Source of the DNA: Bradyrhizobium erythrophlei | GTDB taxonomy: Bacteria; Pseudomonadota; Alphaproteobacteria; Rhizobiales; Xanthobacteraceae | Assembly (NCBI RefSeq): GCF_900142985.1 | Contig: NZ_LT670849.1 | Location: 1,240,001-1,304,000, forward strand | Direction: 5' to 3' | Length of the DNA: 64,000 nt | Part shown: positions 1 through 64,000 of the stretch, piece by piece | How the letters are laid out: each line of letters starts with the position of its first letter | Position numbering within the stretch: position 1 is the first letter of the stretch | Position numbers and translations under genes: made by a program | Notes under the pieces: model-generated | The model's input: only the letters and a program-made list of their open reading frames with translations | Databases searched by the model: none | What the model was told of the DNA's origin: nothing

Positions 1-974
1 GACTCGGTAATGCCGCCGCCCGCGACTGCCGCGCCATCGGTCTTGATGGCAAGACCGATCCAGGCGCCGGCCACCAGGGGCTCCTGCCACAGGAACGTTT
101 GGGCCAGGAACGGCAGGATCAGGACTTCGACGACCGCGAAAACGACCACCAGCGAGGACACCAGGATCGGAACCGCCGGCCGCGCCCGGATCGCCCCGCC
201 GGTGGCGATCGAAGCCGCCACGCCGCAGATCGAAATGCCCGACGCCAGCGGCACCGACCATTCGCGGCTAAAACCGAACCATTTGCGCGCGACGTAATAG
301 ATCACCGCCCAATAGATCAGATAGGCCTCGACGATGGCGGCAGCGCCGCGCAACAGCAGCGAGGAGGCAAGATTGAGGCGTCCGGCCGCGGTGACGGCAA
401 CGGTGGCGCCGAGAATGACGATCGCGATCTTGATGTAGAGCTCGGGCCGGATCGCTTCCTTCAGCCATTCGGCAAAGCGCGGAAAGAAATTGGCGATCAC
501 GATGCCGGAAAGGAGCGCGACGATGAAGCCGCCTTCATTGGTGAGCTTGAGCGACCAATCGATGCCGAATTTCTGCTGTTCGGCCGGCGTCACCGCAGCG
601 ACATAGGCGTAGCTGCCGACGATCCAGCTCGCATAGGCGATGGCAAAGACGGCGGTGAATGCGACGGCGAATTTCCGCACGTCGGCGCCAAGCGTTGCAA
701 CACCGGCGCTCAACACGATCAACAGCGACGCGTAGGTCGCGATCAGGGCTCCGCCGCCGCCGAGCCAGGCATAGGACTTGGCAAAGGGGCCGAGCGCCCT
801 GGTGAGATCGGTATAGACCGAGGTGGTGACGGCCCAACCCAGAATGTCGGTTCCGCTGATGCTGACCAGCGCTGCGCCGAACACCAACAGACCGATGACG
901 ACGGCCAGCCAGTCCTCGGTCAATTGCGCCCGCAGCGTCAGCGGCTCGGATGCCTTGATTGCAATGTCCGACAT
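1..974 (-). CDS. YeiH-family (UPF0324) putative anion exporter, C-terminal end cut by the window
   Basis: From ATG 974 the minus strand stays open to the window edge, so about 324 N-terminal residues are visible and the C-terminus is missing. Hydrophobic segments alternate with short loops throughout, starting near residue 17, as expected for a polytopic inner-membrane protein. The visible end reads IKTDGAAVAGGGITE, a glycine-rich motif I associate with the YeiH/UPF0324 family of predicted sulfate or small-anion exporters. GGGGAATTGG lies just before ATG 974 as a ribosome site and decides the start over the out-of-frame ATG at 986. The substrate cannot be read from the sequence, and no sulfur-assimilation genes lie next to it in the window. 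Confidence 0.8.
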   Translation of the reverse strand, partial: MSDIAIKASEPLTLRAQLTEDWLAVVIGLLVFGAALVSISGTDILGWAVTTSVYTDLTRALGPFAKSYAWLGGGGALIATYASLLIVLSAGVATLGADVRKFAVAFTAVFAIAYASWIVGSYAYVAAVTPAEQQKFGIDWSLKLTNEGGFIVALLSGIVIANFFPRFAEWLKEAIRPELYIKIAIVILGATVAVTAAGRLNLASSLLLRGAAAIVEAYLIYWAVIYYVARKWFGFSREWSVPLASGISICGVAASIATGGAIRARPAVPILVSSLVVVFAVVEVLILPFLAQTFLWQEPLVAGAWIGLAIKTDGAAVAGGGITE

Positions 975-997
975 TCCAATTCCCCAAAATGATCAGG

Positions 998-1025
998 ATG
1001 GAGGGCTGAAAAGCCCTCCATTTTT
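998..1025. other. Perfect 10-bp hairpin with T-tract on the + side, in front of the YeiH-type gene
   Basis: ATGGAGGGCT (998-1007), loop GAAA, then AGCCCTCCAT (1012-1021) and TTTT on the + strand. The shape is that of an intrinsic terminator for + strand transcripts, yet no + gene ends here. On the minus strand the hairpin lies 24 nt upstream of ATG 974, so it would be in the 5' leader of the YeiH-type gene and downstream of the monooxygenase gene. It could block antisense transcription or act as a leader structure. Confidence 0.5.
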
Positions 1026-1192
1026 CATTGTTCAGGATGATGGCGCTGGTTTGTCCTGTCGAGGACTCGAGAAAAAAAGCGATGCCCGACCTGCTGGATT
1101 ACCGGCAAACGCCAGCTTTCTTCCAACGAAGCGAGGGAACTTAGGTCAATTTTCTGCCTGGCGTCAGCCGCCCGGCAGCGGAATTGGCCCCT

Positions 1193-2407
1193 TTATCCTG
1201 CCGCCGCCGGGGCCGGTTTTGGCGAGCCGACATTGAGGGCGAGCTTGCCGTAACGGTCGGTGAATTCAGCAGTGTCGATCTCTTCGAGCTTGAGGCTGCC
1301 TCGCATCACGCCCGCCTTCCAGGCGTCGTGCTCGGGATCATTCTGGAACTCCGGCATCACTTCCTCGGCGAACAGTTCAAGCGACTCGCAAATATGTTCA
1401 TGGCTGTTCTTGCCGGCCTGGTTGAGCAGGATGACCTGATCGATGTGGGAGGTGCGGAAGCGCCGCAGCTTTTTGCGGATTGTGTCCGGTGAGCCGATGA
1501 GACCGCTGCGAAGTGCGGCTTCCTGGGCTTCGCGGTTCTCGCGCTTCCATTTGTTGTATTCGTCCCACATGTTGACGGCGCCGGGCGCGGGACGCTGGCG
1601 GTCTTGCGACGCACCGTAAAAACGCAAGGCGAACTGAAAAAACGTGGCGCCGTCGGCGCGTAGCCGTGCTTCCTCGTCCGTTTTTGCGCACATGAAGAAC
1701 GACACCAGCGCCATGTTCGGATTGATCTCGTAGTCGGCGAGCTTCTTCAAGCGTTTCGTGATCGCGTTGTAATAAGCGTGCACCCAGGCATGCGCCGCGT
1801 CCGCGCTGACAAACTGAAAGCCGAGCGCGCCAAAGCCGCATTGGCCGGCGCGTTCGATGGTCGGCAGTTGCGAACAGGCCATCCATAACGGCGGATGCGG
1901 TTTCTGCACCGGCTTGGGCACCACGTTGCGCAGGGGAATGTCGAAATACTTGCCGTGGTGCTCGCTTCCGCCATCCCGAAACATCGGGAAGATCGCAGCG
2001 ACAGCCTCCTCGAACACCTCCTTCTTGGTCTCCATATCGCGGCTGAACGGCTCGAGCTCCGTAATGGAGGCGCTTTCGCCCATGCCGAATTCGCAGCGGC
2101 CACGGCTCAGGAGATCGAGCACGGCAATGCGCTCGGCCACGCGCGCGGGATGATTGGTGGTGAGCTGAAAGATGCCGTGGCCAAGCCGGATGTTTCTGGT
2201 GCGCTGGCTCGCAGCCGCGAGAAAGGACTCCGGCGACGGCGAGTGCGAATATTCTTCCAGGAAATGATGCTCCACGACCCAGGCGTGGTCGTAACCGAGA
2301 CGGTCGGCGGTCTCGAGCTGGGTGAGCGCATCCTGATAGAGCTTGAGCTCATCACCCGCCTGCCACGGACGCGGCAGTTGCAGCTCATAGAAGATGCCGA
2401 ACTTCAT
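1193..2407 (-). CDS. LLM-class flavin-dependent monooxygenase (bacterial-luciferase-like)
   Basis: A 404-residue member of the bacterial-luciferase-like superfamily: TIM-barrel, cytosolic enzymes that use reduced FMN or F420 to oxidise varied substrates. It opens MKFGIFYELQLP, a standard first strand. Near residues 45-48 the motif VVEHHF follows a DRLGYDHAW helix, as in luciferase relatives. GSPDTIRKKLRRF and SHIDQVILLNQAGK in the last third match the family's closing strands. The frame is open upstream to 2431, but GGGAGG lies 5 nt before ATG 2407, which decides the start. It is divergent from the helicase gene and may be co-oriented with the YeiH-type gene. The substrate is unknown. Confidence 0.85.
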   Translation of the reverse strand: MKFGIFYELQLPRPWQAGDELKLYQDALTQLETADRLGYDHAWVVEHHFLEEYSHSPSPESFLAAASQRTRNIRLGHGIFQLTTNHPARVAERIAVLDLLSRGRCEFGMGESASITELEPFSRDMETKKEVFEEAVAAIFPMFRDGGSEHHGKYFDIPLRNVVPKPVQKPHPPLWMACSQLPTIERAGQCGFGALGFQFVSADAAHAWVHAYYNAITKRLKKLADYEINPNMALVSFFMCAKTDEEARLRADGATFFQFALRFYGASQDRQRPAPGAVNMWDEYNKWKRENREAQEAALRSGLIGSPDTIRKKLRRFRTSHIDQVILLNQAGKNSHEHICESLELFAEEVMPEFQNDPEHDAWKAGVMRGSLKLEEIDTAEFTDRYGKLALNVGSPKPAPAAAG

Positions 2408-2571
2408 GATGCCTCCCGCAGCCAATTTCATCTTTTGGGGCAGTGTAGTGCGAGCAAAACCTTAGTCCAGCCGGGGGCTTATTCCGGGAAACGGAAGCGC
2501 CTTGCGCTACCGGCATGAATGGTTAGCTTTGGCCGTGCGCCTCGAATCGGCGCTCTCCCATCCGAGCCCTC

Positions 2572-3687
2572 ATGACCAGCTTCTCCCCGCATCAGGATGC
2601 CGCGCTCAAGGCCGTGGCGAAGTGGCTGAAGGCCAGGCCCGGCCGCAACGGAACACCGCCGGTGTTTCGCCTGTTCGGCTATGCCGGCACCGGCAAGACC
2701 ACGCTGGCCCGCCATATCGCCGAAGATGTCGATGGCGAGGTGAAATTTGCCGCCTTCACCGGCAAGGCGGCGCTGGTGATGCGCAACAAGGGCTGCGACA
2801 ACGCCTCCACCATTCACTCCCTGATCTACCGCGCCCGCGAATCCGGCGTCGAGCAGCCGAGCTTTGAGCTGTGGGACGATGCGCCGGCCTCGAAAGCGAA
2901 GCTGATCATCATCGACGAATGCTCGATGGTGGATGCCGAAATGGGGCGCGACCTGATGTCGTTCGATTGCCCGCTGCTGGTGCTTGGCGATCCCGCGCAA
3001 TTGCCGCCGATCCAGGGCGGCGGCTTCTTTACCGACACCACGCCCGACGCGATGCTGACCGAAGTGCACCGCCAGGCGCAGGACGATCCGATCGTGCGGA
3101 TGTCGATGGATATCCGGGAGGGGCGCGAACTCGAACTCGGGCGTTACGGCGAAAGCGAAATCATCTCCCGTGGCGACCTCGATCCAGACCGGGTGATGCA
3201 GGCCGATCAGGTGCTGGTCGGCCGCAACAACACGCGCCGCGCCTACAACACGCGGATGCGGCAGAAACAAAGCATCGAAGACCCCTTGCCGGTTGCCGGC
3301 GACAAGCTCGTGTGCCTGCGCAACAACCGCAAGAAAGGACTGTTCAATGGCGGCCTTTGGCGCGTGAAGTCACGCAACGCTTCAAGATCGAAGTCGCGCA
3401 TCGTCAGCCTGCGCCTCGCCCCCGACGAGGAGTTCAGCCACAAGGTCACGAAAGTTTCGGTCCGCTGCGACTGCTTCGAAGGCGGGGTCGAGCAGATCCC
3501 CTGGGAACAGCGCAAACCTTACGACGAATTCGACTACGGCTACGTGCTTACCGTGCACAAGTCGCAAGGTTCGCAATGGGATGACGTGGTGTTGTTCGAC
3601 GAAAGCTTTGCCTTCCAGGACAGCCGCGCCCGCTGGCTCTATACCGGGGTGACACGCGCCGCCAAACGGCTTTCGATCGTGGTGTGA
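2572..3687 (+). CDS. RecD/Dda-like superfamily 1 DNA helicase
   Basis: A 371-residue ATP-dependent helicase of the RecD2/Dda type. Motifs in order: Walker A GYAGTGKTT at residues 36-44, motif Ia AFTGKAA at 61-67, Walker B IIIDECSMVD at 112-121, motif III GDPAQLPPI at 139-147, a UvrD-like C-terminal motif VHKSQGSQWDDVV at 328-340 and motif VI LYTGVTRA at 356-363. It is much shorter than RecD2 (about 700 residues) and lacks the N-terminal region, matching stand-alone AAA_30/UvrD_C_2 helicases of Rhizobiales. It stands alone on the + strand with no recBC genes near. The family unwinds DNA 5' to 3'; the specific cellular role here is not known. Confidence 0.88.
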   Translation: MTSFSPHQDAALKAVAKWLKARPGRNGTPPVFRLFGYAGTGKTTLARHIAEDVDGEVKFAAFTGKAALVMRNKGCDNASTIHSLIYRARESGVEQPSFELWDDAPASKAKLIIIDECSMVDAEMGRDLMSFDCPLLVLGDPAQLPPIQGGGFFTDTTPDAMLTEVHRQAQDDPIVRMSMDIREGRELELGRYGESEIISRGDLDPDRVMQADQVLVGRNNTRRAYNTRMRQKQSIEDPLPVAGDKLVCLRNNRKKGLFNGGLWRVKSRNASRSKSRIVSLRLAPDEEFSHKVTKVSVRCDCFEGGVEQIPWEQRKPYDEFDYGYVLTVHKSQGSQWDDVVLFDESFAFQDSRARWLYTGVTRAAKRLSIVV

Positions 3688-3785
3688 GCCGTCCCGGGTT
3701 CGGCCAAAAGCCGCGCTTTTTCACGGACTCGTGTGCTTTTCGCGGTAACAGGCGGGCTTTTGCCCCGTATCTTAGACCGAGACCC

Positions 3786-3823
3786 CGGGCGCAAAGTCCC
3801 GTTTTGCGAACGGGCTACGCCCG
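3786..3823 (+). promoter_or_regulatory. Nested hairpin in the leader of msrA
   Basis: An outer stem CGGGCG (3786-3791) pairs with CGCCCG (3818-3823), enclosing an inner stem CCCGTT (3798-3803) that pairs with AACGGG (3809-3814). The structure ends 47 nt before the msrA start codon. It may be a leader structure of msrA or the end of the helicase transcript. There is no clean T-tract after it, so a terminator is less likely. I do not recognise it as a known riboswitch. Confidence 0.35.
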
Positions 3824-3870
3824 CCTTAAATTATCAGCCGAAACGACCAGGAAATCAGGAGCCAGCTCCC

Positions 3871-4590
3871 ATGACCCGCCGTCCTCTCAGCCGTTTTCCG
3901 ATATATGCCGCCGCCATCGGCCTCTTGGCGATTTCCGCCATCAACCTCACGCCTTCGCTTGCCGCCGAGGAAGCCGTGACGATTCCGCCACCGGCGGTCG
4001 ATGTCCAGAACGCGAGCGGTATCCAGACCGCGGTACTGGCCGGCGGTTGCTTCTGGGGCGTGCAAGGCGTGTTCCAGCACACCAAGGGTGTCGTCAATGC
4101 GGTGTCCGGCTATTCCGGAGGCATCAAGGCGAACGCCGATTATCACCTGGTCTCGACCGGCACGACCGGGCACGCCGAGTCCGTCGAGATCAAGTATGAC
4201 CCGAAGAAAATCAGCTACGGCAAGATTTTGCAGATCTTCTTTTCAGTGGTGCACGATCCGACGCAGCTGAACCGTCAGGGGCCGGATACCGGCACGCAAT
4301 ATCGCTCGGCGATCTTCACGACGTCAGACGAGCAGAAGAAGGTCGCGGACGCCTATATCGCGCAGCTCAACTCGGCCGGCGTCTACAAGAAGCCGATCGT
4401 GACCAAGGTCGGACCGCTGCAAGCCTTCTTCGCCGCGGAGGGTTATCATCAGGATTACCTGACGCTTCACCCTAGCCAACCCTATATTGCCTATAATGAC
4501 ATTCCCAAGGTCGAAAACCTGAAGAAGCTTTTCGCCGAGGACTATAGCGAGAAGCCCGCTTTGGTCAGTGATATCAAGGTCACTAACTAG
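3871..4590 (+). CDS. msrA: Peptide-methionine (S)-S-oxide reductase, exported form
   Basis: A 239-residue MsrA, which reduces the S-epimer of methionine sulfoxide in proteins. The motif AGGCFWGVQ places the catalytic cysteine at residue 60; GTQYRSAIF and the C-terminal AEGYHQDYL are further signature stretches. Residues 1-32 form a Sec signal peptide (two Arg, a hydrophobic core, then PSLAAEE), so the enzyme should act in the periplasm. AGGAG 10 nt before ATG 3871 supports this start over the upstream in-frame ATG at 3733. No second cysteine is present in the mature protein, so the usual resolving cysteine is missing. msrB follows 26 nt downstream and is probably co-transcribed. Confidence 0.93.
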
Positions 4591-4616
4591 GAATCTCTCG
4601 CTGCAAAGGAGGTTTC

Positions 4617-5027
4617 ATGTCTGACGCCAAGACGACGACAAAGGTCGAAAAGAGCGAAGCCGAGTGGCGCAAGGAACTGACGCCGATGCAGTATGCGGTG
4701 CTGCGCGAGAAGGCGACCGAACGGCCGTTCTCCGGCGAATACGAGCATGAGCACCGGCCGGGCACCTATGTGTGTGCCGGCTGCGGACAAACGTTGTTCG
4801 AGTCCGATGCCAAGTTCGATTCCGGCTGCGGCTGGCCGAGCTTCACCCAGCCGGCGACCGAAAGCCATGTCGACGAGGAGCGTGACGCGAGCCACGGCAT
4901 GATCCGCACCGAAGTGCTGTGCTCGAGCTGCAACGGCCATCTCGGCCACGTGTTCGAGGACGGCCCGGGGCCAACCGGGTTGCGTTACTGCATCAATTCG
5001 GCGGCGCTAAAACTTCAGCCGAAATAA
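4617..5027 (+). CDS. msrB: Peptide-methionine (R)-S-oxide reductase
   Basis: A 136-residue MsrB of normal length. Two CxxC pairs, C53-C56 and C102-C105, form the structural zinc site. C125 in RYCINS is the catalytic residue and C71 in SGCGWPSF is in the place of the resolving cysteine. It reduces the R-epimer of methionine sulfoxide, complementing MsrA. There is no signal peptide, so it should stay in the cytoplasm, unlike its neighbour MsrA. A strong ribosome site AAGGAGG (4606-4612) precedes ATG 4617. An intrinsic terminator follows at 5060-5098, closing an msrA-msrB unit. Confidence 0.95.
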
Positions 5028-5059
5028 TTTTCTTGAGCTTGCCTCGAACGCCTTTCGCG

Positions 5060-5098
5060 CCCCGTGCGACCAAGAGCTGGTCGCGCGGGGTTTTTCTT
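5060..5098 (+). terminator. Intrinsic terminator after msrB
   Basis: CCCCGTGCGACCA (5060-5072) pairs over 13 bp with TGGTCGCGCGGGG (5078-5090), with one G-U wobble, around loop AGAGC. TTTTTCTTT follows at once. It ends 33-71 nt after the msrB stop codon. Confidence 0.9.
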
Positions 5099-5145
5099 TG
5101 GGCCTCCCGCCGGTCTCACGCGCACAGCCTCAAGGAAATATTCAG

Positions 5146-5520
5146 ATGCAAATTTCCAAACGTCTGCTGTTCGGCCTCACGGCAGCAGCCCTCATCATGG
5201 AGTGCCCAGTGATTCAGCCGGTTTTGGCGGCCGACAAGGTCTCCCTGTTCAAGATCATCACCGTCAAGGACGAGATCGTTATCGGGATCCCCGACGACGA
5301 ACTCGCGCAACTCGACGGAAAGGACGCCGGCGGCATCGCCAAGATGCTGATCGCGAAGGGCTCGATGAGCGTCTGGCAATATGCCGTGCATAAATCGGCT
5401 GCCGGCGACCTCGAACAGGCGCCGTTGCGCAAGATCGGCCTGATGGCCTCGGACTCGTTGCGGGTCGAGCCTTATGCGTCACCGCTGAAGGTGCTTCCGA
5501 TCGACGAGACCAGGAAATAA
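5146..5520 (+). CDS. Small secreted protein of unknown function
   Basis: 124 residues. The first 29 form a signal peptide: MQISKRLLFG, a hydrophobic stretch, then VLAAD as cleavage region. The mature part has no cysteine or recognisable domain. It contains ITVKDEIVIGIPDDELAQL and a C-terminal SDSLRVEPYASPLKVLPID, which suggest a small beta-rich fold. AAGGAAA 8 nt before ATG 5146 supports the start; an in-frame ATG at 5098 would overlap the msrB terminator. It begins 48 nt after that terminator and therefore probably has its own promoter. I do not recognise the family. Confidence 0.7.
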   Translation: MQISKRLLFGLTAAALIMECPVIQPVLAADKVSLFKIITVKDEIVIGIPDDELAQLDGKDAGGIAKMLIAKGSMSVWQYAVHKSAAGDLEQAPLRKIGLMASDSLRVEPYASPLKVLPIDETRK

Positions 5521-5548
5521 CCCCTCGACTCCGCTTGTCATCTCGCGA

Positions 5549-5624
5549 TTTCGGTTCCGGTTATGGAACCGAAAGGCAAGTGATACCGTTCTTCTTTATC
5601 CGACCGGCGGAATCCGTCCGCCGG
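5549..5624 (+). repeat. Two perfect short hairpins in a hairpin cluster
   Basis: TTTCGGTTCC (5549-5558) pairs with GGAACCGAAA (5565-5574), and CCGGCGGA (5604-5611) pairs with TCCGCCGG (5617-5624). Together with the composite element that follows at 5633-5799, the 290-bp gap holds four hairpins in a row and no gene. The first may terminate the secreted-protein transcript although no T-tract follows. Confidence 0.5.
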
Positions 5625-5632
5625 CGGGACGT

Positions 5633-5799
5633 CTAGTGTTTCGATTCCGAAGTTCGTAGCATTTTTCGGGGCCACGTTTCGAACTTCGGAATCGAAAGAA
5701 CACTAGAAAACCTACTATTTCTAGTGTGGCTTTTGGTTCAAAAGTCCGCATGACGAACTCGCGGCAGAAATGATGCGGACTTTTGAACCGCCACACTAG
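5633..5799 (+). repeat. Composite double-hairpin element, copy 1 (modules A and B)
   Basis: Module A (5633-5706) begins CTAGTG and ends CACTAG, with long arms built around CGATTCCGAAGTTCG and CGAACTTCGGAATCG. After a 14-nt AT-rich spacer, module B (5721-5799) runs from CTAGTGTGGC to GCCACACTAG, with inner arms GGTTCAAAAGTCCGC and GCGGACTTTTGAACC. Both modules carry small bulges on one arm (CTT in A, TTTT in B). The same A-spacer-B arrangement recurs at 13985 and 38246. It ends 14 nt before the DUF3309 start codon, so the leader or promoter of that gene must lie in or across it. I know no name for the family. Confidence 0.85.
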
Positions 5800-5813
5800 C
5801 TGGGAGGCGCGCC

Positions 5814-5978
5814 ATGTCGCTTGGAACGATCCTCATCATTCTCGTGATCCTTTACCTGCTTGGCGGCTGGAGCGGCCGAATCGGCGGGTACGGCTACGGC
5901 CTGGGCCACTCCGGAATGGGACTTGGCGGGGTAGTTTTGGTTGTATTGCTCGTGCTGTTGCTACTGGGCAAGCTCTAG
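5814..5978 (+). CDS. DUF3309 small membrane protein
   Basis: 54 residues, starting MSLGTILIILVILYLLGG, a hydrophobic helix, then a glycine/tyrosine-rich loop (GYGYGLGHSGMG) and a second hydrophobic helix GVVLVVLLVLLLLG. This matches the DUF3309 family common in Alphaproteobacteria, of unknown function and predicted to sit in the inner membrane. GGGAGG (5802-5807) lies 6 nt before ATG 5814. The composite repeat ends at 5799, so the ribosome site is almost touching it. Confidence 0.8.
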   Translation: MSLGTILIILVILYLLGGWSGRIGGYGYGLGHSGMGLGGVVLVVLLVLLLLGKL

Positions 5979-6203
5979 CGGCCATAAGTAGCTGTAAATA
6001 AAGATATTTTTAGTAGACTACGGGACCTCAGGACGGATTCATCATTCGTCCTGACAGGAGTCGCAATTCCTGCGGAGAGGCCTATATTAAGGTCTGTTCA
6101 CAACGGAAATGACGTGTGCCGGCGCCGCCTGATTTTTGCGCCCGTGCAATCTGTTCGCGACAAAGTTCGCGTTCTCACTAAAAAAGAACAGAGGTCCCCG
6201 ATC

Positions 6204-6497
6204 ATGGCTTTCAGCTTCAACACCGCCGCCGAACTATTTCCTGCCGCCATCCGCAAGAAAAAGCGCGCGGGCTTCGCCTATCGGCGATTTGGCACCGCGG
6301 CCGAAGCCGTTCGTTTCGCGATCGAGGAATTGCCGGCGGATTCGCTGAATGGCGCCTACTTGCAGGTCGATGAGGCCCGCTTCGACCAGATGGGCATTCG
6401 TTCGCTCTATGAGAGCAAGGATTTCCCGCTGCCGCGCACGCCCCGCGCGCCCCAGCCGGCTCCCACCGACGCCAAAACGGACGACAAGGCCGCCTAA
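6204..6497 (+). CDS. Conserved hypothetical protein, 97 residues
   Basis: MAFSFNTAAELFPAAI starts a soluble protein. A central segment (about residues 18-72) resembles a small alpha/beta unit: AGFAYRRFGTAAEAVRFAIEE, then GAYLQVDEARF. The tail is proline-rich and low-complexity (PRTPRAPQPAPTD). Upstream in-frame sequence to 6114 is less likely because GAGG lies about 10 nt before ATG 6204. I recognise the general type as a conserved small protein of Bradyrhizobium relatives, without a known function. It is followed by a convergent DUF4112 gene. Confidence 0.7.
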   Translation: MAFSFNTAAELFPAAIRKKKRAGFAYRRFGTAAEAVRFAIEELPADSLNGAYLQVDEARFDQMGIRSLYESKDFPLPRTPRAPQPAPTDAKTDDKAA

Positions 6498-6529
6498 GCC
6501 TTTCACGCACGTCGATGTGACAGCCGCGG

Positions 6530-7066
6530 CTAACGCGGCTGCTTGTCCAGCCAGCGCCTGAGCAGGCGCACGTTGCGCATATTGGCGCGAAACAGCACGT
6601 CAAATGCGTCGCCCGCCAGCGGCACCAATCCGACGACGCCGTCGACAGCGACGTTGCCGAGCATTCGCGCGGTGACATGCCACGGCGCGCCCAGCGCGCG
6701 CGCCTCGCGTACTAGCCACAGCGAGAACGCGGTGGCCAGCACGTCGCCGACGATCGGGATCAATCTGATAACGCCGTCAACGCCGTAGCGAATCTTCGTG
6801 CCCGGCAGCATGAAGGCGATGTCGAGCAGTTTCGCCAGCGCCTCAAACCTCGCGAGACGTTGCTCCTGCGTCAGATCGCCAAACGGATTGGCGCTGGAAT
6901 GGGCGAAGTCGAATTGGAATTGCCGAAACCCGCCGCGCAACGAGCTTTGCGGAATCTCGCGGCCTTCCTGATCGATCACGGGACCAGGTTTTGCCGCGCG
7001 GGATGACGCCCGCGCGGAACTAAAGCGCGCGTCTGGAGCGATGATTTCTTCGTTCGTCATGCCCAT
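6530..7066 (-). CDS. DUF4112 membrane-associated protein
   Basis: 178 residues. After a polar N-terminus of about 65 residues comes the DUF4112 core (about 70-175). It contains two similar repeats, YGVDGVIRLIPIVGD and VAVDGVVGLVPLAGD, each giving a hydrophobic hairpin, separated by a helix with REARALGAP. The family is widespread in bacteria, likely membrane-inserted, and of unknown function. The start could be ATG 7066 or the in-frame ATG 7060; neither has a clear ribosome site. It probably forms a unit with the co-oriented membrane-protein gene upstream at 7133-7561. Confidence 0.82.
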   Translation of the reverse strand: MGMTNEEIIAPDARFSSARASSRAAKPGPVIDQEGREIPQSSLRGGFRQFQFDFAHSSANPFGDLTQEQRLARFEALAKLLDIAFMLPGTKIRYGVDGVIRLIPIVGDVLATAFSLWLVREARALGAPWHVTARMLGNVAVDGVVGLVPLAGDAFDVLFRANMRNVRLLRRWLDKQPR

Positions 7067-7132
7067 CAGATGGGAACGCGCCAGATCAGCGCAAGTGCCA
7101 ATTTCAACGGGAGAACACCGGGATCAAAGCGG

Positions 7133-7561
7133 TCAGGAAGGCTGCGTCGCACTTACCGGAGGATCGGCGAAACGATGGGATAGCGCGGACGATACCGCGC
7201 CGGGAACGAAACCGACCAGGCCATAGAGAACGAATTGCAGCAGACCGCTGTCAGGTCCTCGCGACCCATAAAGCAATTCGGCCGAGGCAAACCCGATCAG
7301 GGCGACGATCACGACGCGCAGGGTTGGCCCAATTCGCCTGATATGCATGACGATATCATCGACGGCCCCCAACATCAGCGCCGGCAACAAGCCAAACAGG
7401 TAGGAGTACTGCAACGTTCTTGCGAACGTCGCGAACAACTGCTCCACCTCCGACGGACTCGGCGGATGGCTCCAGAATCCGGACATCACGGTGGTTGCGA
7501 GCAGAAGCAGAAACCCGCCGAGCAGCGGCCCAAGGACGCCAAAGATCACATAGCGTTTCAT
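7133..7561 (-). CDS. Small integral membrane protein of unknown function
   Basis: 142 residues with about four hydrophobic segments: residues 5-27, 50-66, 80-97 and 107-125. It ends in a short polar tail. The first segment MKRYVIFGVLGPLLGGF could be a signal anchor. It resembles the small inner-membrane proteins of Bradyrhizobium that I recall as DUF5413, but I hold that family name loosely. The stop lies 66 bp from the start of the DUF4112 gene on the same strand, and the gene begins 19 bp after the stop of the large protein gene at 7581-9179. All three may be one transcript. Confidence 0.7.
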   Translation of the reverse strand: MKRYVIFGVLGPLLGGFLLLLATTVMSGFWSHPPSPSEVEQLFATFARTLQYSYLFGLLPALMLGAVDDIVMHIRRIGPTLRVVIVALIGFASAELLYGSRGPDSGLLQFVLYGLVGFVPGAVSSALSHRFADPPVSATQPS

Positions 7562-7580
7562 CTAGCGCCCTCGCCCTCGA

Positions 7581-9179
7581 CTACTCGCCCCAGGCCGCGA
7601 AGGCGTCGTTGAAGGCGCGTTCACCCGGCGCGCCCTTCTCGATGGCGATGATGGCGCGGCGCTGGTTGACGTAGACCAGCGGCACGTCGAACCAGGAACG
7701 TTCTTTCAGCAGTTGCATGTTGCGCGAGCGGTCGGCATCGACATTCGACAAGCCGACCAGGAAGAAGCCGTCGGTGACCTTGACGGCAAGACCCGCAAGC
7801 GGCGTTCCGCGCGCCTGCTCGTTCGACTTCATCAGGATGCCGGGCACGTTGCTGACACCGCCGCCCGAGAAGTCCGGCGGCAGGATGAAGGTCAATTCGG
7901 CCGTGTGGCTCGCCGGCAGCGATGAGTCCGTGTTGCGGCGGAACGACATCGTCATCTTGAACTTGCGATCCGGAATCTCGATGTCGGCGCGCACCGCAAT
8001 GTCGGCCTTCTGGTTGCCGGTGGCCTTGATTGGTTCGGTCCGCCAGACCACGGAGCCGACATACTGCTTGCCCTTCGGATCGGACGGATCCTCGTCATAC
8101 AGCACCACGCGCTGCGCCACCGGCGCCACCTGATCGCTCGACGACGGCTGGCCGACGCGGTCCGGAATCTTCGGCTTGGTGCCGGGGGCGCTCGTATCCT
8201 TCGGCGCTTCGACCACGGAGGTCGGCGACGATTTGAACAAGCCACTCACGGCGCCAACGAGCGACTTGCCCCACAGGATTCCCGCGCCGATCAGGATCAG
8301 GACGATGCCGACGGCAATCGCGCTCTTGAACGGAAATATCGCCCCGCGCTTCGGCTCACGGCCGCGATCGGGCGCGATGCGCGGACGCGGCTGGGACGGC
8401 TGCGGCGGCGCATAGCGCTCCGCCTCCTCCGCCGACTCGTCGTAGGAATACGGCGCCTCGGAATCGTAGCCGCGCTCTTCCAAGACCGGTTCGAGCCGAT
8501 CGAATTCCGGCGACGGCGACGGCACGTTGGCATAGCTCTTCCGCGCGGCTCGGCTGGCCTGCGCCGCGGCGCGGCCAAGATCATCCGCATCGGCCGTGAT
8601 GTCGCGAAAACCGCGTACGCCCGGAGGTTCGGGCGCATTGAGATCAGGTGGGCCACGGCGCGCGCCGCCCGGCCGCGTCGGCGGCAGCTGCGGGTCCTGC
8701 ATCGAAACCGGCGGCTGGCGTGGCGTGTCCGGACGAGCGTTGCGCGCCTGAAACGCATCCTGCCCGTCCGGTGCGAAGGATGGCCGGTCATTGCGGGGCA
8801 CCGGCGGCGGACCCGGCTGCCGCGGGCGCGGCGACGGCGCGGCGGCCGCAGGCTCGGACAGGCGGCCGGCGGGACGCGCAGCACTGGCGCGCAGCGAATT
8901 GCTAGCTCTCGAGCCGCCGGCACGCGTCGGGTCACCACCACCACCCGATCGCGCGTCGCGCGCCCGCTGCGCCGCCTCGGATTCGACCTTGCGCACGGCC
9001 TCCTCCAGCGACAACCGCTCGCGGGTGATTTCGGACTCGCTGAGCGGCGGCTCGACGCTGCGCAGTTGCGCGATCAGCGCCGCTCGCGCCCGCTCATAGA
9101 GCGCACGACGGCTTTCGCCGGGGGCACTGGGGTCCAGTCCGGCGATGGCACGGGCGATCAGCGGGTAGTAGTCAGCCAT
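7581..9179 (-). CDS. Large single-pass membrane protein with disordered N-terminal half
   Basis: 532 residues. Residues 1-75 form a helical segment (MADYYPLIARAIAGL, then SESEITRERLSLEEAVRKVE). Residues 85-270 are rich in Pro, Arg, Ser and Gly and look disordered. A transmembrane helix (IAVGIVLILIGAGIL) lies near 288-303. The remaining 225 residues form a globular part with strands such as RVVLYDEDPSDPKGKQYVG and LTFILPPDFSGGG. By the positive-inside rule the disordered half is likely cytoplasmic and the C-terminal domain periplasmic. I recall similar proteins in Bradyrhizobium and Rhodopseudomonas but no function. It lies between purA and small membrane-protein genes on the same strand. Confidence 0.75.
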   Translation of the reverse strand: MADYYPLIARAIAGLDPSAPGESRRALYERARAALIAQLRSVEPPLSESEITRERLSLEEAVRKVESEAAQRARDARSGGGGDPTRAGGSRASNSLRASAARPAGRLSEPAAAAPSPRPRQPGPPPVPRNDRPSFAPDGQDAFQARNARPDTPRQPPVSMQDPQLPPTRPGGARRGPPDLNAPEPPGVRGFRDITADADDLGRAAAQASRAARKSYANVPSPSPEFDRLEPVLEERGYDSEAPYSYDESAEEAERYAPPQPSQPRPRIAPDRGREPKRGAIFPFKSAIAVGIVLILIGAGILWGKSLVGAVSGLFKSSPTSVVEAPKDTSAPGTKPKIPDRVGQPSSSDQVAPVAQRVVLYDEDPSDPKGKQYVGSVVWRTEPIKATGNQKADIAVRADIEIPDRKFKMTMSFRRNTDSSLPASHTAELTFILPPDFSGGGVSNVPGILMKSNEQARGTPLAGLAVKVTDGFFLVGLSNVDADRSRNMQLLKERSWFDVPLVYVNQRRAIIAIEKGAPGERAFNDAFAAWGE

Positions 9180-9224
9180 CTCTACTCAACATGCAGCCCT
9201 TACGGTAACATTTCGTTAATCACG

Positions 9225-10517
9225 TTAGGCCTCGAACGGATTCTGCACGAGGATAGTATCCTCGCGTTCCGGACTTGTGGAAAGCAAGGCAACCGGACAA
9301 CCCACCAGTTCTTCGACCCGGCGAACATATTTGATCGCCTGCGCCGGCAGGTCGGCCCACGAGCGCGCATTGGCGGTCGGTTCCTTCCAGCCTTCGATGG
9401 ACTCATAGACCGGCTTGACCCGGGCCTGAGCGCCCTCGCCGGCCGGCAAATGATCGATTTCCTTGCCGTCGAGGAGATAGCCGGTGCAGACCTTGATGGT
9501 GTCGAAGCCGTCGAGAATATCGAGCTTGGTCAGCGCCAGCCCGTTGATGCCGCAGGTGCGCACGGTCTGGCGCACCAGCGCGGCATCGAACCAGCCGCAA
9601 CGCCGCTTGCGTCCGGTGTTGACGCCGAATTCCTTGCCGCGGCGGCCGATCTCCTCGCCGATTTGGTCATGCAGTTCGGTCGGGAACGGTCCCTGGCCGA
9701 CGCGGGTCGTATAGGCCTTGCAGATGCCGAGCACGTAGCCGACCGCGCCCGGGCCGAGGCCCGTCCCGGTCGCAGCTTGCGCGGCAACGGTGTTGGACGA
9801 GGTGACGTAAGGATACGTGCCGTGATCGACGTCGAGCAGCGCGCCCTGCGCGCCCTCGAACAACATGCGCTTGCCCTCGCGCCGCTTGATGTCGAGCAGC
9901 CGCCACACGGTTTCCGCATAGGGCAGAAGCTGCGGGGCCAGCGCCGTCAATTCCTTCACGATTTGCTTGCCGTCGAATTCCGGCAGATTGAGCCCGCGGC
10001 GCAGCGCATTGTGATGCGCCAGCAAGCGGTCGATCTTGTGTGGCAGCGTGTCGAGATCGGCGAGGTCCATCAGGCGGATCGCGCGCCGTCCGACCTTGTC
10101 CTCATAGGCAGGTCCAATGCCGCGGCGCGTCGTGCCGATCGCAGTGCCCGTGTTGGAAGACTCGCGAAGCGCATCAAGTTCGCGATGTAAGGGGAGGATC
10201 AGCGTGACGTTTTCGGCGACGCGCAAGTTCTCGGGGCTGATCGCAACGCCCTGGCCTTTGAGTTTCGTTACCTCATCGAGGAAGGCCTGCGGATCGAACA
10301 CCACGCCGTTGCCGATCACCGCCAGCTTCGAAGGACGCAGCACGCCGGAAGGCAACAGCGCGAGCTTGTAGGTCTCGCCATTGATGACCAGCGTATGGCC
10401 GGCATTGTGGCCGCCCTGAAAGCGCACCACGATATCGGCCTGTTCCGACAACCAGTCGACAATCTTGCCTTTTCCTTCGTCGCCCCATTGGGCGCCGACC
10501 ACGACGACATTCCCCAT
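9225..10517 (-). CDS. purA: Adenylosuccinate synthetase
   Basis: 430 residues, the normal length. It makes adenylosuccinate from IMP and aspartate with GTP, the first committed step to AMP. The N-terminus [19 protein letters not shown] carries the GDEGKGK P-loop with catalytic Asp13; QGGHNAGHT follows with catalytic His41. [13 protein letters not shown] and [12 protein letters not shown] are IMP- and GTP-site signatures. ATG 10517 begins directly at the family N-terminus. The neighbouring 390 bp on the upstream side hold no gene, so purA should have its own promoter there. Confidence 0.97.
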
Positions 10518-10909
10518 TTCGCAGCTATTCCCTCTGCAACTTTCCTTGTTCAGGCATGATCTGTTCGAAAAAATCCGGTCTCAGCCCAATGGATCACCCA
10601 TCCAGGGCGTGCCGGGGCCGACCGCAAGCGAGGCCCACAACCGGATAAAGGAAGCGGGCTACCGACGCAAGCAAGAAGGCACATTTGGCCGCCTCAAGAA
10701 GGTCTATCAACCCATTGATATCCCCCAAAAATATGCGCCCTCCCAAACCTCCACCAAGGGCTGTCCTCAAGCCTTTAGCCTATTGGGGCAGGGATAAGGC
10801 AATTGACGTCCATTCCTCTCCACCTTTCGCCGCAGTCCCGCCCCCGATCGGGCAACTTGGCGCATGCTACGTTCCATCCGAGGGTCAGGTTTCGAACGGC
10901 AAGCCATTC
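10518..10909. other. Gene-free interval between purA and the solute-receptor gene
   Basis: 392 bp separate the divergent purA and receptor genes and must hold both promoters. I see no tRNA, strong hairpin, repeat or convincing small gene. The in-frame extension of the receptor gene back to 10685 encodes a proline-rich, non-conserved-looking stretch and lacks a ribosome site, so I treat it as non-coding. Confidence 0.4.
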
Positions 10910-11884
10910 ATGCGCAGGGATTTCGGATCGGCGGTACTGGGCGGCCTGCTGGCATGCGCGATGGGCGGCGCGCTGGAGGCCGCGCCCTACCCGGACCGGC
11001 CGATCACCATCGTGGTGCCGTTCGGGAAGGGCACCACCGCCGATCTGATCGCGGCCGTTGTTGCGGAGGCAGTGTCGAAGAATACCGGCCAGAAAGTCAG
11101 CGTCGAACTCAAGCCCGGCGCCGGCGGCGGCATCGCCATGGCGCAGGTCGAGAAAGCGGCGCCCGACGGCGCGACGCTCGCCATGATCACGCAGGGCACC
11201 CACGTCTTCAACGTGAGCCTCTACAAGTCGCTGCCCTACGATCCAGACAAGATCATCCCGATCACGCCGATATCGGCCGTCTGCAACGTGATGACGGTTC
11301 ATCCGACCAATCCTGCGAACACGCCACTGGAGGTCGTCGCTGCCGCCAGGGCCGCGCCCGGCCAGCTCACTTACGCTTCCGGCGGAATCGGCACGTCGCA
11401 CCATCTTGGCGGCGTGCTGTTCGCTTCGATTGCCGGCGTCGATATCAAGCATGTGCCGCATCTGGTTTCGGTCGACGGCGTCAACAAAATCGTCAACGGC
11501 GAAATCACCATGGGCTTCTTCAACCTGCCGACGGTGATCGATCAGATCAAGGCCGGCAAGCTCAAGCCTCTCGCGGTGACCTCGCTCACGCGCTCCTCAC
11601 ATTTACCCGACGTGCCGACGTTCGATGCTTCGGGGCTCAAGGGCTACGACCTCGTCACCTGGTTCGGCTTCGGCGCACCGGCCGGTACGCCACCCGAGAT
11701 CGTGCAACGGCTTCGTGATGAATTCGCGAAGGCCGCCGCCGATCCCGTCGTGAAGGCGAAACTCGACGAAGCCGGCCTCGACCCGATCGATCAACTGCAA
11801 CCTTCAGAATTCGCTCGATTGATTGCGTCCGACCGCGCCAAATGGACGCCGATTATCAAAGCTGCCGCTGCTACTTCAGAATGA
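10910..11884 (+). CDS. TTT-type (Bug family) periplasmic solute-binding protein
   Basis: 324 residues. A signal peptide (MRRDFGSAVLGGLLACAMGG, cleavage near EAAPYP) is followed by the Bug-family receptor fold. Signature stretches are YPDRPITIVVPFGKG, ELKPGAGGGIAMAQV and LTYASGGIGTSHHLGG, the last two lining the ligand carboxylate site. Family members bind carboxylates in the periplasm for tripartite tricarboxylate transporters, which need TctA and TctB membrane subunits. Neither is present next to this gene, so it is an orphan receptor, as is common in this family. The start at 10910 is chosen because the signal peptide begins there; the ribosome site is weak. Confidence 0.88.
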   Translation: MRRDFGSAVLGGLLACAMGGALEAAPYPDRPITIVVPFGKGTTADLIAAVVAEAVSKNTGQKVSVELKPGAGGGIAMAQVEKAAPDGATLAMITQGTHVFNVSLYKSLPYDPDKIIPITPISAVCNVMTVHPTNPANTPLEVVAAARAAPGQLTYASGGIGTSHHLGGVLFASIAGVDIKHVPHLVSVDGVNKIVNGEITMGFFNLPTVIDQIKAGKLKPLAVTSLTRSSHLPDVPTFDASGLKGYDLVTWFGFGAPAGTPPEIVQRLRDEFAKAAADPVVKAKLDEAGLDPIDQLQPSEFARLIASDRAKWTPIIKAAAATSE

Positions 11885-12024
11885 TGAAGCCACCCAGCGC
11901 ATGGTCGCGATGCGTCCAGCACCGTTGATGCAGCGCCAGAATCCGTGTCTTTGAGATAGCCGGGCGATCAATCCACCGGCCGTGCGTGTTGTGCCGCGCG
12001 GCCGGGGCCGCGGCGTCGTGATCC

Positions 12025-12984
12025 ATGCACTGCATTACCACCGCCGCGATGTCCGCTTCCGAAGAAATCTCCGATGCTTCATCTCGCGCATGGCTTGCCA
12101 ACCGGCCTTATGCGCTGCTTTCGATCGCGGCAGCATGCTGGGCCGGCAACGCCATCGTGGGCCGGCTCGCCGCGGGCCACATTCCGCCGGTGACGCTCGC
12201 CTTCCTGCGTTGGGGCCTCGGCTTTCTGATTATCCTTCCCGTATCGTGGAGGCATCTCAAGCACGACTGGCCGGCGATCCGCGCCAAGCTTGGCTTGATG
12301 ACCTTCCTGTCCGTGATCGGCATCGCCGGCTTCAACACCCTGCAATACTGGGCGCTGGAATATACCGAGGCGCTGAACACGCTGCTCCTGCAATCCACCG
12401 GACCGCTGTTTGTCGCATGCTGGTCGCTGGTGCTGTTCGGAATCCGGCTGACACTGGCGCAGGCCATCGGCATTGTCGTATCGCTGACAGGCGTGCTGGT
12501 GATCCTCCTTCACGGCGATATCGCGGCGATCACAGCGATCGACTTCAACAAAGGCGACATCATCTTCCTGGTCGCGCTTCTGATCTTCGGTCTTTATTCG
12601 GTGATGTCGCTGAAGCGGCCTGCGATTCACGACCTGTCTTTTACAGCTTTCACCTTTGCCTGCGGTTCTGCGGTCCTCGTTCCGCCGCTGATCTTCGAGC
12701 TGTTTTGGCGACCGGCGATGCAACTGAACGTGACCAATCTGCTGTCGGTAATGTACGTCGCGGTGTTTCCCTCCACGATCGCCTATCTCTGTTATAATCG
12801 AAGCGTCCACCTGATCGGCGCCAACCGCGCCGCGCCGTTCTTTCATGCCGTGCCCGTGTTCGGATCGGCCATGGCAATCGTCTTTCTCGGCGAGCGGCCG
12901 CAAGTCTTCCATTTCATCGGCTTTGCGCTGGTGCTGACGGGCATCTTCGCGGCGTCACGCAAGCCATCGGCGGCGCCAGGATGA
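12025..12984 (+). CDS. DMT-superfamily exporter (two EamA domains), first of a tandem pair
   Basis: About 319 residues with ten hydrophobic segments arranged as two EamA repeats. The first repeat opens YALLSIAAACWAGNAIVGRL; the second ends with GANRAAPFFHAVPVFGSAMA and FLGERPQ, typical EamA signatures. Such proteins export small metabolites or amino acids across the inner membrane. The start may be ATG 12025 or ATG 12049 (MSASEE), which looks more like the conserved N-terminus. The next gene, 13 bp downstream, is a clear paralogue, so the pair arose by tandem duplication and is likely co-transcribed. The substrate is unknown. Confidence 0.88.
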   Translation: MHCITTAAMSASEEISDASSRAWLANRPYALLSIAAACWAGNAIVGRLAAGHIPPVTLAFLRWGLGFLIILPVSWRHLKHDWPAIRAKLGLMTFLSVIGIAGFNTLQYWALEYTEALNTLLLQSTGPLFVACWSLVLFGIRLTLAQAIGIVVSLTGVLVILLHGDIAAITAIDFNKGDIIFLVALLIFGLYSVMSLKRPAIHDLSFTAFTFACGSAVLVPPLIFELFWRPAMQLNVTNLLSVMYVAVFPSTIAYLCYNRSVHLIGANRAAPFFHAVPVFGSAMAIVFLGERPQVFHFIGFALVLTGIFAASRKPSAAPG

Positions 12985-12997
12985 AGCGCCCCCGCCC

Positions 12998-13933
12998 ATG
13001 ACGAAGTCAGCGCCACCGCAGCGGTCTTTAGATCCCATCGGGTGGCTCAACCACCAGCCTTATCTGCTCCTGACGTTGACCCAGCTGTTCTGGGCCGGCA
13101 ACATCGTGCTCGGACGTTATGTCGCCGGCCACGTGCCGCCAATGACGCTGTCCTGCATTCGATGGATCGGCGCCTGCCTGATGCTGCTGCCGTTCGCCTG
13201 GCCGCATCTCGCCAAGGACTGGCCGGCGCTGCGCCGCCGCCTCCCGCTTGTGTTTGCATTGTCGGTGACCGGATTCGCCCTCAACAACGCCCTGTCCTAT
13301 TGGGCGCTGCAATTCACCCAAGCCCTCAACGCGCTGCTGCTGCAATCCGCGGGACCGCTGTTCGTGGCGCTGTGGGCGCTGACCCTGTTCGGCCTGCGCC
13401 TGACCTGGGCGCAGTTCGCCGGCATCGCGCTATCGCTGCTCGGCGTGCTCACGATCGTGCTGCGCGGCGACCTCTCGACGCTCACGTCGATCCGGCTCAA
13501 TCTCGGCGACGTCATGACCACCGGCGCCCTGATCTCGTTCGGCCTGTACTCGACGCTGATGTTGCGCCGGCCGGTCACGCATCAACTGACGCTGATCTGC
13601 TTCACCATGGCCTGCGGCGCGATGCTGCTGCTGCCGCTTTCGATCTGGGAATACACCAACGGCATTCGTCTGAAGTTCGATGCGATCACGATGGTCACGC
13701 TGGTCTATGTCGTGATCTTTCCCTCGACGCTCGCTTACCTCTTCTTCAATCGCGGCATCGCGATGATCGGACCCAATCGCGCCGCGCCGTTCTTCCATCT
13801 GGTGCCGGTGTTCGGCTCGGTGATGGCGATTCTTCTGCTTGGCGAACAGCCGCAGCTGTTTCATCTCGCCGGTTACGTCATGGTGTTCGCCGGCATCGTC
13901 ATCGCCTCGCGCAGGACGGCTCCGACGACATGA
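12998..13933 (+). CDS. DMT-superfamily exporter (two EamA domains), second of a tandem pair
   Basis: 311 residues, ten predicted membrane segments, two EamA repeats. It aligns along its whole length with the preceding gene: both have NHQPYLLL or NRPYALLS openings, ALNALLLQSAGPLFVA or ALNTLLLQSTGPLFVA, and GPNRAAPFFHLVPVFGS or GANRAAPFFHAVPVFGS. The two genes are 13 bp apart and together could form a two-component export unit, or be redundant exporters with shifted specificity. The stop is followed after about 50 bp by a composite double-hairpin repeat. Confidence 0.88.
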   Translation: MTKSAPPQRSLDPIGWLNHQPYLLLTLTQLFWAGNIVLGRYVAGHVPPMTLSCIRWIGACLMLLPFAWPHLAKDWPALRRRLPLVFALSVTGFALNNALSYWALQFTQALNALLLQSAGPLFVALWALTLFGLRLTWAQFAGIALSLLGVLTIVLRGDLSTLTSIRLNLGDVMTTGALISFGLYSTLMLRRPVTHQLTLICFTMACGAMLLLPLSIWEYTNGIRLKFDAITMVTLVYVVIFPSTLAYLFFNRGIAMIGPNRAAPFFHLVPVFGSVMAILLLGEQPQLFHLAGYVMVFAGIVIASRRTAPTT

Positions 13934-13984
13934 GCTCCAGGCGGCGAACGGGAACCTCCCGTTCGCCGCCCGTGCTTTCTTGCT

Positions 13985-14149
13985 CTAGTGTCCCGCTTCC
14001 GAAGTTCGTCGCATTTTGCGGAGCCACGTTTCGAACTTCGGAATCGAAAGGACACTAGCAAACTTATTGATCTAGTGTGGCTTTGGTCCAGAAGCCCGCA
14101 TGACGGACTCGCGGCAGTAATGATGCGGACTTCTGAACCGCCACACTAA
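13985..14149 (+). repeat. Composite double-hairpin element, copy 2
   Basis: Module A is 13985-14058 (CTAGTGTCCCG to GGACACTAG), the spacer is 13 nt, and module B is 14072-14149 (CTAGTGTGGC to GCCACACTAA). The base pair T-A next to the GTGT of module A in copy 1 is C-G here. In module B the inner arm pair AAAAG/CTTTT of copy 1 has become AGAAG/CTTCT. The copy lies between convergent genes. Its last bases CTA (14146-14148) are the complement of the TAG stop codon of the DUF4139 gene. Confidence 0.85.
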
Positions 14150-15798
14150 CCGGCCGGCACCATCACGACGCCCTTGTCCTTGGGCCAGCGTACGCGCCAC
14201 GCAAACGCAATTTCCTTCGCGTCGCCAGGCGTCACTTCAACAGCCCATTCCAGGACGCCGCGCTTGTCGCGCACATTGGTCGTGGTCGGCGGCGTCGTCG
14301 CAGGCAGCATCTCGACCTGGATGTCATCGTTTTCGCTGACCGGAAGCTGATCCTCGACAGCGACCCGGATCGGGAAATCATGGCCGTTGCGAATGGCGGT
14401 CTTGAACGCGCGCTCGTCGGTCTTCGAGGTCGTGACGATCAGGCCGGTGGATCCTTCGTTGCGCTTGACGACGGAACGCACGATCTTGACCTTGTCGTCG
14501 GCGCCAAACCCCAGTCGTACCTTTTCCTCCTTGCCGGCTGCCGCCATCTGGCCGCGGCCGACGAACACGCCGTCGCGGTAGATCGAGATCCGGCCCGGCA
14601 ACAACGGCGCATCCTCGCCCTGGATAAAACTCGCCTCGAGAAACGCGGTCGGATCAATCACCGGAACCGAACGCACCACGAGATCGGGCGAGATCGTCGC
14701 GTCGGAAATATAGACGCTCTTGGCACCCTCGCTGGCGCCGACGCTGACGCGGCCCGGAATCCTGAACACGACCTGGAAGCCGCTGACTTCAGCCACGGCT
14801 TTTTTCTCAACGGCCTGATCGGCGAACAGACTCTGTTCCTTGGCGACGTGCGGCTGCAAGGACCGCGCGCCTGCCGGAACGCTTGAAGGGGCCGCCGCCT
14901 GGGCAACGAGCGGATACTGCACGACCAGCGGATTTAGTTCGGGCGCCTTGCCGCCGAGCGCGGTGCGCACCGTCGAAACGCTCAGCGCAACATCCGGCCA
15001 ATCCTCTCCGGTTGCTTGCGTGATTTCGGCACGGCGCACCAGTTCAAGCGCGGGCTTGCGATCCTTCGCGCCGGTGTCGAGGCGGGCATCGTAGAGCGCA
15101 GTCCAGCGCGCGGCCGGCACGGTGTAGGTCACATGCAGCATGGCTTTGGCCGGCGCGTTGGCCGCGAGGCCGATTTTGACCTCAAGCTTGCTCGGCGGTC
15201 GGGTTGCGCGATCCTGTTCCAGACGGGCAATTTCCCGATCGATGTCGCGCTGCCGGCGCTGAGCTTCGCGGATAGCGGCATTCGCCGCAGCGACCTCGTC
15301 CGCGACCGCCGCAAATGCCGCGCGCCAGTCAGCCAGCGGCCTCGCCTCGCCCTTCTCGCCAATTCCCGCGGGCGAGGTTTCGGCGAAGCGCTCGGCGAAT
15401 TTTCGGCGCGCCGTGGCGGCCGCAATCGCGCCGTCGAGATCGGCACGTTCATCCTTCAGCGTCTCGATACGCTTGTCGAGTTCAGGCAGATTGACCGGCG
15501 GCGCCGCGCGGGGCGAGCGGGTGTCAATCGCGCCGATGGTGAGGCCGGCATTGGCCTCGCCTTCCACCCGCAACGACGACGGGTCGAGCTTGAGCGGAAA
15601 GTCCTTCAGCACAAGCGTGGTGTCGCCGGCGGGCAGTTCGACCGTAACGACACGGGTGACACTGGCGCCGTCGGGATAAACGGTGACGGCATCAACCGCC
15701 GATGCTGCCTCGATATCGGCGGCCTCGACCCGCGCCGCGGCAAACGCCGTCAACACGATGATGCTGGTCATAACGACACGATTTACGACAAAGCCCAT
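14146..15798 (-). CDS. Secreted DUF4139 / mucoidy-inhibitor-A-like protein
   Basis: 550 residues. A signal peptide (MGFVVNRVVMTSIIVLTAFAA, then ARVEAADIEA) is followed by a beta domain with VTVYPDGASVTRV, a coiled coil of about 80 residues around LDKRIETLKDERADLDG, and a C-terminal DUF4139 beta domain containing WTALYDARLDT and QATGEDWPDVALSVSTV. The layout matches the MuiA-like family, periplasmic or surface proteins of unclear role. AGGAG 7 nt before ATG 15798 decides the start over 15813. The stop codon TAG lies inside the inverted repeat of a composite element, so the last residues may have been set by its insertion. Confidence 0.85.
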   Translation of the reverse strand: MGFVVNRVVMTSIIVLTAFAAARVEAADIEAASAVDAVTVYPDGASVTRVVTVELPAGDTTLVLKDFPLKLDPSSLRVEGEANAGLTIGAIDTRSPRAAPPVNLPELDKRIETLKDERADLDGAIAAATARRKFAERFAETSPAGIGEKGEARPLADWRAAFAAVADEVAAANAAIREAQRRQRDIDREIARLEQDRATRPPSKLEVKIGLAANAPAKAMLHVTYTVPAARWTALYDARLDTGAKDRKPALELVRRAEITQATGEDWPDVALSVSTVRTALGGKAPELNPLVVQYPLVAQAAAPSSVPAGARSLQPHVAKEQSLFADQAVEKKAVAEVSGFQVVFRIPGRVSVGASEGAKSVYISDATISPDLVVRSVPVIDPTAFLEASFIQGEDAPLLPGRISIYRDGVFVGRGQMAAAGKEEKVRLGFGADDKVKIVRSVVKRNEGSTGLIVTTSKTDERAFKTAIRNGHDFPIRVAVEDQLPVSENDDIQVEMLPATTPPTTTNVRDKRGVLEWAVEVTPGDAKEIAFAWRVRWPKDKGVVMVPAG

Positions 15799-15966
15799 GA
15801 TCTTCTCCTGCAAAGCCTGTGGCGCACAGCCGGTCGGATGACGTCACGACTCGTGATGAGACGCGGCAGGGAAGGAACTGGTTCGATTGGGGTTTCCGTG
15901 CGGCACGACGGCGGCGAGAACGCGGCACACGCCTGCGGCAAATTGCGTCACGCCAACAGCAGGCGA

Positions 15967-16008
15967 CGAAGCGATCCAATCAGTCCTTCGACTTATTGGA
16001 TTGCTTCG
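15967..16008. repeat. 14-bp hairpin repeat downstream of serA
   Basis: CGAAGCGATCCAAT (15967-15980) pairs with ATTGGATTGCTTCG (15995-16008) with one G-U wobble around a 14-nt loop. It lies 26 nt after the serA stop. There is no T-tract on the serA side, so it looks like a palindromic intergenic repeat of the GGATTGCTTCG type that I recall as frequent in Bradyrhizobium, though it may still help to end transcription. Confidence 0.55.
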
Positions 16009-16033
16009 CACACGCGCGGAAAAGAGGCGCGAC

Positions 16034-17623
16034 CTAGAACGCGAGCACCTTGGCCTGCTTCACCTGCGGCAACGCCTTGATCTTGGTGAGCACGTCTTCC
16101 GGCACCGCGCCGTCAATCTCGACCAGCGCGATGGCATCGCCGCCCTGCTTGACGCGGCCAAGATGGAAGGTCGCAATGTTGATCCTGGCGTCGCCGAGCA
16201 GGCCGGCAAAATGGCCGATGAATCCCGGCTTGTCCTCGTTGGTGATATAGATCATCGACTTGCCGAATTCGGCGTCGACCCGGATGCCCTTGATGTCGAC
16301 CAGCCGTGGTTTGCCGTCGTGATAGACCGTGCCCGACACCGAGCGCTCCTGCCGCTCGGTGGCGACCTTCACGGTAATCAGGCTTTCGTAATCGCTTTGC
16401 GCGGTGCGGACGATTTCATCGACCGCCATGCCACGCTCCTTGGCGACGACTGGCGCCGAAACGACATTGATCGCGCCGAGCATCGGGCGCAACAGGCCGG
16501 CAAGCACGGCCGAGGTCAGCGCCTTGATCTTCATCTCGGCAACATGCCCCTCATAGGTGATTTCAACCTTGGCGATGCCGGTCTCGGTGAGCTGACCCGC
16601 AAACGAGCCGAGTTTTTCGGCGAGTTCGATGAACGGCTTCAGCTTGGGCGCCTCTTCCGCCGTGATCGACGGGAAATTCACGGCATTCGAGATCGCACCA
16701 TGCAACAGATAGTCGGACATCTGTTCGGCGATCTGCAGCGCGACGTTCTCCTGCGCTTCGGTGGTGGCAGCGCCGAGATGCGGGGTGCAGATCACGTTGG
16801 GATGGCCGAACAGCACGTTCGACGTCGCCGGCTCCTCGACGAAAACGTCGAAGGCCGCGCCCGCCACCTGCTTGGAATTCAGCGCATCGACCAGCGCCTG
16901 CTCGTCGACCAGACCGCCGCGGGCGCAGTTGATGATGCGCACACCCTTCTTGGTCTTCGCAAGGGCAGTCGCATCGATGATATTTTTCGTCTTGTCGGTC
17001 AGCGGCGTATGCAGCGTGATGAAGTCGGCACGCTTGAGCAGTTCGTCCAGATCGACCTTCTCCACGCCGATGTCCCTGGCGCGCTCGGGCGACAGGAACG
17101 GGTCGAACGCGATCACCTTCATGCGAAGCCCCAGCGCGCGGTCGGCAACGATGGAGCCGATATTGCCGCAACCGACCACACCCAGCGTCTTGCCGGTAAT
17201 TTCGACGCCCATGAAGCGGTTCTTTTCCCATTTTCCCGCTTGCGTCGACGCATCGGCCTGCGGAATTTCGCGCGCGAGCGCCAGCATCAGGGTGATCGCA
17301 TGTTCGGCGGTCGTGATCGAATTGCCGAACGGCGTATTCATCACGATGATACCCTTGGCGGTGGCCGCAGGAATTTCCACATTATCGACGCCGATGCCGG
17401 CACGCCCGATCACCTTCAGCTTTGAGGCCTTCTCGATGATCTTGGCGGTCGCCTTGGTGGCGGAGCGGATCGCAAGGCCGTCATAGTCGCCGATGATGGC
17501 GGCGAGCTTCTCCTTGTCCTTGCCGAGGTTGGGCTGGAAGTCGACCTCGACGCCGCGGTCCTTGAATATCTGCACCGCGGCCGGCGACAGCGCGTCGGAA
17601 ATGAGCACTTTCGGTTTTGTCAT
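16034..17623 (-). CDS. serA: D-3-phosphoglycerate dehydrogenase
   Basis: 529 residues, the long alphaproteobacterial form. It oxidises 3-phosphoglycerate to 3-phosphohydroxypyruvate with NAD, the first step of serine synthesis. Visible parts: substrate domain (MTKPKVLISDALSPAA), Rossmann motif GVVGCGNIGSIVADRA, INCARGGLVDEQAL with active-site Arg, CTPHLGAATTEAQENVA with catalytic His, an intervening domain, and a C-terminal ACT domain (GFIGHFAGLLGDARINIATF) that may sense serine. ATG 17623 fits the family start; upstream sequence in frame belongs to the intergenic repeat. It follows serC on the same strand. Confidence 0.96.
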   Translation of the reverse strand: MTKPKVLISDALSPAAVQIFKDRGVEVDFQPNLGKDKEKLAAIIGDYDGLAIRSATKATAKIIEKASKLKVIGRAGIGVDNVEIPAATAKGIIVMNTPFGNSITTAEHAITLMLALAREIPQADASTQAGKWEKNRFMGVEITGKTLGVVGCGNIGSIVADRALGLRMKVIAFDPFLSPERARDIGVEKVDLDELLKRADFITLHTPLTDKTKNIIDATALAKTKKGVRIINCARGGLVDEQALVDALNSKQVAGAAFDVFVEEPATSNVLFGHPNVICTPHLGAATTEAQENVALQIAEQMSDYLLHGAISNAVNFPSITAEEAPKLKPFIELAEKLGSFAGQLTETGIAKVEITYEGHVAEMKIKALTSAVLAGLLRPMLGAINVVSAPVVAKERGMAVDEIVRTAQSDYESLITVKVATERQERSVSGTVYHDGKPRLVDIKGIRVDAEFGKSMIYITNEDKPGFIGHFAGLLGDARINIATFHLGRVKQGGDAIALVEIDGAVPEDVLTKIKALPQVKQAKVLAF

Positions 17624-17654
17624 GGGTGTGACCTTCGAATATCGAGGATGCTTT

Positions 17655-17746
17655 CCCGGCCGAAGCGCCGCTTGGCGCGAAGAGCCGGGATCCATACTCT
17701 GAAACGGTGGTTATGGGTCCCGGCTCGCGCTACGCTTGGCCGGGAC
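17655..17746. repeat. Palindromic intergenic repeat between serC and serA
   Basis: Two hairpins, CCCGGC (17655-17660) with GCCGGG (17684-17689) and GTCCCGGC (17717-17724) with GCCGGGAC (17739-17746), flank a further inverted pair GGGATCCATA / TATGGGTCCC. The whole is a mirror-like module of about 92 bp. I recall near-identical sequences scattered between genes in Bradyrhizobium. In the serC-serA transcript it would fold strongly and could adjust the relative output of the two genes. Confidence 0.65.
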
Positions 17747-17762
17747 AACAGATGCAAGAGAA

Positions 17763-18935
17763 CTACGCCGCCTTGGCCAACTGCGCCCTGGTCTCGGCGA
17801 AAGCCCAGTCGATCCACTGGGTGAGCAACGCAACATCGCTCGCCTCGATCGTGGCGCCGCACCAGATGCGCAAACCCGCCGGCGCATCGCGATGGCCCGC
17901 AAAGTCGTAACCGGCGCCTTCCTTTTCGACCAGACCGACCATCTTCTTGATGAAGTCGATCTGCGCATCGGTCGAAAGCGAAGCAACCGCGGGATCGGTC
18001 ACCTTCATGCACACCGAGGTGTTGGAGCGGATGGCGGGTGTCGCGGCGAGGAAATCGATCCAGGGCGTCTTCGCCTGCCAATCCTCGAGCACCTTGAGAT
18101 TCTTGTCCGCGCGCGCCATCAGCGCCTTGAGACCGCCGACCGATTTGCCCCAGTTCAATGCATCGAGATAGTCCTCAACGCACAGCATCGACGGCGTATT
18201 GATGGTCTCGCCGACAAAGATGCCTTCGTTGAGCTTGCCACCCTTGGTCATGCGGAAGATCTTCGGCAACGGCCACGCCGGCTTGTAGGTCTCGAGCCGT
18301 TCGACGGCGCGGGGCGAAAGCACCAGCATGCCATGGCCGGCCTCGCCGCCCAGCGCCTTCTGCCAGGAGAACGTCACGACATCGAGCTTGGGCCAGTCGA
18401 GCGGCTGCGCAAACGCCGCCGATGTGGCGTCGCAGATCGTAAGACCCTCGCGCCTGGCGCTGATCCAGTCGGCGTTGGGCACGCGCACGCCCGAGGTCGT
18501 GCCGTTCCAGGTGAAGATGATGTCGGAGGCCGGGTCGACCTTGGAAAGATCGGGAATATCGCCGTAGCCCACGGCAAGCTTGGTCACGTCTTTCAGCTTC
18601 AGTTGGTTGAGGATGTCGCTGGTCCAGCCCTCACCGAAGGATTCCCAGGAAAGCGCGGTGACAGGCCGCGCGCCGAGCAGCGACCACAGCGCCATTTCGA
18701 CCGCGCCAGTGTCGGAAGCCGGCACGATGCCGATCCGGTAATCGGCAGGCACCCCAAGCACATCGCGCGTCAGGTCGATCGCGCGCTTGAGCTTCTCCTT
18801 GCCGATTTTCGCACGATGCGAACGGCCGAGAGCGGCGTCTTTCAGATTTTGCGGGGTCCAGCCGGGGCGCTTGGCGCAAGGGCCGGAAGAAAAATGCGGC
18901 ACGAGTGGCCGCGAAGCGGGCTTCGCTACAGTCAT
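17763..18935 (-). CDS. serC: Phosphoserine aminotransferase
   Basis: 390 residues of the alphaproteobacterial SerC type. It transaminates 3-phosphohydroxypyruvate with glutamate to give phosphoserine, and can also serve pyridoxal phosphate synthesis. Signature parts: [14 protein letters not shown] at the N-terminus, [30 protein letters not shown] and [15 protein letters not shown], which carries the PLP lysine. The ribosome site GGAAGG lies close before ATG 18935 and inside a small hairpin. It is the first gene of a serC-serA unit; the usual partner serB is not in the window. Confidence 0.96.
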
Positions 18936-19020
18936 GATCTACCCTTCCAGATAGCAAGCCTCCCGTTGGGGGGAGGTGTCCCGCCGTCGTGGATAGGGGA
19001 ATCGCCCCAAATCGTCAAGA
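18936..19020 (-). promoter_or_regulatory. Structured serC leader, candidate serC RNA motif
   Basis: On the minus strand the leader holds hairpin CCTCCC / GGGAGG (18959-18976, loop CCCAAC), then CTATC / GGTAG (18939-18954, with a G-U pair), which includes the GGAAGG ribosome site. A conserved leader called the serC motif is known upstream of serC-serA operons in Alphaproteobacteria, and position and two-hairpin shape fit it. The match to that family is from memory and needs a covariance search. Confidence 0.5.
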
Positions 19021-19047
19021 AACTTCGAGCCAGATTCCGAAGTTCGT
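19021..19047. repeat. Degenerate half of composite-element module A
   Basis: CCAG followed by ATTCCGAAGTTCGT (19030-19047) matches the left arm of module A with a short internal deletion. AACTTCG (19021-19027) and CGAAGTT (19038-19044) still form a 7-bp hairpin. It sits just after the small gene ending at 19055 and about 90 nt upstream of serC. Confidence 0.45.
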
Positions 19048-19054
19048 GCGCTAC

Positions 19055-19264
19055 TCAGTGTGGCGCAGGAACTTTAACGGGCGGCGCGGGCTCCGTGTCC
19101 GCAGGCTCGGGCTCGGCGGCCGGCTGCAGCTGCGCGTTGAGCAATTCTGCTGCATCGGTCACGAGTTGCGCGGCGCGGCGGCGGCTTCCAACTTTCAGAA
19201 TGCTCTGCTCATCGGCCTGCACGACATAGTCGTCACCGATCCGGACAATGGAATAGCTCTTCAT
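19055..19264 (-). CDS. Small conserved hypothetical protein
   Basis: 69 residues. MKSYSIVRIGDDYVVQADEQSILKVGSRRRA forms a compact beta-rich start, then a helix RRAAQLVTDAAELLNAQ and a proline/glutamate-rich tail (PAAEPEPADTEPAPPV). GGGGATG before ATG 19264 can act as ribosome site; the frame is open upstream to 19414 but that part looks non-coding. The first half resembles small proteins I have seen in Bradyrhizobium relatives, function unknown. It is upstream of and co-oriented with serC. Confidence 0.65.
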   Translation of the reverse strand: MKSYSIVRIGDDYVVQADEQSILKVGSRRRAAQLVTDAAELLNAQLQPAAEPEPADTEPAPPVKVPAPH

Positions 19265-19494
19265 CTGACATCCCCAAGTTAGCGTGCGCCGGACAGACGC
19301 CAACTGACACGGATCGTTCCCCGGCAAAATTCCTGATGACGGGATTAGTTTATCGCGCGTTAAGGGGAAAGAACGGCGAAACGTGTTTTGCAGCATCCGC
19401 AAAGGTGCGTTCATGCTGGGGTCGAAACTGCGGCAAAAGATAAGCGCGATTCCGGCGCGGTAATCAGCGCCGAGCCGTCAGATTTCTACCGGCT

Positions 19495-20312
19495 TCAGAA
19501 TTTGTAGCCGAGACCGGCGCGCACGGTGTTGATGTTGGTGTCGACCGTAGTTGCCAAACGGACATATTCCCACTCAGCGCGCATGAAAAGCCCAGCATAG
19601 AGGTTGATATCGATGCCGAGGCCCATGGCGTAGCCGAAGACGAAATGGCCATTGGCATTGTCGGGCAAGCTTTGCGTTAGCCTAAGGTTTGGCAGAGTAG
19701 GCGGCGGGGTGCCTACGAAATTTTCGGTGATGTCGACGGAAGCGACACGGTCGATATTGGCCTGCCCCAGGCCTACCCCGCGAACGCATAAGGCAAGAAG
19801 CTGCTGAAAGCGTAGCCGGCGCGGACACGGAGTGAGCCGAAATCCGTCACGTTCATCGACGAGCTCGATGACGCCGTGGCCGTCGAAAAATAGTTGGTGG
19901 GGAAGTTGAATGACCGTGTCTGCGAGCCACTCGACGACCCCAGGAGATTGCCGTGGGCATAACTCAGCTCGACGCCGACCAGTACGTCAGTCCACTGAAG
20001 ATTATAGCCCAGATAGCCGCCGAAGGCGCTGTTGCGCGCATGAGAGGTGCCATTCAGCGGCCATTGGGAAATATTGAACTGCTGTTGCAGGTCGACATTG
20101 TTCAACAGCTTGGCGAGCAGGTCCTGACTCGAATTGGTGAAGTCCATGTCGGCGACGCCGTAGGCTGCCTGGCCGCCGATATAAAAACCCGCCCAGTTGA
20201 CCGTCGGCGCTGGCGACGATGAGAGACTTCCACGAAGGAAGTCCGGCATGTCGGCCGCCTGTGCGTGCGCCGCCATTCCGAACATCGCGATCGCCAACAG
20301 CGCTCTACGCAT
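19495..20312 (-). pseudogene. Frameshifted outer-membrane beta-barrel protein (Omp25/OmpW-like)
   Basis: The first 179 codons give a signal peptide (MRRALLAIAMFGMAAHAQA), then NWAGFYIGGQAAYG and barrel strands up to FSSFLPYAFAG, where TAG (19773-19775) stops the frame. One base later the reading continues in another frame as VGLGQANIDRVASVDITE and ends VRAGLGYKF at 19495, the standard C-terminal barrel strand ending in Phe. Adding one base in the CCCC run 19776-19779 joins the two halves into one protein of about 271 residues. So this is either a decayed gene or a homopolymer sequencing error. It resembles the Bradyrhizobium family of small porin-like barrels. Confidence 0.85.
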
Positions 20313-20468
20313 CGAACCACTCCCATTCGCACCTGAACTCTGGCTCGATCATCGCTCGTTAACCTTAATCAATCGTTGTCGCGCCGGCTTTCTCTGCGTG
20401 ATCTTCCGCAAAAAGCGAGATCAACTTTGCGCTGACGCCTCCCCCTCAGGTCGCGATCGTGCATTCGG

Positions 20469-20503
20469 GAAAAACAAAACGGCGCGGGAAACATCCCGCG
20501 CCG
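20469..20503 (-). terminator. Intrinsic terminator of the outer-membrane protein gene
   Basis: On the minus strand CGGCGCGGGA, loop TGTT and TCCCGCGCCG form a perfect 10-bp stem (20480-20503), followed by TTTTGTTTTT. It lies 30 nt after the stop codon of the barrel gene at 20533. Confidence 0.92.
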
Positions 20504-20532
20504 TTAAGAAGAGTTAACTGAGTTCAGTTCGA

Positions 20533-21366
20533 TCAGCCCTTGGTGACGAGCGGCGGCACATAGGCCGGCGGGCTGTCGAGGTTCCAGCGCACGCCGAGCT
20601 TCACGTCATGCGAGGTGATGTTGTGGAACTGGAAGACGTGGCCGCCGACGGAGTTGTCAAACGCGCTGTCGACGCCGGTGGTGCCGTTGCCAAGATTGAC
20701 GTAGCTGTAGCCGAGTTCGACCGCCATGTTCGGGTTGACCTTGTAGGCGAGACCGGCGTGCAGCGCCCAGGCGAAGTTCCACTGCGAACCGTTCGCGGCC
20801 GTGACCAGGCTCGGAGTCGCGCCAGCGCCGCTGTTGTTGATGCCCGTGTCGGTGAAGTTCGAGATCGCCACGCGCGCAGTACCGATGCCGGCGCCAACGT
20901 AAGGCGTGATGCACCACCAGGTGCCGAGGTCGGCATAGGCGTTGGCGAGGAACAGCCATTCGGACTTGCTGGCATTGTAGGTGTCGGCGCCGAAGCCGCC
21001 GGGGAAGCCGATCAGATCGAGCCCGTGGAAGTTGGTGCTGCCACGATACTCGCCGGTCACGTCGACGCGGAACCAGTGATTGAACTGATAGCCGGCACCG
21101 ATCTGATAGATGCCGCCGGTATCAAAGCCGGTCTTTTCCTGGAACGAGGTCAGGCCGGTATAGAGCGCGGCGTTGGTGTTTCGGATGTTGTCGACGCGCT
21201 GGTTGCTGAAGCCGATATCGCCGCGCAGATACCATCCGCCGAAATCGGCGGCAGGGGGCGGGCCATAGGACATCGGCGGGGGCGCGATGGCCATATCCGC
21301 GGCGAACGCCATCGATGACAATAAAGATGCCGCGCCGGCGACAACGAAAATTTTCACACTACGCAT
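20533..21366 (-). CDS. Outer-membrane beta-barrel protein (Omp31/Omp25-like)
   Basis: 277 residues. The signal peptide MRSVKIFVVAGAASLLSSMAFAADMA is followed by a proline-rich linker and GWYLRGDIGFSNQRVDNI, the first barrel strand. Alternating aromatic strands follow, for example HWFRVDVTGEYRGST, TPYVGAGIGTARVAI and VELGYSYVNLGNG; a late strand reads HDVKLGVRWNLD. It should form a small outer-membrane porin or structural barrel. AGGAC before ATG 21366 supports this start rather than 21417. A strong terminator follows, and a near-perfect palindrome lies 75 bp upstream. It is a homologous type to the broken gene next to it. Confidence 0.87.
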   Translation of the reverse strand: MRSVKIFVVAGAASLLSSMAFAADMAIAPPPMSYGPPPAADFGGWYLRGDIGFSNQRVDNIRNTNAALYTGLTSFQEKTGFDTGGIYQIGAGYQFNHWFRVDVTGEYRGSTNFHGLDLIGFPGGFGADTYNASKSEWLFLANAYADLGTWWCITPYVGAGIGTARVAISNFTDTGINNSGAGATPSLVTAANGSQWNFAWALHAGLAYKVNPNMAVELGYSYVNLGNGTTGVDSAFDNSVGGHVFQFHNITSHDVKLGVRWNLDSPPAYVPPLVTKG

Positions 21367-21440
21367 TGGTTTCGTCCTTTTGGCCGGTGAGGCAGACGGC
21401 CCCACATCAAAACTCACGTCGGGACGATGGCACTAAATGT

Positions 21441-21455
21441 TTAAGCGCCGCTTAA
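21441..21455. promoter_or_regulatory. Palindrome upstream of the outer-membrane protein gene
   Basis: TTAAGCG C CGCTTAA is a perfect 7+1+7 palindrome, 74 bp upstream of ATG 21366 in an AT-rich stretch (TTTTTAAGG nearby). Its symmetry and position suit an operator for a dimeric regulator or a promoter-proximal element. No regulator can be assigned from the window. Confidence 0.4.
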
Positions 21456-21582
21456 CCCTAATTTTTAAGGTTGATTTTTCGCGAACAAAATTGTCGCCGA
21501 AAGTTTCTCTGCCCCAAAACAGGCGATGGCGGCCACAATCACTAACGAATGCTTGCTGCGTTCCGCGCGCGTGAGCGAAATG

Positions 21583-22836
21583 TTAACGCGTATTTTGCTT
21601 CATCTTCGGCAGGAACACCGCGAGCAATCCGATCGCCGGCAGAAACGAACAGACCTGATAGACGAAGGTGATGCTGGTGTGGTCGGCAAGCTTGCCGAGC
21701 GCAGCCGCGCCGAGGCCGCCGACGCCAAACGCGACGCCAAAGAACACGCCGGAGATCATGCCGAACCGGTGCGGCACCAGTTCCTGCGCGAACACGATGA
21801 TCGACGAGGTGGTCGAGGAAATGATGAGGCCGATGAAAACGGTCAACACCGCACTCGCCTCAAGCCCGGCGTAAGGCAGCGCCAGCGTGAACGGCAACGC
21901 GCCGACGATCGAGAACCAGATCACGATCTTGCGGCCGAAACGATCCCCTAACGGACCACCAAAGAACGCGCCGACCGCGTTAGCAGCCAGGAAGACGAAG
22001 AGATAGAGCTGCGCGGCTTGCGTCGAGACGCCGAAACGGTCGATCAGATAGAAGATGTAGTAGCTCGACAGGCTCGAGACGTAGAGCTGCTTCGACAGCA
22101 GCAACACGACCAGAACCAGGATCGCAATCGTGACGCCGCGCGAGCTCGGCGCATCAGGATGGCGCTCGGCGACTGAGGTCTTCTTCGCCCTGATCTGCGG
22201 GCGGTACCATTGGCCGATACGCCACAACACGACGATCGCGAGAAAGGCGATCGTCGAGAACCAGGCGATCGAGGGCTGGCCGAACGGAACGACGATCAAC
22301 GCCGCAAGCACCGGCCCCATCGCGGTGCCGAAGCTGCCGCCGAGCTGAAACACCGATTGCGCAAATCCATACCGGCCGCCGGAAGCGAGCCGCGCAATGC
22401 GCGCCGACTCCGGATGGAACACCGCGGAGCCGAGACCGATCAGCGCGGCCGCGATCAGGATCACCGTGTACCGGTGCGCGACGCTGAGCAGCAACAGGCC
22501 AAAGAAGGTCGAGGACATGCCGATCGCAAGCGAGAACGGCTGCGCCTTCTTGTCGGTGAAATGACCGACCAGCGGCTGCAGCAGCGAGGCCGTGAACTGG
22601 AACGCCAGCGTGATCAGTCCGATCTGCGCGAAATCCAGCGCGTAGTTGTCCTTCAGGATCGGATACACGGATGCGATCAGGGACTGCATGGTGTCGTTGA
22701 GGAAGTGCGAGAAGCTGATGCCGGCGAGAACGACATAAGCGGGCCCCGCGACGCTCGCCTGCAGCGCAGGCGAAGCGGCGTCGACGATTACCGGCTCGGT
22801 CAGGGTTTCCTCGGAGACGACAACAGGCTTGTTCAA
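21583..22836 (-). CDS. fsr: MFS transporter, fosmidomycin-resistance type
   Basis: 417 residues with about twelve membrane segments. LAGISFSHFLNDTMQSLIASVYPILKD and GLGSAVFHPESARIARLASGGR are characteristic of the Fsr group (E. coli fosmidomycin resistance protein). QSVFQLGGSFGTAMGPVLAAL and GDRFGRK are MFS motifs. The N-terminal 28 residues are polar and cytoplasmic. The family exports fosmidomycin and probably other small molecules by proton antiport. It stands alone; the palindrome CGACGGCACCGTCG (22885-22898), about 50 bp upstream, might be an operator. Confidence 0.85.
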   Translation of the reverse strand: MNKPVVVSEETLTEPVIVDAASPALQASVAGPAYVVLAGISFSHFLNDTMQSLIASVYPILKDNYALDFAQIGLITLAFQFTASLLQPLVGHFTDKKAQPFSLAIGMSSTFFGLLLLSVAHRYTVILIAAALIGLGSAVFHPESARIARLASGGRYGFAQSVFQLGGSFGTAMGPVLAALIVVPFGQPSIAWFSTIAFLAIVVLWRIGQWYRPQIRAKKTSVAERHPDAPSSRGVTIAILVLVVLLLSKQLYVSSLSSYYIFYLIDRFGVSTQAAQLYLFVFLAANAVGAFFGGPLGDRFGRKIVIWFSIVGALPFTLALPYAGLEASAVLTVFIGLIISSTTSSIIVFAQELVPHRFGMISGVFFGVAFGVGGLGAAALGKLADHTSITFVYQVCSFLPAIGLLAVFLPKMKQNTR

Positions 22837-23023
22837 CGACTCATTCCCGGAGACATCAATGCGGCGTGTACTGCGCAGTTCCTACGACGGCACCGTCGCA
22901 TGCACCACCGCCATTAGAAAATGGCTGCGATGCACGTGGAGAATTCTGAATGAGACACTAGCGCATCACGCCGAAAAACCGACGTGCTGCGCAGCGTCCG
23001 GGGAACGCTTTGACTGCGAGGCG

Positions 23024-24367
23024 TTACGCCGCGGCTTGGCCGAGCGCGGAAACGATGTGATCGACCACTTCCTCGACCAGCCGGCGATCATCGCCCTCGC
23101 CCATCACGCGGATCACGGGCTCGGTGCCCGATGAACGCACCAGGAGCCGGCCGTGGCCGTTGAGGCGCTTCTCGCCGGCGTCGATCGCGGATTTGACGTC
23201 GGCATTGTCGAGCGGCTTGCCGGAACGGTAGCGCACGTTCTTGAGAATCTGCGGCAGCGGATCGAAACGGCGGCAGACTTCCGACACCGGCCGGCGAAGT
23301 TTTTGCACCACCGCCAGCACCTGAAGCGCCGCGACGAAGCCGTCGCCGGTCGTGGCGTAATCCGACAGGATGATATGGCCGGAGGGTTCGCCGCCGAGAT
23401 TGTAGCCGCCGGCCAGCATCCGCTCGAGCACATAGCGATCGCCGACAGGCGTACGGAGGAGTTCGATGCCCTGCTCATTCAGGAAACGTTCGAGGCCGAG
23501 ATTCGACATCACGGTGGCGACGATGCCGGGCTTGGCAAGCCGCCCGTCTTCCTTCCAGCTCTGCGCGATCACGGCGAGCAGCTGGTCGCCGTCGACCAGA
23601 TGGCCGCGCTCGTCGACCAGGATCACGCGATCGGCGTCGCCGTCGAGCGCGATGCCGATATCGGCGCGCAGCTCGCGCACCTTGCGGCTCAGTGCTTCCG
23701 GCGCGGTCGAACCGCATTCCTTGTTGATGTTGAAGCCGTCGGGTTCGACGCCGATTGAAATAACGTCGGCGCCGAGCTCCCACAGCGCTTCCGGCACCAC
23801 CTTGTAGGCCGCGCCGTTGGCGCAATCGACCACGACGCGCAGGCCTTCGAGCGAGAGTTCGCGCGGCAGTGTGCGCTTGGCGAATTCGATGTAGCGGTCA
23901 TGCACGCCGTCGATGCGGCGGGCGCGCCCGAGGCTTGCGCTCTGCGCCAGGCGGCGGTCGAGCGATTCATCGAGCAACTGCTCGATCTGTTTCTCGACGT
24001 CGTCGGACAGTTTGAAGCCCTGCGGGCCAAACAGCTTGATACCGTTGTCTTCGAACAGGTTGTGGGATGCCGAAATCATCACGCCGAGATCGGCGCGCAT
24101 CGACTTGGTGAGCATCGCGACCGCCGGCGTCGGCATCGGGCCGAGCAGGAGGACGTCCATGCCGACCGAGGTGAAGCCGGCGACCAGAGCGGTTTCGATC
24201 ATGTAGCCGGAAAGCCGGGTGTCCTTGCCGATGACGACGCGATGGCGGTGCTCGCCGCGCTGAAACACCAGCCCGGCCGCCTGCCCTACCTTGAGCGCAA
24301 GCTCAGGCGTGATCAGGCCATTGGCGAGCCCGCGAATCCCGTCCGTCCCGAAATATTTACGGCTCAT
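23024..24367 (-). CDS. glmM: Phosphoglucosamine mutase
   Basis: 447 residues, standard length. It converts glucosamine-6-phosphate to glucosamine-1-phosphate for peptidoglycan and lipopolysaccharide precursors. [13 protein letters not shown] is the family start, MISASHN carries the phosphorylated Ser101, DGDADR is the metal-binding loop, GGEPSGHII the sugar loop, and [15 protein letters not shown] the phosphate loop. In many Alphaproteobacteria it follows ftsH and folP; neither is visible here. The 190 bp up to the fsr gene contain no further gene. Confidence 0.97.
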
Positions 24368-24576
24368 GCAACCCCCAGCGTCGCCCGCACCTTACTCAAG
24401 GCCATTTGCCGAGTGCCGGGCGTCAGCCCCATGCTAACGTGGGTGCCTTATAATGCCTCGCCCGCTAAAATGAGTTCAAAAAATATGATGAATGATTTCC
24501 GGCCCGGTTCCCAGCCCCGAACTTAAGTCATTGAAAACACAAAATATTACCTTGCGACGGCAAACGGGACAAGCTT

Positions 24577-24771
<195 letters not shown>

Positions 24772-24850
24772 TTATCTTGCGCTCGCGCCTCCCATGGTAG
24801 ATGACAGGCGAAACGGCAAATACAATACAGGCTGGGGCCGGAATACGTCC

Positions 24851-25987
24851 ATGAAACACATTACCTGCATCGAGGATCTGCGGCAGCGCCATATGCGGAA
24901 GGTGCCGAAGGCATTTTTCGACTATTGCGACCGCGGCTCCTATGCCGAGGAAACGCTGCGCGCCAACCGTGAAGACTTGCAGGCCATCAAGCTGCGCCAG
25001 CGCATCCTGGTCGACGTTTCAAAACGCGATACCGCGACGACCATTCTCGGCGAACCGGCGGCGCTGCCGCTGATTCTGGCGCCGGTCGGCCTGACCGGCA
25101 TGCAGCACAGCGACGGCGAAATTCACGCCTGTCGCGCGGCGCATGCAGCCGGTATTCCCTACACGCTGAGCACGATGTCGATCTGCTCGATCGAGGACGT
25201 CGCCGCCAATGTCGACAAGCCGTTCTGGTTTCAGCTCTACGTCATGAAGGACCGCGGCTTCATCAAGGCGTTGATCGAACGCGCGATCGCCGCCAAATGC
25301 AGCGCGCTCGTGCTCACCGTCGATCTCCAGGTGATCGGGCAGCGCCACGCCGACATCAAGAACGGCATGACGGTGCCGCCGGAATGGTCGCTGTCGAAAC
25401 TGGTCGATTTTGCTACCAAGCCGGCCTGGGTTGCCGGCGTGCTGCGTGGCAAGCGCCGCACCTTCGGCAATCTCGCCGGTCATCTCAAGGGCGCCGATGA
25501 TGTCGTTGCCCTCGGCAACTGGATCTCGACGCAATTCGACACCACGCTGAACTGGAAGGATGTCGAATGGATCCGCAGCATCTGGCCGGGCAAGCTGGTG
25601 CTGAAGGGCATTCTCGACGTCGAGGATGCCAATGAGGCTGCCAAGACCGGCGCGCAGGCGCTCGTCGTGTCCAACCACGGCGGCCGCCAGCTCGACGGCG
25701 CGCCGTCATCGATCGCGGCACTGCCCGAAATCGTCGATGCGGTCGGCGACAAGATGGAAGTGATGTTCGACGGCGGCATCCGTTCGGGCCAGGACGTAGT
25801 GCGCGCCATCGCGCATGGCGCCAGGTCCTGCATGATCGGCCGCGCCTATATTCACGGCCTCGGTGCTTATGGCGGCCCCGGCGTCACCAAGGCGATCGAC
25901 ATCATCCGCGCCGAGCTGATGACCACCATGGGGCTGTGCGGCGTCAACACCATCGCCGAAATCGACGACCACGTGCTGGCGGTGTAG
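24851..25987 (+). CDS. lldD: L-lactate dehydrogenase (FMN-dependent alpha-hydroxy-acid oxidase)
   Basis: 378 residues of the FMN-dependent alpha-hydroxy-acid oxidase family. KAFFDYCDRGSYAEETLRAN is the N-terminal signature. The barrel shows ILAPVGLTGMQHSDGE, FQLYVMKDRGF and SNHGGRQLDGAPSS with catalytic His276. FDGGIRSGQDVVRA and GRAYIHGLGAYG bind FMN phosphate. It oxidises L-lactate to pyruvate, passing electrons to the respiratory chain. ATG 24851 fits the family start; the frame is open upstream but that part overlaps the divergent small gene. No lldP permease or lldR regulator is adjacent. Confidence 0.9.
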   Translation: MKHITCIEDLRQRHMRKVPKAFFDYCDRGSYAEETLRANREDLQAIKLRQRILVDVSKRDTATTILGEPAALPLILAPVGLTGMQHSDGEIHACRAAHAAGIPYTLSTMSICSIEDVAANVDKPFWFQLYVMKDRGFIKALIERAIAAKCSALVLTVDLQVIGQRHADIKNGMTVPPEWSLSKLVDFATKPAWVAGVLRGKRRTFGNLAGHLKGADDVVALGNWISTQFDTTLNWKDVEWIRSIWPGKLVLKGILDVEDANEAAKTGAQALVVSNHGGRQLDGAPSSIAALPEIVDAVGDKMEVMFDGGIRSGQDVVRAIAHGARSCMIGRAYIHGLGAYGGPGVTKAIDIIRAELMTTMGLCGVNTIAEIDDHVLAV

Positions 25988-25990
25988 GCC

Positions 25991-26103
25991 GTCATTCCGG
26001 GATGGTGCGAAGCGAACAAAATTGAAAGTCAATTTTGCGCTGAGCACCAGACCCGGAATCTCGAGATCCCGGATTCGTCGCTGTCGCGACGCTCCGGGAT
26101 GAC
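25991..26103. repeat. Palindromic intergenic repeat downstream of lldD
   Basis: The block opens GTCATTCCGGGATGGTGC and closes CTCCGGGATGAC, an imperfect outer inverted repeat. Inside are AAAATTGA / TCAATTTT (26018-26036, perfect 8 bp), GGTGC / GCACC and the self-palindrome ATCTCGAGAT (26058-26067). I recall this GTCATTCCGGGATG type as a frequent repeat between genes in Bradyrhizobium and Rhodopseudomonas. It starts 3 bp after the lldD stop and could act as its transcript end. Confidence 0.65.
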
Positions 26104-26124
26104 GTTTTCGCCTACGCGAAAACG

Positions 26125-26757
26125 TCACATCGGCGGCGCAATGCCGTCGCGGCCGACGCCGATGCGGTTGGTCTCGAGCGAGCCGTCATCCTTCTTCACC
26201 GCACCGAAGATGATGATCTTGGCGCCCGGCTTGATCTCGGATTTTTCGCCGGTGACGAAAGCGACGACCGCCGTGTCCGGCGTCACCATGACCTTCTTCT
26301 CGCCGTCCTTGTACTTGACATCGATGACCTGACCGTCGGTACCGGTCACCTGTTGCGCGACCGTCGCGTTGGTCATCGTCGAGTTCGGACGCAGATCCCA
26401 GGCGCGGAATCCTTCAGCGGCGCCACGCATCGCTTCCGGGAAGATGTGGATCGCGATCGCCTTCTGGCTGCCGTCGGGTTGCGGCATGCCGGAGACGCCG
26501 ATGTAACTGCCTTGCTTAATGTCCGACAGCGAGGTCTTGGCGATGCCGATGACCGTGATGTCGTCGGTGATGTTCACCTTCACATCGTTGCCCTCGCGGG
26601 TCTTGATGCCAAGCGTCTTGCCGTCGACGCTTTCGATGGTGCCGCGGATGCGGGTCGGTGTCGGCGGCTGTTGCGCCCAGGCGCTCGATGCCAGGACGGA
26701 GATGACGGCGAGCGACGCCAGAAGCGTGCTCGGCTGCCAGGAAGAAGCTTTCGGCAT
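26125..26757 (-). CDS. Secreted protein with beta-domain repeats, first of two tandem paralogues
   Basis: 210 residues. A signal peptide ends at SSAWAQQ. The mature part begins PTPTRIRGTIESVDGKTLGI, then TREGNDVKVNITDDITVIGI, a pattern of short strands resembling DUF5666-like domains. A second similar unit follows (VIDVKYKDGEKKVMVTPDT). The C-terminus is DGIAPPM. The gene at 26870-27508 encodes a protein of the same length and order of motifs. Neither has cysteines or catalytic motifs, and a binding or structural role in the periplasm is a guess. Confidence 0.72.
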   Translation of the reverse strand: MPKASSWQPSTLLASLAVISVLASSAWAQQPPTPTRIRGTIESVDGKTLGIKTREGNDVKVNITDDITVIGIAKTSLSDIKQGSYIGVSGMPQPDGSQKAIAIHIFPEAMRGAAEGFRAWDLRPNSTMTNATVAQQVTGTDGQVIDVKYKDGEKKVMVTPDTAVVAFVTGEKSEIKPGAKIIIFGAVKKDDGSLETNRIGVGRDGIAPPM

Positions 26758-26794
26758 GATCTTTACCTCAACGGTTTGGGGCGAACGACAAAGG

Positions 26795-26863
26795 GGAATA
26801 CCCCGCGACTGCGGGGTTATTCCGGGCGGCTGGTGTCCCCGCCCATTTACGCTGGATGGGCGG
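26795..26863. repeat. Two hairpins between the tandem paralogues
   Basis: GGAATA-CCCCGC (26795-26806) pairs with GCGGGGTTATTCC (26811-26823) with one bulged base, and CCGCCCAT (26839-26846) pairs with ATGGGCGG (26856-26863). Both lie in the 112-bp gap between the two co-oriented genes. No clear T-tract follows on the minus strand, so partial termination or mRNA protection is possible. Confidence 0.45.
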
Positions 26864-26869
26864 AAATCG

Positions 26870-27508
26870 TTACATCGGCGGCGTCAGCCCGTCGCGGCCG
26901 ACGCTGATGCGGTTGGTCTCGAACGATCCGTCCGGCAACGGCTTGACGAACGCGATGATCCTGGCGCCGGCCTTGAGGTCGGCTTTTTCGCCGGGAACGT
27001 AAGTCACGACCGGCGTATCGGGACCGACGGTGACTTTTTTCTCGCCGTCCTTGTACTTGATCATCAAGGTCTGGCCGTCAGTGCCAGCCACCTGCTGCGC
27101 GACCGTCGCATTGGTCATGGTCGAGTTCGGCCGCAGATCGTAAGGCCGCGACCCCTCGCCGGTGCCGCGCATGTCTTCCGGGAAGACGTGCACCTCGACG
27201 GCATTCTGCTGGCCATCCGGGCCCGGCACCGTGGTGGTGCCGATGAACGAGCCGAGCTTGATATCGGCGAGCGCAATCTTGACGATTCCGACAACCTTCA
27301 TGTCGGCGCTCATGTGCAGCTTGACATCCTCGCCGCTGCGCGACTTGACCATGATCAGATCGCCATCGACGCCTTCGATGGTGCCGCGCACCCGTGTCGG
27401 CGTCGGCGGCTGTTGCGCGATCGCGCCAAGAACGGAGGCAGCCACCATCGCGGCGGCAATCAGCGGACGGGCAAGCGTCGAACGGGACTTCAAACGGTAC
27501 TTGGGCAT
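26870..27508 (-). CDS. Secreted protein with beta-domain repeats, second of two tandem paralogues
   Basis: 212 residues, closely parallel to the gene at 26125-26757: the same start MPK, a signal peptide, QQPPTPTRVRGTIEGVDG, then RSGEDVKLHMSADMKVVGI, the segment DLRPNSTMTNATVAQQV (shared by both), YKDGEKKVTVGPDTPVV and the end GRDGLTPPM. This one is upstream in the transcript. The shared segments show a recent or well-conserved duplication. The function is unknown; the domain pattern recalls DUF5666. Confidence 0.72.
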   Translation of the reverse strand: MPKYRLKSRSTLARPLIAAAMVAASVLGAIAQQPPTPTRVRGTIEGVDGDLIMVKSRSGEDVKLHMSADMKVVGIVKIALADIKLGSFIGTTTVPGPDGQQNAVEVHVFPEDMRGTGEGSRPYDLRPNSTMTNATVAQQVAGTDGQTLMIKYKDGEKKVTVGPDTPVVTYVPGEKADLKAGARIIAFVKPLPDGSFETNRISVGRDGLTPPM

Positions 27509-27596
27509 ATCGGGTCCTCCTCTTTACCCGACACCATAGCGATGGGTGCGGACGGTTCCATGATGGGCCCGCTCACAAGCTCGCGATCATTGACGG

Positions 27597-28445
27597 TTAA
27601 GCACCCCGCAAATCAGCCTCGACCAAGGCGCGCAGTTCGGCCGTCACCTCGGGCCGTTGACCGAACCAGAGTTCGAAACCGCGTACCGCCTGATGCAACA
27701 GCATGCCAAGTCCATCGGCCGTCTTCAGGCCCCGCGCCCGCGCGGCTTTCAAAAGCGCGGTCTCCAACGGCACATAGACGAGATCGGCCACGATCGCTTG
27801 CGGCGACAGCAGGCCCACATCGACATCGAGCGTCGGCTGGCCGTGCATGCCGAGCGAGGTCGTGTTAACCAGAAGGCCGGCGTGTGGCAGCACGTTGTTG
27901 ACTTCATCCCACGAAATCGGCCGCACCGCCGCGCCGAACTGATCCGCGAGCGCCTGTGCACGCTCGTTGGTGCGGTTTGCCAGATGCACGCGCTTGATGC
28001 CGCGTTCGATCAGACCGAACACGACTGCGCGCGACGAGCCGCCGGCCCCTAACACCAGAGCCTGCTCGACTTTATCCCATCCGTTCGCGGACGCATCGAG
28101 ATTGCCGACAAAACCTTCGATGTCGGTGTTGGTCGAACGCAGTTCATTGCCGTCGTACCACAGCGTGTTGGCGGCGCCGACGGCGCGCGCCCGCTCATCC
28201 GGCGTCGTCAGCGCCAGCGCGCGCTCCTTGTGCGGAATCGTGACGTTGGCGCCGACAAAGCCGTGCGCCGCGAGGCGCTGGACGAATTCCGCAAAGCCTT
28301 CCGGCGGGATCGCCTCGATGGTGTAGCCGCCCTCGATGCCGAGCTTGCGCAGCCAGTAATGATGGATCAGCGGCGAGCGCGAATGCGCCGCCGGCCATCC
28401 GAGCAGGCATGCCACGCGAGGTTTGTTGTTCGATGCCGTCATCAC
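27597..28445 (-). CDS. aroE: Shikimate dehydrogenase
   Basis: 282 residues. It reduces 3-dehydroshikimate to shikimate with NADPH in aromatic amino-acid synthesis. HSRSPLIHHYWL binds shikimate, ANVTIPHKERAL carries the catalytic Lys, NTDIEGF the Asp, and VLGAGGSSRAV is the glycine-rich NADP loop followed by ANRTNERA. NTTSLGMHG and LGMLLHQAVRGFELW are C-terminal signatures. The start may be ATG 28445 or the next codon. In many alphaproteobacterial genomes aroE lies near coaE and dnaQ, which are not next to it here. Confidence 0.95.
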   Translation of the reverse strand: MMTASNNKPRVACLLGWPAAHSRSPLIHHYWLRKLGIEGGYTIEAIPPEGFAEFVQRLAAHGFVGANVTIPHKERALALTTPDERARAVGAANTLWYDGNELRSTNTDIEGFVGNLDASANGWDKVEQALVLGAGGSSRAVVFGLIERGIKRVHLANRTNERAQALADQFGAAVRPISWDEVNNVLPHAGLLVNTTSLGMHGQPTLDVDVGLLSPQAIVADLVYVPLETALLKAARARGLKTADGLGMLLHQAVRGFELWFGQRPEVTAELRALVEADLRGA

Positions 28446-28536
28446 TCACTTCACATCGGGCAAGGCGGAGCTTGAGTCAATGCCGACGCTCAAACGCTGG
28501 CCGCAGCGGCAACCAGCGCCGACCCGGCGGCGAACG

Positions 28537-30282
28537 TCAGCTCGTCGCAAGAACGGTGGCCACTGACGCTTCACGCCCGCCTTTGATGTCGACAACAGCC
28601 CGCGCGATGGTCTCGCGGTAGGTGGCGCGCGAACGGGTAACGCCGTGGGTGAGGAGCGCACGCCGCACTGCCGGCGATGCGCCCGTGATGTAGAGCCGAA
28701 TGCCCTGACGCGCAGCCTTGTTTGCCACCCTGCTCATCGCATTGGCCGCAGTGGAATCCAGAAACGGCACGTCCGCAAAATCGACGACAAACGCCTTGCT
28801 TGTGTCGGCGATCCCATCGAGCACCGCACCCACCGAGGAAGCGGCACCGAAGAAGAAGGCCCCGCTGATCCGGTACACCAGGATGTCGGGGTCGGCGGCG
28901 AGACGGGAATCATAGGGAACGCGATCGCCACCGGCGAAGTCGGCTCGATCGGCGGGCACCAGCGATGTATCGGCTTGTACCTCGGTCATCTCAGCCATGC
29001 GGTTAATGAACAGCGCCGCGCCAAGCGCAAATCCGACCAGAATGCCTTCGGTCAGATCGCGAAACACCGTGAGCAGGAAGGTCGCGAGAAGCACGATGGC
29101 ATCACCGCGCGAGGAGCGGATCAGAAGCGCGAATTCGTGCTTCTCGGCCATGTTCCAGGCGACCACCGCGAGCACGGCCGCGAGCGCTGCCAGCGGAATG
29201 AAGCTCGCAAGCGGCGCAGCGACGAGCATAAACAGCAGCAGAAACATCGCGTGCAACATCCCGGAGAGCGGACCGCGCGCACCGGCGCGGACGTTGGTCG
29301 CGGTCCGCGCGATCGTGCCGGTGACGCAAATGCCGCCGAACAATGCCGAGCCGATATTGGCAAAGCCCTGCGCCACCAGTTCGCAATTGGATCGATGCCT
29401 GCGCCCGGTCATGCCGTCGGCCACGACAGCCGACAGCAGCGATTCGATGGCGCCGAGCAACGCAAAGGCGATTGCATCGGGCAGAACGGCCTGCGCCTTT
29501 GCAAGCGAGAACGCAGGCCACGAGGGAAGCGGCAATTGCCGGGGAATTCCGCCGAAGCGGGTGCCGATCGTCTCCACGGGAAGCGCCAATGCCCAGGTCG
29601 CCAGCGCCGCCGCGGCCACCGCGATCAAGATCCCCGGCCAGTTCGGCCGCAACCGGCGCAGGACGACGATGATGGCGATGCTGGCGGCAGCGACCGCGAT
29701 TGCCGGAAAGCTGGCGGTAGGCAGCGCATGCGCCAGCGCCTCGAGTTTCGGGACGAATTCGCCCGGCTCTTTTCCTGCAAGCGTGATGCCGAGCAGGTCC
29801 TTGAGCTGGCTTGCCATGATGATGATGGCGATGCCGGAGGTGAATCCCACCGTGACCGGATAGGGAATGAACTTGATATAGGTGCCGAGCCGCAACAAGC
29901 CGGCCGCGATCAGGAACACCCCGGCCATGGCGGTCGCAAGCATCATGCCCTCGACACCGTGTCGCTCGACGGTCAGCGCTACCAGCACGATGAATGCGCC
30001 TGCGGGCCCGCCGATCTGAAACCGGCTGCCGCCGAGCAGCGACACGATGAAGCCACCTATGACGGCGGTGTACAGACCGCGGTCGGGCGTCACGCCGGAG
30101 GCAATGGCGATCGCCATCGACAGGGGAAGCGCGACGATCGCAACCGTCAGACCGGACATCACGTCGGCGCGAAAATCCGCGACGCCGTAGCCTTCACGCA
30201 GGACCGTGACCAGCTTCGGCACATAGAGTTCGGCGAAGGTCGGCTGACGCATTTGACCCGTTCGCCTGGCGACGATGCTCAT
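28537..30282 (-). CDS. SulP-family anion transporter with STAS domain
   Basis: 581 residues. About residues 1-430 are the membrane domain with ten or more hydrophobic segments: VPKLVTVLREGYG, DVMSGLTVAIVALPLSMAIAIASGV and GLYTAVIGGFIVSLLGGSRFQIGGPAGAF are the SulP signature. A cytoplasmic STAS domain of about 100 residues follows, with FVVDFADVPFLDSTAANAM, where the Asp-Ser turn is the usual regulatory site. Family members import sulfate, bicarbonate or dicarboxylates. ATG 30282 is favoured by GAGTGG just upstream, though ATG 30297 is possible. An XRE regulator gene lies directly upstream on the same strand. Confidence 0.9.
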   Translation of the reverse strand: MSIVARRTGQMRQPTFAELYVPKLVTVLREGYGVADFRADVMSGLTVAIVALPLSMAIAIASGVTPDRGLYTAVIGGFIVSLLGGSRFQIGGPAGAFIVLVALTVERHGVEGMMLATAMAGVFLIAAGLLRLGTYIKFIPYPVTVGFTSGIAIIIMASQLKDLLGITLAGKEPGEFVPKLEALAHALPTASFPAIAVAAASIAIIVVLRRLRPNWPGILIAVAAAALATWALALPVETIGTRFGGIPRQLPLPSWPAFSLAKAQAVLPDAIAFALLGAIESLLSAVVADGMTGRRHRSNCELVAQGFANIGSALFGGICVTGTIARTATNVRAGARGPLSGMLHAMFLLLFMLVAAPLASFIPLAALAAVLAVVAWNMAEKHEFALLIRSSRGDAIVLLATFLLTVFRDLTEGILVGFALGAALFINRMAEMTEVQADTSLVPADRADFAGGDRVPYDSRLAADPDILVYRISGAFFFGAASSVGAVLDGIADTSKAFVVDFADVPFLDSTAANAMSRVANKAARQGIRLYITGASPAVRRALLTHGVTRSRATYRETIARAVVDIKGGREASVATVLATS

Positions 30283-30356
30283 ATCCACTCGTTCCATTCC
30301 GATCGCACGATCGTTCGTGCGACGATGGCCAAGCAGGTCCTCGCCCGAACCTCGTG

Positions 30357-30623
30357 TCAGTTTCGGCGTGGCGGCCGCGGTTCCTTCAACCGCACGCCGC
30401 GTCCGCCGTCTTCGCTGCGCGCATGGTCTCCGATCAGTTCCACCCCGGCCTGGCTCAACGCGTCGACGACCTTGGTGAGGGATTCGACGACGCCGCGGAC
30501 CGTGCCGACGCTCGCTTCCATCCGCTGGATGGTTGGCAGCGAAAGCCCGGCCAGGTCGGCAAGGGTTCGCTGGTCAATTCCCAAGAGCGCCCGAGCGGCC
30601 TTCATCTGGAACGACGTAATCAT
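30357..30623 (-). CDS. XRE-family helix-turn-helix regulator
   Basis: 88 residues. A single HTH_3-type domain fills residues 1-65: FQMKAARALLGIDQRTLADLAGLSLPTIQRME is the typical helix pattern, and a third part LTKVVDALSQAGVELIG resembles the end of the MqsA/Xre group. The tail is basic. It probably represses its own transcript and the SulP gene 60-75 bp downstream on the same strand. Inverted repeats at 30631-30662 and 30669-30687, just upstream of its start, are candidate operators. Confidence 0.82.
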   Translation of the reverse strand: MITSFQMKAARALLGIDQRTLADLAGLSLPTIQRMEASVGTVRGVVESLTKVVDALSQAGVELIGDHARSEDGGRGVRLKEPRPPRRN

Positions 30624-30630
30624 ACGACCA

Positions 30631-30687
30631 TATCTCAACAATTATAAATGATGTCTGAGATAATGAAAATGATGTAAAAAACATCAT
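30631..30687. promoter_or_regulatory. Two inverted repeats upstream of the XRE-SulP pair, candidate operators
   Basis: TATCTCA (30631-30637) is inverted as TGAGATA (30656-30662) across 18 bp. ATGATGT (30669-30675) is inverted as ACATCAT (30681-30687) across 5 bp. The stretch is unusually AT-rich for this chromosome, and starts 8 bp before the XRE start codon. The first pair flanks a sequence that could hold a promoter -10 region (TTATAAAT on one strand). The second may alternatively be the weak terminator of the EF-G-like gene. Confidence 0.5.
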
Positions 30688-30772
30688 CTGGCAAGCAAAA
30701 AACTGACGCCAAAACAAATCCGCCGCCCCAGGGGAGCGGCGGATCGAAGTGGATAGATGCGGAAGGGCTTGG

Positions 30773-32821
30773 TCAGGCCGCGACGCGATGGGCGGCGATG
30801 ATCTGGTCGGCCGCCTTGCCCGTTACCTCCGCCATGCGGTCGAACTGCCGGGTGAAACTGCCGGCACCGGCGGTCGCCGATCGCAGTTCCACGATCAGCT
30901 CGCCGATCTCGGCCTCCGGCATCGTGGCCCGGACACGGTCCCATCCCGCCCAGCCTTCGCGGGTGTCGAAGCCGAGAATTTGTCCGCGCCGTCCCGACAG
31001 GATGGCGTTGATCTTCGCCGTCGCATCGGTCGGACAAACAATTTCCACGACGTGGATCGGCTCCAGCAGCACCGGCTGGCATTGCGGCAACGCCTCGCTG
31101 ACACCGATCCGCGCCGCGGTGCGGAACGCAAGGTCCGATGAATCCACGCTGTGGTAGGAGCCATCGGTCAACGTCACCGCAACGTCGATGACGGGAAAAC
31201 CGAGCGGGCCACGCAGCAGGCCGTCGACGACGCCCTCCTCGACTGCCCCGATGTAGTTGCGCGGCACCGCGCCGCCGACAACCTTTTCGTGGAATTCGAA
31301 ACCGCTGCCACGCGGCATCGGCTTGATATCGAGCACCACGTCGCCGAACTGGCCGTGGCCGCCGGACTGCTTCTTGTGCCGGCCGCGCTGCGTGATCGGC
31401 TTGCGGATGGTTTCCTGATAACCGATCGCAGGCGCGTGCGACTTGATGTTGACGCCAAAGCGGTCGCGCAGACGTTCGAGCGCGACGCGCAGATGCATCT
31501 CGCCCTGCCCCCACAATACGGTGTCGTGGGTGCGCGGGTTCTGCACCATGGTGAGCGACGGGTCCTCCTCGTTCAGGCGCAGCAAGGCCTGTCCGAGCTT
31601 GACGTCGTCCTTGCGGTCGGCAGCCGCCAGCGCGAGCGCCAGCACCGGCGACCACGGTTCGATATGGACCAACGCCTGTGGCGCGGTCTTGCCGCCCGCG
31701 AGCGTGTCGCCGGTCTTGACCGTGTCGAGCTTGCCGAGTGCCACCGTCTCGCCGGCTTCCGCAGATGCGCGCTTGTTTTCCTGACCGACATAAAGCGCCG
31801 AGACGCCCGACACCCGGCCGCTTTCGCCGGACGAAGCGTGAATGGTGGCGCCGTCGTCGAGACGTCCGGCGAGAATGCGCGCGAACGACAGCTTGCCGCC
31901 ATGTTGAAGATGCACCGTCTTGAACACGTAAGCGAGCGCGTCTTTCGACGCCGTCGCGCCGAGCCGCTTCGAGGTCTCCGCGACGCCTGGCGCCTCATGC
32001 CGCAGCGCCTTCATCAGGCGCAGCACGCCGTTCTCGCGCGCGGCCGAACCGAGCAGCACCGGACAGATCTGGCCCTCGCGCAGTTCGCGGGCGAGATCGT
32101 CGAACACGGCATCGCGCGGCGGCGTGATGTCCTCGAGCAGTTGCTCCATCAGCGCATCGTCGTGATCGGCAAGCTTCTCCAGCATCGAGAAGCGCGCCTC
32201 CTTCTCGCGATCGAGGTTGCCGCCTTCCAGCGCCACGACTTCCGACGCCTTGTGCTCGCGATAGACGAAGGCGCGCTCCAGCGCCAGGTCGACAAAACCC
32301 TCGATCAAATCGCCGTTCCAGATCGGGATCTGGCGCAGCACCAGCGGGATTCGCGATGCCGGCTGCAAGGTCGAAAGTGTTTCGCGGATGCGCTTGTTGG
32401 CGCGATCGATCTTGTTGAGAAACAGAAAACGGGGAATGTTCAGCTCTTCGAACTCGCGCAGGATGATCTGAAGCTGCGGCAGTTTTTTCTCGTCGGCCTC
32501 GCAGACCACGACGGCGGCGTCGACCGCAGGGAGCACCGAACGCATGTCGTGGACGAATTCAACCGAACCCGGACAATCGATAAACGTGTAGCTGTCGCCC
32601 ATGAAGCTGGTGGTGACCGCTGTCAGCGCGACACTCATCTTGTGGCGGCGGGCTTCTGCGCTTGAATCGCCGACGGACGTACCGCCGTCGACGCTGCCGG
32701 CACGCGTGGTTGCACCCGTGCGCGCCAATATCGCTTCTAAAAGTGTGGTTTTACCGCTTTGGAAAGGGCCCACCAGCGCGATGCACCGTGGACCTCGGGG
32801 ACTTCTGACGTCTTGTCCCAT
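30773..32821 (-). CDS. Elongation factor G-like GTPase
   Basis: 682 residues with EF-G domain order: GTPase, OB-like domain 2, domains III, IV and V (the last including AAGSFTRQFDRMAEV). The P-loop is GPFQSGKTT, G3 is DCPGSVEF instead of the usual DTPGHVDF, G4 is NKID. Domain IV has RKPITQRGRHKKQSGGHGQFG. The changed G3, which lacks the catalytic His, suggests weak or altered GTP hydrolysis. This type is a second, non-essential EF-G-like protein found in Alphaproteobacteria beside the true FusA; its role is not established. GGAGG close to ATG 32821 supports the start. It stands alone. Confidence 0.88.
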   Translation of the reverse strand: MGQDVRSPRGPRCIALVGPFQSGKTTLLEAILARTGATTRAGSVDGGTSVGDSSAEARRHKMSVALTAVTTSFMGDSYTFIDCPGSVEFVHDMRSVLPAVDAAVVVCEADEKKLPQLQIILREFEELNIPRFLFLNKIDRANKRIRETLSTLQPASRIPLVLRQIPIWNGDLIEGFVDLALERAFVYREHKASEVVALEGGNLDREKEARFSMLEKLADHDDALMEQLLEDITPPRDAVFDDLARELREGQICPVLLGSAARENGVLRLMKALRHEAPGVAETSKRLGATASKDALAYVFKTVHLQHGGKLSFARILAGRLDDGATIHASSGESGRVSGVSALYVGQENKRASAEAGETVALGKLDTVKTGDTLAGGKTAPQALVHIEPWSPVLALALAAADRKDDVKLGQALLRLNEEDPSLTMVQNPRTHDTVLWGQGEMHLRVALERLRDRFGVNIKSHAPAIGYQETIRKPITQRGRHKKQSGGHGQFGDVVLDIKPMPRGSGFEFHEKVVGGAVPRNYIGAVEEGVVDGLLRGPLGFPVIDVAVTLTDGSYHSVDSSDLAFRTAARIGVSEALPQCQPVLLEPIHVVEIVCPTDATAKINAILSGRRGQILGFDTREGWAGWDRVRATMPEAEIGELIVELRSATAGAGSFTRQFDRMAEVTGKAADQIIAAHRVAA

Positions 32822-32995
32822 TGCCGCCTCCTTTGTGGAGCTCGGCCCGTGATTGGGTCGGCAACGGTGTATGCTCTTCCTCCGTCAGAGATTTGGCAAG
32901 GAAGAAAATCGCTGCGGTGCATCGACCGAAGAATCGTTCCGCCGCCCCACCAGTCAGACTGGTGGCGAGGCGGCGGCGCGACAAATTATCTCTAG

Positions 32996-33472
32996 TTAGC
33001 GTCCCGGACGCAGTTCCAGGCTTTCCAGTCCGGCGGCGACGCTCAACCCAACCTGGCCTTGCAAGCTGAGCGGCTGCAACGCGATCGAATTGTTGGAGCC
33101 ACCGACCAGAACGTTGCCGCCGGCACCGACGCCAATCGTGGCGCTGCCCTGCGCGCCGGCGTAGTTGCCGGAGATATCGCCCGGTCCGAGCTGCCGCGTC
33201 GGCGCGAACACGCCCCAGGCGAGCGCAGTCTCCGAGGTGATGCCGAGGTCGACGCCGACCTTGCGGATGGTCGCGACGTAACGGTCCTCCGGCACGCCGT
33301 CGATCCGCAGCACGCAGCCGAGATTGGTGACCGAGCCGACGATGAAGCCGATGCTGGCCCCGCCACGGCATTCGAGCACGCCGACCTGGACGCGCTCCTG
33401 GGCATTGGCGCCACCGAGCGACGCAGTCAGTGCGGCGGCGGCAACGCCGGCAAGGATGATGAGACGACGCAT
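32996..33472 (-). CDS. DUF992 secreted protein
   Basis: 158 residues. Signal peptide MRRLIILAGVAAAALTASLGGANAQ, then VQVGVLECRGGASIGFIVGSVTNLGCVLR with two cysteines that can form a disulfide, and a glycine-rich beta region (GNYAGAQGSATIGVGAGGNVLVGG). This matches the DUF992 family of alphaproteobacterial exported proteins of unknown function. ATG 33472 starts the signal peptide. It is a single gene with about 170-190 bp on each side. Confidence 0.88.
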   Translation of the reverse strand: MRRLIILAGVAAAALTASLGGANAQERVQVGVLECRGGASIGFIVGSVTNLGCVLRIDGVPEDRYVATIRKVGVDLGITSETALAWGVFAPTRQLGPGDISGNYAGAQGSATIGVGAGGNVLVGGSNNSIALQPLSLQGQVGLSVAAGLESLELRPGR

Positions 33473-33612
33473 GAGGGAAATCTCCGACTAAAAGTGTGAT
33501 GCGAGCCGAGAACGAACGCGCGCCTCGAGGGACAGGCCTAAAAGCCGAACGTCGGCTTTCTATGGCATATCTTCGGTAGCCGTTCCAGATTTTGCCGATT
33601 GGACAAGGTTAA

Positions 33613-33645
33613 TTCCGGCTCGCGCGAGCCCCGCGCGAACCGGAA
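33613..33645 (-). terminator. Hairpin downstream of the aspartate aminotransferase gene
   Basis: On the minus strand TTCCGGTTCGCGCG pairs with CGCGCGAGCCGGAA over 14 bp with one wobble, followed by TTAACCTTG. The stem lies 17 nt after the stop at 33662. The T-tract is poor, but stem strength and place fit a transcript end. Confidence 0.6.
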
Positions 33646-33661
33646 ATCCCTTGAGCGTTAA

Positions 33662-34966
<1,305 letters not shown>

Positions 34967-35083
34967 CTAAGACCAGGCCCGGATCATCGCAAGAAGCTTC
35001 GGCAAAGACTTGCAAACTTTAGAGATCGTTAAAGCGCAACCGCTAGCCTGCCATGCGCAACATTCATAAAATTCCGCGGCAAA

Positions 35084-36337
35084 ATGGCTCATTTCTGGCA
35101 AGGCCTGCGATCCGGCGAGTGGCTGACGGCCGAGCGCATGCGCGGTTACAGCATGATCCTGCTCGGCTTGTGCATTGTCGCGACCGTGGGCTGGATCGCC
35201 CTCTCGGACAGCTTCATCGACCGCAACGGCAAACCCATCGGCACCGATTTCTCGAGCTTCTATGCCGCCGGCTCACTGGCGCTTGAGGGCCATGCGGCCG
35301 AGGCCTATACGCCCACCGCGCACTATGCCCGCGAGCAGCGGCTGTTCGGCGAAAAGACGCCTTATTACAGCTGGAACTATCCGCCGGTGTTCCTCCTCGT
35401 CGTCACGCCGCTGGCGGCGCTCCCCTATCCGCTCGCGCTGGGCCTGTTTCAGCTGGCGGGCCTTGGGCTCTACTTTCTGGTCATCGCGGCGATCCTCGCG
35501 CCGGCGCGACGGCGCGATCCCGTCTTCGCGCGGAACTGGCTGCCGGTGGCGGCGGCCTTTCCTGCGGTCTTCATCAATCTCGGCCATGGTCAGAACGGCT
35601 TTCTGACCGCTGGCCTCCTGGGCGCCGCTCTGGTGACCTTGGAGCGGCCCATGCTCTCGGGCCTGTGTATCGGTCTGCTTTGCTACAAGCCGCAATTTGC
35701 GCTCGTGATCCCCGTTGCGCTGCTTGTCGCCGGCTGCTGGCGTGTGATCGCGTCCGCAGCGCTGACCGTGGCCGCGCTGGTTGCCGTGTCCTCGTTCTGC
35801 TTCGGCATCGACAGCTGGACAGCATTCCTGGCCTCAACCGAAACGTCGCGCAAGGTGCTGCTCGAGCAAGGCAGCGTCGGCTTCGAAAGATTGCAAAGCG
35901 CGTTTGCGGCGGTGCGGCTCTGGGGCGGCAGCGTGCCGTTGAGCTATGCCGTACAGGGCGCGGTGTCGGCGCTGGCCGTCGTGGCAACCGCGTGGGCCTG
36001 GCGCGTGTCGGACAACCGCGCGCTCAAGGCCGCGCTGCTCGTGACCGCGACCGCGCTCACCTCCCCACACATGCTGGATTACGATCTCGTCGTGCTGGCG
36101 CCGGCGCTCGCTTTCCTGACGCTGGTCATGCAGCAAGACGGCGCGCGCGATTACGATAAAAGTTTGATGGCCCTGATCTGGATCACGCCACTGATGGCGC
36201 GCAGCGCCGCCGACCTGTTCGGCATCCCGCTTGGCCTTCTCGCGATGCTCGCTTTGTTCGTGATGGTCCTGCGCCGCCTGCGCCAGCAGCGCGACAACGT
36301 CGCCAGTGGAGTGGATTTGACATTCGCTAACCCGTAG
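35084..36337 (+). CDS. GT87 / DUF2029 membrane glycosyltransferase
   Basis: 417 residues with about ten hydrophobic segments. After the first helix comes GTDFSSFYAAGSLALEG, the loop with the conserved Asp of GT87 (PimE-like mannosyltransferase) enzymes. WNYPPVFLLVVTPLAALPYPLA and GHGQNGFLTAGLLGA are further family motifs. Such proteins use polyprenyl-linked sugars on the outer side of the inner membrane; acceptor and sugar are unknown. The last codons overlap a short repeat (36303-36327) that also forms the tail of the next gene, so the tail ASGVDLTFANP may be of repeat origin. Confidence 0.85.
   Translation: MAHFWQGLRSGEWLTAERMRGYSMILLGLCIVATVGWIALSDSFIDRNGKPIGTDFSSFYAAGSLALEGHAAEAYTPTAHYAREQRLFGEKTPYYSWNYPPVFLLVVTPLAALPYPLALGLFQLAGLGLYFLVIAAILAPARRRDPVFARNWLPVAAAFPAVFINLGHGQNGFLTAGLLGAALVTLERPMLSGLCIGLLCYKPQFALVIPVALLVAGCWRVIASAALTVAALVAVSSFCFGIDSWTAFLASTETSRKVLLEQGSVGFERLQSAFAAVRLWGGSVPLSYAVQGAVSALAVVATAWAWRVSDNRALKAALLVTATALTSPHMLDYDLVVLAPALAFLTLVMQQDGARDYDKSLMALIWITPLMARSAADLFGIPLGLLAMLALFVMVLRRLRQQRDNVASGVDLTFANP
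36303..36327 (+). repeat. Short repeat forming the 3' end of the GT87 gene
   Basis: CCAGTGGAGTGGATTTGACA and the next five bases match CTAGTGGAGCGGATTTGGCG and its next bases at 37197-37221 at 20 of 25 positions. In both genes it encodes the last residues (ASGVDLTF and ASGADLAF). The CTAG/CCAG beginning is like that of the composite elements, but the sequence is otherwise different. Confidence 0.55.
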
Positions 36338-36586
36338 CCGCGCATTCGCGATGCGGATGTTAGAATCGGACCATCAGGTCGTTTCGACTATCGCAAGTGC
36401 GGCTATCGCAAGTGTGATCTGATTTGTTGCGCCGTGTTGGAAAGTTGTTGTCCAACGCTGCAGTGCAGTAGAGGTTTTTGATCTATTCCAGTTTCAACCC
36501 TTGCGGCGCCTTCGCATCGGCATCATTGTTTGGCCAAGTTGCGGGTGGACAAGCCGCCCGCACGAACTGGTCGAACTGTTTTCGCA

Positions 36587-37246
36587 ATGTACAAACTCTA
36601 TTCCATGCAGCGGTCCGGGAACAGCTACAAGGTGCGCCTGGCCCTTGCGTTGCTGAATGCGCCCTATCGCGCCGTCGAGATCGATATCCTGCGCGGCGAG
36701 AGCCGCACGCCGGACTTTCTCGCGAAGAATCCGAGTGGACAGGTTCCGCTGCTCGAAGTCGCCGAAGGCCGCTACCTCGCCGAATCCAACGCCATCCTCT
36801 GGTACGTTGCGCGTGGAACGCCGCTTGCGCCGGAGTCGCCGATCGAGCGGGCCGAAGCCTTGCAATGGATGTTCTTCGAACAGCACGCGCTGGAGCCTAA
36901 TATCGGCGCGGCCTATTTCTGGCTCGCGCTGGTGAAGGGTGGCCGCGACCTGCAGACACATGCGCTGGAGGACTGGATGGAGCGCGGCTACGCCGCGCTT
37001 CAGGTGATGGAAAATCACCTCAAGACCCACGACTACTTCGCAGCCGGCCAGTTCACCATCGCCGACATCGCGCTCTACGGTTACACCCACGTCGCCGACC
37101 AGTGCGACTACGACCTTTCGACCTTCCCGTCCGTTCGCGCCTGGCTGAAGCGTATCGAGCAAGTCCCCGGATTTGTGCCGATGGGCTGGCAACCGGCTAG
37201 TGGAGCGGATTTGGCGTTTGTCGCGGACCTGGCCACAGGCTCGTAG
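36587..37246 (+). CDS. Glutathione S-transferase family protein
   Basis: 219 residues. The N-terminal thioredoxin-like domain starts MYKLYSMQRSGNSYKVRLAL, with Ser near position 10 as a possible catalytic residue. NPSGQVPLLEV holds the cis-proline and ESNAILWYVA the gamma-glutamyl site. The all-helical C-terminal domain contains GQFTIADIALYGYTHVA, the family N-cap motif. It should conjugate or reduce small electrophiles with glutathione in the cytoplasm. ATG 36587 fits the fold start. The tail ASGADLAFVADLATGS extends beyond the last helix and coincides with a repeat. Confidence 0.88.
   Translation: MYKLYSMQRSGNSYKVRLALALLNAPYRAVEIDILRGESRTPDFLAKNPSGQVPLLEVAEGRYLAESNAILWYVARGTPLAPESPIERAEALQWMFFEQHALEPNIGAAYFWLALVKGGRDLQTHALEDWMERGYAALQVMENHLKTHDYFAAGQFTIADIALYGYTHVADQCDYDLSTFPSVRAWLKRIEQVPGFVPMGWQPASGADLAFVADLATGS
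37197..37221 (+). repeat. Short repeat forming the 3' end of the GST gene
   Basis: CTAGTGGAGCGGATTTGGCG and five further bases, the second copy of the repeat at 36303-36327 (20 of 25 identical), read in the same frame. The two lie about 900 bp apart, each at the end of a coding region. Confidence 0.55.
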
Positions 37247-37428
37247 AAAAAGCGGGGACGAATTGCCGGGATAATGGGTACAACGGCGTTTTCGCCCCGA
37301 TTTTGCCGCTTTTGGAGCGGTCTCGCCCCAATCTCGCCAGCGAAAATTGTCACAAACCATTCAACGCGGGTGATTCGCCCGCGAGGGCGAGATTTTGGCC
37401 CGCTTTGAGATCTTAAGGATTTGGACCC

Positions 37429-37605
37429 ATGAACCGGTCTTCAGGCGCGGCGGGCTTTAGCTGCCCGGCGGTTGCCGTGGCATCAACCGGACTGAGGGAC
37501 GCGGTTGCGGCCTCGCTGGTAATTGCCTCGCTGTCGCTTTGCCTGATCGTCACCCTCACGGTGCTATCGAACAAGCTCGGCGCGGGATTGCCGCTGCCGG
37601 CATAG
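37429..37605 (+). CDS. Possible small single-pass membrane protein
   Basis: 58 codons: a polar start MNRSSGAAGFSCPAV, then a 20-residue hydrophobic helix VAASLVIASLSLCLIVTLTV and a short tail SNKLGAGLPLPA. AAGGAT lies 10 nt before ATG 37429. The 180 bp upstream contain the hairpin CGCGGG / CCCGCG (37365-37383) and no other gene. I do not recognise the family; the call rests on the helix, ribosome site and absence of a competing gene. Confidence 0.45.
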   Translation: MNRSSGAAGFSCPAVAVASTGLRDAVAASLVIASLSLCLIVTLTVLSNKLGAGLPLPA

Positions 37606-37687
37606 GCCGATTTCATTTCATCAAGCCATTTTGTTCTGTGCAGGCTTTGTAGGCTTACGCGATGATCAGCATCGCGATCGGGTGACG

Positions 37688-37825
37688 ATGAAGAGTCCTA
37701 CCGCACTGGTTACGGCGGCGCTTGTGACGGCAATCCTGGTGGCGGCGTCGTGTCTGATTGCCGCCGGGACGCGCGGCGAGGATGCGCCACGTCCCCCCGT
37801 GAGTGTGCCTCACGACCATTCGTGA
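37688..37825 (+). CDS. Possible short secreted or membrane peptide
   Basis: 45 codons beginning MKSPTALVTAALVTAILVAASCLIAAG, which reads as a signal anchor or lipoprotein-like leader, then a short polar tail RPPVSVPHDHS. The last 16 bp overlap the 3' end of the convergent DUF486 gene. There is no good ribosome site before ATG 37688. It may be a real small gene or chance; I cannot decide. Confidence 0.3.
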   Translation: MKSPTALVTAALVTAILVAASCLIAAGTRGEDAPRPPVSVPHDHS

Positions 37826-38163
37826 AAGATGAAGTACGCGCCGAGCGCGATAAAACCGAATCCCAATCCGTGATTCCAGCCGAGCGGCTGCTTCAGATAG
37901 AGCACCGAGAAGCCGGCGAACACGATCAGCGTGATCACTTCCTGGATCGTCTTGAGCTGCGCGGCGCTATAGACCGCGCTACCCCAGCGATTGGCCGGCA
38001 CCGCCAGCCAGTATTCGAAGAAGGCAATTCCCCAGCTCACAAGGATAACCGCAGGAAGCCAGTGGTCCTTGTATTTGAGATGCCCATACCAGGCGAACGT
38101 CATGAAAATATTGGATCCGAACAACATCAATATCGGCAAGACTGCCGGCGGCACGGTGGGCAT
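37810..38163 (-). CDS. DUF486 / DMT-type small membrane protein
   Basis: 117 residues with four hydrophobic segments, half the size of EamA exporters. LMLFGSNIFMTFAWYGHLKY, SWGIAFFEYWLAVPANRWG and KTIQEVITLIVFAGFSVLYL are clear DUF486 signatures. The family is widespread in Proteobacteria, in the inner membrane, and uncharacterised; it may function as a dimer like small multidrug resistance proteins. AAAGGA lies 5-6 nt before ATG 38163, preferred to ATG 38169. A 376-bp divergent region with a composite repeat lies upstream. Confidence 0.88.
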   Translation of the reverse strand: MPTVPPAVLPILMLFGSNIFMTFAWYGHLKYKDHWLPAVILVSWGIAFFEYWLAVPANRWGSAVYSAAQLKTIQEVITLIVFAGFSVLYLKQPLGWNHGLGFGFIALGAYFIFHEWS

Positions 38164-38245
38164 GTACATCCTTTCGGGGTTTAACGGTCTGACTTGAAAC
38201 CGGACGAGATCGGCAAGTCCTAACCGTCCGAAGCGAGCGTGGGTT

Positions 38246-38409
38246 CCAGTGTCCCGATTCCGAAGTTCGTATTATTTCGCGGCGCCACGTTTACGAACTT
38301 CGGAATCGAAAGGACACTGGAAAGTATTGATCTAGTGCGGCTCTGGTTCGGAAGTCCGCATGACGGACGTGCGGCAGCAATGATGCGGACTTCCGAACCG
38401 CCGCACTAA
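38246..38409 (+). repeat. Composite double-hairpin element, copy 3
   Basis: Module A is 38246-38320, beginning CCAGTGTCCCGATTCC and ending GGACACTGG: the terminal T-A pair of copies 1 and 2 has become C-G on both arms. The spacer is 11 nt. Module B is 38332-38409, CTAGTGCGGC to GCCGCACTAA, where TGTGG/CCACA has become TGCGG/CCGCA, and the inner arm is CGGAAG/CTTCCG. This copy sits in the 376-bp region between the divergent DUF486 and PAS-protein genes, which otherwise holds no gene and should carry both promoters. Confidence 0.85.
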
Positions 38410-38539
38410 TCAATCGGTAGCATTCGATGCAAAAAGACCGAACAGTTGTACGGAAACAATCGACGGCTTTTTAGGGTTAGCCCAAGATCCCTCGCTGACA
38501 TCCAGGTATAATCCATCAAACTGGCGGCATCATTGTTGT

Positions 38540-39364
38540 GTGCAAATGATGCAGCTTGACTGGCGCGCCATCCTCGGACCGGCCCTCACCCTCGCGACGG
38601 CATCGACCGCGCTCGCTGCCAATCATCTCTTGTCCCATGTTCCGAACCCGGCGCCGCTGTTCGTCTGCATCGTGGCGCTCGCCGGCTCGTTCTCGGGCCT
38701 TGGTTCGAGCCTTGTCAGCGCGGTGCTGGCGCTGGTTGCGTCCGCGCTGTTTTTCTCGGGCCACGGCGTTCCGGTCGGACTCGCCGCTCCGGAAATCACC
38801 CGCCTCTCGATGCTTGCGGTCGCTGTCGTCGGCACGGCAATCCTGACCGGGCTGTTGCGAAAGCGGCTGGTCGACACGCTGGTCGGGGAGCGCCACCACC
38901 ATGCCACGTCCGAGCGGCTTTCGGCGGCGCTCGATCAGGTCGATATCGGCATCGTGCTTCTGGATTCCGACACCCGCGCCGAATTCATCAACCGTGCGTT
39001 CCGCCAGTACTTTGCGTTGTCCGACGAAAAGGCCGACAGCAAGCCGCCTTTCATCGCGCTGATGTATCACGGCCGCGACACCGGCGCCTATGAAATGCCG
39101 GAAGACGAATTGAGCACCTTCATCGCGCAGCGCACCGAAATGATGCGCGTGGGCGACTCGACGCCGATCAACATCAACCTCAGCGACGGTCAGGTGCTTC
39201 GCTTCAGCTGCACGGCGTTGCCGGACGGCGGACGAATGCTGAGCTACACGCCGGTCACCGAGCTTGTTCGCCGCACCGACGACCCCGCCTATGCCGAGTA
39301 CTATCGGTTGATGCGCAAAAATACCTTGCGCGGTCCGTTTCAGAATCTTCGGGCGGCCGAATAA
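38540..39364 (+). CDS. Membrane-anchored PAS-domain sensor without output domain
   Basis: 274 residues. Residues 1-115 hold about four hydrophobic segments resembling the DUF4118 membrane domain of KdpD-like sensors (SHVPNPAPLFVCIVALAGSF, SSLVSAVLALVASALFF). A linker helix with LVGERHHHATSERLSAALDQ leads to a PAS_7-like domain (VDIGIVLLDSDTRAEFINRAF, about 140-250). No kinase, cyclase or other output domain follows. It may sense a signal and act on a partner protein, or be a shortened sensor. The efflux operon on the opposite strand begins to end 76 bp downstream. Confidence 0.78.
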   Translation: MQMMQLDWRAILGPALTLATASTALAANHLLSHVPNPAPLFVCIVALAGSFSGLGSSLVSAVLALVASALFFSGHGVPVGLAAPEITRLSMLAVAVVGTAILTGLLRKRLVDTLVGERHHHATSERLSAALDQVDIGIVLLDSDTRAEFINRAFRQYFALSDEKADSKPPFIALMYHGRDTGAYEMPEDELSTFIAQRTEMMRVGDSTPININLSDGQVLRFSCTALPDGGRMLSYTPVTELVRRTDDPAYAEYYRLMRKNTLRGPFQNLRAAE

Positions 39365-39440
39365 CGATGACGCCAAAACCGGATTGATCGTTTCGCCATT
39401 GCGGCTCAAGTCGGCAGATATCCCCTCCTCGCGGCGTGCC

Positions 39441-40943
39441 TTACTTGCCATTGTCGATCATGTTCGTTTGCATCGGCGCGCTATCTGCACCATCGGCGAC
39501 GTCCGCGACCTCCCATCCTCCCCCGAGCGCGCGATAAAGATTGACCAGATCTGTTGCGATCTGCGTGTCGCTGTCGGAAAGGTCGTTCTCGCTCTGAAGT
39601 AACTGGGCTTGTGTCGCGGTGACATCCAGAAAGTTGGTCGCCCCTTCCGAGTAACGCTGCCTTGCGGCTTGCAGCGCGGTCTGATTTTCCGCAACCGAGC
39701 GGGCGATCTCGATACGCCGGCGCTGCGCTTCGCGATAGTCCGTCAGGGCGTCGTCGACTTCCTTCCAGGCGCGCAACACCGTTTCCTGGAAGAAGATAGC
39801 CGCTTCCCGCTGTCGTGCCTCGCTCAGAGCCAGGGCGCCGCGCAACCGACCGCCTTCGAAGATCGGAATCGAGAACGAAGGTCCCACCGCAAATGCGGTC
39901 GACGTCGGTGTAAACAGATTAGCAAGGTGCAGGCTTTCGAGGCTCGCGGCTCCGTTCAACGTCACGTCAGGATAGAAGTTCGCCACCGCGACACCCGTCT
40001 GCGCCGTGGCTTCGTGCAGCCGCGCCTCCGCCTCACGCACGTCCGGGCGGCGGCGTATACTCGTCCCGGGCATGCCTACGGGAACCCTGCGTGGAACGCG
40101 CGGAATGATCCGGGGGCGGCGCAACTCGGCCTCGAGCGCGCGCGGAGCCTCACCGAGCAGCAGTCCGACGGCATTGATAAGTTTGGCTTCACGAGCCCGC
40201 AGCGGTGGCACGGTTGCGGCGATCGTGGCCTGCTGGGCCCGGGCTTGTGCCATGTCGAGCGTCGTGGCGACGCCGTTGCGGAAACGCGTGTTCACAAGCT
40301 CCACATTCTCTTCGGCGAGGCCGAGATTGCGTTTCGCGATCCCAAGGCGGTTCTGTGTCCCGCGCAACAGCATGTAACTTTGTGTCAGCTCAGCGACGGT
40401 CGCGAGCGCAACACCGTGCCGGTTCTCCACCGCCGCCAAGGCATTGGCGTCCGCAGCTTCCACCGCCCGACGAACGCGGCCGAACAGGTCCAACTGCCAT
40501 GATGACGTCAAGCCATCATGAAACAGGCCGTAGTCCAAAGGTGCGCCGGGTGCGGGCGTGAGCAAAGAGAGCGTGCCATTCGGACTCTGCCGATTATAAG
40601 TGGCCGATGATTGCCCTTCGATATGCGGCAGTGCCTGAGAAACCGCGACCTGGCGCTGCGCTACGCTCTGGATTACGCGCTCGGCCGCCGTCTTGAGGTC
40701 GAGGTTCTGGGCTGCCGCCCGTTCGACGAGTGATGATAGTTCGACGTCGCGGAAGCTCTTCCACCAGGCGATGTCGACCGCCCCTCGAACGGTTCGGCTG
40801 GGCACGCCTTCTCCATCCGGCGCCGGCCGTCTGTATTCTTCTCTCACCTCGGGGCTCTGATAGTCCGGACCTACGGTGCAACCGATCAGCCCGACGGCTA
40901 GTGTCGGACCCGAGAGACATCTCGCGAGACGTAAGACACGCAC
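39441..40943 (-). CDS. NodT-family outer-membrane efflux channel lipoprotein
   Basis: 500 residues. Lipobox VGLIGCTVGPDY places the lipidated Cys near residue 22. Two OEP repeats follow: WWKSFRDVELSSLVERAAAQNLDL and the periplasmic helices around LAQARAQQATIA, then IRRRPDVREAEARLHEATAQ and ATNFLDVTATQAQLLQSENDL. It should form the trimeric outer-membrane duct of a tripartite pump, here with the EmrA and EmrB homologues encoded directly upstream (3 bp gap). The three genes make a complete emrB-emrA-nodT operon. Confidence 0.92.
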   Translation of the reverse strand: MRVLRLARCLSGPTLAVGLIGCTVGPDYQSPEVREEYRRPAPDGEGVPSRTVRGAVDIAWWKSFRDVELSSLVERAAAQNLDLKTAAERVIQSVAQRQVAVSQALPHIEGQSSATYNRQSPNGTLSLLTPAPGAPLDYGLFHDGLTSSWQLDLFGRVRRAVEAADANALAAVENRHGVALATVAELTQSYMLLRGTQNRLGIAKRNLGLAEENVELVNTRFRNGVATTLDMAQARAQQATIAATVPPLRAREAKLINAVGLLLGEAPRALEAELRRPRIIPRVPRRVPVGMPGTSIRRRPDVREAEARLHEATAQTGVAVANFYPDVTLNGAASLESLHLANLFTPTSTAFAVGPSFSIPIFEGGRLRGALALSEARQREAAIFFQETVLRAWKEVDDALTDYREAQRRRIEIARSVAENQTALQAARQRYSEGATNFLDVTATQAQLLQSENDLSDSDTQIATDLVNLYRALGGGWEVADVADGADSAPMQTNMIDNGK

Positions 40944-40946
40944 ACC

Positions 40947-42176
40947 TCAGTGCCCGGTCACGCGATCGCTTGATCTGCGTTGTTCGCCCACGATGTCCTC
41001 CAGTCCCGTATGGATGGTAGTCTCGACCGATAAACCGACACGCAGGAGTTTAGCCAAGGGTTGCCCGGGCGTCACCACGATCTTGACCGGCAGTCGTTGC
41101 ACGATCTTGGTGAAATTGCCGGTGGCGTTGTTGGGCGCGATGGGCGCAAAGGCGGCACCAGAGGCCGCGGGGACGCTGACCACCGTTCCCTTGAGGTCGA
41201 TATCGTAGGCGTCCACATGGATGGTTACGGGCTGGCCGCCCCTGACGTGCAGCAGATCCACTTCGCGATAGTTCGCCTCGATGTAGACCTGGTCGAGCGG
41301 CACAACGGTCATCAACGTCGTGCCGGGCCCGACGTAGTTCCCGACCTGCACGGATCGCTCACCGATCATGCCGTCGATCGGCGCCCTGACCTGCGTATAG
41401 GACAGATTGAGTCTGGCCTGTTCAAGTCGAGCCTCGTCAGCTTTGACCGTAGCCTCCGTCGCAGATTTCCGTGCCCTGAATACGTCCAGTTGCTTGCGCG
41501 CGGCATCAAGCGATGCTTCAGCGCTATCCAGCGAGGCTTGATCCTGCGCCAGTGTCGTGTCGGCCTGCTGGTGCTCCTGCATGGAGCCGGCTCCCGTCGT
41601 CGCGAGGTTGCCGAAGCGGCGCGCGTTGTCTTGCGCAAAAGCCAGTTTGGCGCGCGCCGATGCGACGGCAGCCTGCTGTTCTTTGATGATCGACGGCTGG
41701 CGCGACACCGTCGCCGAGATCTCATCGAGTTGCGATCTGTCGCTTGCAACTGCCGCCTCGGCGGATGCCAATGCAGCCTCGTTGTCGCGGGGGTCGAGAG
41801 TCGCGAGCACTTGTCCGGCCTCGACGACGTCGTTGTCGTCAACCGGAACCGTGGCGATCTGACCCGAAATACGCGGTGCGATCGCGGCGTAGTGAACCAT
41901 CACATAGGCATCGCTGGTCCGGATGTCCGGCCGCGGCCGGAAAATGATGAAGAGGACCATCGCGGTGAAGAGCGCTACGATGAGTCCGACCAGAAACAGT
42001 GGCCAGCGCGGCCGAGGCGCAAGAAGCTCATCGATTTCCTGCTCCACCCTGTCACGCGAAAATACATCCTTGGGACGAGATTCGTCATCGTTCCCGCGCA
42101 TCGGGGCGAGGTCCGCCGTTTCGCACGCCTTCGCCTCGGCGGGTCGCATATCCAGTTCGGCTGTATCCACTTCCAT
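40947..42176 (-). CDS. EmrA/HlyD-type membrane-fusion protein of efflux pump
   Basis: 409 residues. A cytoplasmic N-terminus of about 60 residues (DRVEQEIDELLAPRPRW) leads to one membrane helix (PLFLVGLIVALFTAMVLFII). A biotinyl-lipoyl half (ISGQIATVPVDDNDVVEAGQ), a coiled-coil hairpin of about 120 residues, the second lipoyl half (APIDGMIGERSVQVGNYV) and a beta-barrel (IEANYREVDLLHVRGGQPV) follow. It bridges the inner-membrane EmrB-type transporter and the NodT channel. AGGAA 8 nt before ATG 42176 sets the start; the open frame continues far upstream through the emrB gene but is not coding there. Confidence 0.92.
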   Translation of the reverse strand: MEVDTAELDMRPAEAKACETADLAPMRGNDDESRPKDVFSRDRVEQEIDELLAPRPRWPLFLVGLIVALFTAMVLFIIFRPRPDIRTSDAYVMVHYAAIAPRISGQIATVPVDDNDVVEAGQVLATLDPRDNEAALASAEAAVASDRSQLDEISATVSRQPSIIKEQQAAVASARAKLAFAQDNARRFGNLATTGAGSMQEHQQADTTLAQDQASLDSAEASLDAARKQLDVFRARKSATEATVKADEARLEQARLNLSYTQVRAPIDGMIGERSVQVGNYVGPGTTLMTVVPLDQVYIEANYREVDLLHVRGGQPVTIHVDAYDIDLKGTVVSVPAASGAAFAPIAPNNATGNFTKIVQRLPVKIVVTPGQPLAKLLRVGLSVETTIHTGLEDIVGEQRRSSDRVTGH

Positions 42177-42184
42177 GCCGGTTC

Positions 42185-43735
42185 CTAGTGCTTTGCAAAC
42201 ACGATGCGCGGCGGCATGGTGCGGATCGGCAACGTCATCACCACGACCATCAGGAACACCGTGAGTGCTCCGAGGATCAGGAAGGTGTCGCTCGCGGATA
42301 AAATTGCTACCTGCCGCTCCACGGCGTGACTGAAGGTCTCCAGGCTGTTCGGCACCCGGGGCCGACCATCGGGCATCAACGGCGGTGGATACTGCGGCAG
42401 TACGCCGTTGCTCTGGATCACCCGCCACCGGTCCTGGCCGACCTGATCGATGATGCGATCGGAATGCAGCGCGCCGCGCCAGCGACCAATCAACCCCAGG
42501 AACCAGGCGCTCGTTGCCTCGGCGAGAGCGCGCGACGTGTTGATCAGAGCGGACACGAAAGGGCCATCTGCCGGACCGGCAACAGTATTGGTGGACATCA
42601 TCAGCAGCGACATGATCACCATCGGCTGACCGATCGCCTGGAGCAGCTGCCACAGATAGAACTGATCGCGATTCCAGTAGATGGTGACAAAGGAGGAGCC
42701 GATGCAGGACGAGAGAATGAATCCTAATCCGACCAGGCTGACCACGCGCGAATCGGCCCGCTTGAAATCCAGCAACAGCGCCATCGCGGGCAGCATCACG
42801 ATTTGCAATACCGAGATCTCCAGCGTGATCAGGTTCGATTGCAGCGGTCTGTAACCCTGAACTTCCTGCAAGTACCGCAAGGGCACCGTCGAACCGGACT
42901 GGCCGATGATCAAAAAGAGGAATAAGCCCAGCGCACCGTAAGCGAGGTTGCGCCGGCCAAGCAGCTGCAGTTTGAGAAGCGGCAAAGGGTGAAACCACTC
43001 GTTGGCCAGGAGCAACGGGATAGCCAGGGCGCTCACCAACGCCAGAACGCAGATCAGTCTCGAGTTGAACCAGTCCAGCCGGTCCCCCTGATACAGCATG
43101 GTACTCAGGGCTCCGGTCCCGATCACCAGAAGCAGCAGGCCGCGCCAATCCAGCAGACGGAAGCGTTCGTATTGCGGCTGGTCCTGATCCAGACAATACC
43201 AGACCAGCACCCCGGCCAGCAGGCAGAGCGGAACGGCCTGCAGGAACACGAAACGCCAGTGGACGATATCCACCCAAAACGCGGTCACCGTCGCGGCCAG
43301 CGGAGGCGTGAAGGTTGCCGTTAAAGCGTAGACGGCGAGGCCGTAAAGCCGAATGCTCGGTGTGAGCACGCGGAAAGCCGTAGTCATCAGGAGGGGAACA
43401 AGCATACCTCCCGCAAGCCCCTGCAGCAGCCGCAGCGCATAAATCGCCTCGACGTTCGGACTGAACGGGATCAGAACGCTCGCGGCTCCGCACAAGGCGA
43501 TCGCAAAAAGTGTCCAGCGCCTTAATGTGAAGGTCATTGCGAACCATGGCGACACTGCCATGCCGACGATCTCCGCCGACACGTACAGGCTTTCAATCCA
43601 GGTTCCAGCATCGTGACCGATGCCGAGCGCTCCCCGGACGTCTACCAATGCAATGGCCGTGACCTGATCGTTAAACTCGGAGGTCATCACCGCGATCAGG
43701 ACACCGCCGAGACCGAACAAGGGCTTGATATCCAC
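42185..43735 (-). CDS. EmrB-type MFS (DHA2) drug-efflux transporter
   Basis: 516 residues with about fourteen membrane segments, as in the DHA2 family. DVRGALGIGHDAGTWIESLYVSAEIVGM and RLLQGLAGGMLVPLLM (motif C region) are typical; the long loop near residues 415-460 (PQYPPPLMPDGRPRVP) lies before the last segments. It should expel hydrophobic compounds by proton antiport. It is the first gene of the operon, followed after 8 bp by the fusion-protein gene. A divergent winged-helix regulator and a kinase-fragment gene lie 200-740 bp upstream and could control it. Confidence 0.92.
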   Translation of the reverse strand: MDIKPLFGLGGVLIAVMTSEFNDQVTAIALVDVRGALGIGHDAGTWIESLYVSAEIVGMAVSPWFAMTFTLRRWTLFAIALCGAASVLIPFSPNVEAIYALRLLQGLAGGMLVPLLMTTAFRVLTPSIRLYGLAVYALTATFTPPLAATVTAFWVDIVHWRFVFLQAVPLCLLAGVLVWYCLDQDQPQYERFRLLDWRGLLLLVIGTGALSTMLYQGDRLDWFNSRLICVLALVSALAIPLLLANEWFHPLPLLKLQLLGRRNLAYGALGLFLFLIIGQSGSTVPLRYLQEVQGYRPLQSNLITLEISVLQIVMLPAMALLLDFKRADSRVVSLVGLGFILSSCIGSSFVTIYWNRDQFYLWQLLQAIGQPMVIMSLLMMSTNTVAGPADGPFVSALINTSRALAEATSAWFLGLIGRWRGALHSDRIIDQVGQDRWRVIQSNGVLPQYPPPLMPDGRPRVPNSLETFSHAVERQVAILSASDTFLILGALTVFLMVVVMTLPIRTMPPRIVFAKH

Positions 43736-43929
43736 GGGATGCTCCAGCCCTTTCCGATAACCTGAGATCGATCACCGATGAGCTTGGAGCAGATGTAAGG
43801 ATCGCAAACCGCCGACCTCATTAAATTCGGGTTTAACGGATGCGGCGTCTCGGCATAGCCTGCGACGGACTTGCGAACGCGACCGCACGCCACTCGAACG
43901 ACCCGAGCTACACCCGAGGCAGCCGACTT

Positions 43930-44265
43930 CTACGCTCGCTTCGGATCGACATCGGGGGTTGATGCATCCCTCCCTGGCGACGCCTTCTTGATCAGCGCAC
44001 GGGTGCGGTTGACGATGTCCCCAGTGCGCATTCCGTCCTCGATGATACAGGCGAGCAACCGCACGACTGCTTCCGTATCTATCGGATGCGCGCCGAGCAG
44101 CCGCAGAGCGGCCTCTGCGTTCATGACGATGGCGCTGATCGCCTGGTTGATTTCAGCAATCGACGCCGATAGCTGCTCTGGGGTCGCGTCGGGAGAGTTG
44201 CAATGGTGCCTCTCGGTAGACGCGGTTGCGGCAACACCAGCGGTCTCATTTACGGCACAGGGCAT
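43930..44265 (-). CDS. Stand-alone HisKA (DHp)-like protein lacking the phospho-accepting histidine
   Basis: 111 residues. Residues 31-95 match the dimerisation helices of Bradyrhizobium PAS sensor kinases: SASIAEINQAISAIVMNAEAAL, then a second helix IIEDGMRTGDIVNRTRALIKKA. Functional kinases of this kind read SIAHEVNQP-; here the His is missing exactly, giving SIAEINQA. There is no ATPase domain; the protein ends 16 residues after the second helix. It could therefore dimerise with kinase DHp helices or bind a response regulator without phosphotransfer. It is divergent from the winged-helix regulator gene with 206 bp between them. Confidence 0.75.
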   Translation of the reverse strand: MPCAVNETAGVAATASTERHHCNSPDATPEQLSASIAEINQAISAIVMNAEAALRLLGAHPIDTEAVVRLLACIIEDGMRTGDIVNRTRALIKKASPGRDASTPDVDPKRA

Positions 44266-44329
44266 GGCACACCTCCTCCGAATTTAGTTGGTGTAGCCAC
44301 TCTCGGAGGCCGATTCCTTAGGACCGACC

Positions 44330-44343
44330 TTAAGAATTCTTAA
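44330..44343. promoter_or_regulatory. 14-bp perfect palindrome in a divergent regulator promoter region
   Basis: TTAAGAATTCTTAA is fully self-complementary, AT-only except the two central flanking G/C, and lies in the GC-rich 206-bp region between the DHp-like gene (start 44265) and the winged-helix regulator (start 44472). CCTTAGG and ACCTTAAG nearby extend the symmetry. It is a good candidate binding site for a dimeric regulator, perhaps the winged-helix protein itself. Confidence 0.5.
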
Positions 44344-44471
44344 ATTGCGGCATCCGTTGAGGTTGCCTGGGGCCCGGATCGCGACTAGCGCGGATGATTG
44401 CGGTGCATAGGTACCGCAGAAGGCCGGTTTCGCCAGTAGCCGGAGGCGGTAGGAGCATTGCGCGCATCACT

Positions 44472-47390
44472 ATGAACGGCAAAACTTCAGTCTTTGTAAT
44501 CCGCGAGGCTGGGGTGCCTGAAGCAAGCGCCAGTCTGGTCTATGTGTGCGATCAATGGGAGATCGACCTCGGGCGGCGGGAGCTCAGGTCGCGCGGGATT
44601 CCCGTGCCGCTCGGCGGCCGGGCCTTCGAGATCGTCACGGTCCTGGTGCAATCGGCCAGCGAGTTCGTCACCAAGGATCATATGATGGAGCGGGTGTGGC
44701 CGGGGGCCATCGTCGGCGAAGGCACACTGCACGTTCACATCTCTGCCGTACGCAAGGCGCTCGGTCCGGATCGTGGCCTGCTGAAGACCGCCTCGGGTCG
44801 TGGCTATCGCCTGCTTGGGAGCTGGACGCCTCAGCAACGTGAGACGACCGCTTCGTCGGTCCTTTCATCTCCGGTCCGCACGTCTGGAGCGCCACCGCCG
44901 AATAATTTTCCTCCGCTCATTTCACGCCTGGTCGGCCGGGCCGCTGCTGCGCAGTCTGTCCGAGACCTCGTCTCTGCCTATCGGGTGGTGACCCTGACGG
45001 GCCCTGGCGGCATCGGAAAGACCTCGCTCGCCATCAAAGCCGTCCGTTACCTGCTCACCGACTTTGAAGACGGGGCCTGGCTCTTCGAACTCGCTTCGTT
45101 GTCCGACCCGGACCTCGTGCCATCAACGGTAGCAAGCACCCTGGGGCTGAAGATCGCGGGCGAGATTTCGGCGGAATCCGTCGCTCGCGCCGTTGGCGGA
45201 AGACACATTCTGTTGGTGCTCGACAATTGCGAGCACGTTATCGACGCGGCAGCGAACCTGGCCGAGACGATCACGCGCCTATGCCCACGCACCACGATCG
45301 TGGCGACCAGCCGCGAAGTCCTGCGGATCGACGGCGAGTGCGTCTATCGCGTTCCGCCGCTCGAGGTGCCCACTTCCGGGCAAGCGGCGCCGGATTACAT
45401 CATGCAATACAGCGCGGTGGAGCTGTTCGTCGCCAGGACCAAAGCGCTGAACGCCGGTTTCTCGCCGCACGCCGAAGACCTCGCATCGATTGCCGCGATC
45501 TGTCGGCACCTCGATGGCATGCCGCTCGCGATCGAGTTCGCGGCGGCTCGCGCCGCGGTTCTCAGTGTTCAAGGGGTAGCCGCCGGCTTGCGCGATCGCT
45601 TCGCGCTGTTGACGGCGGGCCGCCGCACGGCGCTTCCGCGGCACCGGACGCTGCGCGCGACGCTCGACTGGAGTTATGAGCTGCTGCCGGAAACAGAGCG
45701 GCGGTTGCTGCGGCGCCTGGCCGTATTCGCCGGCGGATTCACCGTCGATGCCGCCGTCGCCGTCATGACGGACACCGGATTCGATGCTTCGGCGGTGCTG
45801 GACGGCATCGCCAATCTCGTCGCGAAATCATGGGTCGCGCTGGACAAATCGGGCGGCAACGCCCACTGGATTCTGCTGGAGACGATCCGTGCCTACACGA
45901 TCGAGAAGCTTGCCGAGCACGCAGAGGCCGACGTCGCCGCGGAACATCATGCAAGGCATTTTCGCGATCTATTCGTACCACAGGAGCGCGGCGCCAGATC
46001 GTCTTTGTCGGATGAGGACCTGGCGCGACGGGTCCGAGAGATCGACAATGTTCGCGCGGCGCTCGACTGGTCGTTCTCACCGGCCGGAGATCACGCGATT
46101 GGCATCGACCTCACAGCCGCCTATGCGCCGGCCTGGCGACACCTGTCGCTGATGAGTGAATGCCGCGAGCGATGCGAACGCGCGCTGCTCAGTCTTCAAT
46201 CGGATGCGACCGCGAACACGCGTTTGCGAATGGAGCTGCAGATCGCCCTCGCGGCTTCGATCTTCATCACGATGGGCCCCCCAGATCAGGCCACAACGCT
46301 CCTGACCGAGGCACTCGAAACCGCCGAAGCGCTGAATGATCTCCATGCGCAGGCGGGCGCTCTGTCGATGCTGTCGCCCGTTTATGCCTTTCGCGGGAAA
46401 TACGCTCGGGCGCTGATCGCGGCGGAGCAGATCGAGCAAATCGCCCGTCGTATTGGCGACCCGATACAACTCTTTTTACCCAATCAGCATATGGGCGCCT
46501 CGCTTTTCGTGAGCGGGAGGCCTCACGAGGCCCAGCAGTATTTTGAACGCGTTCTTCGATCTCCGGCCGCGCCGGAGGATCGCCGAGATGCGTTTTATTC
46601 TAACTCGAATGACCATGCGGTGGCCCGGGCGATGTTGGCCCGGGCGCTTTGGACGCAGGGTTTTACAGACCAGGCGCTCAATGAAGCTCGCCTTAGCCTG
46701 AAAGAGCAAGGCACAGATCACCCGCTCCGGCTTTGCCGGATACTGAATCACGGCATCTGCCGCATCGCGATGGTGGCAGGCGACTTCGCAACCGCCGATC
46801 GGGAGATCGCGCGCTTGATCGAGGTGGCCACAGGTTTGAACGCTCTCCTCTGGGAGACCGCGGGTCGCCTGCTGAAGGGGAAATTGTTGGTCGAACGCGG
46901 CGAGTTCGCGCAAGGCCTGCTGGTGTTGCGCGATGCCTTCAAGACGTGTGACCGAACCGGATGGCACATGTCATATGACGAGTTCAAGGGCGCTCTCGCG
47001 TTGGGACTTGCGGGAACGGGGTGGCTCGACGAGGCTCTCATTGCCGTGGACGACGCGATGGCGGCCGACCGCGAGGGCGCGGACGGGCGCGGCTGGTATG
47101 CCCCCGAATTGCTCCGCATCAAGGGAGAATTACTGCTCCAGAAGGCGGCGGATCAGGCCACGCTGGCGGCCGAAGATTGCTTCAACCAAGCGGCCCAAAT
47201 GGCCCGCGAACAGGGCGCTTTATCCTGGGAACTGCGGACCGCGCTCAGTGTTGCGCGTTTGAGGGTGAGCCAGGGGCGCCGCCACGAGGCGAGAGCGCTG
47301 CTTGCATCGGTTTATGGTCGGTTCACCGAAGGTTTCGCGACCACGGACATGCAAGCAGCCCGCACCTTGCTTGACGGGTTGCCGCCATAA
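44472..47390 (+). CDS. Winged-helix / NB-ARC-type ATPase / TPR transcriptional regulator
   Basis: 972 residues. Residues 22-118 are an OmpR-type winged helix (WEIDLGRRELRSRGIPVPLGGRA, then VGEGTLHVHISAVRKALG and ASGRGYRLLG). A linker leads to a STAND ATPase: P-loop TLTGPGGIGKTS (175-185), Walker B ILLVLDNCEHV, then an NB-ARC helical part with LPRHRTLRATLDWSYELL. The C-terminal 450 residues are TPR-like helices. The plan is that of AfsR/MalT-like signal-integrating activators. ATG 44472 begins just before the winged helix; an in-frame ATG at 44394 has no better ribosome site. The nearby efflux operon is a likely target, by position only. Confidence 0.88.
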   Translation: MNGKTSVFVIREAGVPEASASLVYVCDQWEIDLGRRELRSRGIPVPLGGRAFEIVTVLVQSASEFVTKDHMMERVWPGAIVGEGTLHVHISAVRKALGPDRGLLKTASGRGYRLLGSWTPQQRETTASSVLSSPVRTSGAPPPNNFPPLISRLVGRAAAAQSVRDLVSAYRVVTLTGPGGIGKTSLAIKAVRYLLTDFEDGAWLFELASLSDPDLVPSTVASTLGLKIAGEISAESVARAVGGRHILLVLDNCEHVIDAAANLAETITRLCPRTTIVATSREVLRIDGECVYRVPPLEVPTSGQAAPDYIMQYSAVELFVARTKALNAGFSPHAEDLASIAAICRHLDGMPLAIEFAAARAAVLSVQGVAAGLRDRFALLTAGRRTALPRHRTLRATLDWSYELLPETERRLLRRLAVFAGGFTVDAAVAVMTDTGFDASAVLDGIANLVAKSWVALDKSGGNAHWILLETIRAYTIEKLAEHAEADVAAEHHARHFRDLFVPQERGARSSLSDEDLARRVREIDNVRAALDWSFSPAGDHAIGIDLTAAYAPAWRHLSLMSECRERCERALLSLQSDATANTRLRMELQIALAASIFITMGPPDQATTLLTEALETAEALNDLHAQAGALSMLSPVYAFRGKYARALIAAEQIEQIARRIGDPIQLFLPNQHMGASLFVSGRPHEAQQYFERVLRSPAAPEDRRDAFYSNSNDHAVARAMLARALWTQGFTDQALNEARLSLKEQGTDHPLRLCRILNHGICRIAMVAGDFATADREIARLIEVATGLNALLWETAGRLLKGKLLVERGEFAQGLLVLRDAFKTCDRTGWHMSYDEFKGALALGLAGTGWLDEALIAVDDAMAADREGADGRGWYAPELLRIKGELLLQKAADQATLAAEDCFNQAAQMAREQGALSWELRTALSVARLRVSQGRRHEARALLASVYGRFTEGFATTDMQAARTLLDGLPP

Positions 47391-47515
47391 CGTATGACGT
47401 TGGAAGAGGCTGCGCGAGCTAACAAGAATCGACCGTGGCTCAAGGCCTAACTTGCACGCGTTGGGCACCTCGAAAAATCGAACCAATTCAGCTAAGTTGC
47501 GAGACAACCCGTCCG

Positions 47516-47989
47516 ATGACCAACCCCATGTCCGACTCTCTTCTTGTCCGCCCAGTCCACCGATCCGACTACGCGCGATGGTTGCCGCTGTGGGACGGAT
47601 ACAATGCTTTTTATGGCCGCTCGGGCGAAACCGCGCTGGCGGGCGAAATCACGGCAATGACGTGGGCGCGCTTCTTCGATGCCTATGAGCCTGTGCATGC
47701 GCTGGTCGCCGAAAGCGGCGAGCAGCTGGTGGGGCTGGTGCACTATCTCTTCCACCGTTCGACCACCGCGATCGCGCCTGTTTGTTACTTGCAGGATCTC
47801 TTCACCAGTGCTGCCGCACGCGGAAAGGGAATTGGCGGGGCGCTGATCAGCGAGGTCTACGAGCAGGCGCGCCAGGCCGGCGTGTCCCGCGTTTACTGGC
47901 AGACGCACGAGACCAACCACACCGCGCAAACGCTGTACGACAAGGTCGCCGAGCGCTCCGGCTTCATCGTCTACCGCAAGGTATTTTGA
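47516..47989 (+). CDS. GNAT-family N-acetyltransferase
   Basis: 157 residues. LLVRPVHRSDYARWLPLWDGYNAFY is the N-terminal strand and helix; CYLQDLFTSAAARGKGIGGALISEV holds the acetyl-CoA pyrophosphate loop (R-x-x-G-x-G/A pattern as RGKGIGG); VYWQTHETNHTAQTLYDKVA is the closing motif. The enzyme acetylates a small amine or an amino acid with acetyl-CoA; the acceptor is unknown. ATG 47516 or ATG 47528 (MSDS) can be the start. It stands alone downstream of the large regulator. Confidence 0.88.
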   Translation: MTNPMSDSLLVRPVHRSDYARWLPLWDGYNAFYGRSGETALAGEITAMTWARFFDAYEPVHALVAESGEQLVGLVHYLFHRSTTAIAPVCYLQDLFTSAAARGKGIGGALISEVYEQARQAGVSRVYWQTHETNHTAQTLYDKVAERSGFIVYRKVF

Positions 47990-48049
47990 TGCAGCTAGCT
48001 CTTGAGCACCTGGCGTTGCCTGGGCGTTGGCGGCCGGCGACGGCGAAAA

Positions 48050-48077
48050 CCACAGGTTGAACAACGCCTGTGGATAA
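48050..48077. other. Inverted repeat containing a perfect DnaA-box 9-mer
   Basis: CCACAGG (48050-48056) is inverted as CCTGTGG (48067-48073) with a 10-nt loop. The right arm runs on into TGTGGATAA (48069-48077), the complement of the DnaA box TTATCCACA. Only one box is present and no replication genes are near, so a replication origin is unlikely; a single box may be chance or a DnaA regulatory site. Confidence 0.35.
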
Positions 48078-48165
48078 ATGTCCCTGTCATGGCTGCGTTA
48101 CAATGCAGGACTAGCCTTTGCCTGCGTTTGATCCGGCCCCCCGTCGACGATCTCACGCGCCCCCA

Positions 48166-48210
48166 GCGGTCCCCGTCAGTCGCCGCGTCTGACCGGGGCC
48201 GCACTTTTTT
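48166..48210 (+). terminator. Intrinsic terminator in a gene-free region, possible small-RNA end
   Basis: GCGGTCCCCGTCAG (48166-48179) pairs with CTGACCGGGGCCGC (48189-48202) with one bulge on each arm, followed after two bases by TTTTTT. It lies 177 bp after the GNAT stop and 147 bp before the aldo/keto reductase start. It either ends the acetyltransferase transcript or that of an unannotated small RNA starting within 47990-48160. The rest of this 367-bp gap shows no open frame of note. Confidence 0.65.
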
Positions 48211-48356
48211 GTTCCACGCATCTGTTTGCCCCGGCATCGACGATTTTTGGCTTTTTGCGGCCTCTTCCGGCGCTTTTCGGCGCTTGCGCCTGCCTTGCGT
48301 CCCATCGCTTAAGGGTCAAAGATGACGCGCTTTTTCAAACGCGGACAGGATGATCC

Positions 48357-49298
48357 ATGGAAATTCGTAACCTCGGCAGCTCGGGCCTTCGCGTCTCTGC
48401 CGTCGGTCTCGGCTGCAACAATTTCGGCCAGCGCACCGATCTCGAAACCTCGCGCAAGGTGATCCACAAGGCGATCGATCTCGGCATCACGCTGTTCGAT
48501 ACCGCCGACATCTATGCCGACATGGGTGGCTCCGAGACGGTGCTGGGCGTGGTCCTCGGCGACCGCCGCAAGGACATCGTGCTCGCGACCAAATTCTCCA
48601 AGCCGATGAGCAACGACGGCACCAGGCAAGGCGCCTCGCGCCGCTACATCATGTCGGCGGTCGAAGCCAGCCTGAAGCGATTGAAGACCGACTACATCGA
48701 TCTCTACCAGCAACACGACTATGACCCGCTGACGCCGATCGACGAAACGCTGCGCGCGCTCGACGACCTGATCCGGCAGGGCAAGGTGCGCTATATCGGC
48801 AATTCGAACTTTCCGGCATGGCGGATCGCCGAGGCTGAGCATGTCGCCCGCGCCATGAACCTCAACCATTTCGTCTCGTGCCAGGACGAATACAGCCTCG
48901 TGGTGCGCGACATCGAAAAGGACCTGCTGCCCTGCGCGCAGGAATACAAGCTGGGATTGCTGCCGTTCTTTCCGCTGGCGAGCGGCCTCCTCACCGGCAA
49001 ATACAAGCGCGGCCAGGCTGCGCCCGACGATACGCGCTTTGACAAGATACCGCGGCTGCGCGACCGCTATGTCACGCCGCGCAACGAGGAAATCGTCGAG
49101 AAGCTGCAATCTTTCGCGCAATCGCGCGGGCACTCGATGCTTGAACTCGCTTTCTCCTGGCTCGCCGCGCGGCCGCAGGTTTCAAGCGTGATCGCCGGCG
49201 CCACCCGCGTCGAGCAGATCGAGCAGAACGTCAAGGCGATCGCCTGGAAGCTGGGCACGGAAGAGATGGCGGAGATCGACAAGATCACGACGGGGTAG
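48357..49298 (+). CDS. Aldo/keto reductase
   Basis: 313 residues. MEIRNLGSSGLRVSAVGLGCNNFG is the barrel start; FDTADIYAD has the catalytic Asp and Tyr, VLATKFS the Lys and LYQQHDYDP the His of the tetrad. SVIAGATRVEQIEQNVKA is the NADPH-binding end. It belongs to the group near AKR11/AKR12, reducing aldehydes or ketones with NADPH in the cytoplasm. AGGAT before ATG 48357 supports the start. The CWC protein gene starts one base after the stop, so the two are co-transcribed. Confidence 0.9.
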   Translation: MEIRNLGSSGLRVSAVGLGCNNFGQRTDLETSRKVIHKAIDLGITLFDTADIYADMGGSETVLGVVLGDRRKDIVLATKFSKPMSNDGTRQGASRRYIMSAVEASLKRLKTDYIDLYQQHDYDPLTPIDETLRALDDLIRQGKVRYIGNSNFPAWRIAEAEHVARAMNLNHFVSCQDEYSLVVRDIEKDLLPCAQEYKLGLLPFFPLASGLLTGKYKRGQAAPDDTRFDKIPRLRDRYVTPRNEEIVEKLQSFAQSRGHSMLELAFSWLAARPQVSSVIAGATRVEQIEQNVKAIAWKLGTEEMAEIDKITTG

Positions 49299-49299
49299 A

Positions 49300-49494
49300 A
49301 TGACAGATCGCCTGGACATGCCGCCTCCCCGTCGCGTCGCCTGCTCGCGGTGCGGAACGGAGTTTTCCTGCACAGGCTCGGAAACATGCTGGTGCGCGGA
49401 AGAAGATGTCCGACTGGCGATGCCGCGCGACGAAGAGGATTGCCTGTGCCGCGAATGCCTGCGCAAAGCAGCGGCGGCGCAAGCCTCGCGCTAA
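49300..49494 (+). CDS. Cysteine-rich CWC family protein
   Basis: 64 residues with seven cysteines: CSRCGTEFSC, then ETCWCAEEDV and DCLCRECLRK. This matches the Cys_rich_CWC family (name from the Cys-Trp-Cys motif), likely metal-binding, with no known function. It starts one base after the aldo/keto reductase stop, in a different frame, and its last four bases overlap the 3' end of the convergent MocR gene. Confidence 0.87.
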   Translation: MTDRLDMPPPRRVACSRCGTEFSCTGSETCWCAEEDVRLAMPRDEEDCLCRECLRKAAAAQASR

Positions 49495-50999
49495 GTCGGC
49501 GCCAGTGGCGCTCGCGCGAGGCTGGGGCTGGGGCGCGACACTCCGTTTGATTTCAGCGCCTCCTCGAGACGATCGATTCCGGCCTTGACCTGATCTTCCG
49601 ACAACGACGCATAACCGAGCAACAGCCAGTTGGTCTCGAAATGCGATCCGTCATATTCATGCCCGCCGCCGGACTGCACGGTGTAGACGCCGATGTTCCG
49701 GGTGCGCGCAATCGCCTTGACATTGTGTGCCGGCATCAGCGACGACGGCAGCCGCCAGCCGATATGCGTGCCGGCCTCGGTACCCAACAGGTCGACGTCG
49801 CCGAAACGCTCGCGCAGCCGGCTGATCAAGGCATTGCGCCGTGAAAAGTAATGCTGCTGGCAGCGCCGCAGGTGGCGGACAAAGCCGCCGCTCTGCATGA
49901 AGCGCGCCAGCGCTGCCTGCTCGAGCCAGACCTGGCCGTTGTCGAGCAAAGCCTTGGCGGTTGCGGCGGCATCGACCAGGTGTTCGGGGAAAATCGCAAA
50001 GCCGGTACGCAGTCCCGCCCCGAGCGACTTCGAGAACGTGCCGAGATAGATCACGTGATCCGGGCTGAGCGCGGCCATCGCCGGCAGCGGCGCGCCATCG
50101 TAGCGATACTCGTTGTCGTAATCGTCCTCGATCACATAGGCGCCGGTGCGCTGCGCCCAGCGCAGGATCGTCCGCCGCCGGTCGAGCGACAGCGTCGCCC
50201 CCATCGGAAACTGATGCGACGGCGTCAGGTAGACGAGCCGCGCATCGGTGGCCGCCACCGCCGTGGCGTCGATTCCGAAACGATCGACCGCAATCGGGCG
50301 CAGCCGCATGTGGTGGCTCTCGAACAGATAAGCCGCACCCTGGTTGCAGGGATTTTCAACCGCGATCTCGTCGCCCTCGGAGGCCAGCAGGCGTAGCGCC
50401 AGATTGAGCGCCAACTGCGCGCCGGCGAGGATGACCACTTGTTCGGGGCGCGCCTGAATGCCACGGGTATTGCCAATATGCTCGGCGATGGCGACGCGCA
50501 GCGCCATCAATCCGCAGGGGTCGCCATATTCGGTGAGGTTATGCCCGGCCGATGCCAGCGACTGCATGATCAGACGCCGCCAGGTTTTCAGCGGAAAGGC
50601 ACGCGGGTCGGTACGCTGGGTCCAGAAATCGATCGGAATATTCGAATTGTTGAGAATGCCGTGCTGACGCCCCGAAAACACCGGCATCCGACGCGATTCC
50701 GGATTTTCAGGGAGATCCGCGAGCCCGTCATTTTGGCCGGTATCGACGGTTTGATCCGGCAGGACGTCGGCGACGAAGGTGCCGATCATCGGCTTGGCGA
50801 CGAGGTACCCCTCGTTGATCAGACGCTCATAGCCGAAGATCACGGAATTGCGTGACACCTTGAGCTGCGTGGCGAGGATGCGCGACGACGGGACCGGAGA
50901 TCCCGGCCGCAGAATGCCGGTGACGATCTGCTCGCGAATGCGCGAGAAAATCTGCTCTTGCAGGCTTTCGGGGCTGTCGCGGTCGACGGTGATCAGCAT
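49491..50999 (-). CDS. MocR/PdxR-type regulator (GntR domain fused to aminotransferase fold)
   Basis: 502 residues. Residues 8-78 are a GntR winged helix (LQEQIFSRIREQIVTGILRPGSPVPSSRILA). After a linker, residues 130-495 form a fold-type I aminotransferase domain: YGDPCGLMALRVAIAEHI, VENPCNQGAAYL, and LGTFSKSLGAGLRTGF with PLP-lysine K324. Such proteins sense PLP or an amino compound through the aminotransferase domain. MocR genes usually control a divergent neighbour; here that is cinA-cobW, with 166 bp between the starts. The 5' half of the gap holds no strong palindrome that I can see. Confidence 0.9.
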   Translation of the reverse strand: MLITVDRDSPESLQEQIFSRIREQIVTGILRPGSPVPSSRILATQLKVSRNSVIFGYERLINEGYLVAKPMIGTFVADVLPDQTVDTGQNDGLADLPENPESRRMPVFSGRQHGILNNSNIPIDFWTQRTDPRAFPLKTWRRLIMQSLASAGHNLTEYGDPCGLMALRVAIAEHIGNTRGIQARPEQVVILAGAQLALNLALRLLASEGDEIAVENPCNQGAAYLFESHHMRLRPIAVDRFGIDATAVAATDARLVYLTPSHQFPMGATLSLDRRRTILRWAQRTGAYVIEDDYDNEYRYDGAPLPAMAALSPDHVIYLGTFSKSLGAGLRTGFAIFPEHLVDAAATAKALLDNGQVWLEQAALARFMQSGGFVRHLRRCQQHYFSRRNALISRLRERFGDVDLLGTEAGTHIGWRLPSSLMPAHNVKAIARTRNIGVYTVQSGGGHEYDGSHFETNWLLLGYASLSEDQVKAGIDRLEEALKSNGVSRPSPSLARAPLAPT

Positions 51000-51165
51000 A
51001 TCTGCTCTCGAAATCTGGCACCCTCAGCAAAGACCAAATCGGGCCGCGCGGCAACACATTCGGGTCCAGTTCATGACCACTTGCTGGAACCACGCACCGC
51101 AGCGGTTGACTTCAAACCGGTCCGATATCAATCGTCTGCGATAACCAACGATAAGAGTGGAGCCC

Positions 51166-51696
51166 ATGTCGTCATCCCCTCACTTCCTTAACGACAGCGA
51201 AACCATTTTTCCGGAAGAGCTGTTGGCGGCTGCGGCTGCGGCGCTCGATGCGGCGAAGAAAAAGGGCGTTCGTCTGGCAACCGCCGAAACCGTCACGGCC
51301 GGCCTCGTCAGCGCCTGCCTGACCTCGGTGTCTGGCGCCTCGCAGATCTTCGACCGGGGATATGTCCTCTACCATGAATCTGCCAAGGCGACGGGGCTGG
51401 GCGTCGCCGAAGACGTCTCCAAGCAACATGGCGCGGTCAGCGCCGAGGTGACGCAAGGCCTCGCCGAAGGTCTGTTGTCGAATTCCGGCGCGACGGTCAC
51501 CGTCGCCATCACCGGCTATGCCGGTCCCGGCGGCGGCAATGCCAAAAACCCCGTCGGCACCATCTTCGTCGCCGCGGCGCGCAACGGCGTTCCGCTGCTT
51601 GCCGAGCGGCACGTCTTCCCCGGCAGCCGCGACAACGTTCGGCTTGAAGCCGTGGCGGCGGCGATCCGCCTGCTGCACCAACAGATCGACGCATGA
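51166..51696 (+). CDS. CinA C-terminal domain protein (NMN amidohydrolase type)
   Basis: 176 residues containing only the CinA C-terminal (PncC) domain. GVRLATAETVTAGLVSACLTSVSGAS, AKATGLGVAEDVSKQHGAVSAEV and AITGYAGPGGGNAKNPVGTIFVA are the standard motifs, with Ser replaced by Thr at the E-S/T position of the first. Characterised members deamidate nicotinamide mononucleotide to nicotinate mononucleotide. The start may be ATG 51166 or GTG 51157. Its stop overlaps the start of the cobW gene by four bases, so translation is coupled. Confidence 0.85.
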   Translation: MSSSPHFLNDSETIFPEELLAAAAAALDAAKKKGVRLATAETVTAGLVSACLTSVSGASQIFDRGYVLYHESAKATGLGVAEDVSKQHGAVSAEVTQGLAEGLLSNSGATVTVAITGYAGPGGGNAKNPVGTIFVAAARNGVPLLAERHVFPGSRDNVRLEAVAAAIRLLHQQIDA

Positions 51697-52697
51697 ATCG
51701 CACGCCGCTGGTTTTGCTGACGGGATTTCTCGGCGCCGGCAAAACGACGATGCTAAATACGCTGCTCGCAACGCCGGAATTTCGCGACACCGCCGTCGTC
51801 ATCAACGAGGCCGGCGACGTCGGGCTCGACCATCTCCTGGTGGAGCAAGGCTCCGATTCCATCACCATGCTGGAAGGCGGATGCCTCTGTTGCCGCGCCA
51901 AGGGCGCATTGGCGCCGGCGCTGGCCAACCTGATGCGGCGCACGCGCGACGAAAGCCTACCGCCGTTCAAACGCGTCGTGGTCGAGACCAGCGGATTGTC
52001 CGATCCAGCACCCCTGCTCGAAGGCTTGATCACGGACGCTTACTTCAATCGCTTCTTTGAACTGGCGGGTGTTGTCACCGCGATCGATGCGCGCGCATTC
52101 GCGGCAACGGCCGATCGGCATCCGGAGGCGCGCATGCAAGTGGCGCTGGCCGACCGGCTGCTGCTGACCAAGACCGACCTTGCGACCTCTGGCGAGATAC
52201 GAAAGGTGCAGCAAGCGCTGACCAACCTCAATCCCCACGCCCGGCAACATCTGGTGCAACCGGGAATGGCAACGATGTCGGCGTTCTGGCCTCAAGCGCT
52301 CGATCTGCCGCGAGCGCTTGCCAGGCCGAACATGATCTGCTCGCCGGAGCCCGCGGCGATCGCGTCCGCATCGCTTGTCTTTGAGGGCGCAATCGAACCG
52401 GATGCGCTGGAAGCCTGGCTCGATCACACCATCAATCTGCTCGGCCCCATGCTGCTGCGGATGAAGGCAATACTGAACGTCGCCGACACAACGCGGCCGA
52501 CCGTTCTGCACGCGGTTCAGGGCCTGCTGCACCGTCCGCTCGATCTCAAGGCCTGGCCAAATGGCGATCGACAGAATCGCGTCGTCCTGATCGGTCGCGA
52601 TGTCGAAGAGCAGATTCTGATGGACGCGTTGGCGCGCTTGTCGACCATCGCTAGAGCTCCGATTCAGAAGTTCGCAAAAGTCTCGCACCAGTCATAA
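51693..52697 (+). CDS. CobW/COG0523-family GTPase, metal chaperone type
   Basis: 334 residues. Walker A GFLGAGKTT at 11-19, VVINEAGDVGLDH switch region, the metal-binding motif GGCLCCR with C64, C66 and C67, ETSGLSDPAPLLEGL (Walker B region) and LLLTKTDL (base recognition). The C-terminal CobW domain contains LGPMLLRMKAILNV and VQGLLHRPL. The family delivers zinc, nickel or cobalt to client enzymes. Its client could be the metal-dependent amidohydrolase encoded 2.5 kb downstream. The last 17 residues are encoded across a sequence resembling the composite-repeat arm (52651-52674). Confidence 0.88.
   Translation: MNRTPLVLLTGFLGAGKTTMLNTLLATPEFRDTAVVINEAGDVGLDHLLVEQGSDSITMLEGGCLCCRAKGALAPALANLMRRTRDESLPPFKRVVVETSGLSDPAPLLEGLITDAYFNRFFELAGVVTAIDARAFAATADRHPEARMQVALADRLLLTKTDLATSGEIRKVQQALTNLNPHARQHLVQPGMATMSAFWPQALDLPRALARPNMICSPEPAAIASASLVFEGAIEPDALEAWLDHTINLLGPMLLRMKAILNVADTTRPTVLHAVQGLLHRPLDLKAWPNGDRQNRVVLIGRDVEEQILMDALARLSTIARAPIQKFAKVSHQS
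52651..52674 (+). repeat. Degenerate composite-repeat arm inside the cobW gene
   Basis: CTAGAGCTCCGATTCAGAAG and TTCG match CTAGTGTCCCGATTCCGAAG and TTCG of module A at 20 of 24 positions. It is read as RAPIQKFA in the tail of the GTPase. The right half of the module is absent. Chance similarity is possible but the match is over the most conserved arm. Confidence 0.45.
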
Positions 52698-52820
52698 AAG
52701 CTTCTTCGCTCGTTTCATGGGTCCAGTCGAGGCTGGTACTATCAACGCGTCACGCCGCGGACCTTGGGGATCGCGAGGCTCCCACCTAGCTTGCCGCTTC
52801 AGTTGACCAAAGAGGTTTCC

Positions 52821-53552
52821 ATGGCAAAAAAACTCAAGGGCGATATGGGCATCGTGCCGGCGCTCGATATCGATTCCCACGAACACCTCGAACGCGTCGT
52901 GCGCGAAACCACGAAGCGCGAAGGCGTCGCCGGCTACAAGCTTGGCCTGACCTCGGTGCTGCATTTCGGCTTGCGGGAATCCGTGCGCCGCCTGCGCGAC
53001 CTGACCGATTTGCCGATCATCTATGACCACCAGAAAGCCGGCCCGGACATGCCGGACATGGCGAAGAAATACACCGCGCTTTGCAAGGAAGCCGACGTCG
53101 ACGGGCTGATCCTGTTTCCCGTCGCCGGCCCGACCGCGGTCGACCAGTTTGTCGGCGAAGCCATTCGTGCCGACCTGACGCCCTTTGTCGGCGGCGAAAT
53201 TCCGGTGCCGGATTACGGCGTCTCCGGTGGCGGCTACATGCTGGACGATGCGCTCGATCGCATCCTGGCCCGCGCCGCGCAGAACAAGTGCGATCATTTC
53301 GTGCTGCCCGCCCACGACGTGACAAAGATCAGGCGTTGGTCGAAGTGGATCGCATCCAACGTCTCCTCACCGCTGCTGCTCCTGACAGGCTTTGGTGCGT
53401 TGGGCGGCAGCGTCGAGACTTCGTTTGCCGCGGCCGCGGCCTGCAAGCGCCGCTTCGCCATCGTCGGCCGCCTGATCACCGGCAGCCAGGCGCCCGGCGA
53501 TACCGCCGCACGCATGTATGAAGAAATGCAGGCCGTGAAGCCGGCGGCATGA
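52821..53552 (+). CDS. Orotidine-5'-phosphate-decarboxylase-like protein
   Basis: 243 residues. A TIM barrel of the OMP decarboxylase superfamily: GIVPALDIDSHEHLERVV at the first strand, IIYDHQKAGPDMPDM with D69, K72 and D76 in place of the usual D-x-K-x-x-D set, and LLLLTGFGALGG near the end as the phosphate site. The spacing differs from standard bacterial PyrF and recalls archaeal forms. It may be a true decarboxylase for OMP or an analogue. AGAGG 5 nt before ATG 52821 sets the start. Its stop overlaps the aldehyde dehydrogenase start by four bases, which argues for a pathway role other than plain UMP synthesis. Confidence 0.72.
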   Translation: MAKKLKGDMGIVPALDIDSHEHLERVVRETTKREGVAGYKLGLTSVLHFGLRESVRRLRDLTDLPIIYDHQKAGPDMPDMAKKYTALCKEADVDGLILFPVAGPTAVDQFVGEAIRADLTPFVGGEIPVPDYGVSGGGYMLDDALDRILARAAQNKCDHFVLPAHDVTKIRRWSKWIASNVSSPLLLLTGFGALGGSVETSFAAAAACKRRFAIVGRLITGSQAPGDTAARMYEEMQAVKPAA

Positions 53553-55015
53553 ACATGCAGGCCACGCTCCCAACGCTTCGGCTGACGCCTTTCATCGACG
53601 GCGCGTTCGAAGCGTCCGCCGTTGCCGGCGATCCGTTGCTGGATCCGGCGACCGGCGAAGTTGTGGCAAGCGTTCAGCCGGCAAGCCGCGAACAGGCCCT
53701 GAAAGCGATTGCCGCCGCGCGCCGCGCCTTCGACGAAGGCGACTGGCCGCGGATGCCGGTGTTCGAACGTGGCCAGGTCTTGCACGCGATTGCCGACGGC
53801 ATCCTGGCGCGATCGGAAGATTTTGCGCTCCTGGAAAGCGTCAATGGCGGCAAGCCGATTACGGGCGCACGCCGCGAGGTTGCGGGAGCAGCCAAGGTCT
53901 TTCATTACTATGCCGGCGCGATGGACAAGTTTTTCGGCGACACCGTTCCAGTGTCCGAGCCGCTGCTGAACTTCACGCTGCACGAGCCGCTCGGCGTCGT
54001 CGCGCAGATCACGCCATGGAATTTTCCGCTGCTGGCGGCCGCCTGGAAATTGGCGCCGGCGCTGGCGGCCGGTTGCGCCAGCCTTTTGAAGCCCTCGCCG
54101 CTGACGCCGCTCTCCACGCTGCTGCTTGCCGAAATCATCGCCGAATGCGGCGTGCCGAAAGGAATCGTCAACATCCTGCCGGGCGGCGCCGAGATCGGCC
54201 AGCTGCTGGCGACGCATGAAGCGATCGACGGCATTTCGTTCACCGGCTCGACCGCCGTCGGCAGCGAAGTGATGAAAGCCGCCGCCGGAACCGTGAAGAA
54301 GGTGGCGCTGGAACTGGGCGGCAAGAACGCCTGCATCGTGTTCGACGATGCGGACATCGTGAACGCCGCAAAAAGCGCGATCGCGGGCGCCTTCGGCAAT
54401 GCCGGCCAATCCTGCTCGGCACGCTCGCGGTTTCTGGTGCAGAAATCGGCTGTGGCGCCTTTCACGGAAGCGCTGCTCGCCGAACTCGCAAAATTACGGC
54501 TCGGCTCGCCGCTCGATCCGACAACTACGCTCGGTCCGTTGATCTCACTACCGCACTGGCAACGCGTCGAGCGCTCCGTTCGCCGCGCGATGGAGGATGG
54601 CGCGAAGCTTCTGTCCGGCGGTCGTCGCCCTGACGATCTGAGAAGCGGCAATTTCTTTCTGCCGACGGTGTTCGGCGACGTCTCGCCTGACATGCCGCTC
54701 TATAGCGAAGAAGTTTTCGGCCCGGTGTGCAGCATCACGCCGTTCGAGACCGAGGCGGAGGCGATCCGCAACGCCAATGATTCCCTCTACGGATTGAACG
54801 GCTCGGTATGGTCGCGCGATATCGGACGTGCGTTGCGGACCGCAAAAGCCGTGCGCACCGGCATGATCGCCGTCAATGGATTGCCGAGCGCGAGTTCGAC
54901 CAGCCTGTTCGCCCCGTTCGGCGGCTACCGGCGCTCGGGCGTGGGGCGCGAACTCGGGATGAACGCGCTGGCGTTCTACACCGAGGTGAAGACGGTCACC
55001 GTCGATCTGTCCTGA
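53549..55015 (+). CDS. NAD(P)-dependent aldehyde dehydrogenase
   Basis: 488 residues, normal length. TPWNFPLLAAAWKLAPALAAG binds the cofactor, SFTGSTAVG is the Rossmann turn, LELGGKN holds general base E255, and NAGQSCSAR the catalytic C289, 34 residues later as usual. EEVFGPVCSITPF and PFGGYRRSGVGRE are C-terminal motifs. It resembles betaine-, aminobutyraldehyde- or phenylacetaldehyde-type enzymes, so the aldehyde may carry an amino or aromatic group. It starts inside the stop of the OMP-decarboxylase-like gene (ATGA), so the two are translationally coupled. Confidence 0.92.
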   Translation: MNMQATLPTLRLTPFIDGAFEASAVAGDPLLDPATGEVVASVQPASREQALKAIAAARRAFDEGDWPRMPVFERGQVLHAIADGILARSEDFALLESVNGGKPITGARREVAGAAKVFHYYAGAMDKFFGDTVPVSEPLLNFTLHEPLGVVAQITPWNFPLLAAAWKLAPALAAGCASLLKPSPLTPLSTLLLAEIIAECGVPKGIVNILPGGAEIGQLLATHEAIDGISFTGSTAVGSEVMKAAAGTVKKVALELGGKNACIVFDDADIVNAAKSAIAGAFGNAGQSCSARSRFLVQKSAVAPFTEALLAELAKLRLGSPLDPTTTLGPLISLPHWQRVERSVRRAMEDGAKLLSGGRRPDDLRSGNFFLPTVFGDVSPDMPLYSEEVFGPVCSITPFETEAEAIRNANDSLYGLNGSVWSRDIGRALRTAKAVRTGMIAVNGLPSASSTSLFAPFGGYRRSGVGRELGMNALAFYTEVKTVTVDLS

Positions 55016-55154
55016 GGCAATTGGCGTCTCGACAAAGCTGCTATGGAATTGCAGATATACTGAGTGAGTGGACCCATGAATTGAACGGCCTTTGGCACTT
55101 CGCCCTGGTTTTTGGGCTGTTAGCTTTTCAAATTGGCTGCAAAGGCGTGCGGGA

Positions 55155-56411
55155 ATGTTGACGGCGATTGTCGGTGGTACCCTGATCGATGGACTTGGCG
55201 GCGAGCCGGTTCAGCGCGGCGTTGTTGTCATCGAGGACGGGAGAATAATTGCCGCGGGATCGGAGCGAAACGTAGCAATTCCTGCCAAGGCGACGCGTCT
55301 CGACGCAGCGGGCCGCACCATCCTCCCCGGCTTCATCGATTGTCATGTTCACGGCACCTATCGTGCACGCGACATGCGGCAGCATTTGCTGAACACGCCG
55401 ACCTACAATGTGCTGCGCTCGATCGACATCTTTCGCGAGACGCTGGCCTGCGGCATCACCACCGCGCGCGACATGGGCGGCGCGGATGCCGGTTTCCGTA
55501 CCGCGATCGAGGAAGGCCTGATCGACGGCCCGCGGCTTTTGATCTCGCTCGGCATGATTTCCCAAACCGGCGGCCACGGCGACTACTGGGTGCCGGCGGA
55601 CATGCGGATCAAGAAGCGCGCCTGGTTGCCCGATACCGTGGCCGACGGCGTCGAGGAAATCCGGCGTGTCGTGCGCGAGCTGCTGATGCGCGGCGCCGAC
55701 TTCATCAAGATCTGCGCGACCGGCGGCATCACCTCCGTCACCGACAGTTGGGACGAGCCGCAATTCACCATCGAAGAAATCCGCACCGCCGTCGAAGAGG
55801 CGGCCGCCAAGCGACGCCGCGTCGCGGTCCATGCCGAAGGCATCGACGGCATCCGCAATGCCGTGCAGGCCGGTATTCATTCGCTCGAACACGGCTGGTT
55901 CATCGACGAACAGGCCGTCGACAAGATGCTCGAAATGAAAACCTGGTGGGTCCCGACGCTGGCGCTGGTGCCGCTGTCGGTGAAGAAACGCGGCAGCGAC
56001 AAGTCCTGGGCCGGTCACCAGATGGGCCAGGAAGACGTCAAGGACAAAGAGATCTACGGCCGGATGCAGGAGCAGATTCCGATCTGGAAGGAGGCCGTGC
56101 GCCGCGGCGTCAGGGTGGCGATGGGCACCGACCAGTCGCACCGGCTTCTGGTCGGCGAGAACATGGTCGAACTGGAGTTCATGGTGAACTGGCTCGGCAT
56201 GACGCCGATGCAGGTGATCGTGGCCTCCACCAGCAAGGCGGCCGAATGCATCGAGCGTCCCGAACTTGGCGCGCTCGCCGCCGGCAAGGCCGCCGATATT
56301 CTCGTGGTCGACGGCAATCCGCTTGACGATATTTCCGTCATGCAGAAGCGCGACAAGCTGCACCTCGTGATGAAAACCGGCAAGGCATTCACCGACAAGC
56401 TTTCTTCGTAA
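55155..56411 (+). CDS. Metal-dependent amidohydrolase
   Basis: 418 residues of the amidohydrolase superfamily, imidazolonepropionase/prolidase-like group. The metal ligands are visible: H64 and H66 in FIDCHVHG, K185 in FIKICATGG (the bridging carbamylated Lys), H226 in VHAEG, H246 in LEHGW and D326 in MGTDQS. LAAGKAADILVVDGNPLDDI closes the beta sandwich. It should hydrolyse an amide or cyclic amide bond. The frame is open back to 55092; ATG 55155 is preferred as the domain starts there (MLTAIVGGTLIDG). The NadC-like gene starts 18 bp after its stop. Confidence 0.9.
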   Translation: MLTAIVGGTLIDGLGGEPVQRGVVVIEDGRIIAAGSERNVAIPAKATRLDAAGRTILPGFIDCHVHGTYRARDMRQHLLNTPTYNVLRSIDIFRETLACGITTARDMGGADAGFRTAIEEGLIDGPRLLISLGMISQTGGHGDYWVPADMRIKKRAWLPDTVADGVEEIRRVVRELLMRGADFIKICATGGITSVTDSWDEPQFTIEEIRTAVEEAAAKRRRVAVHAEGIDGIRNAVQAGIHSLEHGWFIDEQAVDKMLEMKTWWVPTLALVPLSVKKRGSDKSWAGHQMGQEDVKDKEIYGRMQEQIPIWKEAVRRGVRVAMGTDQSHRLLVGENMVELEFMVNWLGMTPMQVIVASTSKAAECIERPELGALAAGKAADILVVDGNPLDDISVMQKRDKLHLVMKTGKAFTDKLSS

Positions 56412-56429
56412 GTCAAAAGGATCGATCCG

Positions 56430-57320
56430 ATGAGACTGAACCGATTCATGATCCGGCCGCTGGTCGAACAGGCATTGCGCGAGGAGCTCGGCCCGGGCGA
56501 CACCACCGGCGGATTTCTCGTCGGCGACGACCCGGTCCAGACCGCGCAGATCTACGCCAAGGGCACCGGCATCGTGTGCGGCCTCCTGCTCGCCGATGAA
56601 ACCATCAAGCAGATCGATCCGGAAGCGCAGATCGAATATGCGGTGCAGGACGGCGATCCGGTCGGACCCGGCACCGTGCTGTTGCGCATCAAGGCGCGCG
56701 CCTCGACCTTCTTCATCATCGAACGCAACGCGCTCGACTGGATCCAGCAGATGTCCGGCATTGCGACCAAGACCCGGCGCTACGCCGATCTGGTCAAGCA
56801 CACCAAGGTGCGCGTCACCGACACCCGCAAGGGCTGGCCGGGCCTGCGCATGATCATGAAATACGCCGTGCGCGTCGGCGGCGCCCACAATCACATCTTC
56901 AGCCTCGCCAACTGCATCCTGGTCAAGGACAACCATATCAAGATCGCGGGTTCGATCACCAATGCGATCGAGACGCTGCGCGCCACCGCGCAGCACACCT
57001 TCAAGATCGAGGTGGAATGCGAGACGCTCGAAATGGTCGAGGAAGCGCTCGCTTGCGGCGTCGAGATCATCATGTTCGACAATATGGACCTCGACGAAAT
57101 GAAGGCCGGCCTGAAACTCGTCAACGGCCGCGCCATGACGGAAGCCTCGGGCGGTATCAACGAGCAGACCATCGTGCCGATCGCCGAGACCGGCGTCGAC
57201 ATCATCTCGGTCGGCGACCTCACCCACTCGATCCGCGCGCTTGACATCAGCCTCGACGTACAGGACATCAAGCCGAGCGCGCAGCGGACCATCCGCCGGC
57301 TCAAGGAGGCCGCTCGCTAA
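56430..57320 (+). CDS. NadC-like quinolinate phosphoribosyltransferase homologue
   Basis: 296 residues. Order of motifs follows NadC: EELGPGDTTGG, ERNALDWIQQMSGIATKTRRYAD, VTDTRKGWPGLRMIMKYAVRVGGAHNH, CILVKDNHI and the C-terminal TEASGGINEQTIVPIAETGVDIISVGDLTHS. NadC uses quinolinate and PRPP to give nicotinate mononucleotide and CO2. Two differences from the usual enzyme stand out: DTRKTTPG is DTRKGWPG, and the RNHR arginine after GG is HNHI. These residues line the dicarboxylate site, so the acid substrate may differ, as in the ModD branch. It lies in an operon with no nadA or nadB. Confidence 0.85.
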   Translation: MRLNRFMIRPLVEQALREELGPGDTTGGFLVGDDPVQTAQIYAKGTGIVCGLLLADETIKQIDPEAQIEYAVQDGDPVGPGTVLLRIKARASTFFIIERNALDWIQQMSGIATKTRRYADLVKHTKVRVTDTRKGWPGLRMIMKYAVRVGGAHNHIFSLANCILVKDNHIKIAGSITNAIETLRATAQHTFKIEVECETLEMVEEALACGVEIIMFDNMDLDEMKAGLKLVNGRAMTEASGGINEQTIVPIAETGVDIISVGDLTHSIRALDISLDVQDIKPSAQRTIRRLKEAAR

Positions 57321-57335
57321 ATCGCGGTTACCTGT

Positions 57336-58043
57336 TTGGATCTGGATGACATTAAAGCCGGAACGCTGGCTGGCGTGCGCGAGTCATTCGCGCATGTCGA
57401 TACCTGGGTGTTCGATCTCGACGACACGCTCTACCCGCGATCGGTCGACCTTCATGGCCAGATGCGGGATCGCGTCGTCACCTTCATCGCCAACCATATG
57501 AAGATCGATCGCACCGCGGCCGAAGCGGTTCATCGCGATTACTACGAACGCTTCGGATCGACCTTGCAGGCCATGGTCCAGTTGCACGGCGTTTCGCCGA
57601 ACGCCTTTCTGGACTTCGTTCACCAGATCGATCTGTCGGTACTGGTGCACAACGAGGATTTGATCGGCGCGCTGCGGGCGCTGCCGGGACGCCGGATCAT
57701 CTTCACCAACGCGCCCCGCGGTCACGCCACATCGGCGCTCAAGGCCATGGGCATGGCCGATCTGTTCGAGGCCATCGCCAGCATCGAAGACAGCGCGTTC
57801 ATCGGCAAACCGAACCTGAGCGCCTTCTCGGGCTTTTTCGAAGCCCACGGCGTCGACCCGAAGACCGCCGCGATGTTCGAGGATCGCCCGGGCAATCTCT
57901 TGGTGCCGCACGAACTCAGCATGAAGACGGTGCTGGTGGTCGACCCCTTGTTCGAGGATGCCGATCGTGTCGCGAAGCCGGCGCATGCCGACCTCATCGT
58001 CACCGATTTGACGGGATTTTTGCGTCAACTGGTCCGCGATTAG
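57336..58043 (+). CDS. HAD-family pyrimidine 5'-nucleotidase
   Basis: 235 residues. Motif I VFDLDDTLYP with nucleophile D27 and D29, motif II IIFTNAPRG, motif III Lys in IGKPN, motif IV MFEDRPGNLL. The cap is helical (HRDYYERFGSTLQAMVQLHG), as in the SDT1/PHM8-like pyrimidine 5'-nucleotidases, which remove phosphate from nucleoside monophosphates. The first codon is TTG (57336), 15 bp after the NadC-like stop; AGGAGG lies inside the end of that gene. It completes the co-oriented set of five genes. Confidence 0.85.
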   Translation: MDLDDIKAGTLAGVRESFAHVDTWVFDLDDTLYPRSVDLHGQMRDRVVTFIANHMKIDRTAAEAVHRDYYERFGSTLQAMVQLHGVSPNAFLDFVHQIDLSVLVHNEDLIGALRALPGRRIIFTNAPRGHATSALKAMGMADLFEAIASIEDSAFIGKPNLSAFSGFFEAHGVDPKTAAMFEDRPGNLLVPHELSMKTVLVVDPLFEDADRVAKPAHADLIVTDLTGFLRQLVRD

Positions 58044-58119
58044 AACCCGTACTCATAAAGCCGGCTGAAAAGTAACCCCGGGCCGCGATAGCCGGTATCC
58101 GCAGTCCAAGGTAAAGCGG

Positions 58120-58176
58120 GCCTCGAAGGCCGGAATTAGGCATGTCAGTTAATGACCCGAATCGGACATTGCGTGG
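58120..58176. repeat. Intergenic repeat remnant of the GTCAGTTAATGACCC type
   Basis: The stretch around CATGTCAGTTAATGACCCGA and ATCGGACATTGCGTGGC resembles a repeat that I recall as common in Bradyrhizobium, where it produces spurious peptides with the motif NVRFGSL on one strand. Here that strand would read NVRFGSLTDM. It lies in the gap between the convergent HAD gene and the RND fusion-protein gene. Confidence 0.45.
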
Positions 58177-58186
58177 CGCGCGCCCC

Positions 58187-59380
58187 TCATCTCCGGCCCG
58201 GTGTCGAGGATGACGCCGAACTCGCGGCGCGCGGCGTTTCGGCGGCAATGTGAACCCTATCGCCTTCCGTGAGGGTTTCCGGCGGATTATCGACGATCCG
58301 GTCGAACGGCGACAGGCCGGCAATGACTTCCACACTGTCACCGAAATCGCGGCCTAGCTGTACGCGTTTGATGACAATCTTGTCGTTGCTGTCGAGGGTG
58401 GCGATCTGCGTGCCCCGATTGCCGATCACAAGGGCAGTAGATGGGATTCTCACCAAATTTGCGTCGGCCGGGATTTCGAACTGCACATTGCAATAGCTGC
58501 CGGCAAGAAACTTGCCGGCTGAATTGTCGGCCTGAAGCTCGACCTGCATGCTGTGGGAAGCCGGGTTCATGGCCCCTGAAACATGCGAGAGCGTTGCATC
58601 GAATTGGACGCCCGGATATTGCGGCATCTCGAACGTCGCCCTCAGTCCCGGCTTGAGTCCGGCCGAGAGGGATTGCGGCACCTGGACGTAGATTCGAACC
58701 CGATGCAAATCGGATACCTCGAAAAGCGGCAGGCCGGAACCTCCCGAATTGATCAGCATTCCGAGTTCCACGTTTCGGGCAGTCACGACGCCGTCAAAAG
58801 GCGCTGCCAGCGTCTTGAACGATTGCATGGCTTCGAGCTGCCGGACGTTGGCCGCGTTGGCGTCGACGACCGCTTGCTTTGCTTTGGCGTCGGCGGTGGT
58901 CTGGTCCGCAAGCTGCTGCGCCACGATCTGCTTTTGCAGCAGGATGTTGTTCCGGTTCGCGGTCAGCGTTGCGATCTGCTCATTGGCCTCGACGCTCGCG
59001 AGCGTGGCTTTCGCCTGACTAAGTTGCTGATCAAGATCGGGCGCATCGATGGTGGCCAACACTTGCCCTTCCTTGACCGATGATCCGATGTCGTGGTCCC
59101 AACTCTTCACGTATCCGTTCACGCGCGCGTAAATCGCCGCCTTGTTGAAGGGTTGGATGTTGCCGGGCAGCGTCAGCATTTGATGCGGACTGCCGGGAAT
59201 GGGTTGGGCAAGCGCAACGGTCGGCATCGCCTGCGCGTCGGTCCACTGTATGACTTCCTGCTTGCTCTCCGCCCGTTGCGTGAAACCATAAGCAACCACG
59301 ACGGCGGCAAGCAGAACCGCGGCGGCGGCGGCCGTGACCAGGCTTCGCTTGCGGGGAGGGGTGATTTCTTCTGAGGGCAT
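58187..59380 (-). CDS. RND-pump membrane-fusion protein
   Basis: 397 residues. A membrane anchor (RKRSLVTAAAAAVLLAAVVVA), then TLPGNIQPFNKAAIYARVNGYVKSW (lipoyl part), a coiled-coil hairpin rich in Ala/Gln (about 105-180), APFDGVVTARNVELGMLI (second lipoyl part) and a beta-barrel with LKPGLRATFEMPQYPG. It links the inner-membrane RND permease to an outer-membrane channel. AGGAGA 6 nt before ATG 59380 sets the start. The permease gene ends 17 bp upstream on the same strand. No outer-membrane channel gene follows, so the pump must borrow one encoded elsewhere. Confidence 0.92.
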   Translation of the reverse strand: MPSEEITPPRKRSLVTAAAAAVLLAAVVVAYGFTQRAESKQEVIQWTDAQAMPTVALAQPIPGSPHQMLTLPGNIQPFNKAAIYARVNGYVKSWDHDIGSSVKEGQVLATIDAPDLDQQLSQAKATLASVEANEQIATLTANRNNILLQKQIVAQQLADQTTADAKAKQAVVDANAANVRQLEAMQSFKTLAAPFDGVVTARNVELGMLINSGGSGLPLFEVSDLHRVRIYVQVPQSLSAGLKPGLRATFEMPQYPGVQFDATLSHVSGAMNPASHSMQVELQADNSAGKFLAGSYCNVQFEIPADANLVRIPSTALVIGNRGTQIATLDSNDKIVIKRVQLGRDFGDSVEVIAGLSPFDRIVDNPPETLTEGDRVHIAAETPRAASSASSSTPGRR

Positions 59381-59397
59381 TCTGTTCTCCTCTTGAT

Positions 59398-62300
59398 TTA
59401 CGCGGCGGTTGCCGCTGCTGCCTGATGCGCGGAGCCCTGCTGGCCGCCGTGCACCAGGCTGAAGATAGTTGGCACCAAAACCAGGGTGGCGCAGGTGGCA
59501 AAGATCAGCCCACCGATCACGGCGCGGCCCAGTGGCGTGTTTTGTCCGGGTTCGATCGCCATCGGCACCATGCCAATGACCATCGCCAGCGCCGTCATCA
59601 TCACGGGACGAAACCGCGCGCGACCCGCTTCGAAGGCCGCCGCGGTCGCATTGAGACCGGCCGCCATCTGGTCGCGCGCAAAGCTGATCACCAGGATGCT
59701 GTTGGCGGTCGCGACCCCCATGCACATGATGGCGCCGGTGAGCGCCGGAACGGAAAGCGTGGTTCCGGTCGCAAACAACATCCAGACGATGCCGGCCAGG
59801 GCGGTCGGCAGCGCCGTGATGATGACGAACGGATCGGCCCAGGACTGGAAGTTGATGACGATCAAAAGATAGATCAGCATAATCGCCGCTGCGAGCCCGA
59901 CATAGAGCTGCTGATAGGCGCTCGTCATAGTGGTGACTTGACCGCGCAGTGTCACGCTCGCCCCACGGGGAACGTCTTGCGCGGTCGCGTGGATCGTCTT
60001 TTGAATGTCCGACGCAATGGCGCCGAGATCGCGTCCCTGTGGCGCCGCATAGATATCGATCACGGGCTGAACGTTATAGTGCGATACTACGGCGTTGCTG
60101 TTGGTCCGCTCGACACGCGCCAGTCCGCCGAGCAGCTGGGTGTTGGCGGAAGGAGAGCTAACTGGAATGTTTTTCAAGCCGCTCATGGTGTCGATGTCGC
60201 GCTGCGGGGTCTGGACCGAGACCGCATAATTGACGCCATTGGCGGGGTTCAGCCAGTAGGTCGGGGCCGATTGCGAGCTTCCCGACAGCGTCGTCAGCAT
60301 GGCATTGGCGACATCCTTCTCCGAGAGGCCGCCAAGCGAGGTAAGCGAGCGGTCGACATTGACGTTAAGTGTCGGCTGCGCAAACGCCTGCTGGATGCGC
60401 GCATCGGCGATTCCTGGAATTTGCTTGACCTTCGCCAACAGCGCGTTGGCATATTTGCGGTCCGCCGCAAGGTCTCTGCCGGCCACCTGCAGGTCGATCG
60501 GCGCCGGGGCGCCGAAATTCAGGACCTGACTGACGATATCAGCGGGCAGGAAGGCGAACGTCGTGCCGGGAAACTGCCGCGGCAATTTTTCTCGCATGGT
60601 TTTGACGTAGTTGTCGGTCGGCGCATGTTTGGGTTTGAGGCTGATCAAGATGTCGGCATCGCCGATGCCGATGGTACCGGAATTATTGTACGCCATGTTG
60701 ATGCCGCTGACGGTGAGCCCAATGTTGCTCACAACGCCGTCCAGTTCGGTTGGCGGAATAATGCCCTTGATCGCCGTAGCGATCCGGTCAGTGAGGGCCG
60801 CCGTCACCTCGAACCGGGTTCCCGTCGCGGCGCGAACGTGAAGTTTGATCTGGCCGCCATCCACCGCCGGGAAAAAATCCTGGCCGAGTGAGGGCGCAAG
60901 CCCGAGCGACAGCAGGCTGATGCACAGGAATCCGACGATCACCTTGATACGATTTTGCAGCGCGAGTTGCAGGAGGCCGAGATAGGCTTTGCGCAGATTT
61001 TCGAAACGACGCTCGAACCCATGCTGGAAGCGCGTAAGCGGATTGCGGCTGGGCTTTGTCTCGCCACCGTGCTCGGCCGGGCCGTGACCGTGTTGATTGC
61101 GCAGAAGATGGTTCGCCAGCGTGGGCACCAGAGTCTGTGACAGCACATAAGAGGCGGCCAGCGCAAGGATCACCGCCTCGGCGAGCGGCCGAAACAGATA
61201 ACCGGCGACACCGCCAAGCCAGAACATTGGCACGAAGGCAATGGAAATGCAGAACAGCGACACGGTCGCCGGCACGATGATTTGAGACGCGCCATCGAGA
61301 ATGGCTGGCTTGATCTCTTTGCCCTCTTCAAGGTGACGGTTGATATTTTCGATGGTGACAGTGGCGTCGTCGACGAGAATTCCGACGGCGAGCGCCAGAC
61401 CGCCGAGCGTCATGACATTAATGGTCTCGCCGAGCAGCGACAGGCCACTCAGCGCCGCCAGGATCGCAAGCGGAATCGAGATCGTGATGATAAGGGTCGA
61501 GCGCCAGCTGCCGAGGAACAAGAGAATCATCATCCCGGTCAGCGCCGCCGCGATCACGCCTTCCCTGATCACGCTGGATACGGCGTCGGTGACGTAGACC
61601 GACTGATCCCCCACGGCCGTCAATTTCAGGCTGGCGGGAAGCGTCTGCGAGATCGACGGCAGCAGGTTCTTGACGCCATTAATGATGTCGAGCGTCGAGG
61701 TGGCGCCTGCCTTGACGATGGTCAGCAGTACGGCGCTGGCGCCGTTAACATGCACGGCGTTGGTCTGCGGCGGACTGCCGTCGTGCACATAGGCGACGTC
61801 GCGCATATAAATGACCGTGCCGTTGACGGTCTTGATGGGCAGATCGTTGAACGCTTTGACCGCTGTCGGTGAGTCGTTCAGGTTCACGGTATATTCGTAA
61901 GTGCCAATCTTCTGGGTTCCGACCGGGACGATCAGGTTCTGCAGCGAGAGCGCGTTAATGACGTCGTTCGCCGAAACCCCATATTGGTGCAGGGCCTGCT
62001 GATTGAGGTCGGCCTGGACCTGCCGCACCTTGCCGCCGAACGGAAGCGGCAGGGCTGCGCCCGGCACTGGCGCCAAGGCCGGGCGGACGAAGTTCAGCGC
62101 GTCGTCGAATATTTCGGTTTCCGACAGCTTATCGCTCGAAAGCGCAACCTGCAGAATTGGAACACTCGAGGCATTGAAGCTGAGGATCAGCGGCGGCGTG
62201 ATGCCAGGGGGCATCTGCTTCAGCACCGTCTGCGACATGCCGTTGACCTGCGCCAATGCGGCGTTGATGTTCACGGTCGGCTGAAAGAAGATCTTGATGA

Positions 62301-62574
62301 TGCCGTAATTGGCGATCGATTGGGATTCGATGTGTTCGATGTCGTTGACGGCGTTGGGCAACGAGCGCTCGTAGAACGTGACCACGCGGCCGGCCATGTC
62401 GTCGGCTGGCAGGCCGGTGTAGCTGAAAACCACGCTGACGACGGGGATGTTGATGTTTGGGAAAATGTCGGTCGGCGTCCGCAGGGCCGCCGTCGTTCCG
62501 AAAATCAGGATTAACAGCGCCATGACAACGAACGTGTACGGCCGCCGCAGCGCGAGTCGGACGATTCCAATCAT
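59398..62574 (-). CDS. RND-family efflux permease
   Basis: 1058 residues, twelve membrane segments and two large periplasmic loops. MIGIVRLALRRPYTFVVMALLILIFG is the first helix; DIFPNINIPVVSVVFSYTGLP the start of the pore domain; GGLALAVGILVDDATVTIENINRHL in TM4 has the double Asp for proton transfer; MGVATANSILVISFARDQ in TM10-11 and IGMVPMAIEPGQNTPLGRAVIGG complete the set. It exports drugs or lipophilic compounds by proton antiport. Its gene is first in the operon and divergent from a LysR-type regulator 206 bp away. Confidence 0.94.
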   Translation of the reverse strand: MIGIVRLALRRPYTFVVMALLILIFGTTAALRTPTDIFPNINIPVVSVVFSYTGLPADDMAGRVVTFYERSLPNAVNDIEHIESQSIANYGIIKIFFQPTVNINAALAQVNGMSQTVLKQMPPGITPPLILSFNASSVPILQVALSSDKLSETEIFDDALNFVRPALAPVPGAALPLPFGGKVRQVQADLNQQALHQYGVSANDVINALSLQNLIVPVGTQKIGTYEYTVNLNDSPTAVKAFNDLPIKTVNGTVIYMRDVAYVHDGSPPQTNAVHVNGASAVLLTIVKAGATSTLDIINGVKNLLPSISQTLPASLKLTAVGDQSVYVTDAVSSVIREGVIAAALTGMMILLFLGSWRSTLIITISIPLAILAALSGLSLLGETINVMTLGGLALAVGILVDDATVTIENINRHLEEGKEIKPAILDGASQIIVPATVSLFCISIAFVPMFWLGGVAGYLFRPLAEAVILALAASYVLSQTLVPTLANHLLRNQHGHGPAEHGGETKPSRNPLTRFQHGFERRFENLRKAYLGLLQLALQNRIKVIVGFLCISLLSLGLAPSLGQDFFPAVDGGQIKLHVRAATGTRFEVTAALTDRIATAIKGIIPPTELDGVVSNIGLTVSGINMAYNNSGTIGIGDADILISLKPKHAPTDNYVKTMREKLPRQFPGTTFAFLPADIVSQVLNFGAPAPIDLQVAGRDLAADRKYANALLAKVKQIPGIADARIQQAFAQPTLNVNVDRSLTSLGGLSEKDVANAMLTTLSGSSQSAPTYWLNPANGVNYAVSVQTPQRDIDTMSGLKNIPVSSPSANTQLLGGLARVERTNSNAVVSHYNVQPVIDIYAAPQGRDLGAIASDIQKTIHATAQDVPRGASVTLRGQVTTMTSAYQQLYVGLAAAIMLIYLLIVINFQSWADPFVIITALPTALAGIVWMLFATGTTLSVPALTGAIMCMGVATANSILVISFARDQMAAGLNATAAAFEAGRARFRPVMMTALAMVIGMVPMAIEPGQNTPLGRAVIGGLIFATCATLVLVPTIFSLVHGGQQGSAHQAAAATAA

Positions 62575-62710
62575 GACTTTCCTCCTGCGCCAACGAGTTT
62601 GTTCGTAGTGTCCGCCAAGCGGGCGAGGCGGTTTGGACTCTGTGTCCGGTCGAGCCTTGCCTCTGGTTAAGGCGAACTGCCAGGGAGCAACTCAGACTCT
62701 AGGGTTGAGT

Positions 62711-62750
62711 TTGCCATTCGAAAAATGCATTGTCTTCATTTGAACATGTT
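62711..62750. promoter_or_regulatory. Inverted repeats in the RND-LysR divergent region, candidate LysR sites
   Basis: TGCCATT (62712-62718) is mirrored by AATGCA (62724-62729) around CGAAA, a LysR-like interrupted dyad. AACATGTT (62743-62750) is a perfect 8-bp palindrome in TTGAACATGTTAAA, about 30 bp before the regulator's probable TTG start. Both lie between the divergent start codons and may set autoregulation and induction of the pump. Confidence 0.45.
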
Positions 62751-62780
62751 AAATCTGAATATCGATGGAGCGGCAGTCGC

Positions 62781-63710
62781 TTGAACAAGCAAGCTCCCAA
62801 GTTAGGCGCGATCGATCTGAACCTGCTGGTGGTGTTCGACGCCCTCATGCGGGACAGATCCGTCACGCGGGCGGGACAGAGGCTGGGGCTCAGTCAGCCC
62901 GCCGTGAGCCACGCGCTGACCCGCCTGCGGCACATGCTAAAGGACGAGCTGTTTGTCCGGAGCCCAAACGGGATGATGCCGACGCCGCGAGCCGAACAGC
63001 TCGCTACGCCCATCAGAATAGCCCTGGACGGACTGCAACAGTCACTGGAGCCCACGCAGTTCGAACCGGCAACGGCGACGGCGACCTTTCGCATCGCGGT
63101 CGACAATTATGCGGCGATCGTTCTGGTGGCACCGATAGCAGAGCACATTGCGAGAAACGCTCCCGGGGTGACGCTGGATTTTCGGCCGAGCGGAACACTA
63201 AACATTCCCGATCTGCTGGATCGAAGCGAACTGCATCTGGCGATAGGTCCGCCCCGTGTCCAGGCCGAGCGGTTTTCGCTCAGGCGCTTGCTGCAGGATC
63301 AATTCGTCGTCGTGCACCGAAAGGGCCATCCGGCCGCAAGAGCACGGGAGTTCTCGACCGAAACGCTGGCAACTCTTCCGCAGCTTGAAATTTCGTCCGC
63401 TCAATTTGGCGCCGACTTTGCAGAGGCCAGCCTTGGAAAATCAAAGCCTGTCCTCAAGCCGGCGATGCGTGCGCCGTTCTTGTCAGCCGCGCAGATTCTG
63501 GCGACGTCGGACCTGGTATCGGTGTTTCCCCTGAATATCGCCAGGCACATGACAAAATCTCACGGCCTTGTTCTTCATCGGCTGTCGCGTCCGCCAAAGC
63601 CGATTGAAGCGGCCATGATTTGGCCGCGACGTCTCGACAACCAGCCAGCACATGCCTGGCTGCGCGAGCTCATCATCGGTGTCGTAGCCAATGACTTCCG
63701 TCGCACATAA
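62781..63710 (+). CDS. LysR-family transcriptional regulator of the RND pump
   Basis: About 309 residues. The winged helix covers the first 65 (IDLNLLVVFDALMRDRSVTRAGQRLGLSQPAVSHALTRLR), followed by a linker helix and the effector domain (TFRIAVDNYAAIVLVAPI, LHLAIGPPRVQAERF). The conserved start in this subgroup is near LNKQAPKLGAIDLN, so TTG 62781 is the likely first codon; the only earlier in-frame candidate is TTG 62730. It is divergent from the RND operon, the usual arrangement for a local regulator. The effector cannot be told from the sequence. Confidence 0.87.
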   Translation: MNKQAPKLGAIDLNLLVVFDALMRDRSVTRAGQRLGLSQPAVSHALTRLRHMLKDELFVRSPNGMMPTPRAEQLATPIRIALDGLQQSLEPTQFEPATATATFRIAVDNYAAIVLVAPIAEHIARNAPGVTLDFRPSGTLNIPDLLDRSELHLAIGPPRVQAERFSLRRLLQDQFVVVHRKGHPAARAREFSTETLATLPQLEISSAQFGADFAEASLGKSKPVLKPAMRAPFLSAAQILATSDLVSVFPLNIARHMTKSHGLVLHRLSRPPKPIEAAMIWPRRLDNQPAHAWLRELIIGVVANDFRRT

Positions 63711-63867
63711 GGGCAAGGCAGGCGGAAGTTTGCGAAAGCGCGGAGCTGAAAGGGTATGGCCTCCGAGTGACAAGGCCAGTTCACGACTCCCGGGCATTTG
63801 TCTGCGGCTATTGCTGTTGGCGACCTAAACGCGCGGGTTTTTTCGTCTTGAGAAATGCCGCCTCCAT

Positions 63868-63889
63868 GTCCGCCATTGGGCCCTCAGCG
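63868..63889. repeat. Intergenic repeat remnant adjoining a composite-element fragment
   Basis: ATGTCCGCCATTGGGCCCTC resembles a Bradyrhizobium intergenic repeat that reads as MSALGQ-like peptides; here it reads MSAIGPS. It directly adjoins the inverted module A fragment at 63890-63943, so two repeat families are spliced at this place. The 290 bp from 63711 to the window end otherwise show no gene. Confidence 0.4.
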
Positions 63890-63943
63890 GAGTTCGAAAC
63901 GTGGCCCCGCAAAATGTTCCGAACTTCGGAATCGAGACACTGG
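63890..63943 (-). repeat. Inverted, truncated copy of composite-element module A
   Basis: On the minus strand it reads CCAGTGTCTCGATTCCGAAG, continues through TTCGGAACATTTTGCGGGGCC and ends ACGTTTCGAACT, where the right arm breaks off. Module B is missing. It shares the loop motif GCATTTTnCGGnGCCACGTTT with copies 1-3, which shows that it is the same family. It lies 180 bp beyond the LysR gene. Confidence 0.7.
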
Positions 63944-64000
63944 CGCAGCGATTGCGAATCCGAAGCTTAGTGAAACCGGTCGCGCGGCCGTTCCTGCGGC

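Follow-up and report, generated by a model that had tools for sequence, protein, structure and literature searches.

The double-hairpin unit described here, three copies of which lie within a 64 000-nt window of the Bradyrhizobium erythrophlei genome (the window being the whole stretch of DNA analysed), is very probably an IS630-type (Tc1/mariner-like) non-autonomous MITE, built as an inverted dimer, targeted to CTAG and moved in trans. Its two hairpins, A and B, occur in a fixed order, and the unit has spread recently, has CTAG as its target with related genomes empty at the corresponding sites, resembles IS630 repeats at its outer ends, and carries a bulge on the inner arm of its hairpins. 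In terms of origin, the unit would represent a diverged inverted dimer of a foldback of ~75 bp, with A followed by a linker of ~13 nt and by B as an approximate reverse complement of A. The unit has CTAG at both outer ends. An IS630 transposase supplied in trans would bind these outer ends, cut and paste the unit into a CTAG, and duplicate the TA. Less surely, extra bases in the inner arms may shift the inner ends relative to the transposase site and so out of register, such that only the outer ends would be used and A and B would move as a whole.

Copies within the window

The three copies of the original prediction, at 5633-5799, 13985-14149 and 38246-38409, were confirmed by alignment, each of them reading A, spacer, B on the plus strand, with total lengths of 167, 165 and 164 bp, respectively. 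Across these, hairpin A spans 74-75 nt, the linker 11-14 nt and hairpin B 78-79 nt. In copy 1, modules A (5633-5706) and B (5721-5799) each begin and end with CTAG, are both found by alignment and covariance model, and enclose a linker of 14 nt (5707-5720). Copy 2 comprises module A (13985-14058; alignment and covariance model), a 13-nt linker (14059-14071) and module B (14072-14149; covariance model), with the outer CTAA of the latter overlapping the TAG stop of a minus-strand DUF4139 gene (14146-15813). Copy 3 has a module A bounded by CCAG and CTGG (38246-38320), an 11-nt linker (38321-38331) and module B (38332-38409), both modules again being found by alignment and covariance model. A fourth place, overlooked previously, is a decayed module A on the minus strand at 63873-63943, which has an eroded stem and no B seen beside it, and which is detected by blastn (63888-63943) and by covariance model (31.9 bits).

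The compensating pair changes reported for both modules, such as the replacement of CTAG/CTAG by CCAG/CTGG in A, are present in the alignment. The sole correction, a small slip, concerns the unpaired parts said to be kept, as the B loop of copy 3 reads TGCGGCAG and not CGCGGCAG. The surroundings of the three copies do indeed differ: copy 1 is located upstream of a plus-strand DUF3309 ORF, copy 2 sits between converging EamA (plus) and DUF4139 (minus) genes, and copy 3 between diverging DMT_6 (minus) and PAS (plus) genes.

Copy number and arrangement in the B. erythrophlei genome

A blastn search of the B. erythrophlei genome with copy 3 returned 57 matches, and 30 loci were fetched. Covariance models yielded at least 144 matches for A and at least 139 for B, these being lower bounds from the best 150 of 3890 (A) and 150 of 4520 (B) candidates scored. 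Removal of opposite-strand duplicates by hand leaves at least 109 A places and at least 88 B places. Amongst the places listed, 73 form A-then-B pairs on one strand, with gaps of 13 nt in 55 pairs, 14 nt in 8 and 12 nt in 7 (i.e. 12-14 nt in 70), and of 11, 16 and 32 nt once each. A script run over the 109 A and 88 B places found no A/B neighbours in any other order within 300 nt, and the fixed order proposed from the three original copies is thus borne out amongst these places. Of the 36 A places that lack a B match, most precede a hairpin that resembles B but has a different stem sequence, indicating several subfamilies that share one plan.

A finder based on structure only, demanding CTAG-like ends and at least 20 of 24 Watson-Crick pairs, detected 213 hairpins and 87 clear A+B composites in the pooled sequence fetched from this genome, which is enriched for the element; a control on reversed sequence (16 hairpins) is an unfair null, as reversal keeps inverted repeats. 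The finder left 40 hairpins single; for 32 of them a weaker partner lies on the bulged side, and the total for the fetched parts of the genome is ~119 composites when such weaker partners are counted. The remaining eight lack a partner by that test, with two of these neighbouring each other at 32 nt and one lying close to where a fetched stretch stops. In four cases, adjacent hairpins overlap by one CTAG, as would be expected if new copies had inserted at the ends of older ones.

A relationship that had been missed is a resemblance between the two modules in opposite orientation, with A scoring 26 against the reverse complement of B and 13 against B itself; both values are raised by the palindromic nature of the two modules, and 2000 shuffles reach at most 7. 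Separately, hybrid hairpins that apparently consist of the outer arm of A and the outer arm of B are seen in the B. erythrophlei genome (G000:C1:3372663-3372748) and in locus L287, as if the middle of a composite had been lost.

Distribution in other genomes

The original prediction suggested looking for further copies in related genomes, and these were found. Amongst 41 genomes (B. erythrophlei included), 8 match at E ≤ 1e-10, corresponding to 8 of 25 within the genus and 0 of 16 outside it. A sample of the class, again including B. erythrophlei and scored on the best 16 candidates of each genome, gave matches at E ≤ 1e-6 in 14 of 289 genomes, representing 11 of 224 genera. For 26 loci taken from 13 of the class genomes, the structure finder recovered a composite in 17 and none in 9, three of the latter being short loci in which the position of the match was not placed.

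An exact palindrome pattern matched at least 118 stretches, with the titles amongst the matches listed including Bradyrhizobium, Afipia, Nitrobacter, Rhodoplanes, Pseudorhodoplanes, Pseudolabrys, Hyphomicrobium, Caulobacter, Phenylobacterium and a Rhodospirillales genome. The 80 listed pattern loci contain 164 hairpins, compared with 1 in a dinucleotide shuffle, and harbour 65 distinct composites, some of them from one genome, with gaps of 12-14 nt in 63 of the 65. Composites occur in loci titled Caulobacter, Afipia, Hyphomicrobium, Rhodoplanes, Pseudorhodoplanes and Pseudolabrys, amongst others. The plan that is common to these other Alphaproteobacteria is hairpin, linker of ~13 nt, hairpin, with CTAG at all four hairpin ends; across 102 linkers of 13 nt, the most frequent sequence approximates CAAATATATGATT. 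Upon inspection, GATTC/GAATC is present within the stems of some subfamilies and missing from others. A shorter relative of ~120 bp, in which a 55-nt hairpin is joined by a linker to another short hairpin, exists in genome G266 (L400 and L409) in many equal-scoring copies. Searches of plasmids with two element queries, and of phages with one, returned no match by blastn (the 'distant' setting, E 0.001).

Recent movement and the CTAG target

The related genome G010 harbours seven copies of 165 bp at different sites, with 0-3 differences among them, and the one copy of genome G004 differs from these seven at 3-6 positions. The element of ~165 bp contains no transposase gene, and the seven near-identical copies reveal that it spreads as a unit. 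With regard to the state of such sites prior to insertion, 150 bp of each flank of eight insertions were joined with CTAG and compared with 194 genomes of the genus, the best two candidates per genome being scored. Both flanks are contained in 26 of the 30 loci fetched, and the left flank only in four (all for L188).

The element is absent from all 26 of the two-flank orthologous sites. In 13 of the 26, one CTAG stands exactly at the insertion point, as against two in the filled site, and the other 13 are without CTAG, a TA duplication being indistinguishable from a CTAG duplication in this comparison. Both the empty sites and a duplication at the CTAG target, for which the original prediction recommended a search, are therefore found, the latter in half of the sites. 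Broken down by insertion, the single CTAG occurs in L173 (1/1), L179 (1/1), L184 (8/10), L186 (2/3), L174 (1/10) and L191 (0/1); for L182, no fetched locus spanned the insertion site. The closest orthologous site, L192 (97 % identity), has CTAG at the point, and G010 itself (L199) is empty, and without CTAG, at the insertion site of G004. For copy 2 of the window, the one flank compared, beside the end of the DUF4139 gene, shows no element in any of the 29 relatives read; CTAG is present in 4 of them. Copies 1 and 3 gave no two-flank empty site amongst the loci read.

When classed by open frames and third-position GC only, 28 of the 87 B. erythrophlei sites coincide with the TAG stop of a long frame, 16 fall within such a frame and 43 belong to neither class. 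The figures for other CTAGs of that sequence are similar (32 at a stop, 32 inside and 61 elsewhere of 125), and random positions lie inside a long frame in 626 of 850 cases. Given that element sites resemble other CTAGs, CTAG targeting is enough to explain why genes are mostly spared, and no insertion preference beyond CTAG is claimed.

IS630 elements with similar ends

CTAG is reportedly also the target preferred by IS630 itself (Tenzen, 1990). For ISY100, a member of the IS630 family, TA is described as being duplicated and the transposase as protecting a 24-bp repeat (PMC2170065). Matches to PF13358 (IS630 endonuclease) number 16 in G010 and 4 in G004, and one IS630 element of G004 has relatives in 99 of 195 genomes of the genus. 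CTAG is found at both ends in 24 of the 30 genus IS630 loci read, some of these lying at the same site in several genomes, with the remainder (L242, L243, L247, L249, L261 and L270) being divergent, truncated or cut by the contig. The repeats of these genus elements are CTAGTGTCCTGAACCAGAAGTTCG / CTAGTGTCCCGAGTCACAAGTTCG, and the L246 ORF reaches 260.3 bits against NF033545 transpos_IS630 (cut-off 100) and 71.9 bits against PF13358.

When compared by ungapped identity over nt 5-24 to the better of the two IS630 repeats, outer ends of the double hairpin are identical, in register, at 12.66 of 20 positions for B. erythrophlei (174 ends) and at 14.23 of 20 for the diverse set (130 ends), versus 5.8 and 5.3 when shuffled. 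Together with the near-identical copies in G010, the empty orthologous sites and the CTAG target, the existence of IS630 elements with such ends upholds the earlier view of a mobile or spreading unit that is not part of one gene.

There are observations that stand against the MITE reading. Using the PF13358 profile, no IS630 transposase gene was found in the B. erythrophlei genome. The same applies to 6 of the 8 other carriers searched, MAGs being among them; in the remaining two, a crude scan found no end like that of the element. An exact IS630 partner for the burst in G010 was not found either, IS630 with similar ends has been seen in one genus only, and the 13 of 26 empty sites without CTAG count in the same direction. 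As no IS630 transposase is found there, the family looks stranded in B. erythrophlei, which may have lost its IS630 partner. Another IS630 of G010 (L234) has ends CTAGTGTTCTG..., and its repeats hold CATTTG, which recalls the CATTCG-type subfamilies of the element; different IS630s may serve different element subfamilies.

Relationship to described repeat families

RIME1 of rhizobia (Osteras, 1995) is similarly a rhizobial intergenic mosaic repeat, and reportedly measures 108 bp and contains two large palindromes. No double hairpin was found in the 250 kb of S. meliloti pSymB that were scanned, which may lack RIME1. The CIR repeats of Caulobacter and Brucella were reportedly introduced by Chen & Shapiro in 2003. 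The original prediction knew no named family for the unit, which is true in part: a literature search, conducted mostly without subscription papers and largely at the level of listed titles, brought up nothing recognised as describing the double-hairpin family or its link to IS630, but an architecture of two inverted-repeat arms and a linker has already been published for CIR (PMC2229807).

Like the element, CIR, which comes closest to it in architecture, is an alphaproteobacterial intergenic repeat with two long inverted-repeat arms, a linker and TA termini (PMC2229807, PMC10969869). It differs in size, at ~110 bp versus ~165 bp, the ~120-bp version of G266 being nearer in this respect, and in having GANTC at the terminal loop of one arm, a feature not encountered in the element, where GANTC lies in some stems only. 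Moreover, the account of CIR in the review (PMC2229807) gives no TIR. RUP of Streptococcus pneumoniae is likewise gene-less, has ends like those of an IS630 (IS630-Spn1) and inserts at TA, but is 107 bp in length, and its treatment in the same review contains no plan of two arms plus linker (PMC2229807). The element reads as one that works like RUP and looks like CIR, but without the GANTC loop described for the latter. That review stated in 2007 that more information was needed on how the CIR repeats of Alphaproteobacteria move (PMC2229807); for repeats of CIR architecture, the present family suggests a concrete answer, namely an IS630-type mechanism with a CTAG target.

The inner-arm bulge

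In 84 of the 87 B. erythrophlei composites, both hairpins carry a stem bulge, mostly of 3 nt, on their inner arm; the same holds for 17 of 17 (15 distinct) from other class genomes and for 61 of the 65 from the 80 loci fetched by a bulge-neutral pattern, the last being the fairest count, as the B. erythrophlei and class copies were fetched with models carrying the inner bulge. Counted from the first base of CTAG, GAAGTTCG or its subfamily counterpart mostly begins at nt 17 in outer ends, which is also its position in the left IS630 repeat. In inner ends the motif mostly begins at nt 20, displaced by additional bases (e.g. TTT) that come after about nt 10, and the bulge thereby places most inner ends out of register. 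Against the IS630 repeats, inner ends reach only 5.83 (B. erythrophlei) and 6.57 (diverse) of 20, where shuffles give 5.3-5.8. Deletion of nt 11-13 in silico raises the inner ends to 12.16 and 11.95, and lowers the outer ends to 5.74 and 6.58.

These values would fit a MITE of two foldbacks with four potential transposase ends, in which a shift of usually three bases would disable only the inner pair and make the dimer, rather than the monomer, the unit that transposes. Such a rule would have outlived replacement of the stems across Alphaproteobacteria, and might explain CIR-type movement. We consider its chances to be a little short of even, owing to the intact inner CTAGs and to the bulge-carrying models used for retrieval. 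Specifically, CTAG is intact in 83 % and 87 % of inner ends versus 79 % and 85 % of outer ends (B. erythrophlei and diverse, respectively), and silent inner ends would not need this, unless pairing within the stem keeps the CTAG. A few inner ends are also in register (the best at 14 of 20 in B. erythrophlei and 17 of 20 in the diverse set), which again speaks against the rule. If true, the rule would be a simple and testable means by which a transposon could distinguish between its own ends.

Paired changes in the stems

Copy 1 folds as RNA at -88.2 kcal/mol, compared with a shuffled mean of -47.7 (z -9.46), and has a z of -10.03 when folded as DNA; none of 200 shuffles folds as well. Covariation was evaluated in 28 full copies from the B. 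erythrophlei genome, leaving out 2 partial ones of the 30 loci. Pairing is maintained in 98.0 % of cells for module A, with changes on both sides in 9 of 25 pairs (shuffled 2.2, sd 1.1), and in 94.6 % for module B, with such changes in 15 of 27 pairs (shuffled 5.0, sd 1.5). These both-side counts are matched for A or B by 0 of 500 shuffles, in a control that leaves relatedness in place. Percentages of pairing in composites from the structure finder are biased, as the finder itself demands pairing.

Mismatches of the G.T and A.C kinds are equally common, with 35 versus 36 of 4176 cells in the 87 B. erythrophlei composites and 19 versus 21 of 3120 cells in the 65 diverse ones, the composites having been oriented by their linker (10 of 152 were not orientable and were counted as read). 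As G.U pairs are not in excess of A.C, selection on the RNA strand is without support here. The earlier proposal of selection for folding, whether of RNA or of extruded DNA, is consequently not established, since copying from arm to arm can also yield paired changes. The case is a warning that compensatory changes in stems are no proof of a functional RNA.

Arm-to-arm copying, by template switching in quasi-palindromes, is indeed a serious contender as the source of the paired changes. It would leave the unit an IS630-type MITE, with the inner bulge inherited and functionless, and its chances we place somewhat below even. The equality of G.T and A.C accords with it, as does the existence of a few perfect palindromes (at 4288067 in B. 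erythrophlei, L279 and L329), such as copying would make; in addition, the linker is conserved too, so that composites may share one ancestor. However, stems differ wholesale between subfamilies, yet the bulge has stayed on its side, and copying across a bulge would erase it.

The stable fold of copy 1 and the paired stem changes are also what would be expected of a folded RNA element (i.e. a small RNA, terminator or mRNA-stabilising hairpin) that is kept for its RNA fold. This is very unlikely, as G.U pairs are not above A.C, and as the empty sites and the recent copies without differences are in keeping with a transposon. Furthermore, no Rfam family lies over the elements at gathering score, and lower-scoring matches of copy 1 are mostly to microRNA hairpins.

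Also very unlikely is a REP/REPIN/BIME-type element whose hairpins, as single-stranded DNA, would be mobilised by a RAYT (Y1) transposase: the GTAG and CGTC REP families published for Bradyrhizobium are likewise palindromic, often paired and intergenic (PMC3733652), and the inverted arrangement of paired palindromes would suit them, but GTAG REPs are described with stems of 6-13 bp, a single GTAG tag and a link to tyrosine transposases (PMC3733652), whereas the element has stems of ~25 bp, CTAG on both sides of each hairpin (at 79-87 % of ends) and outer ends that match IS630 repeats, and the Y1 transposase profile PF01797 has matches in 0 of 3 genomes (G000, G010 and G004) versus 5 of 14 control genomes.

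Other features of the window

Apart from the MITE-like copies, a serC leader (Rfam RF00517) is present in the window on the minus strand at 18934-18986, scoring 67.2 bits against a gathering score of 35. At 26118-27418, a stretch is repeated once at a distance of ~742 bp, with pieces that are 73-88 % alike.
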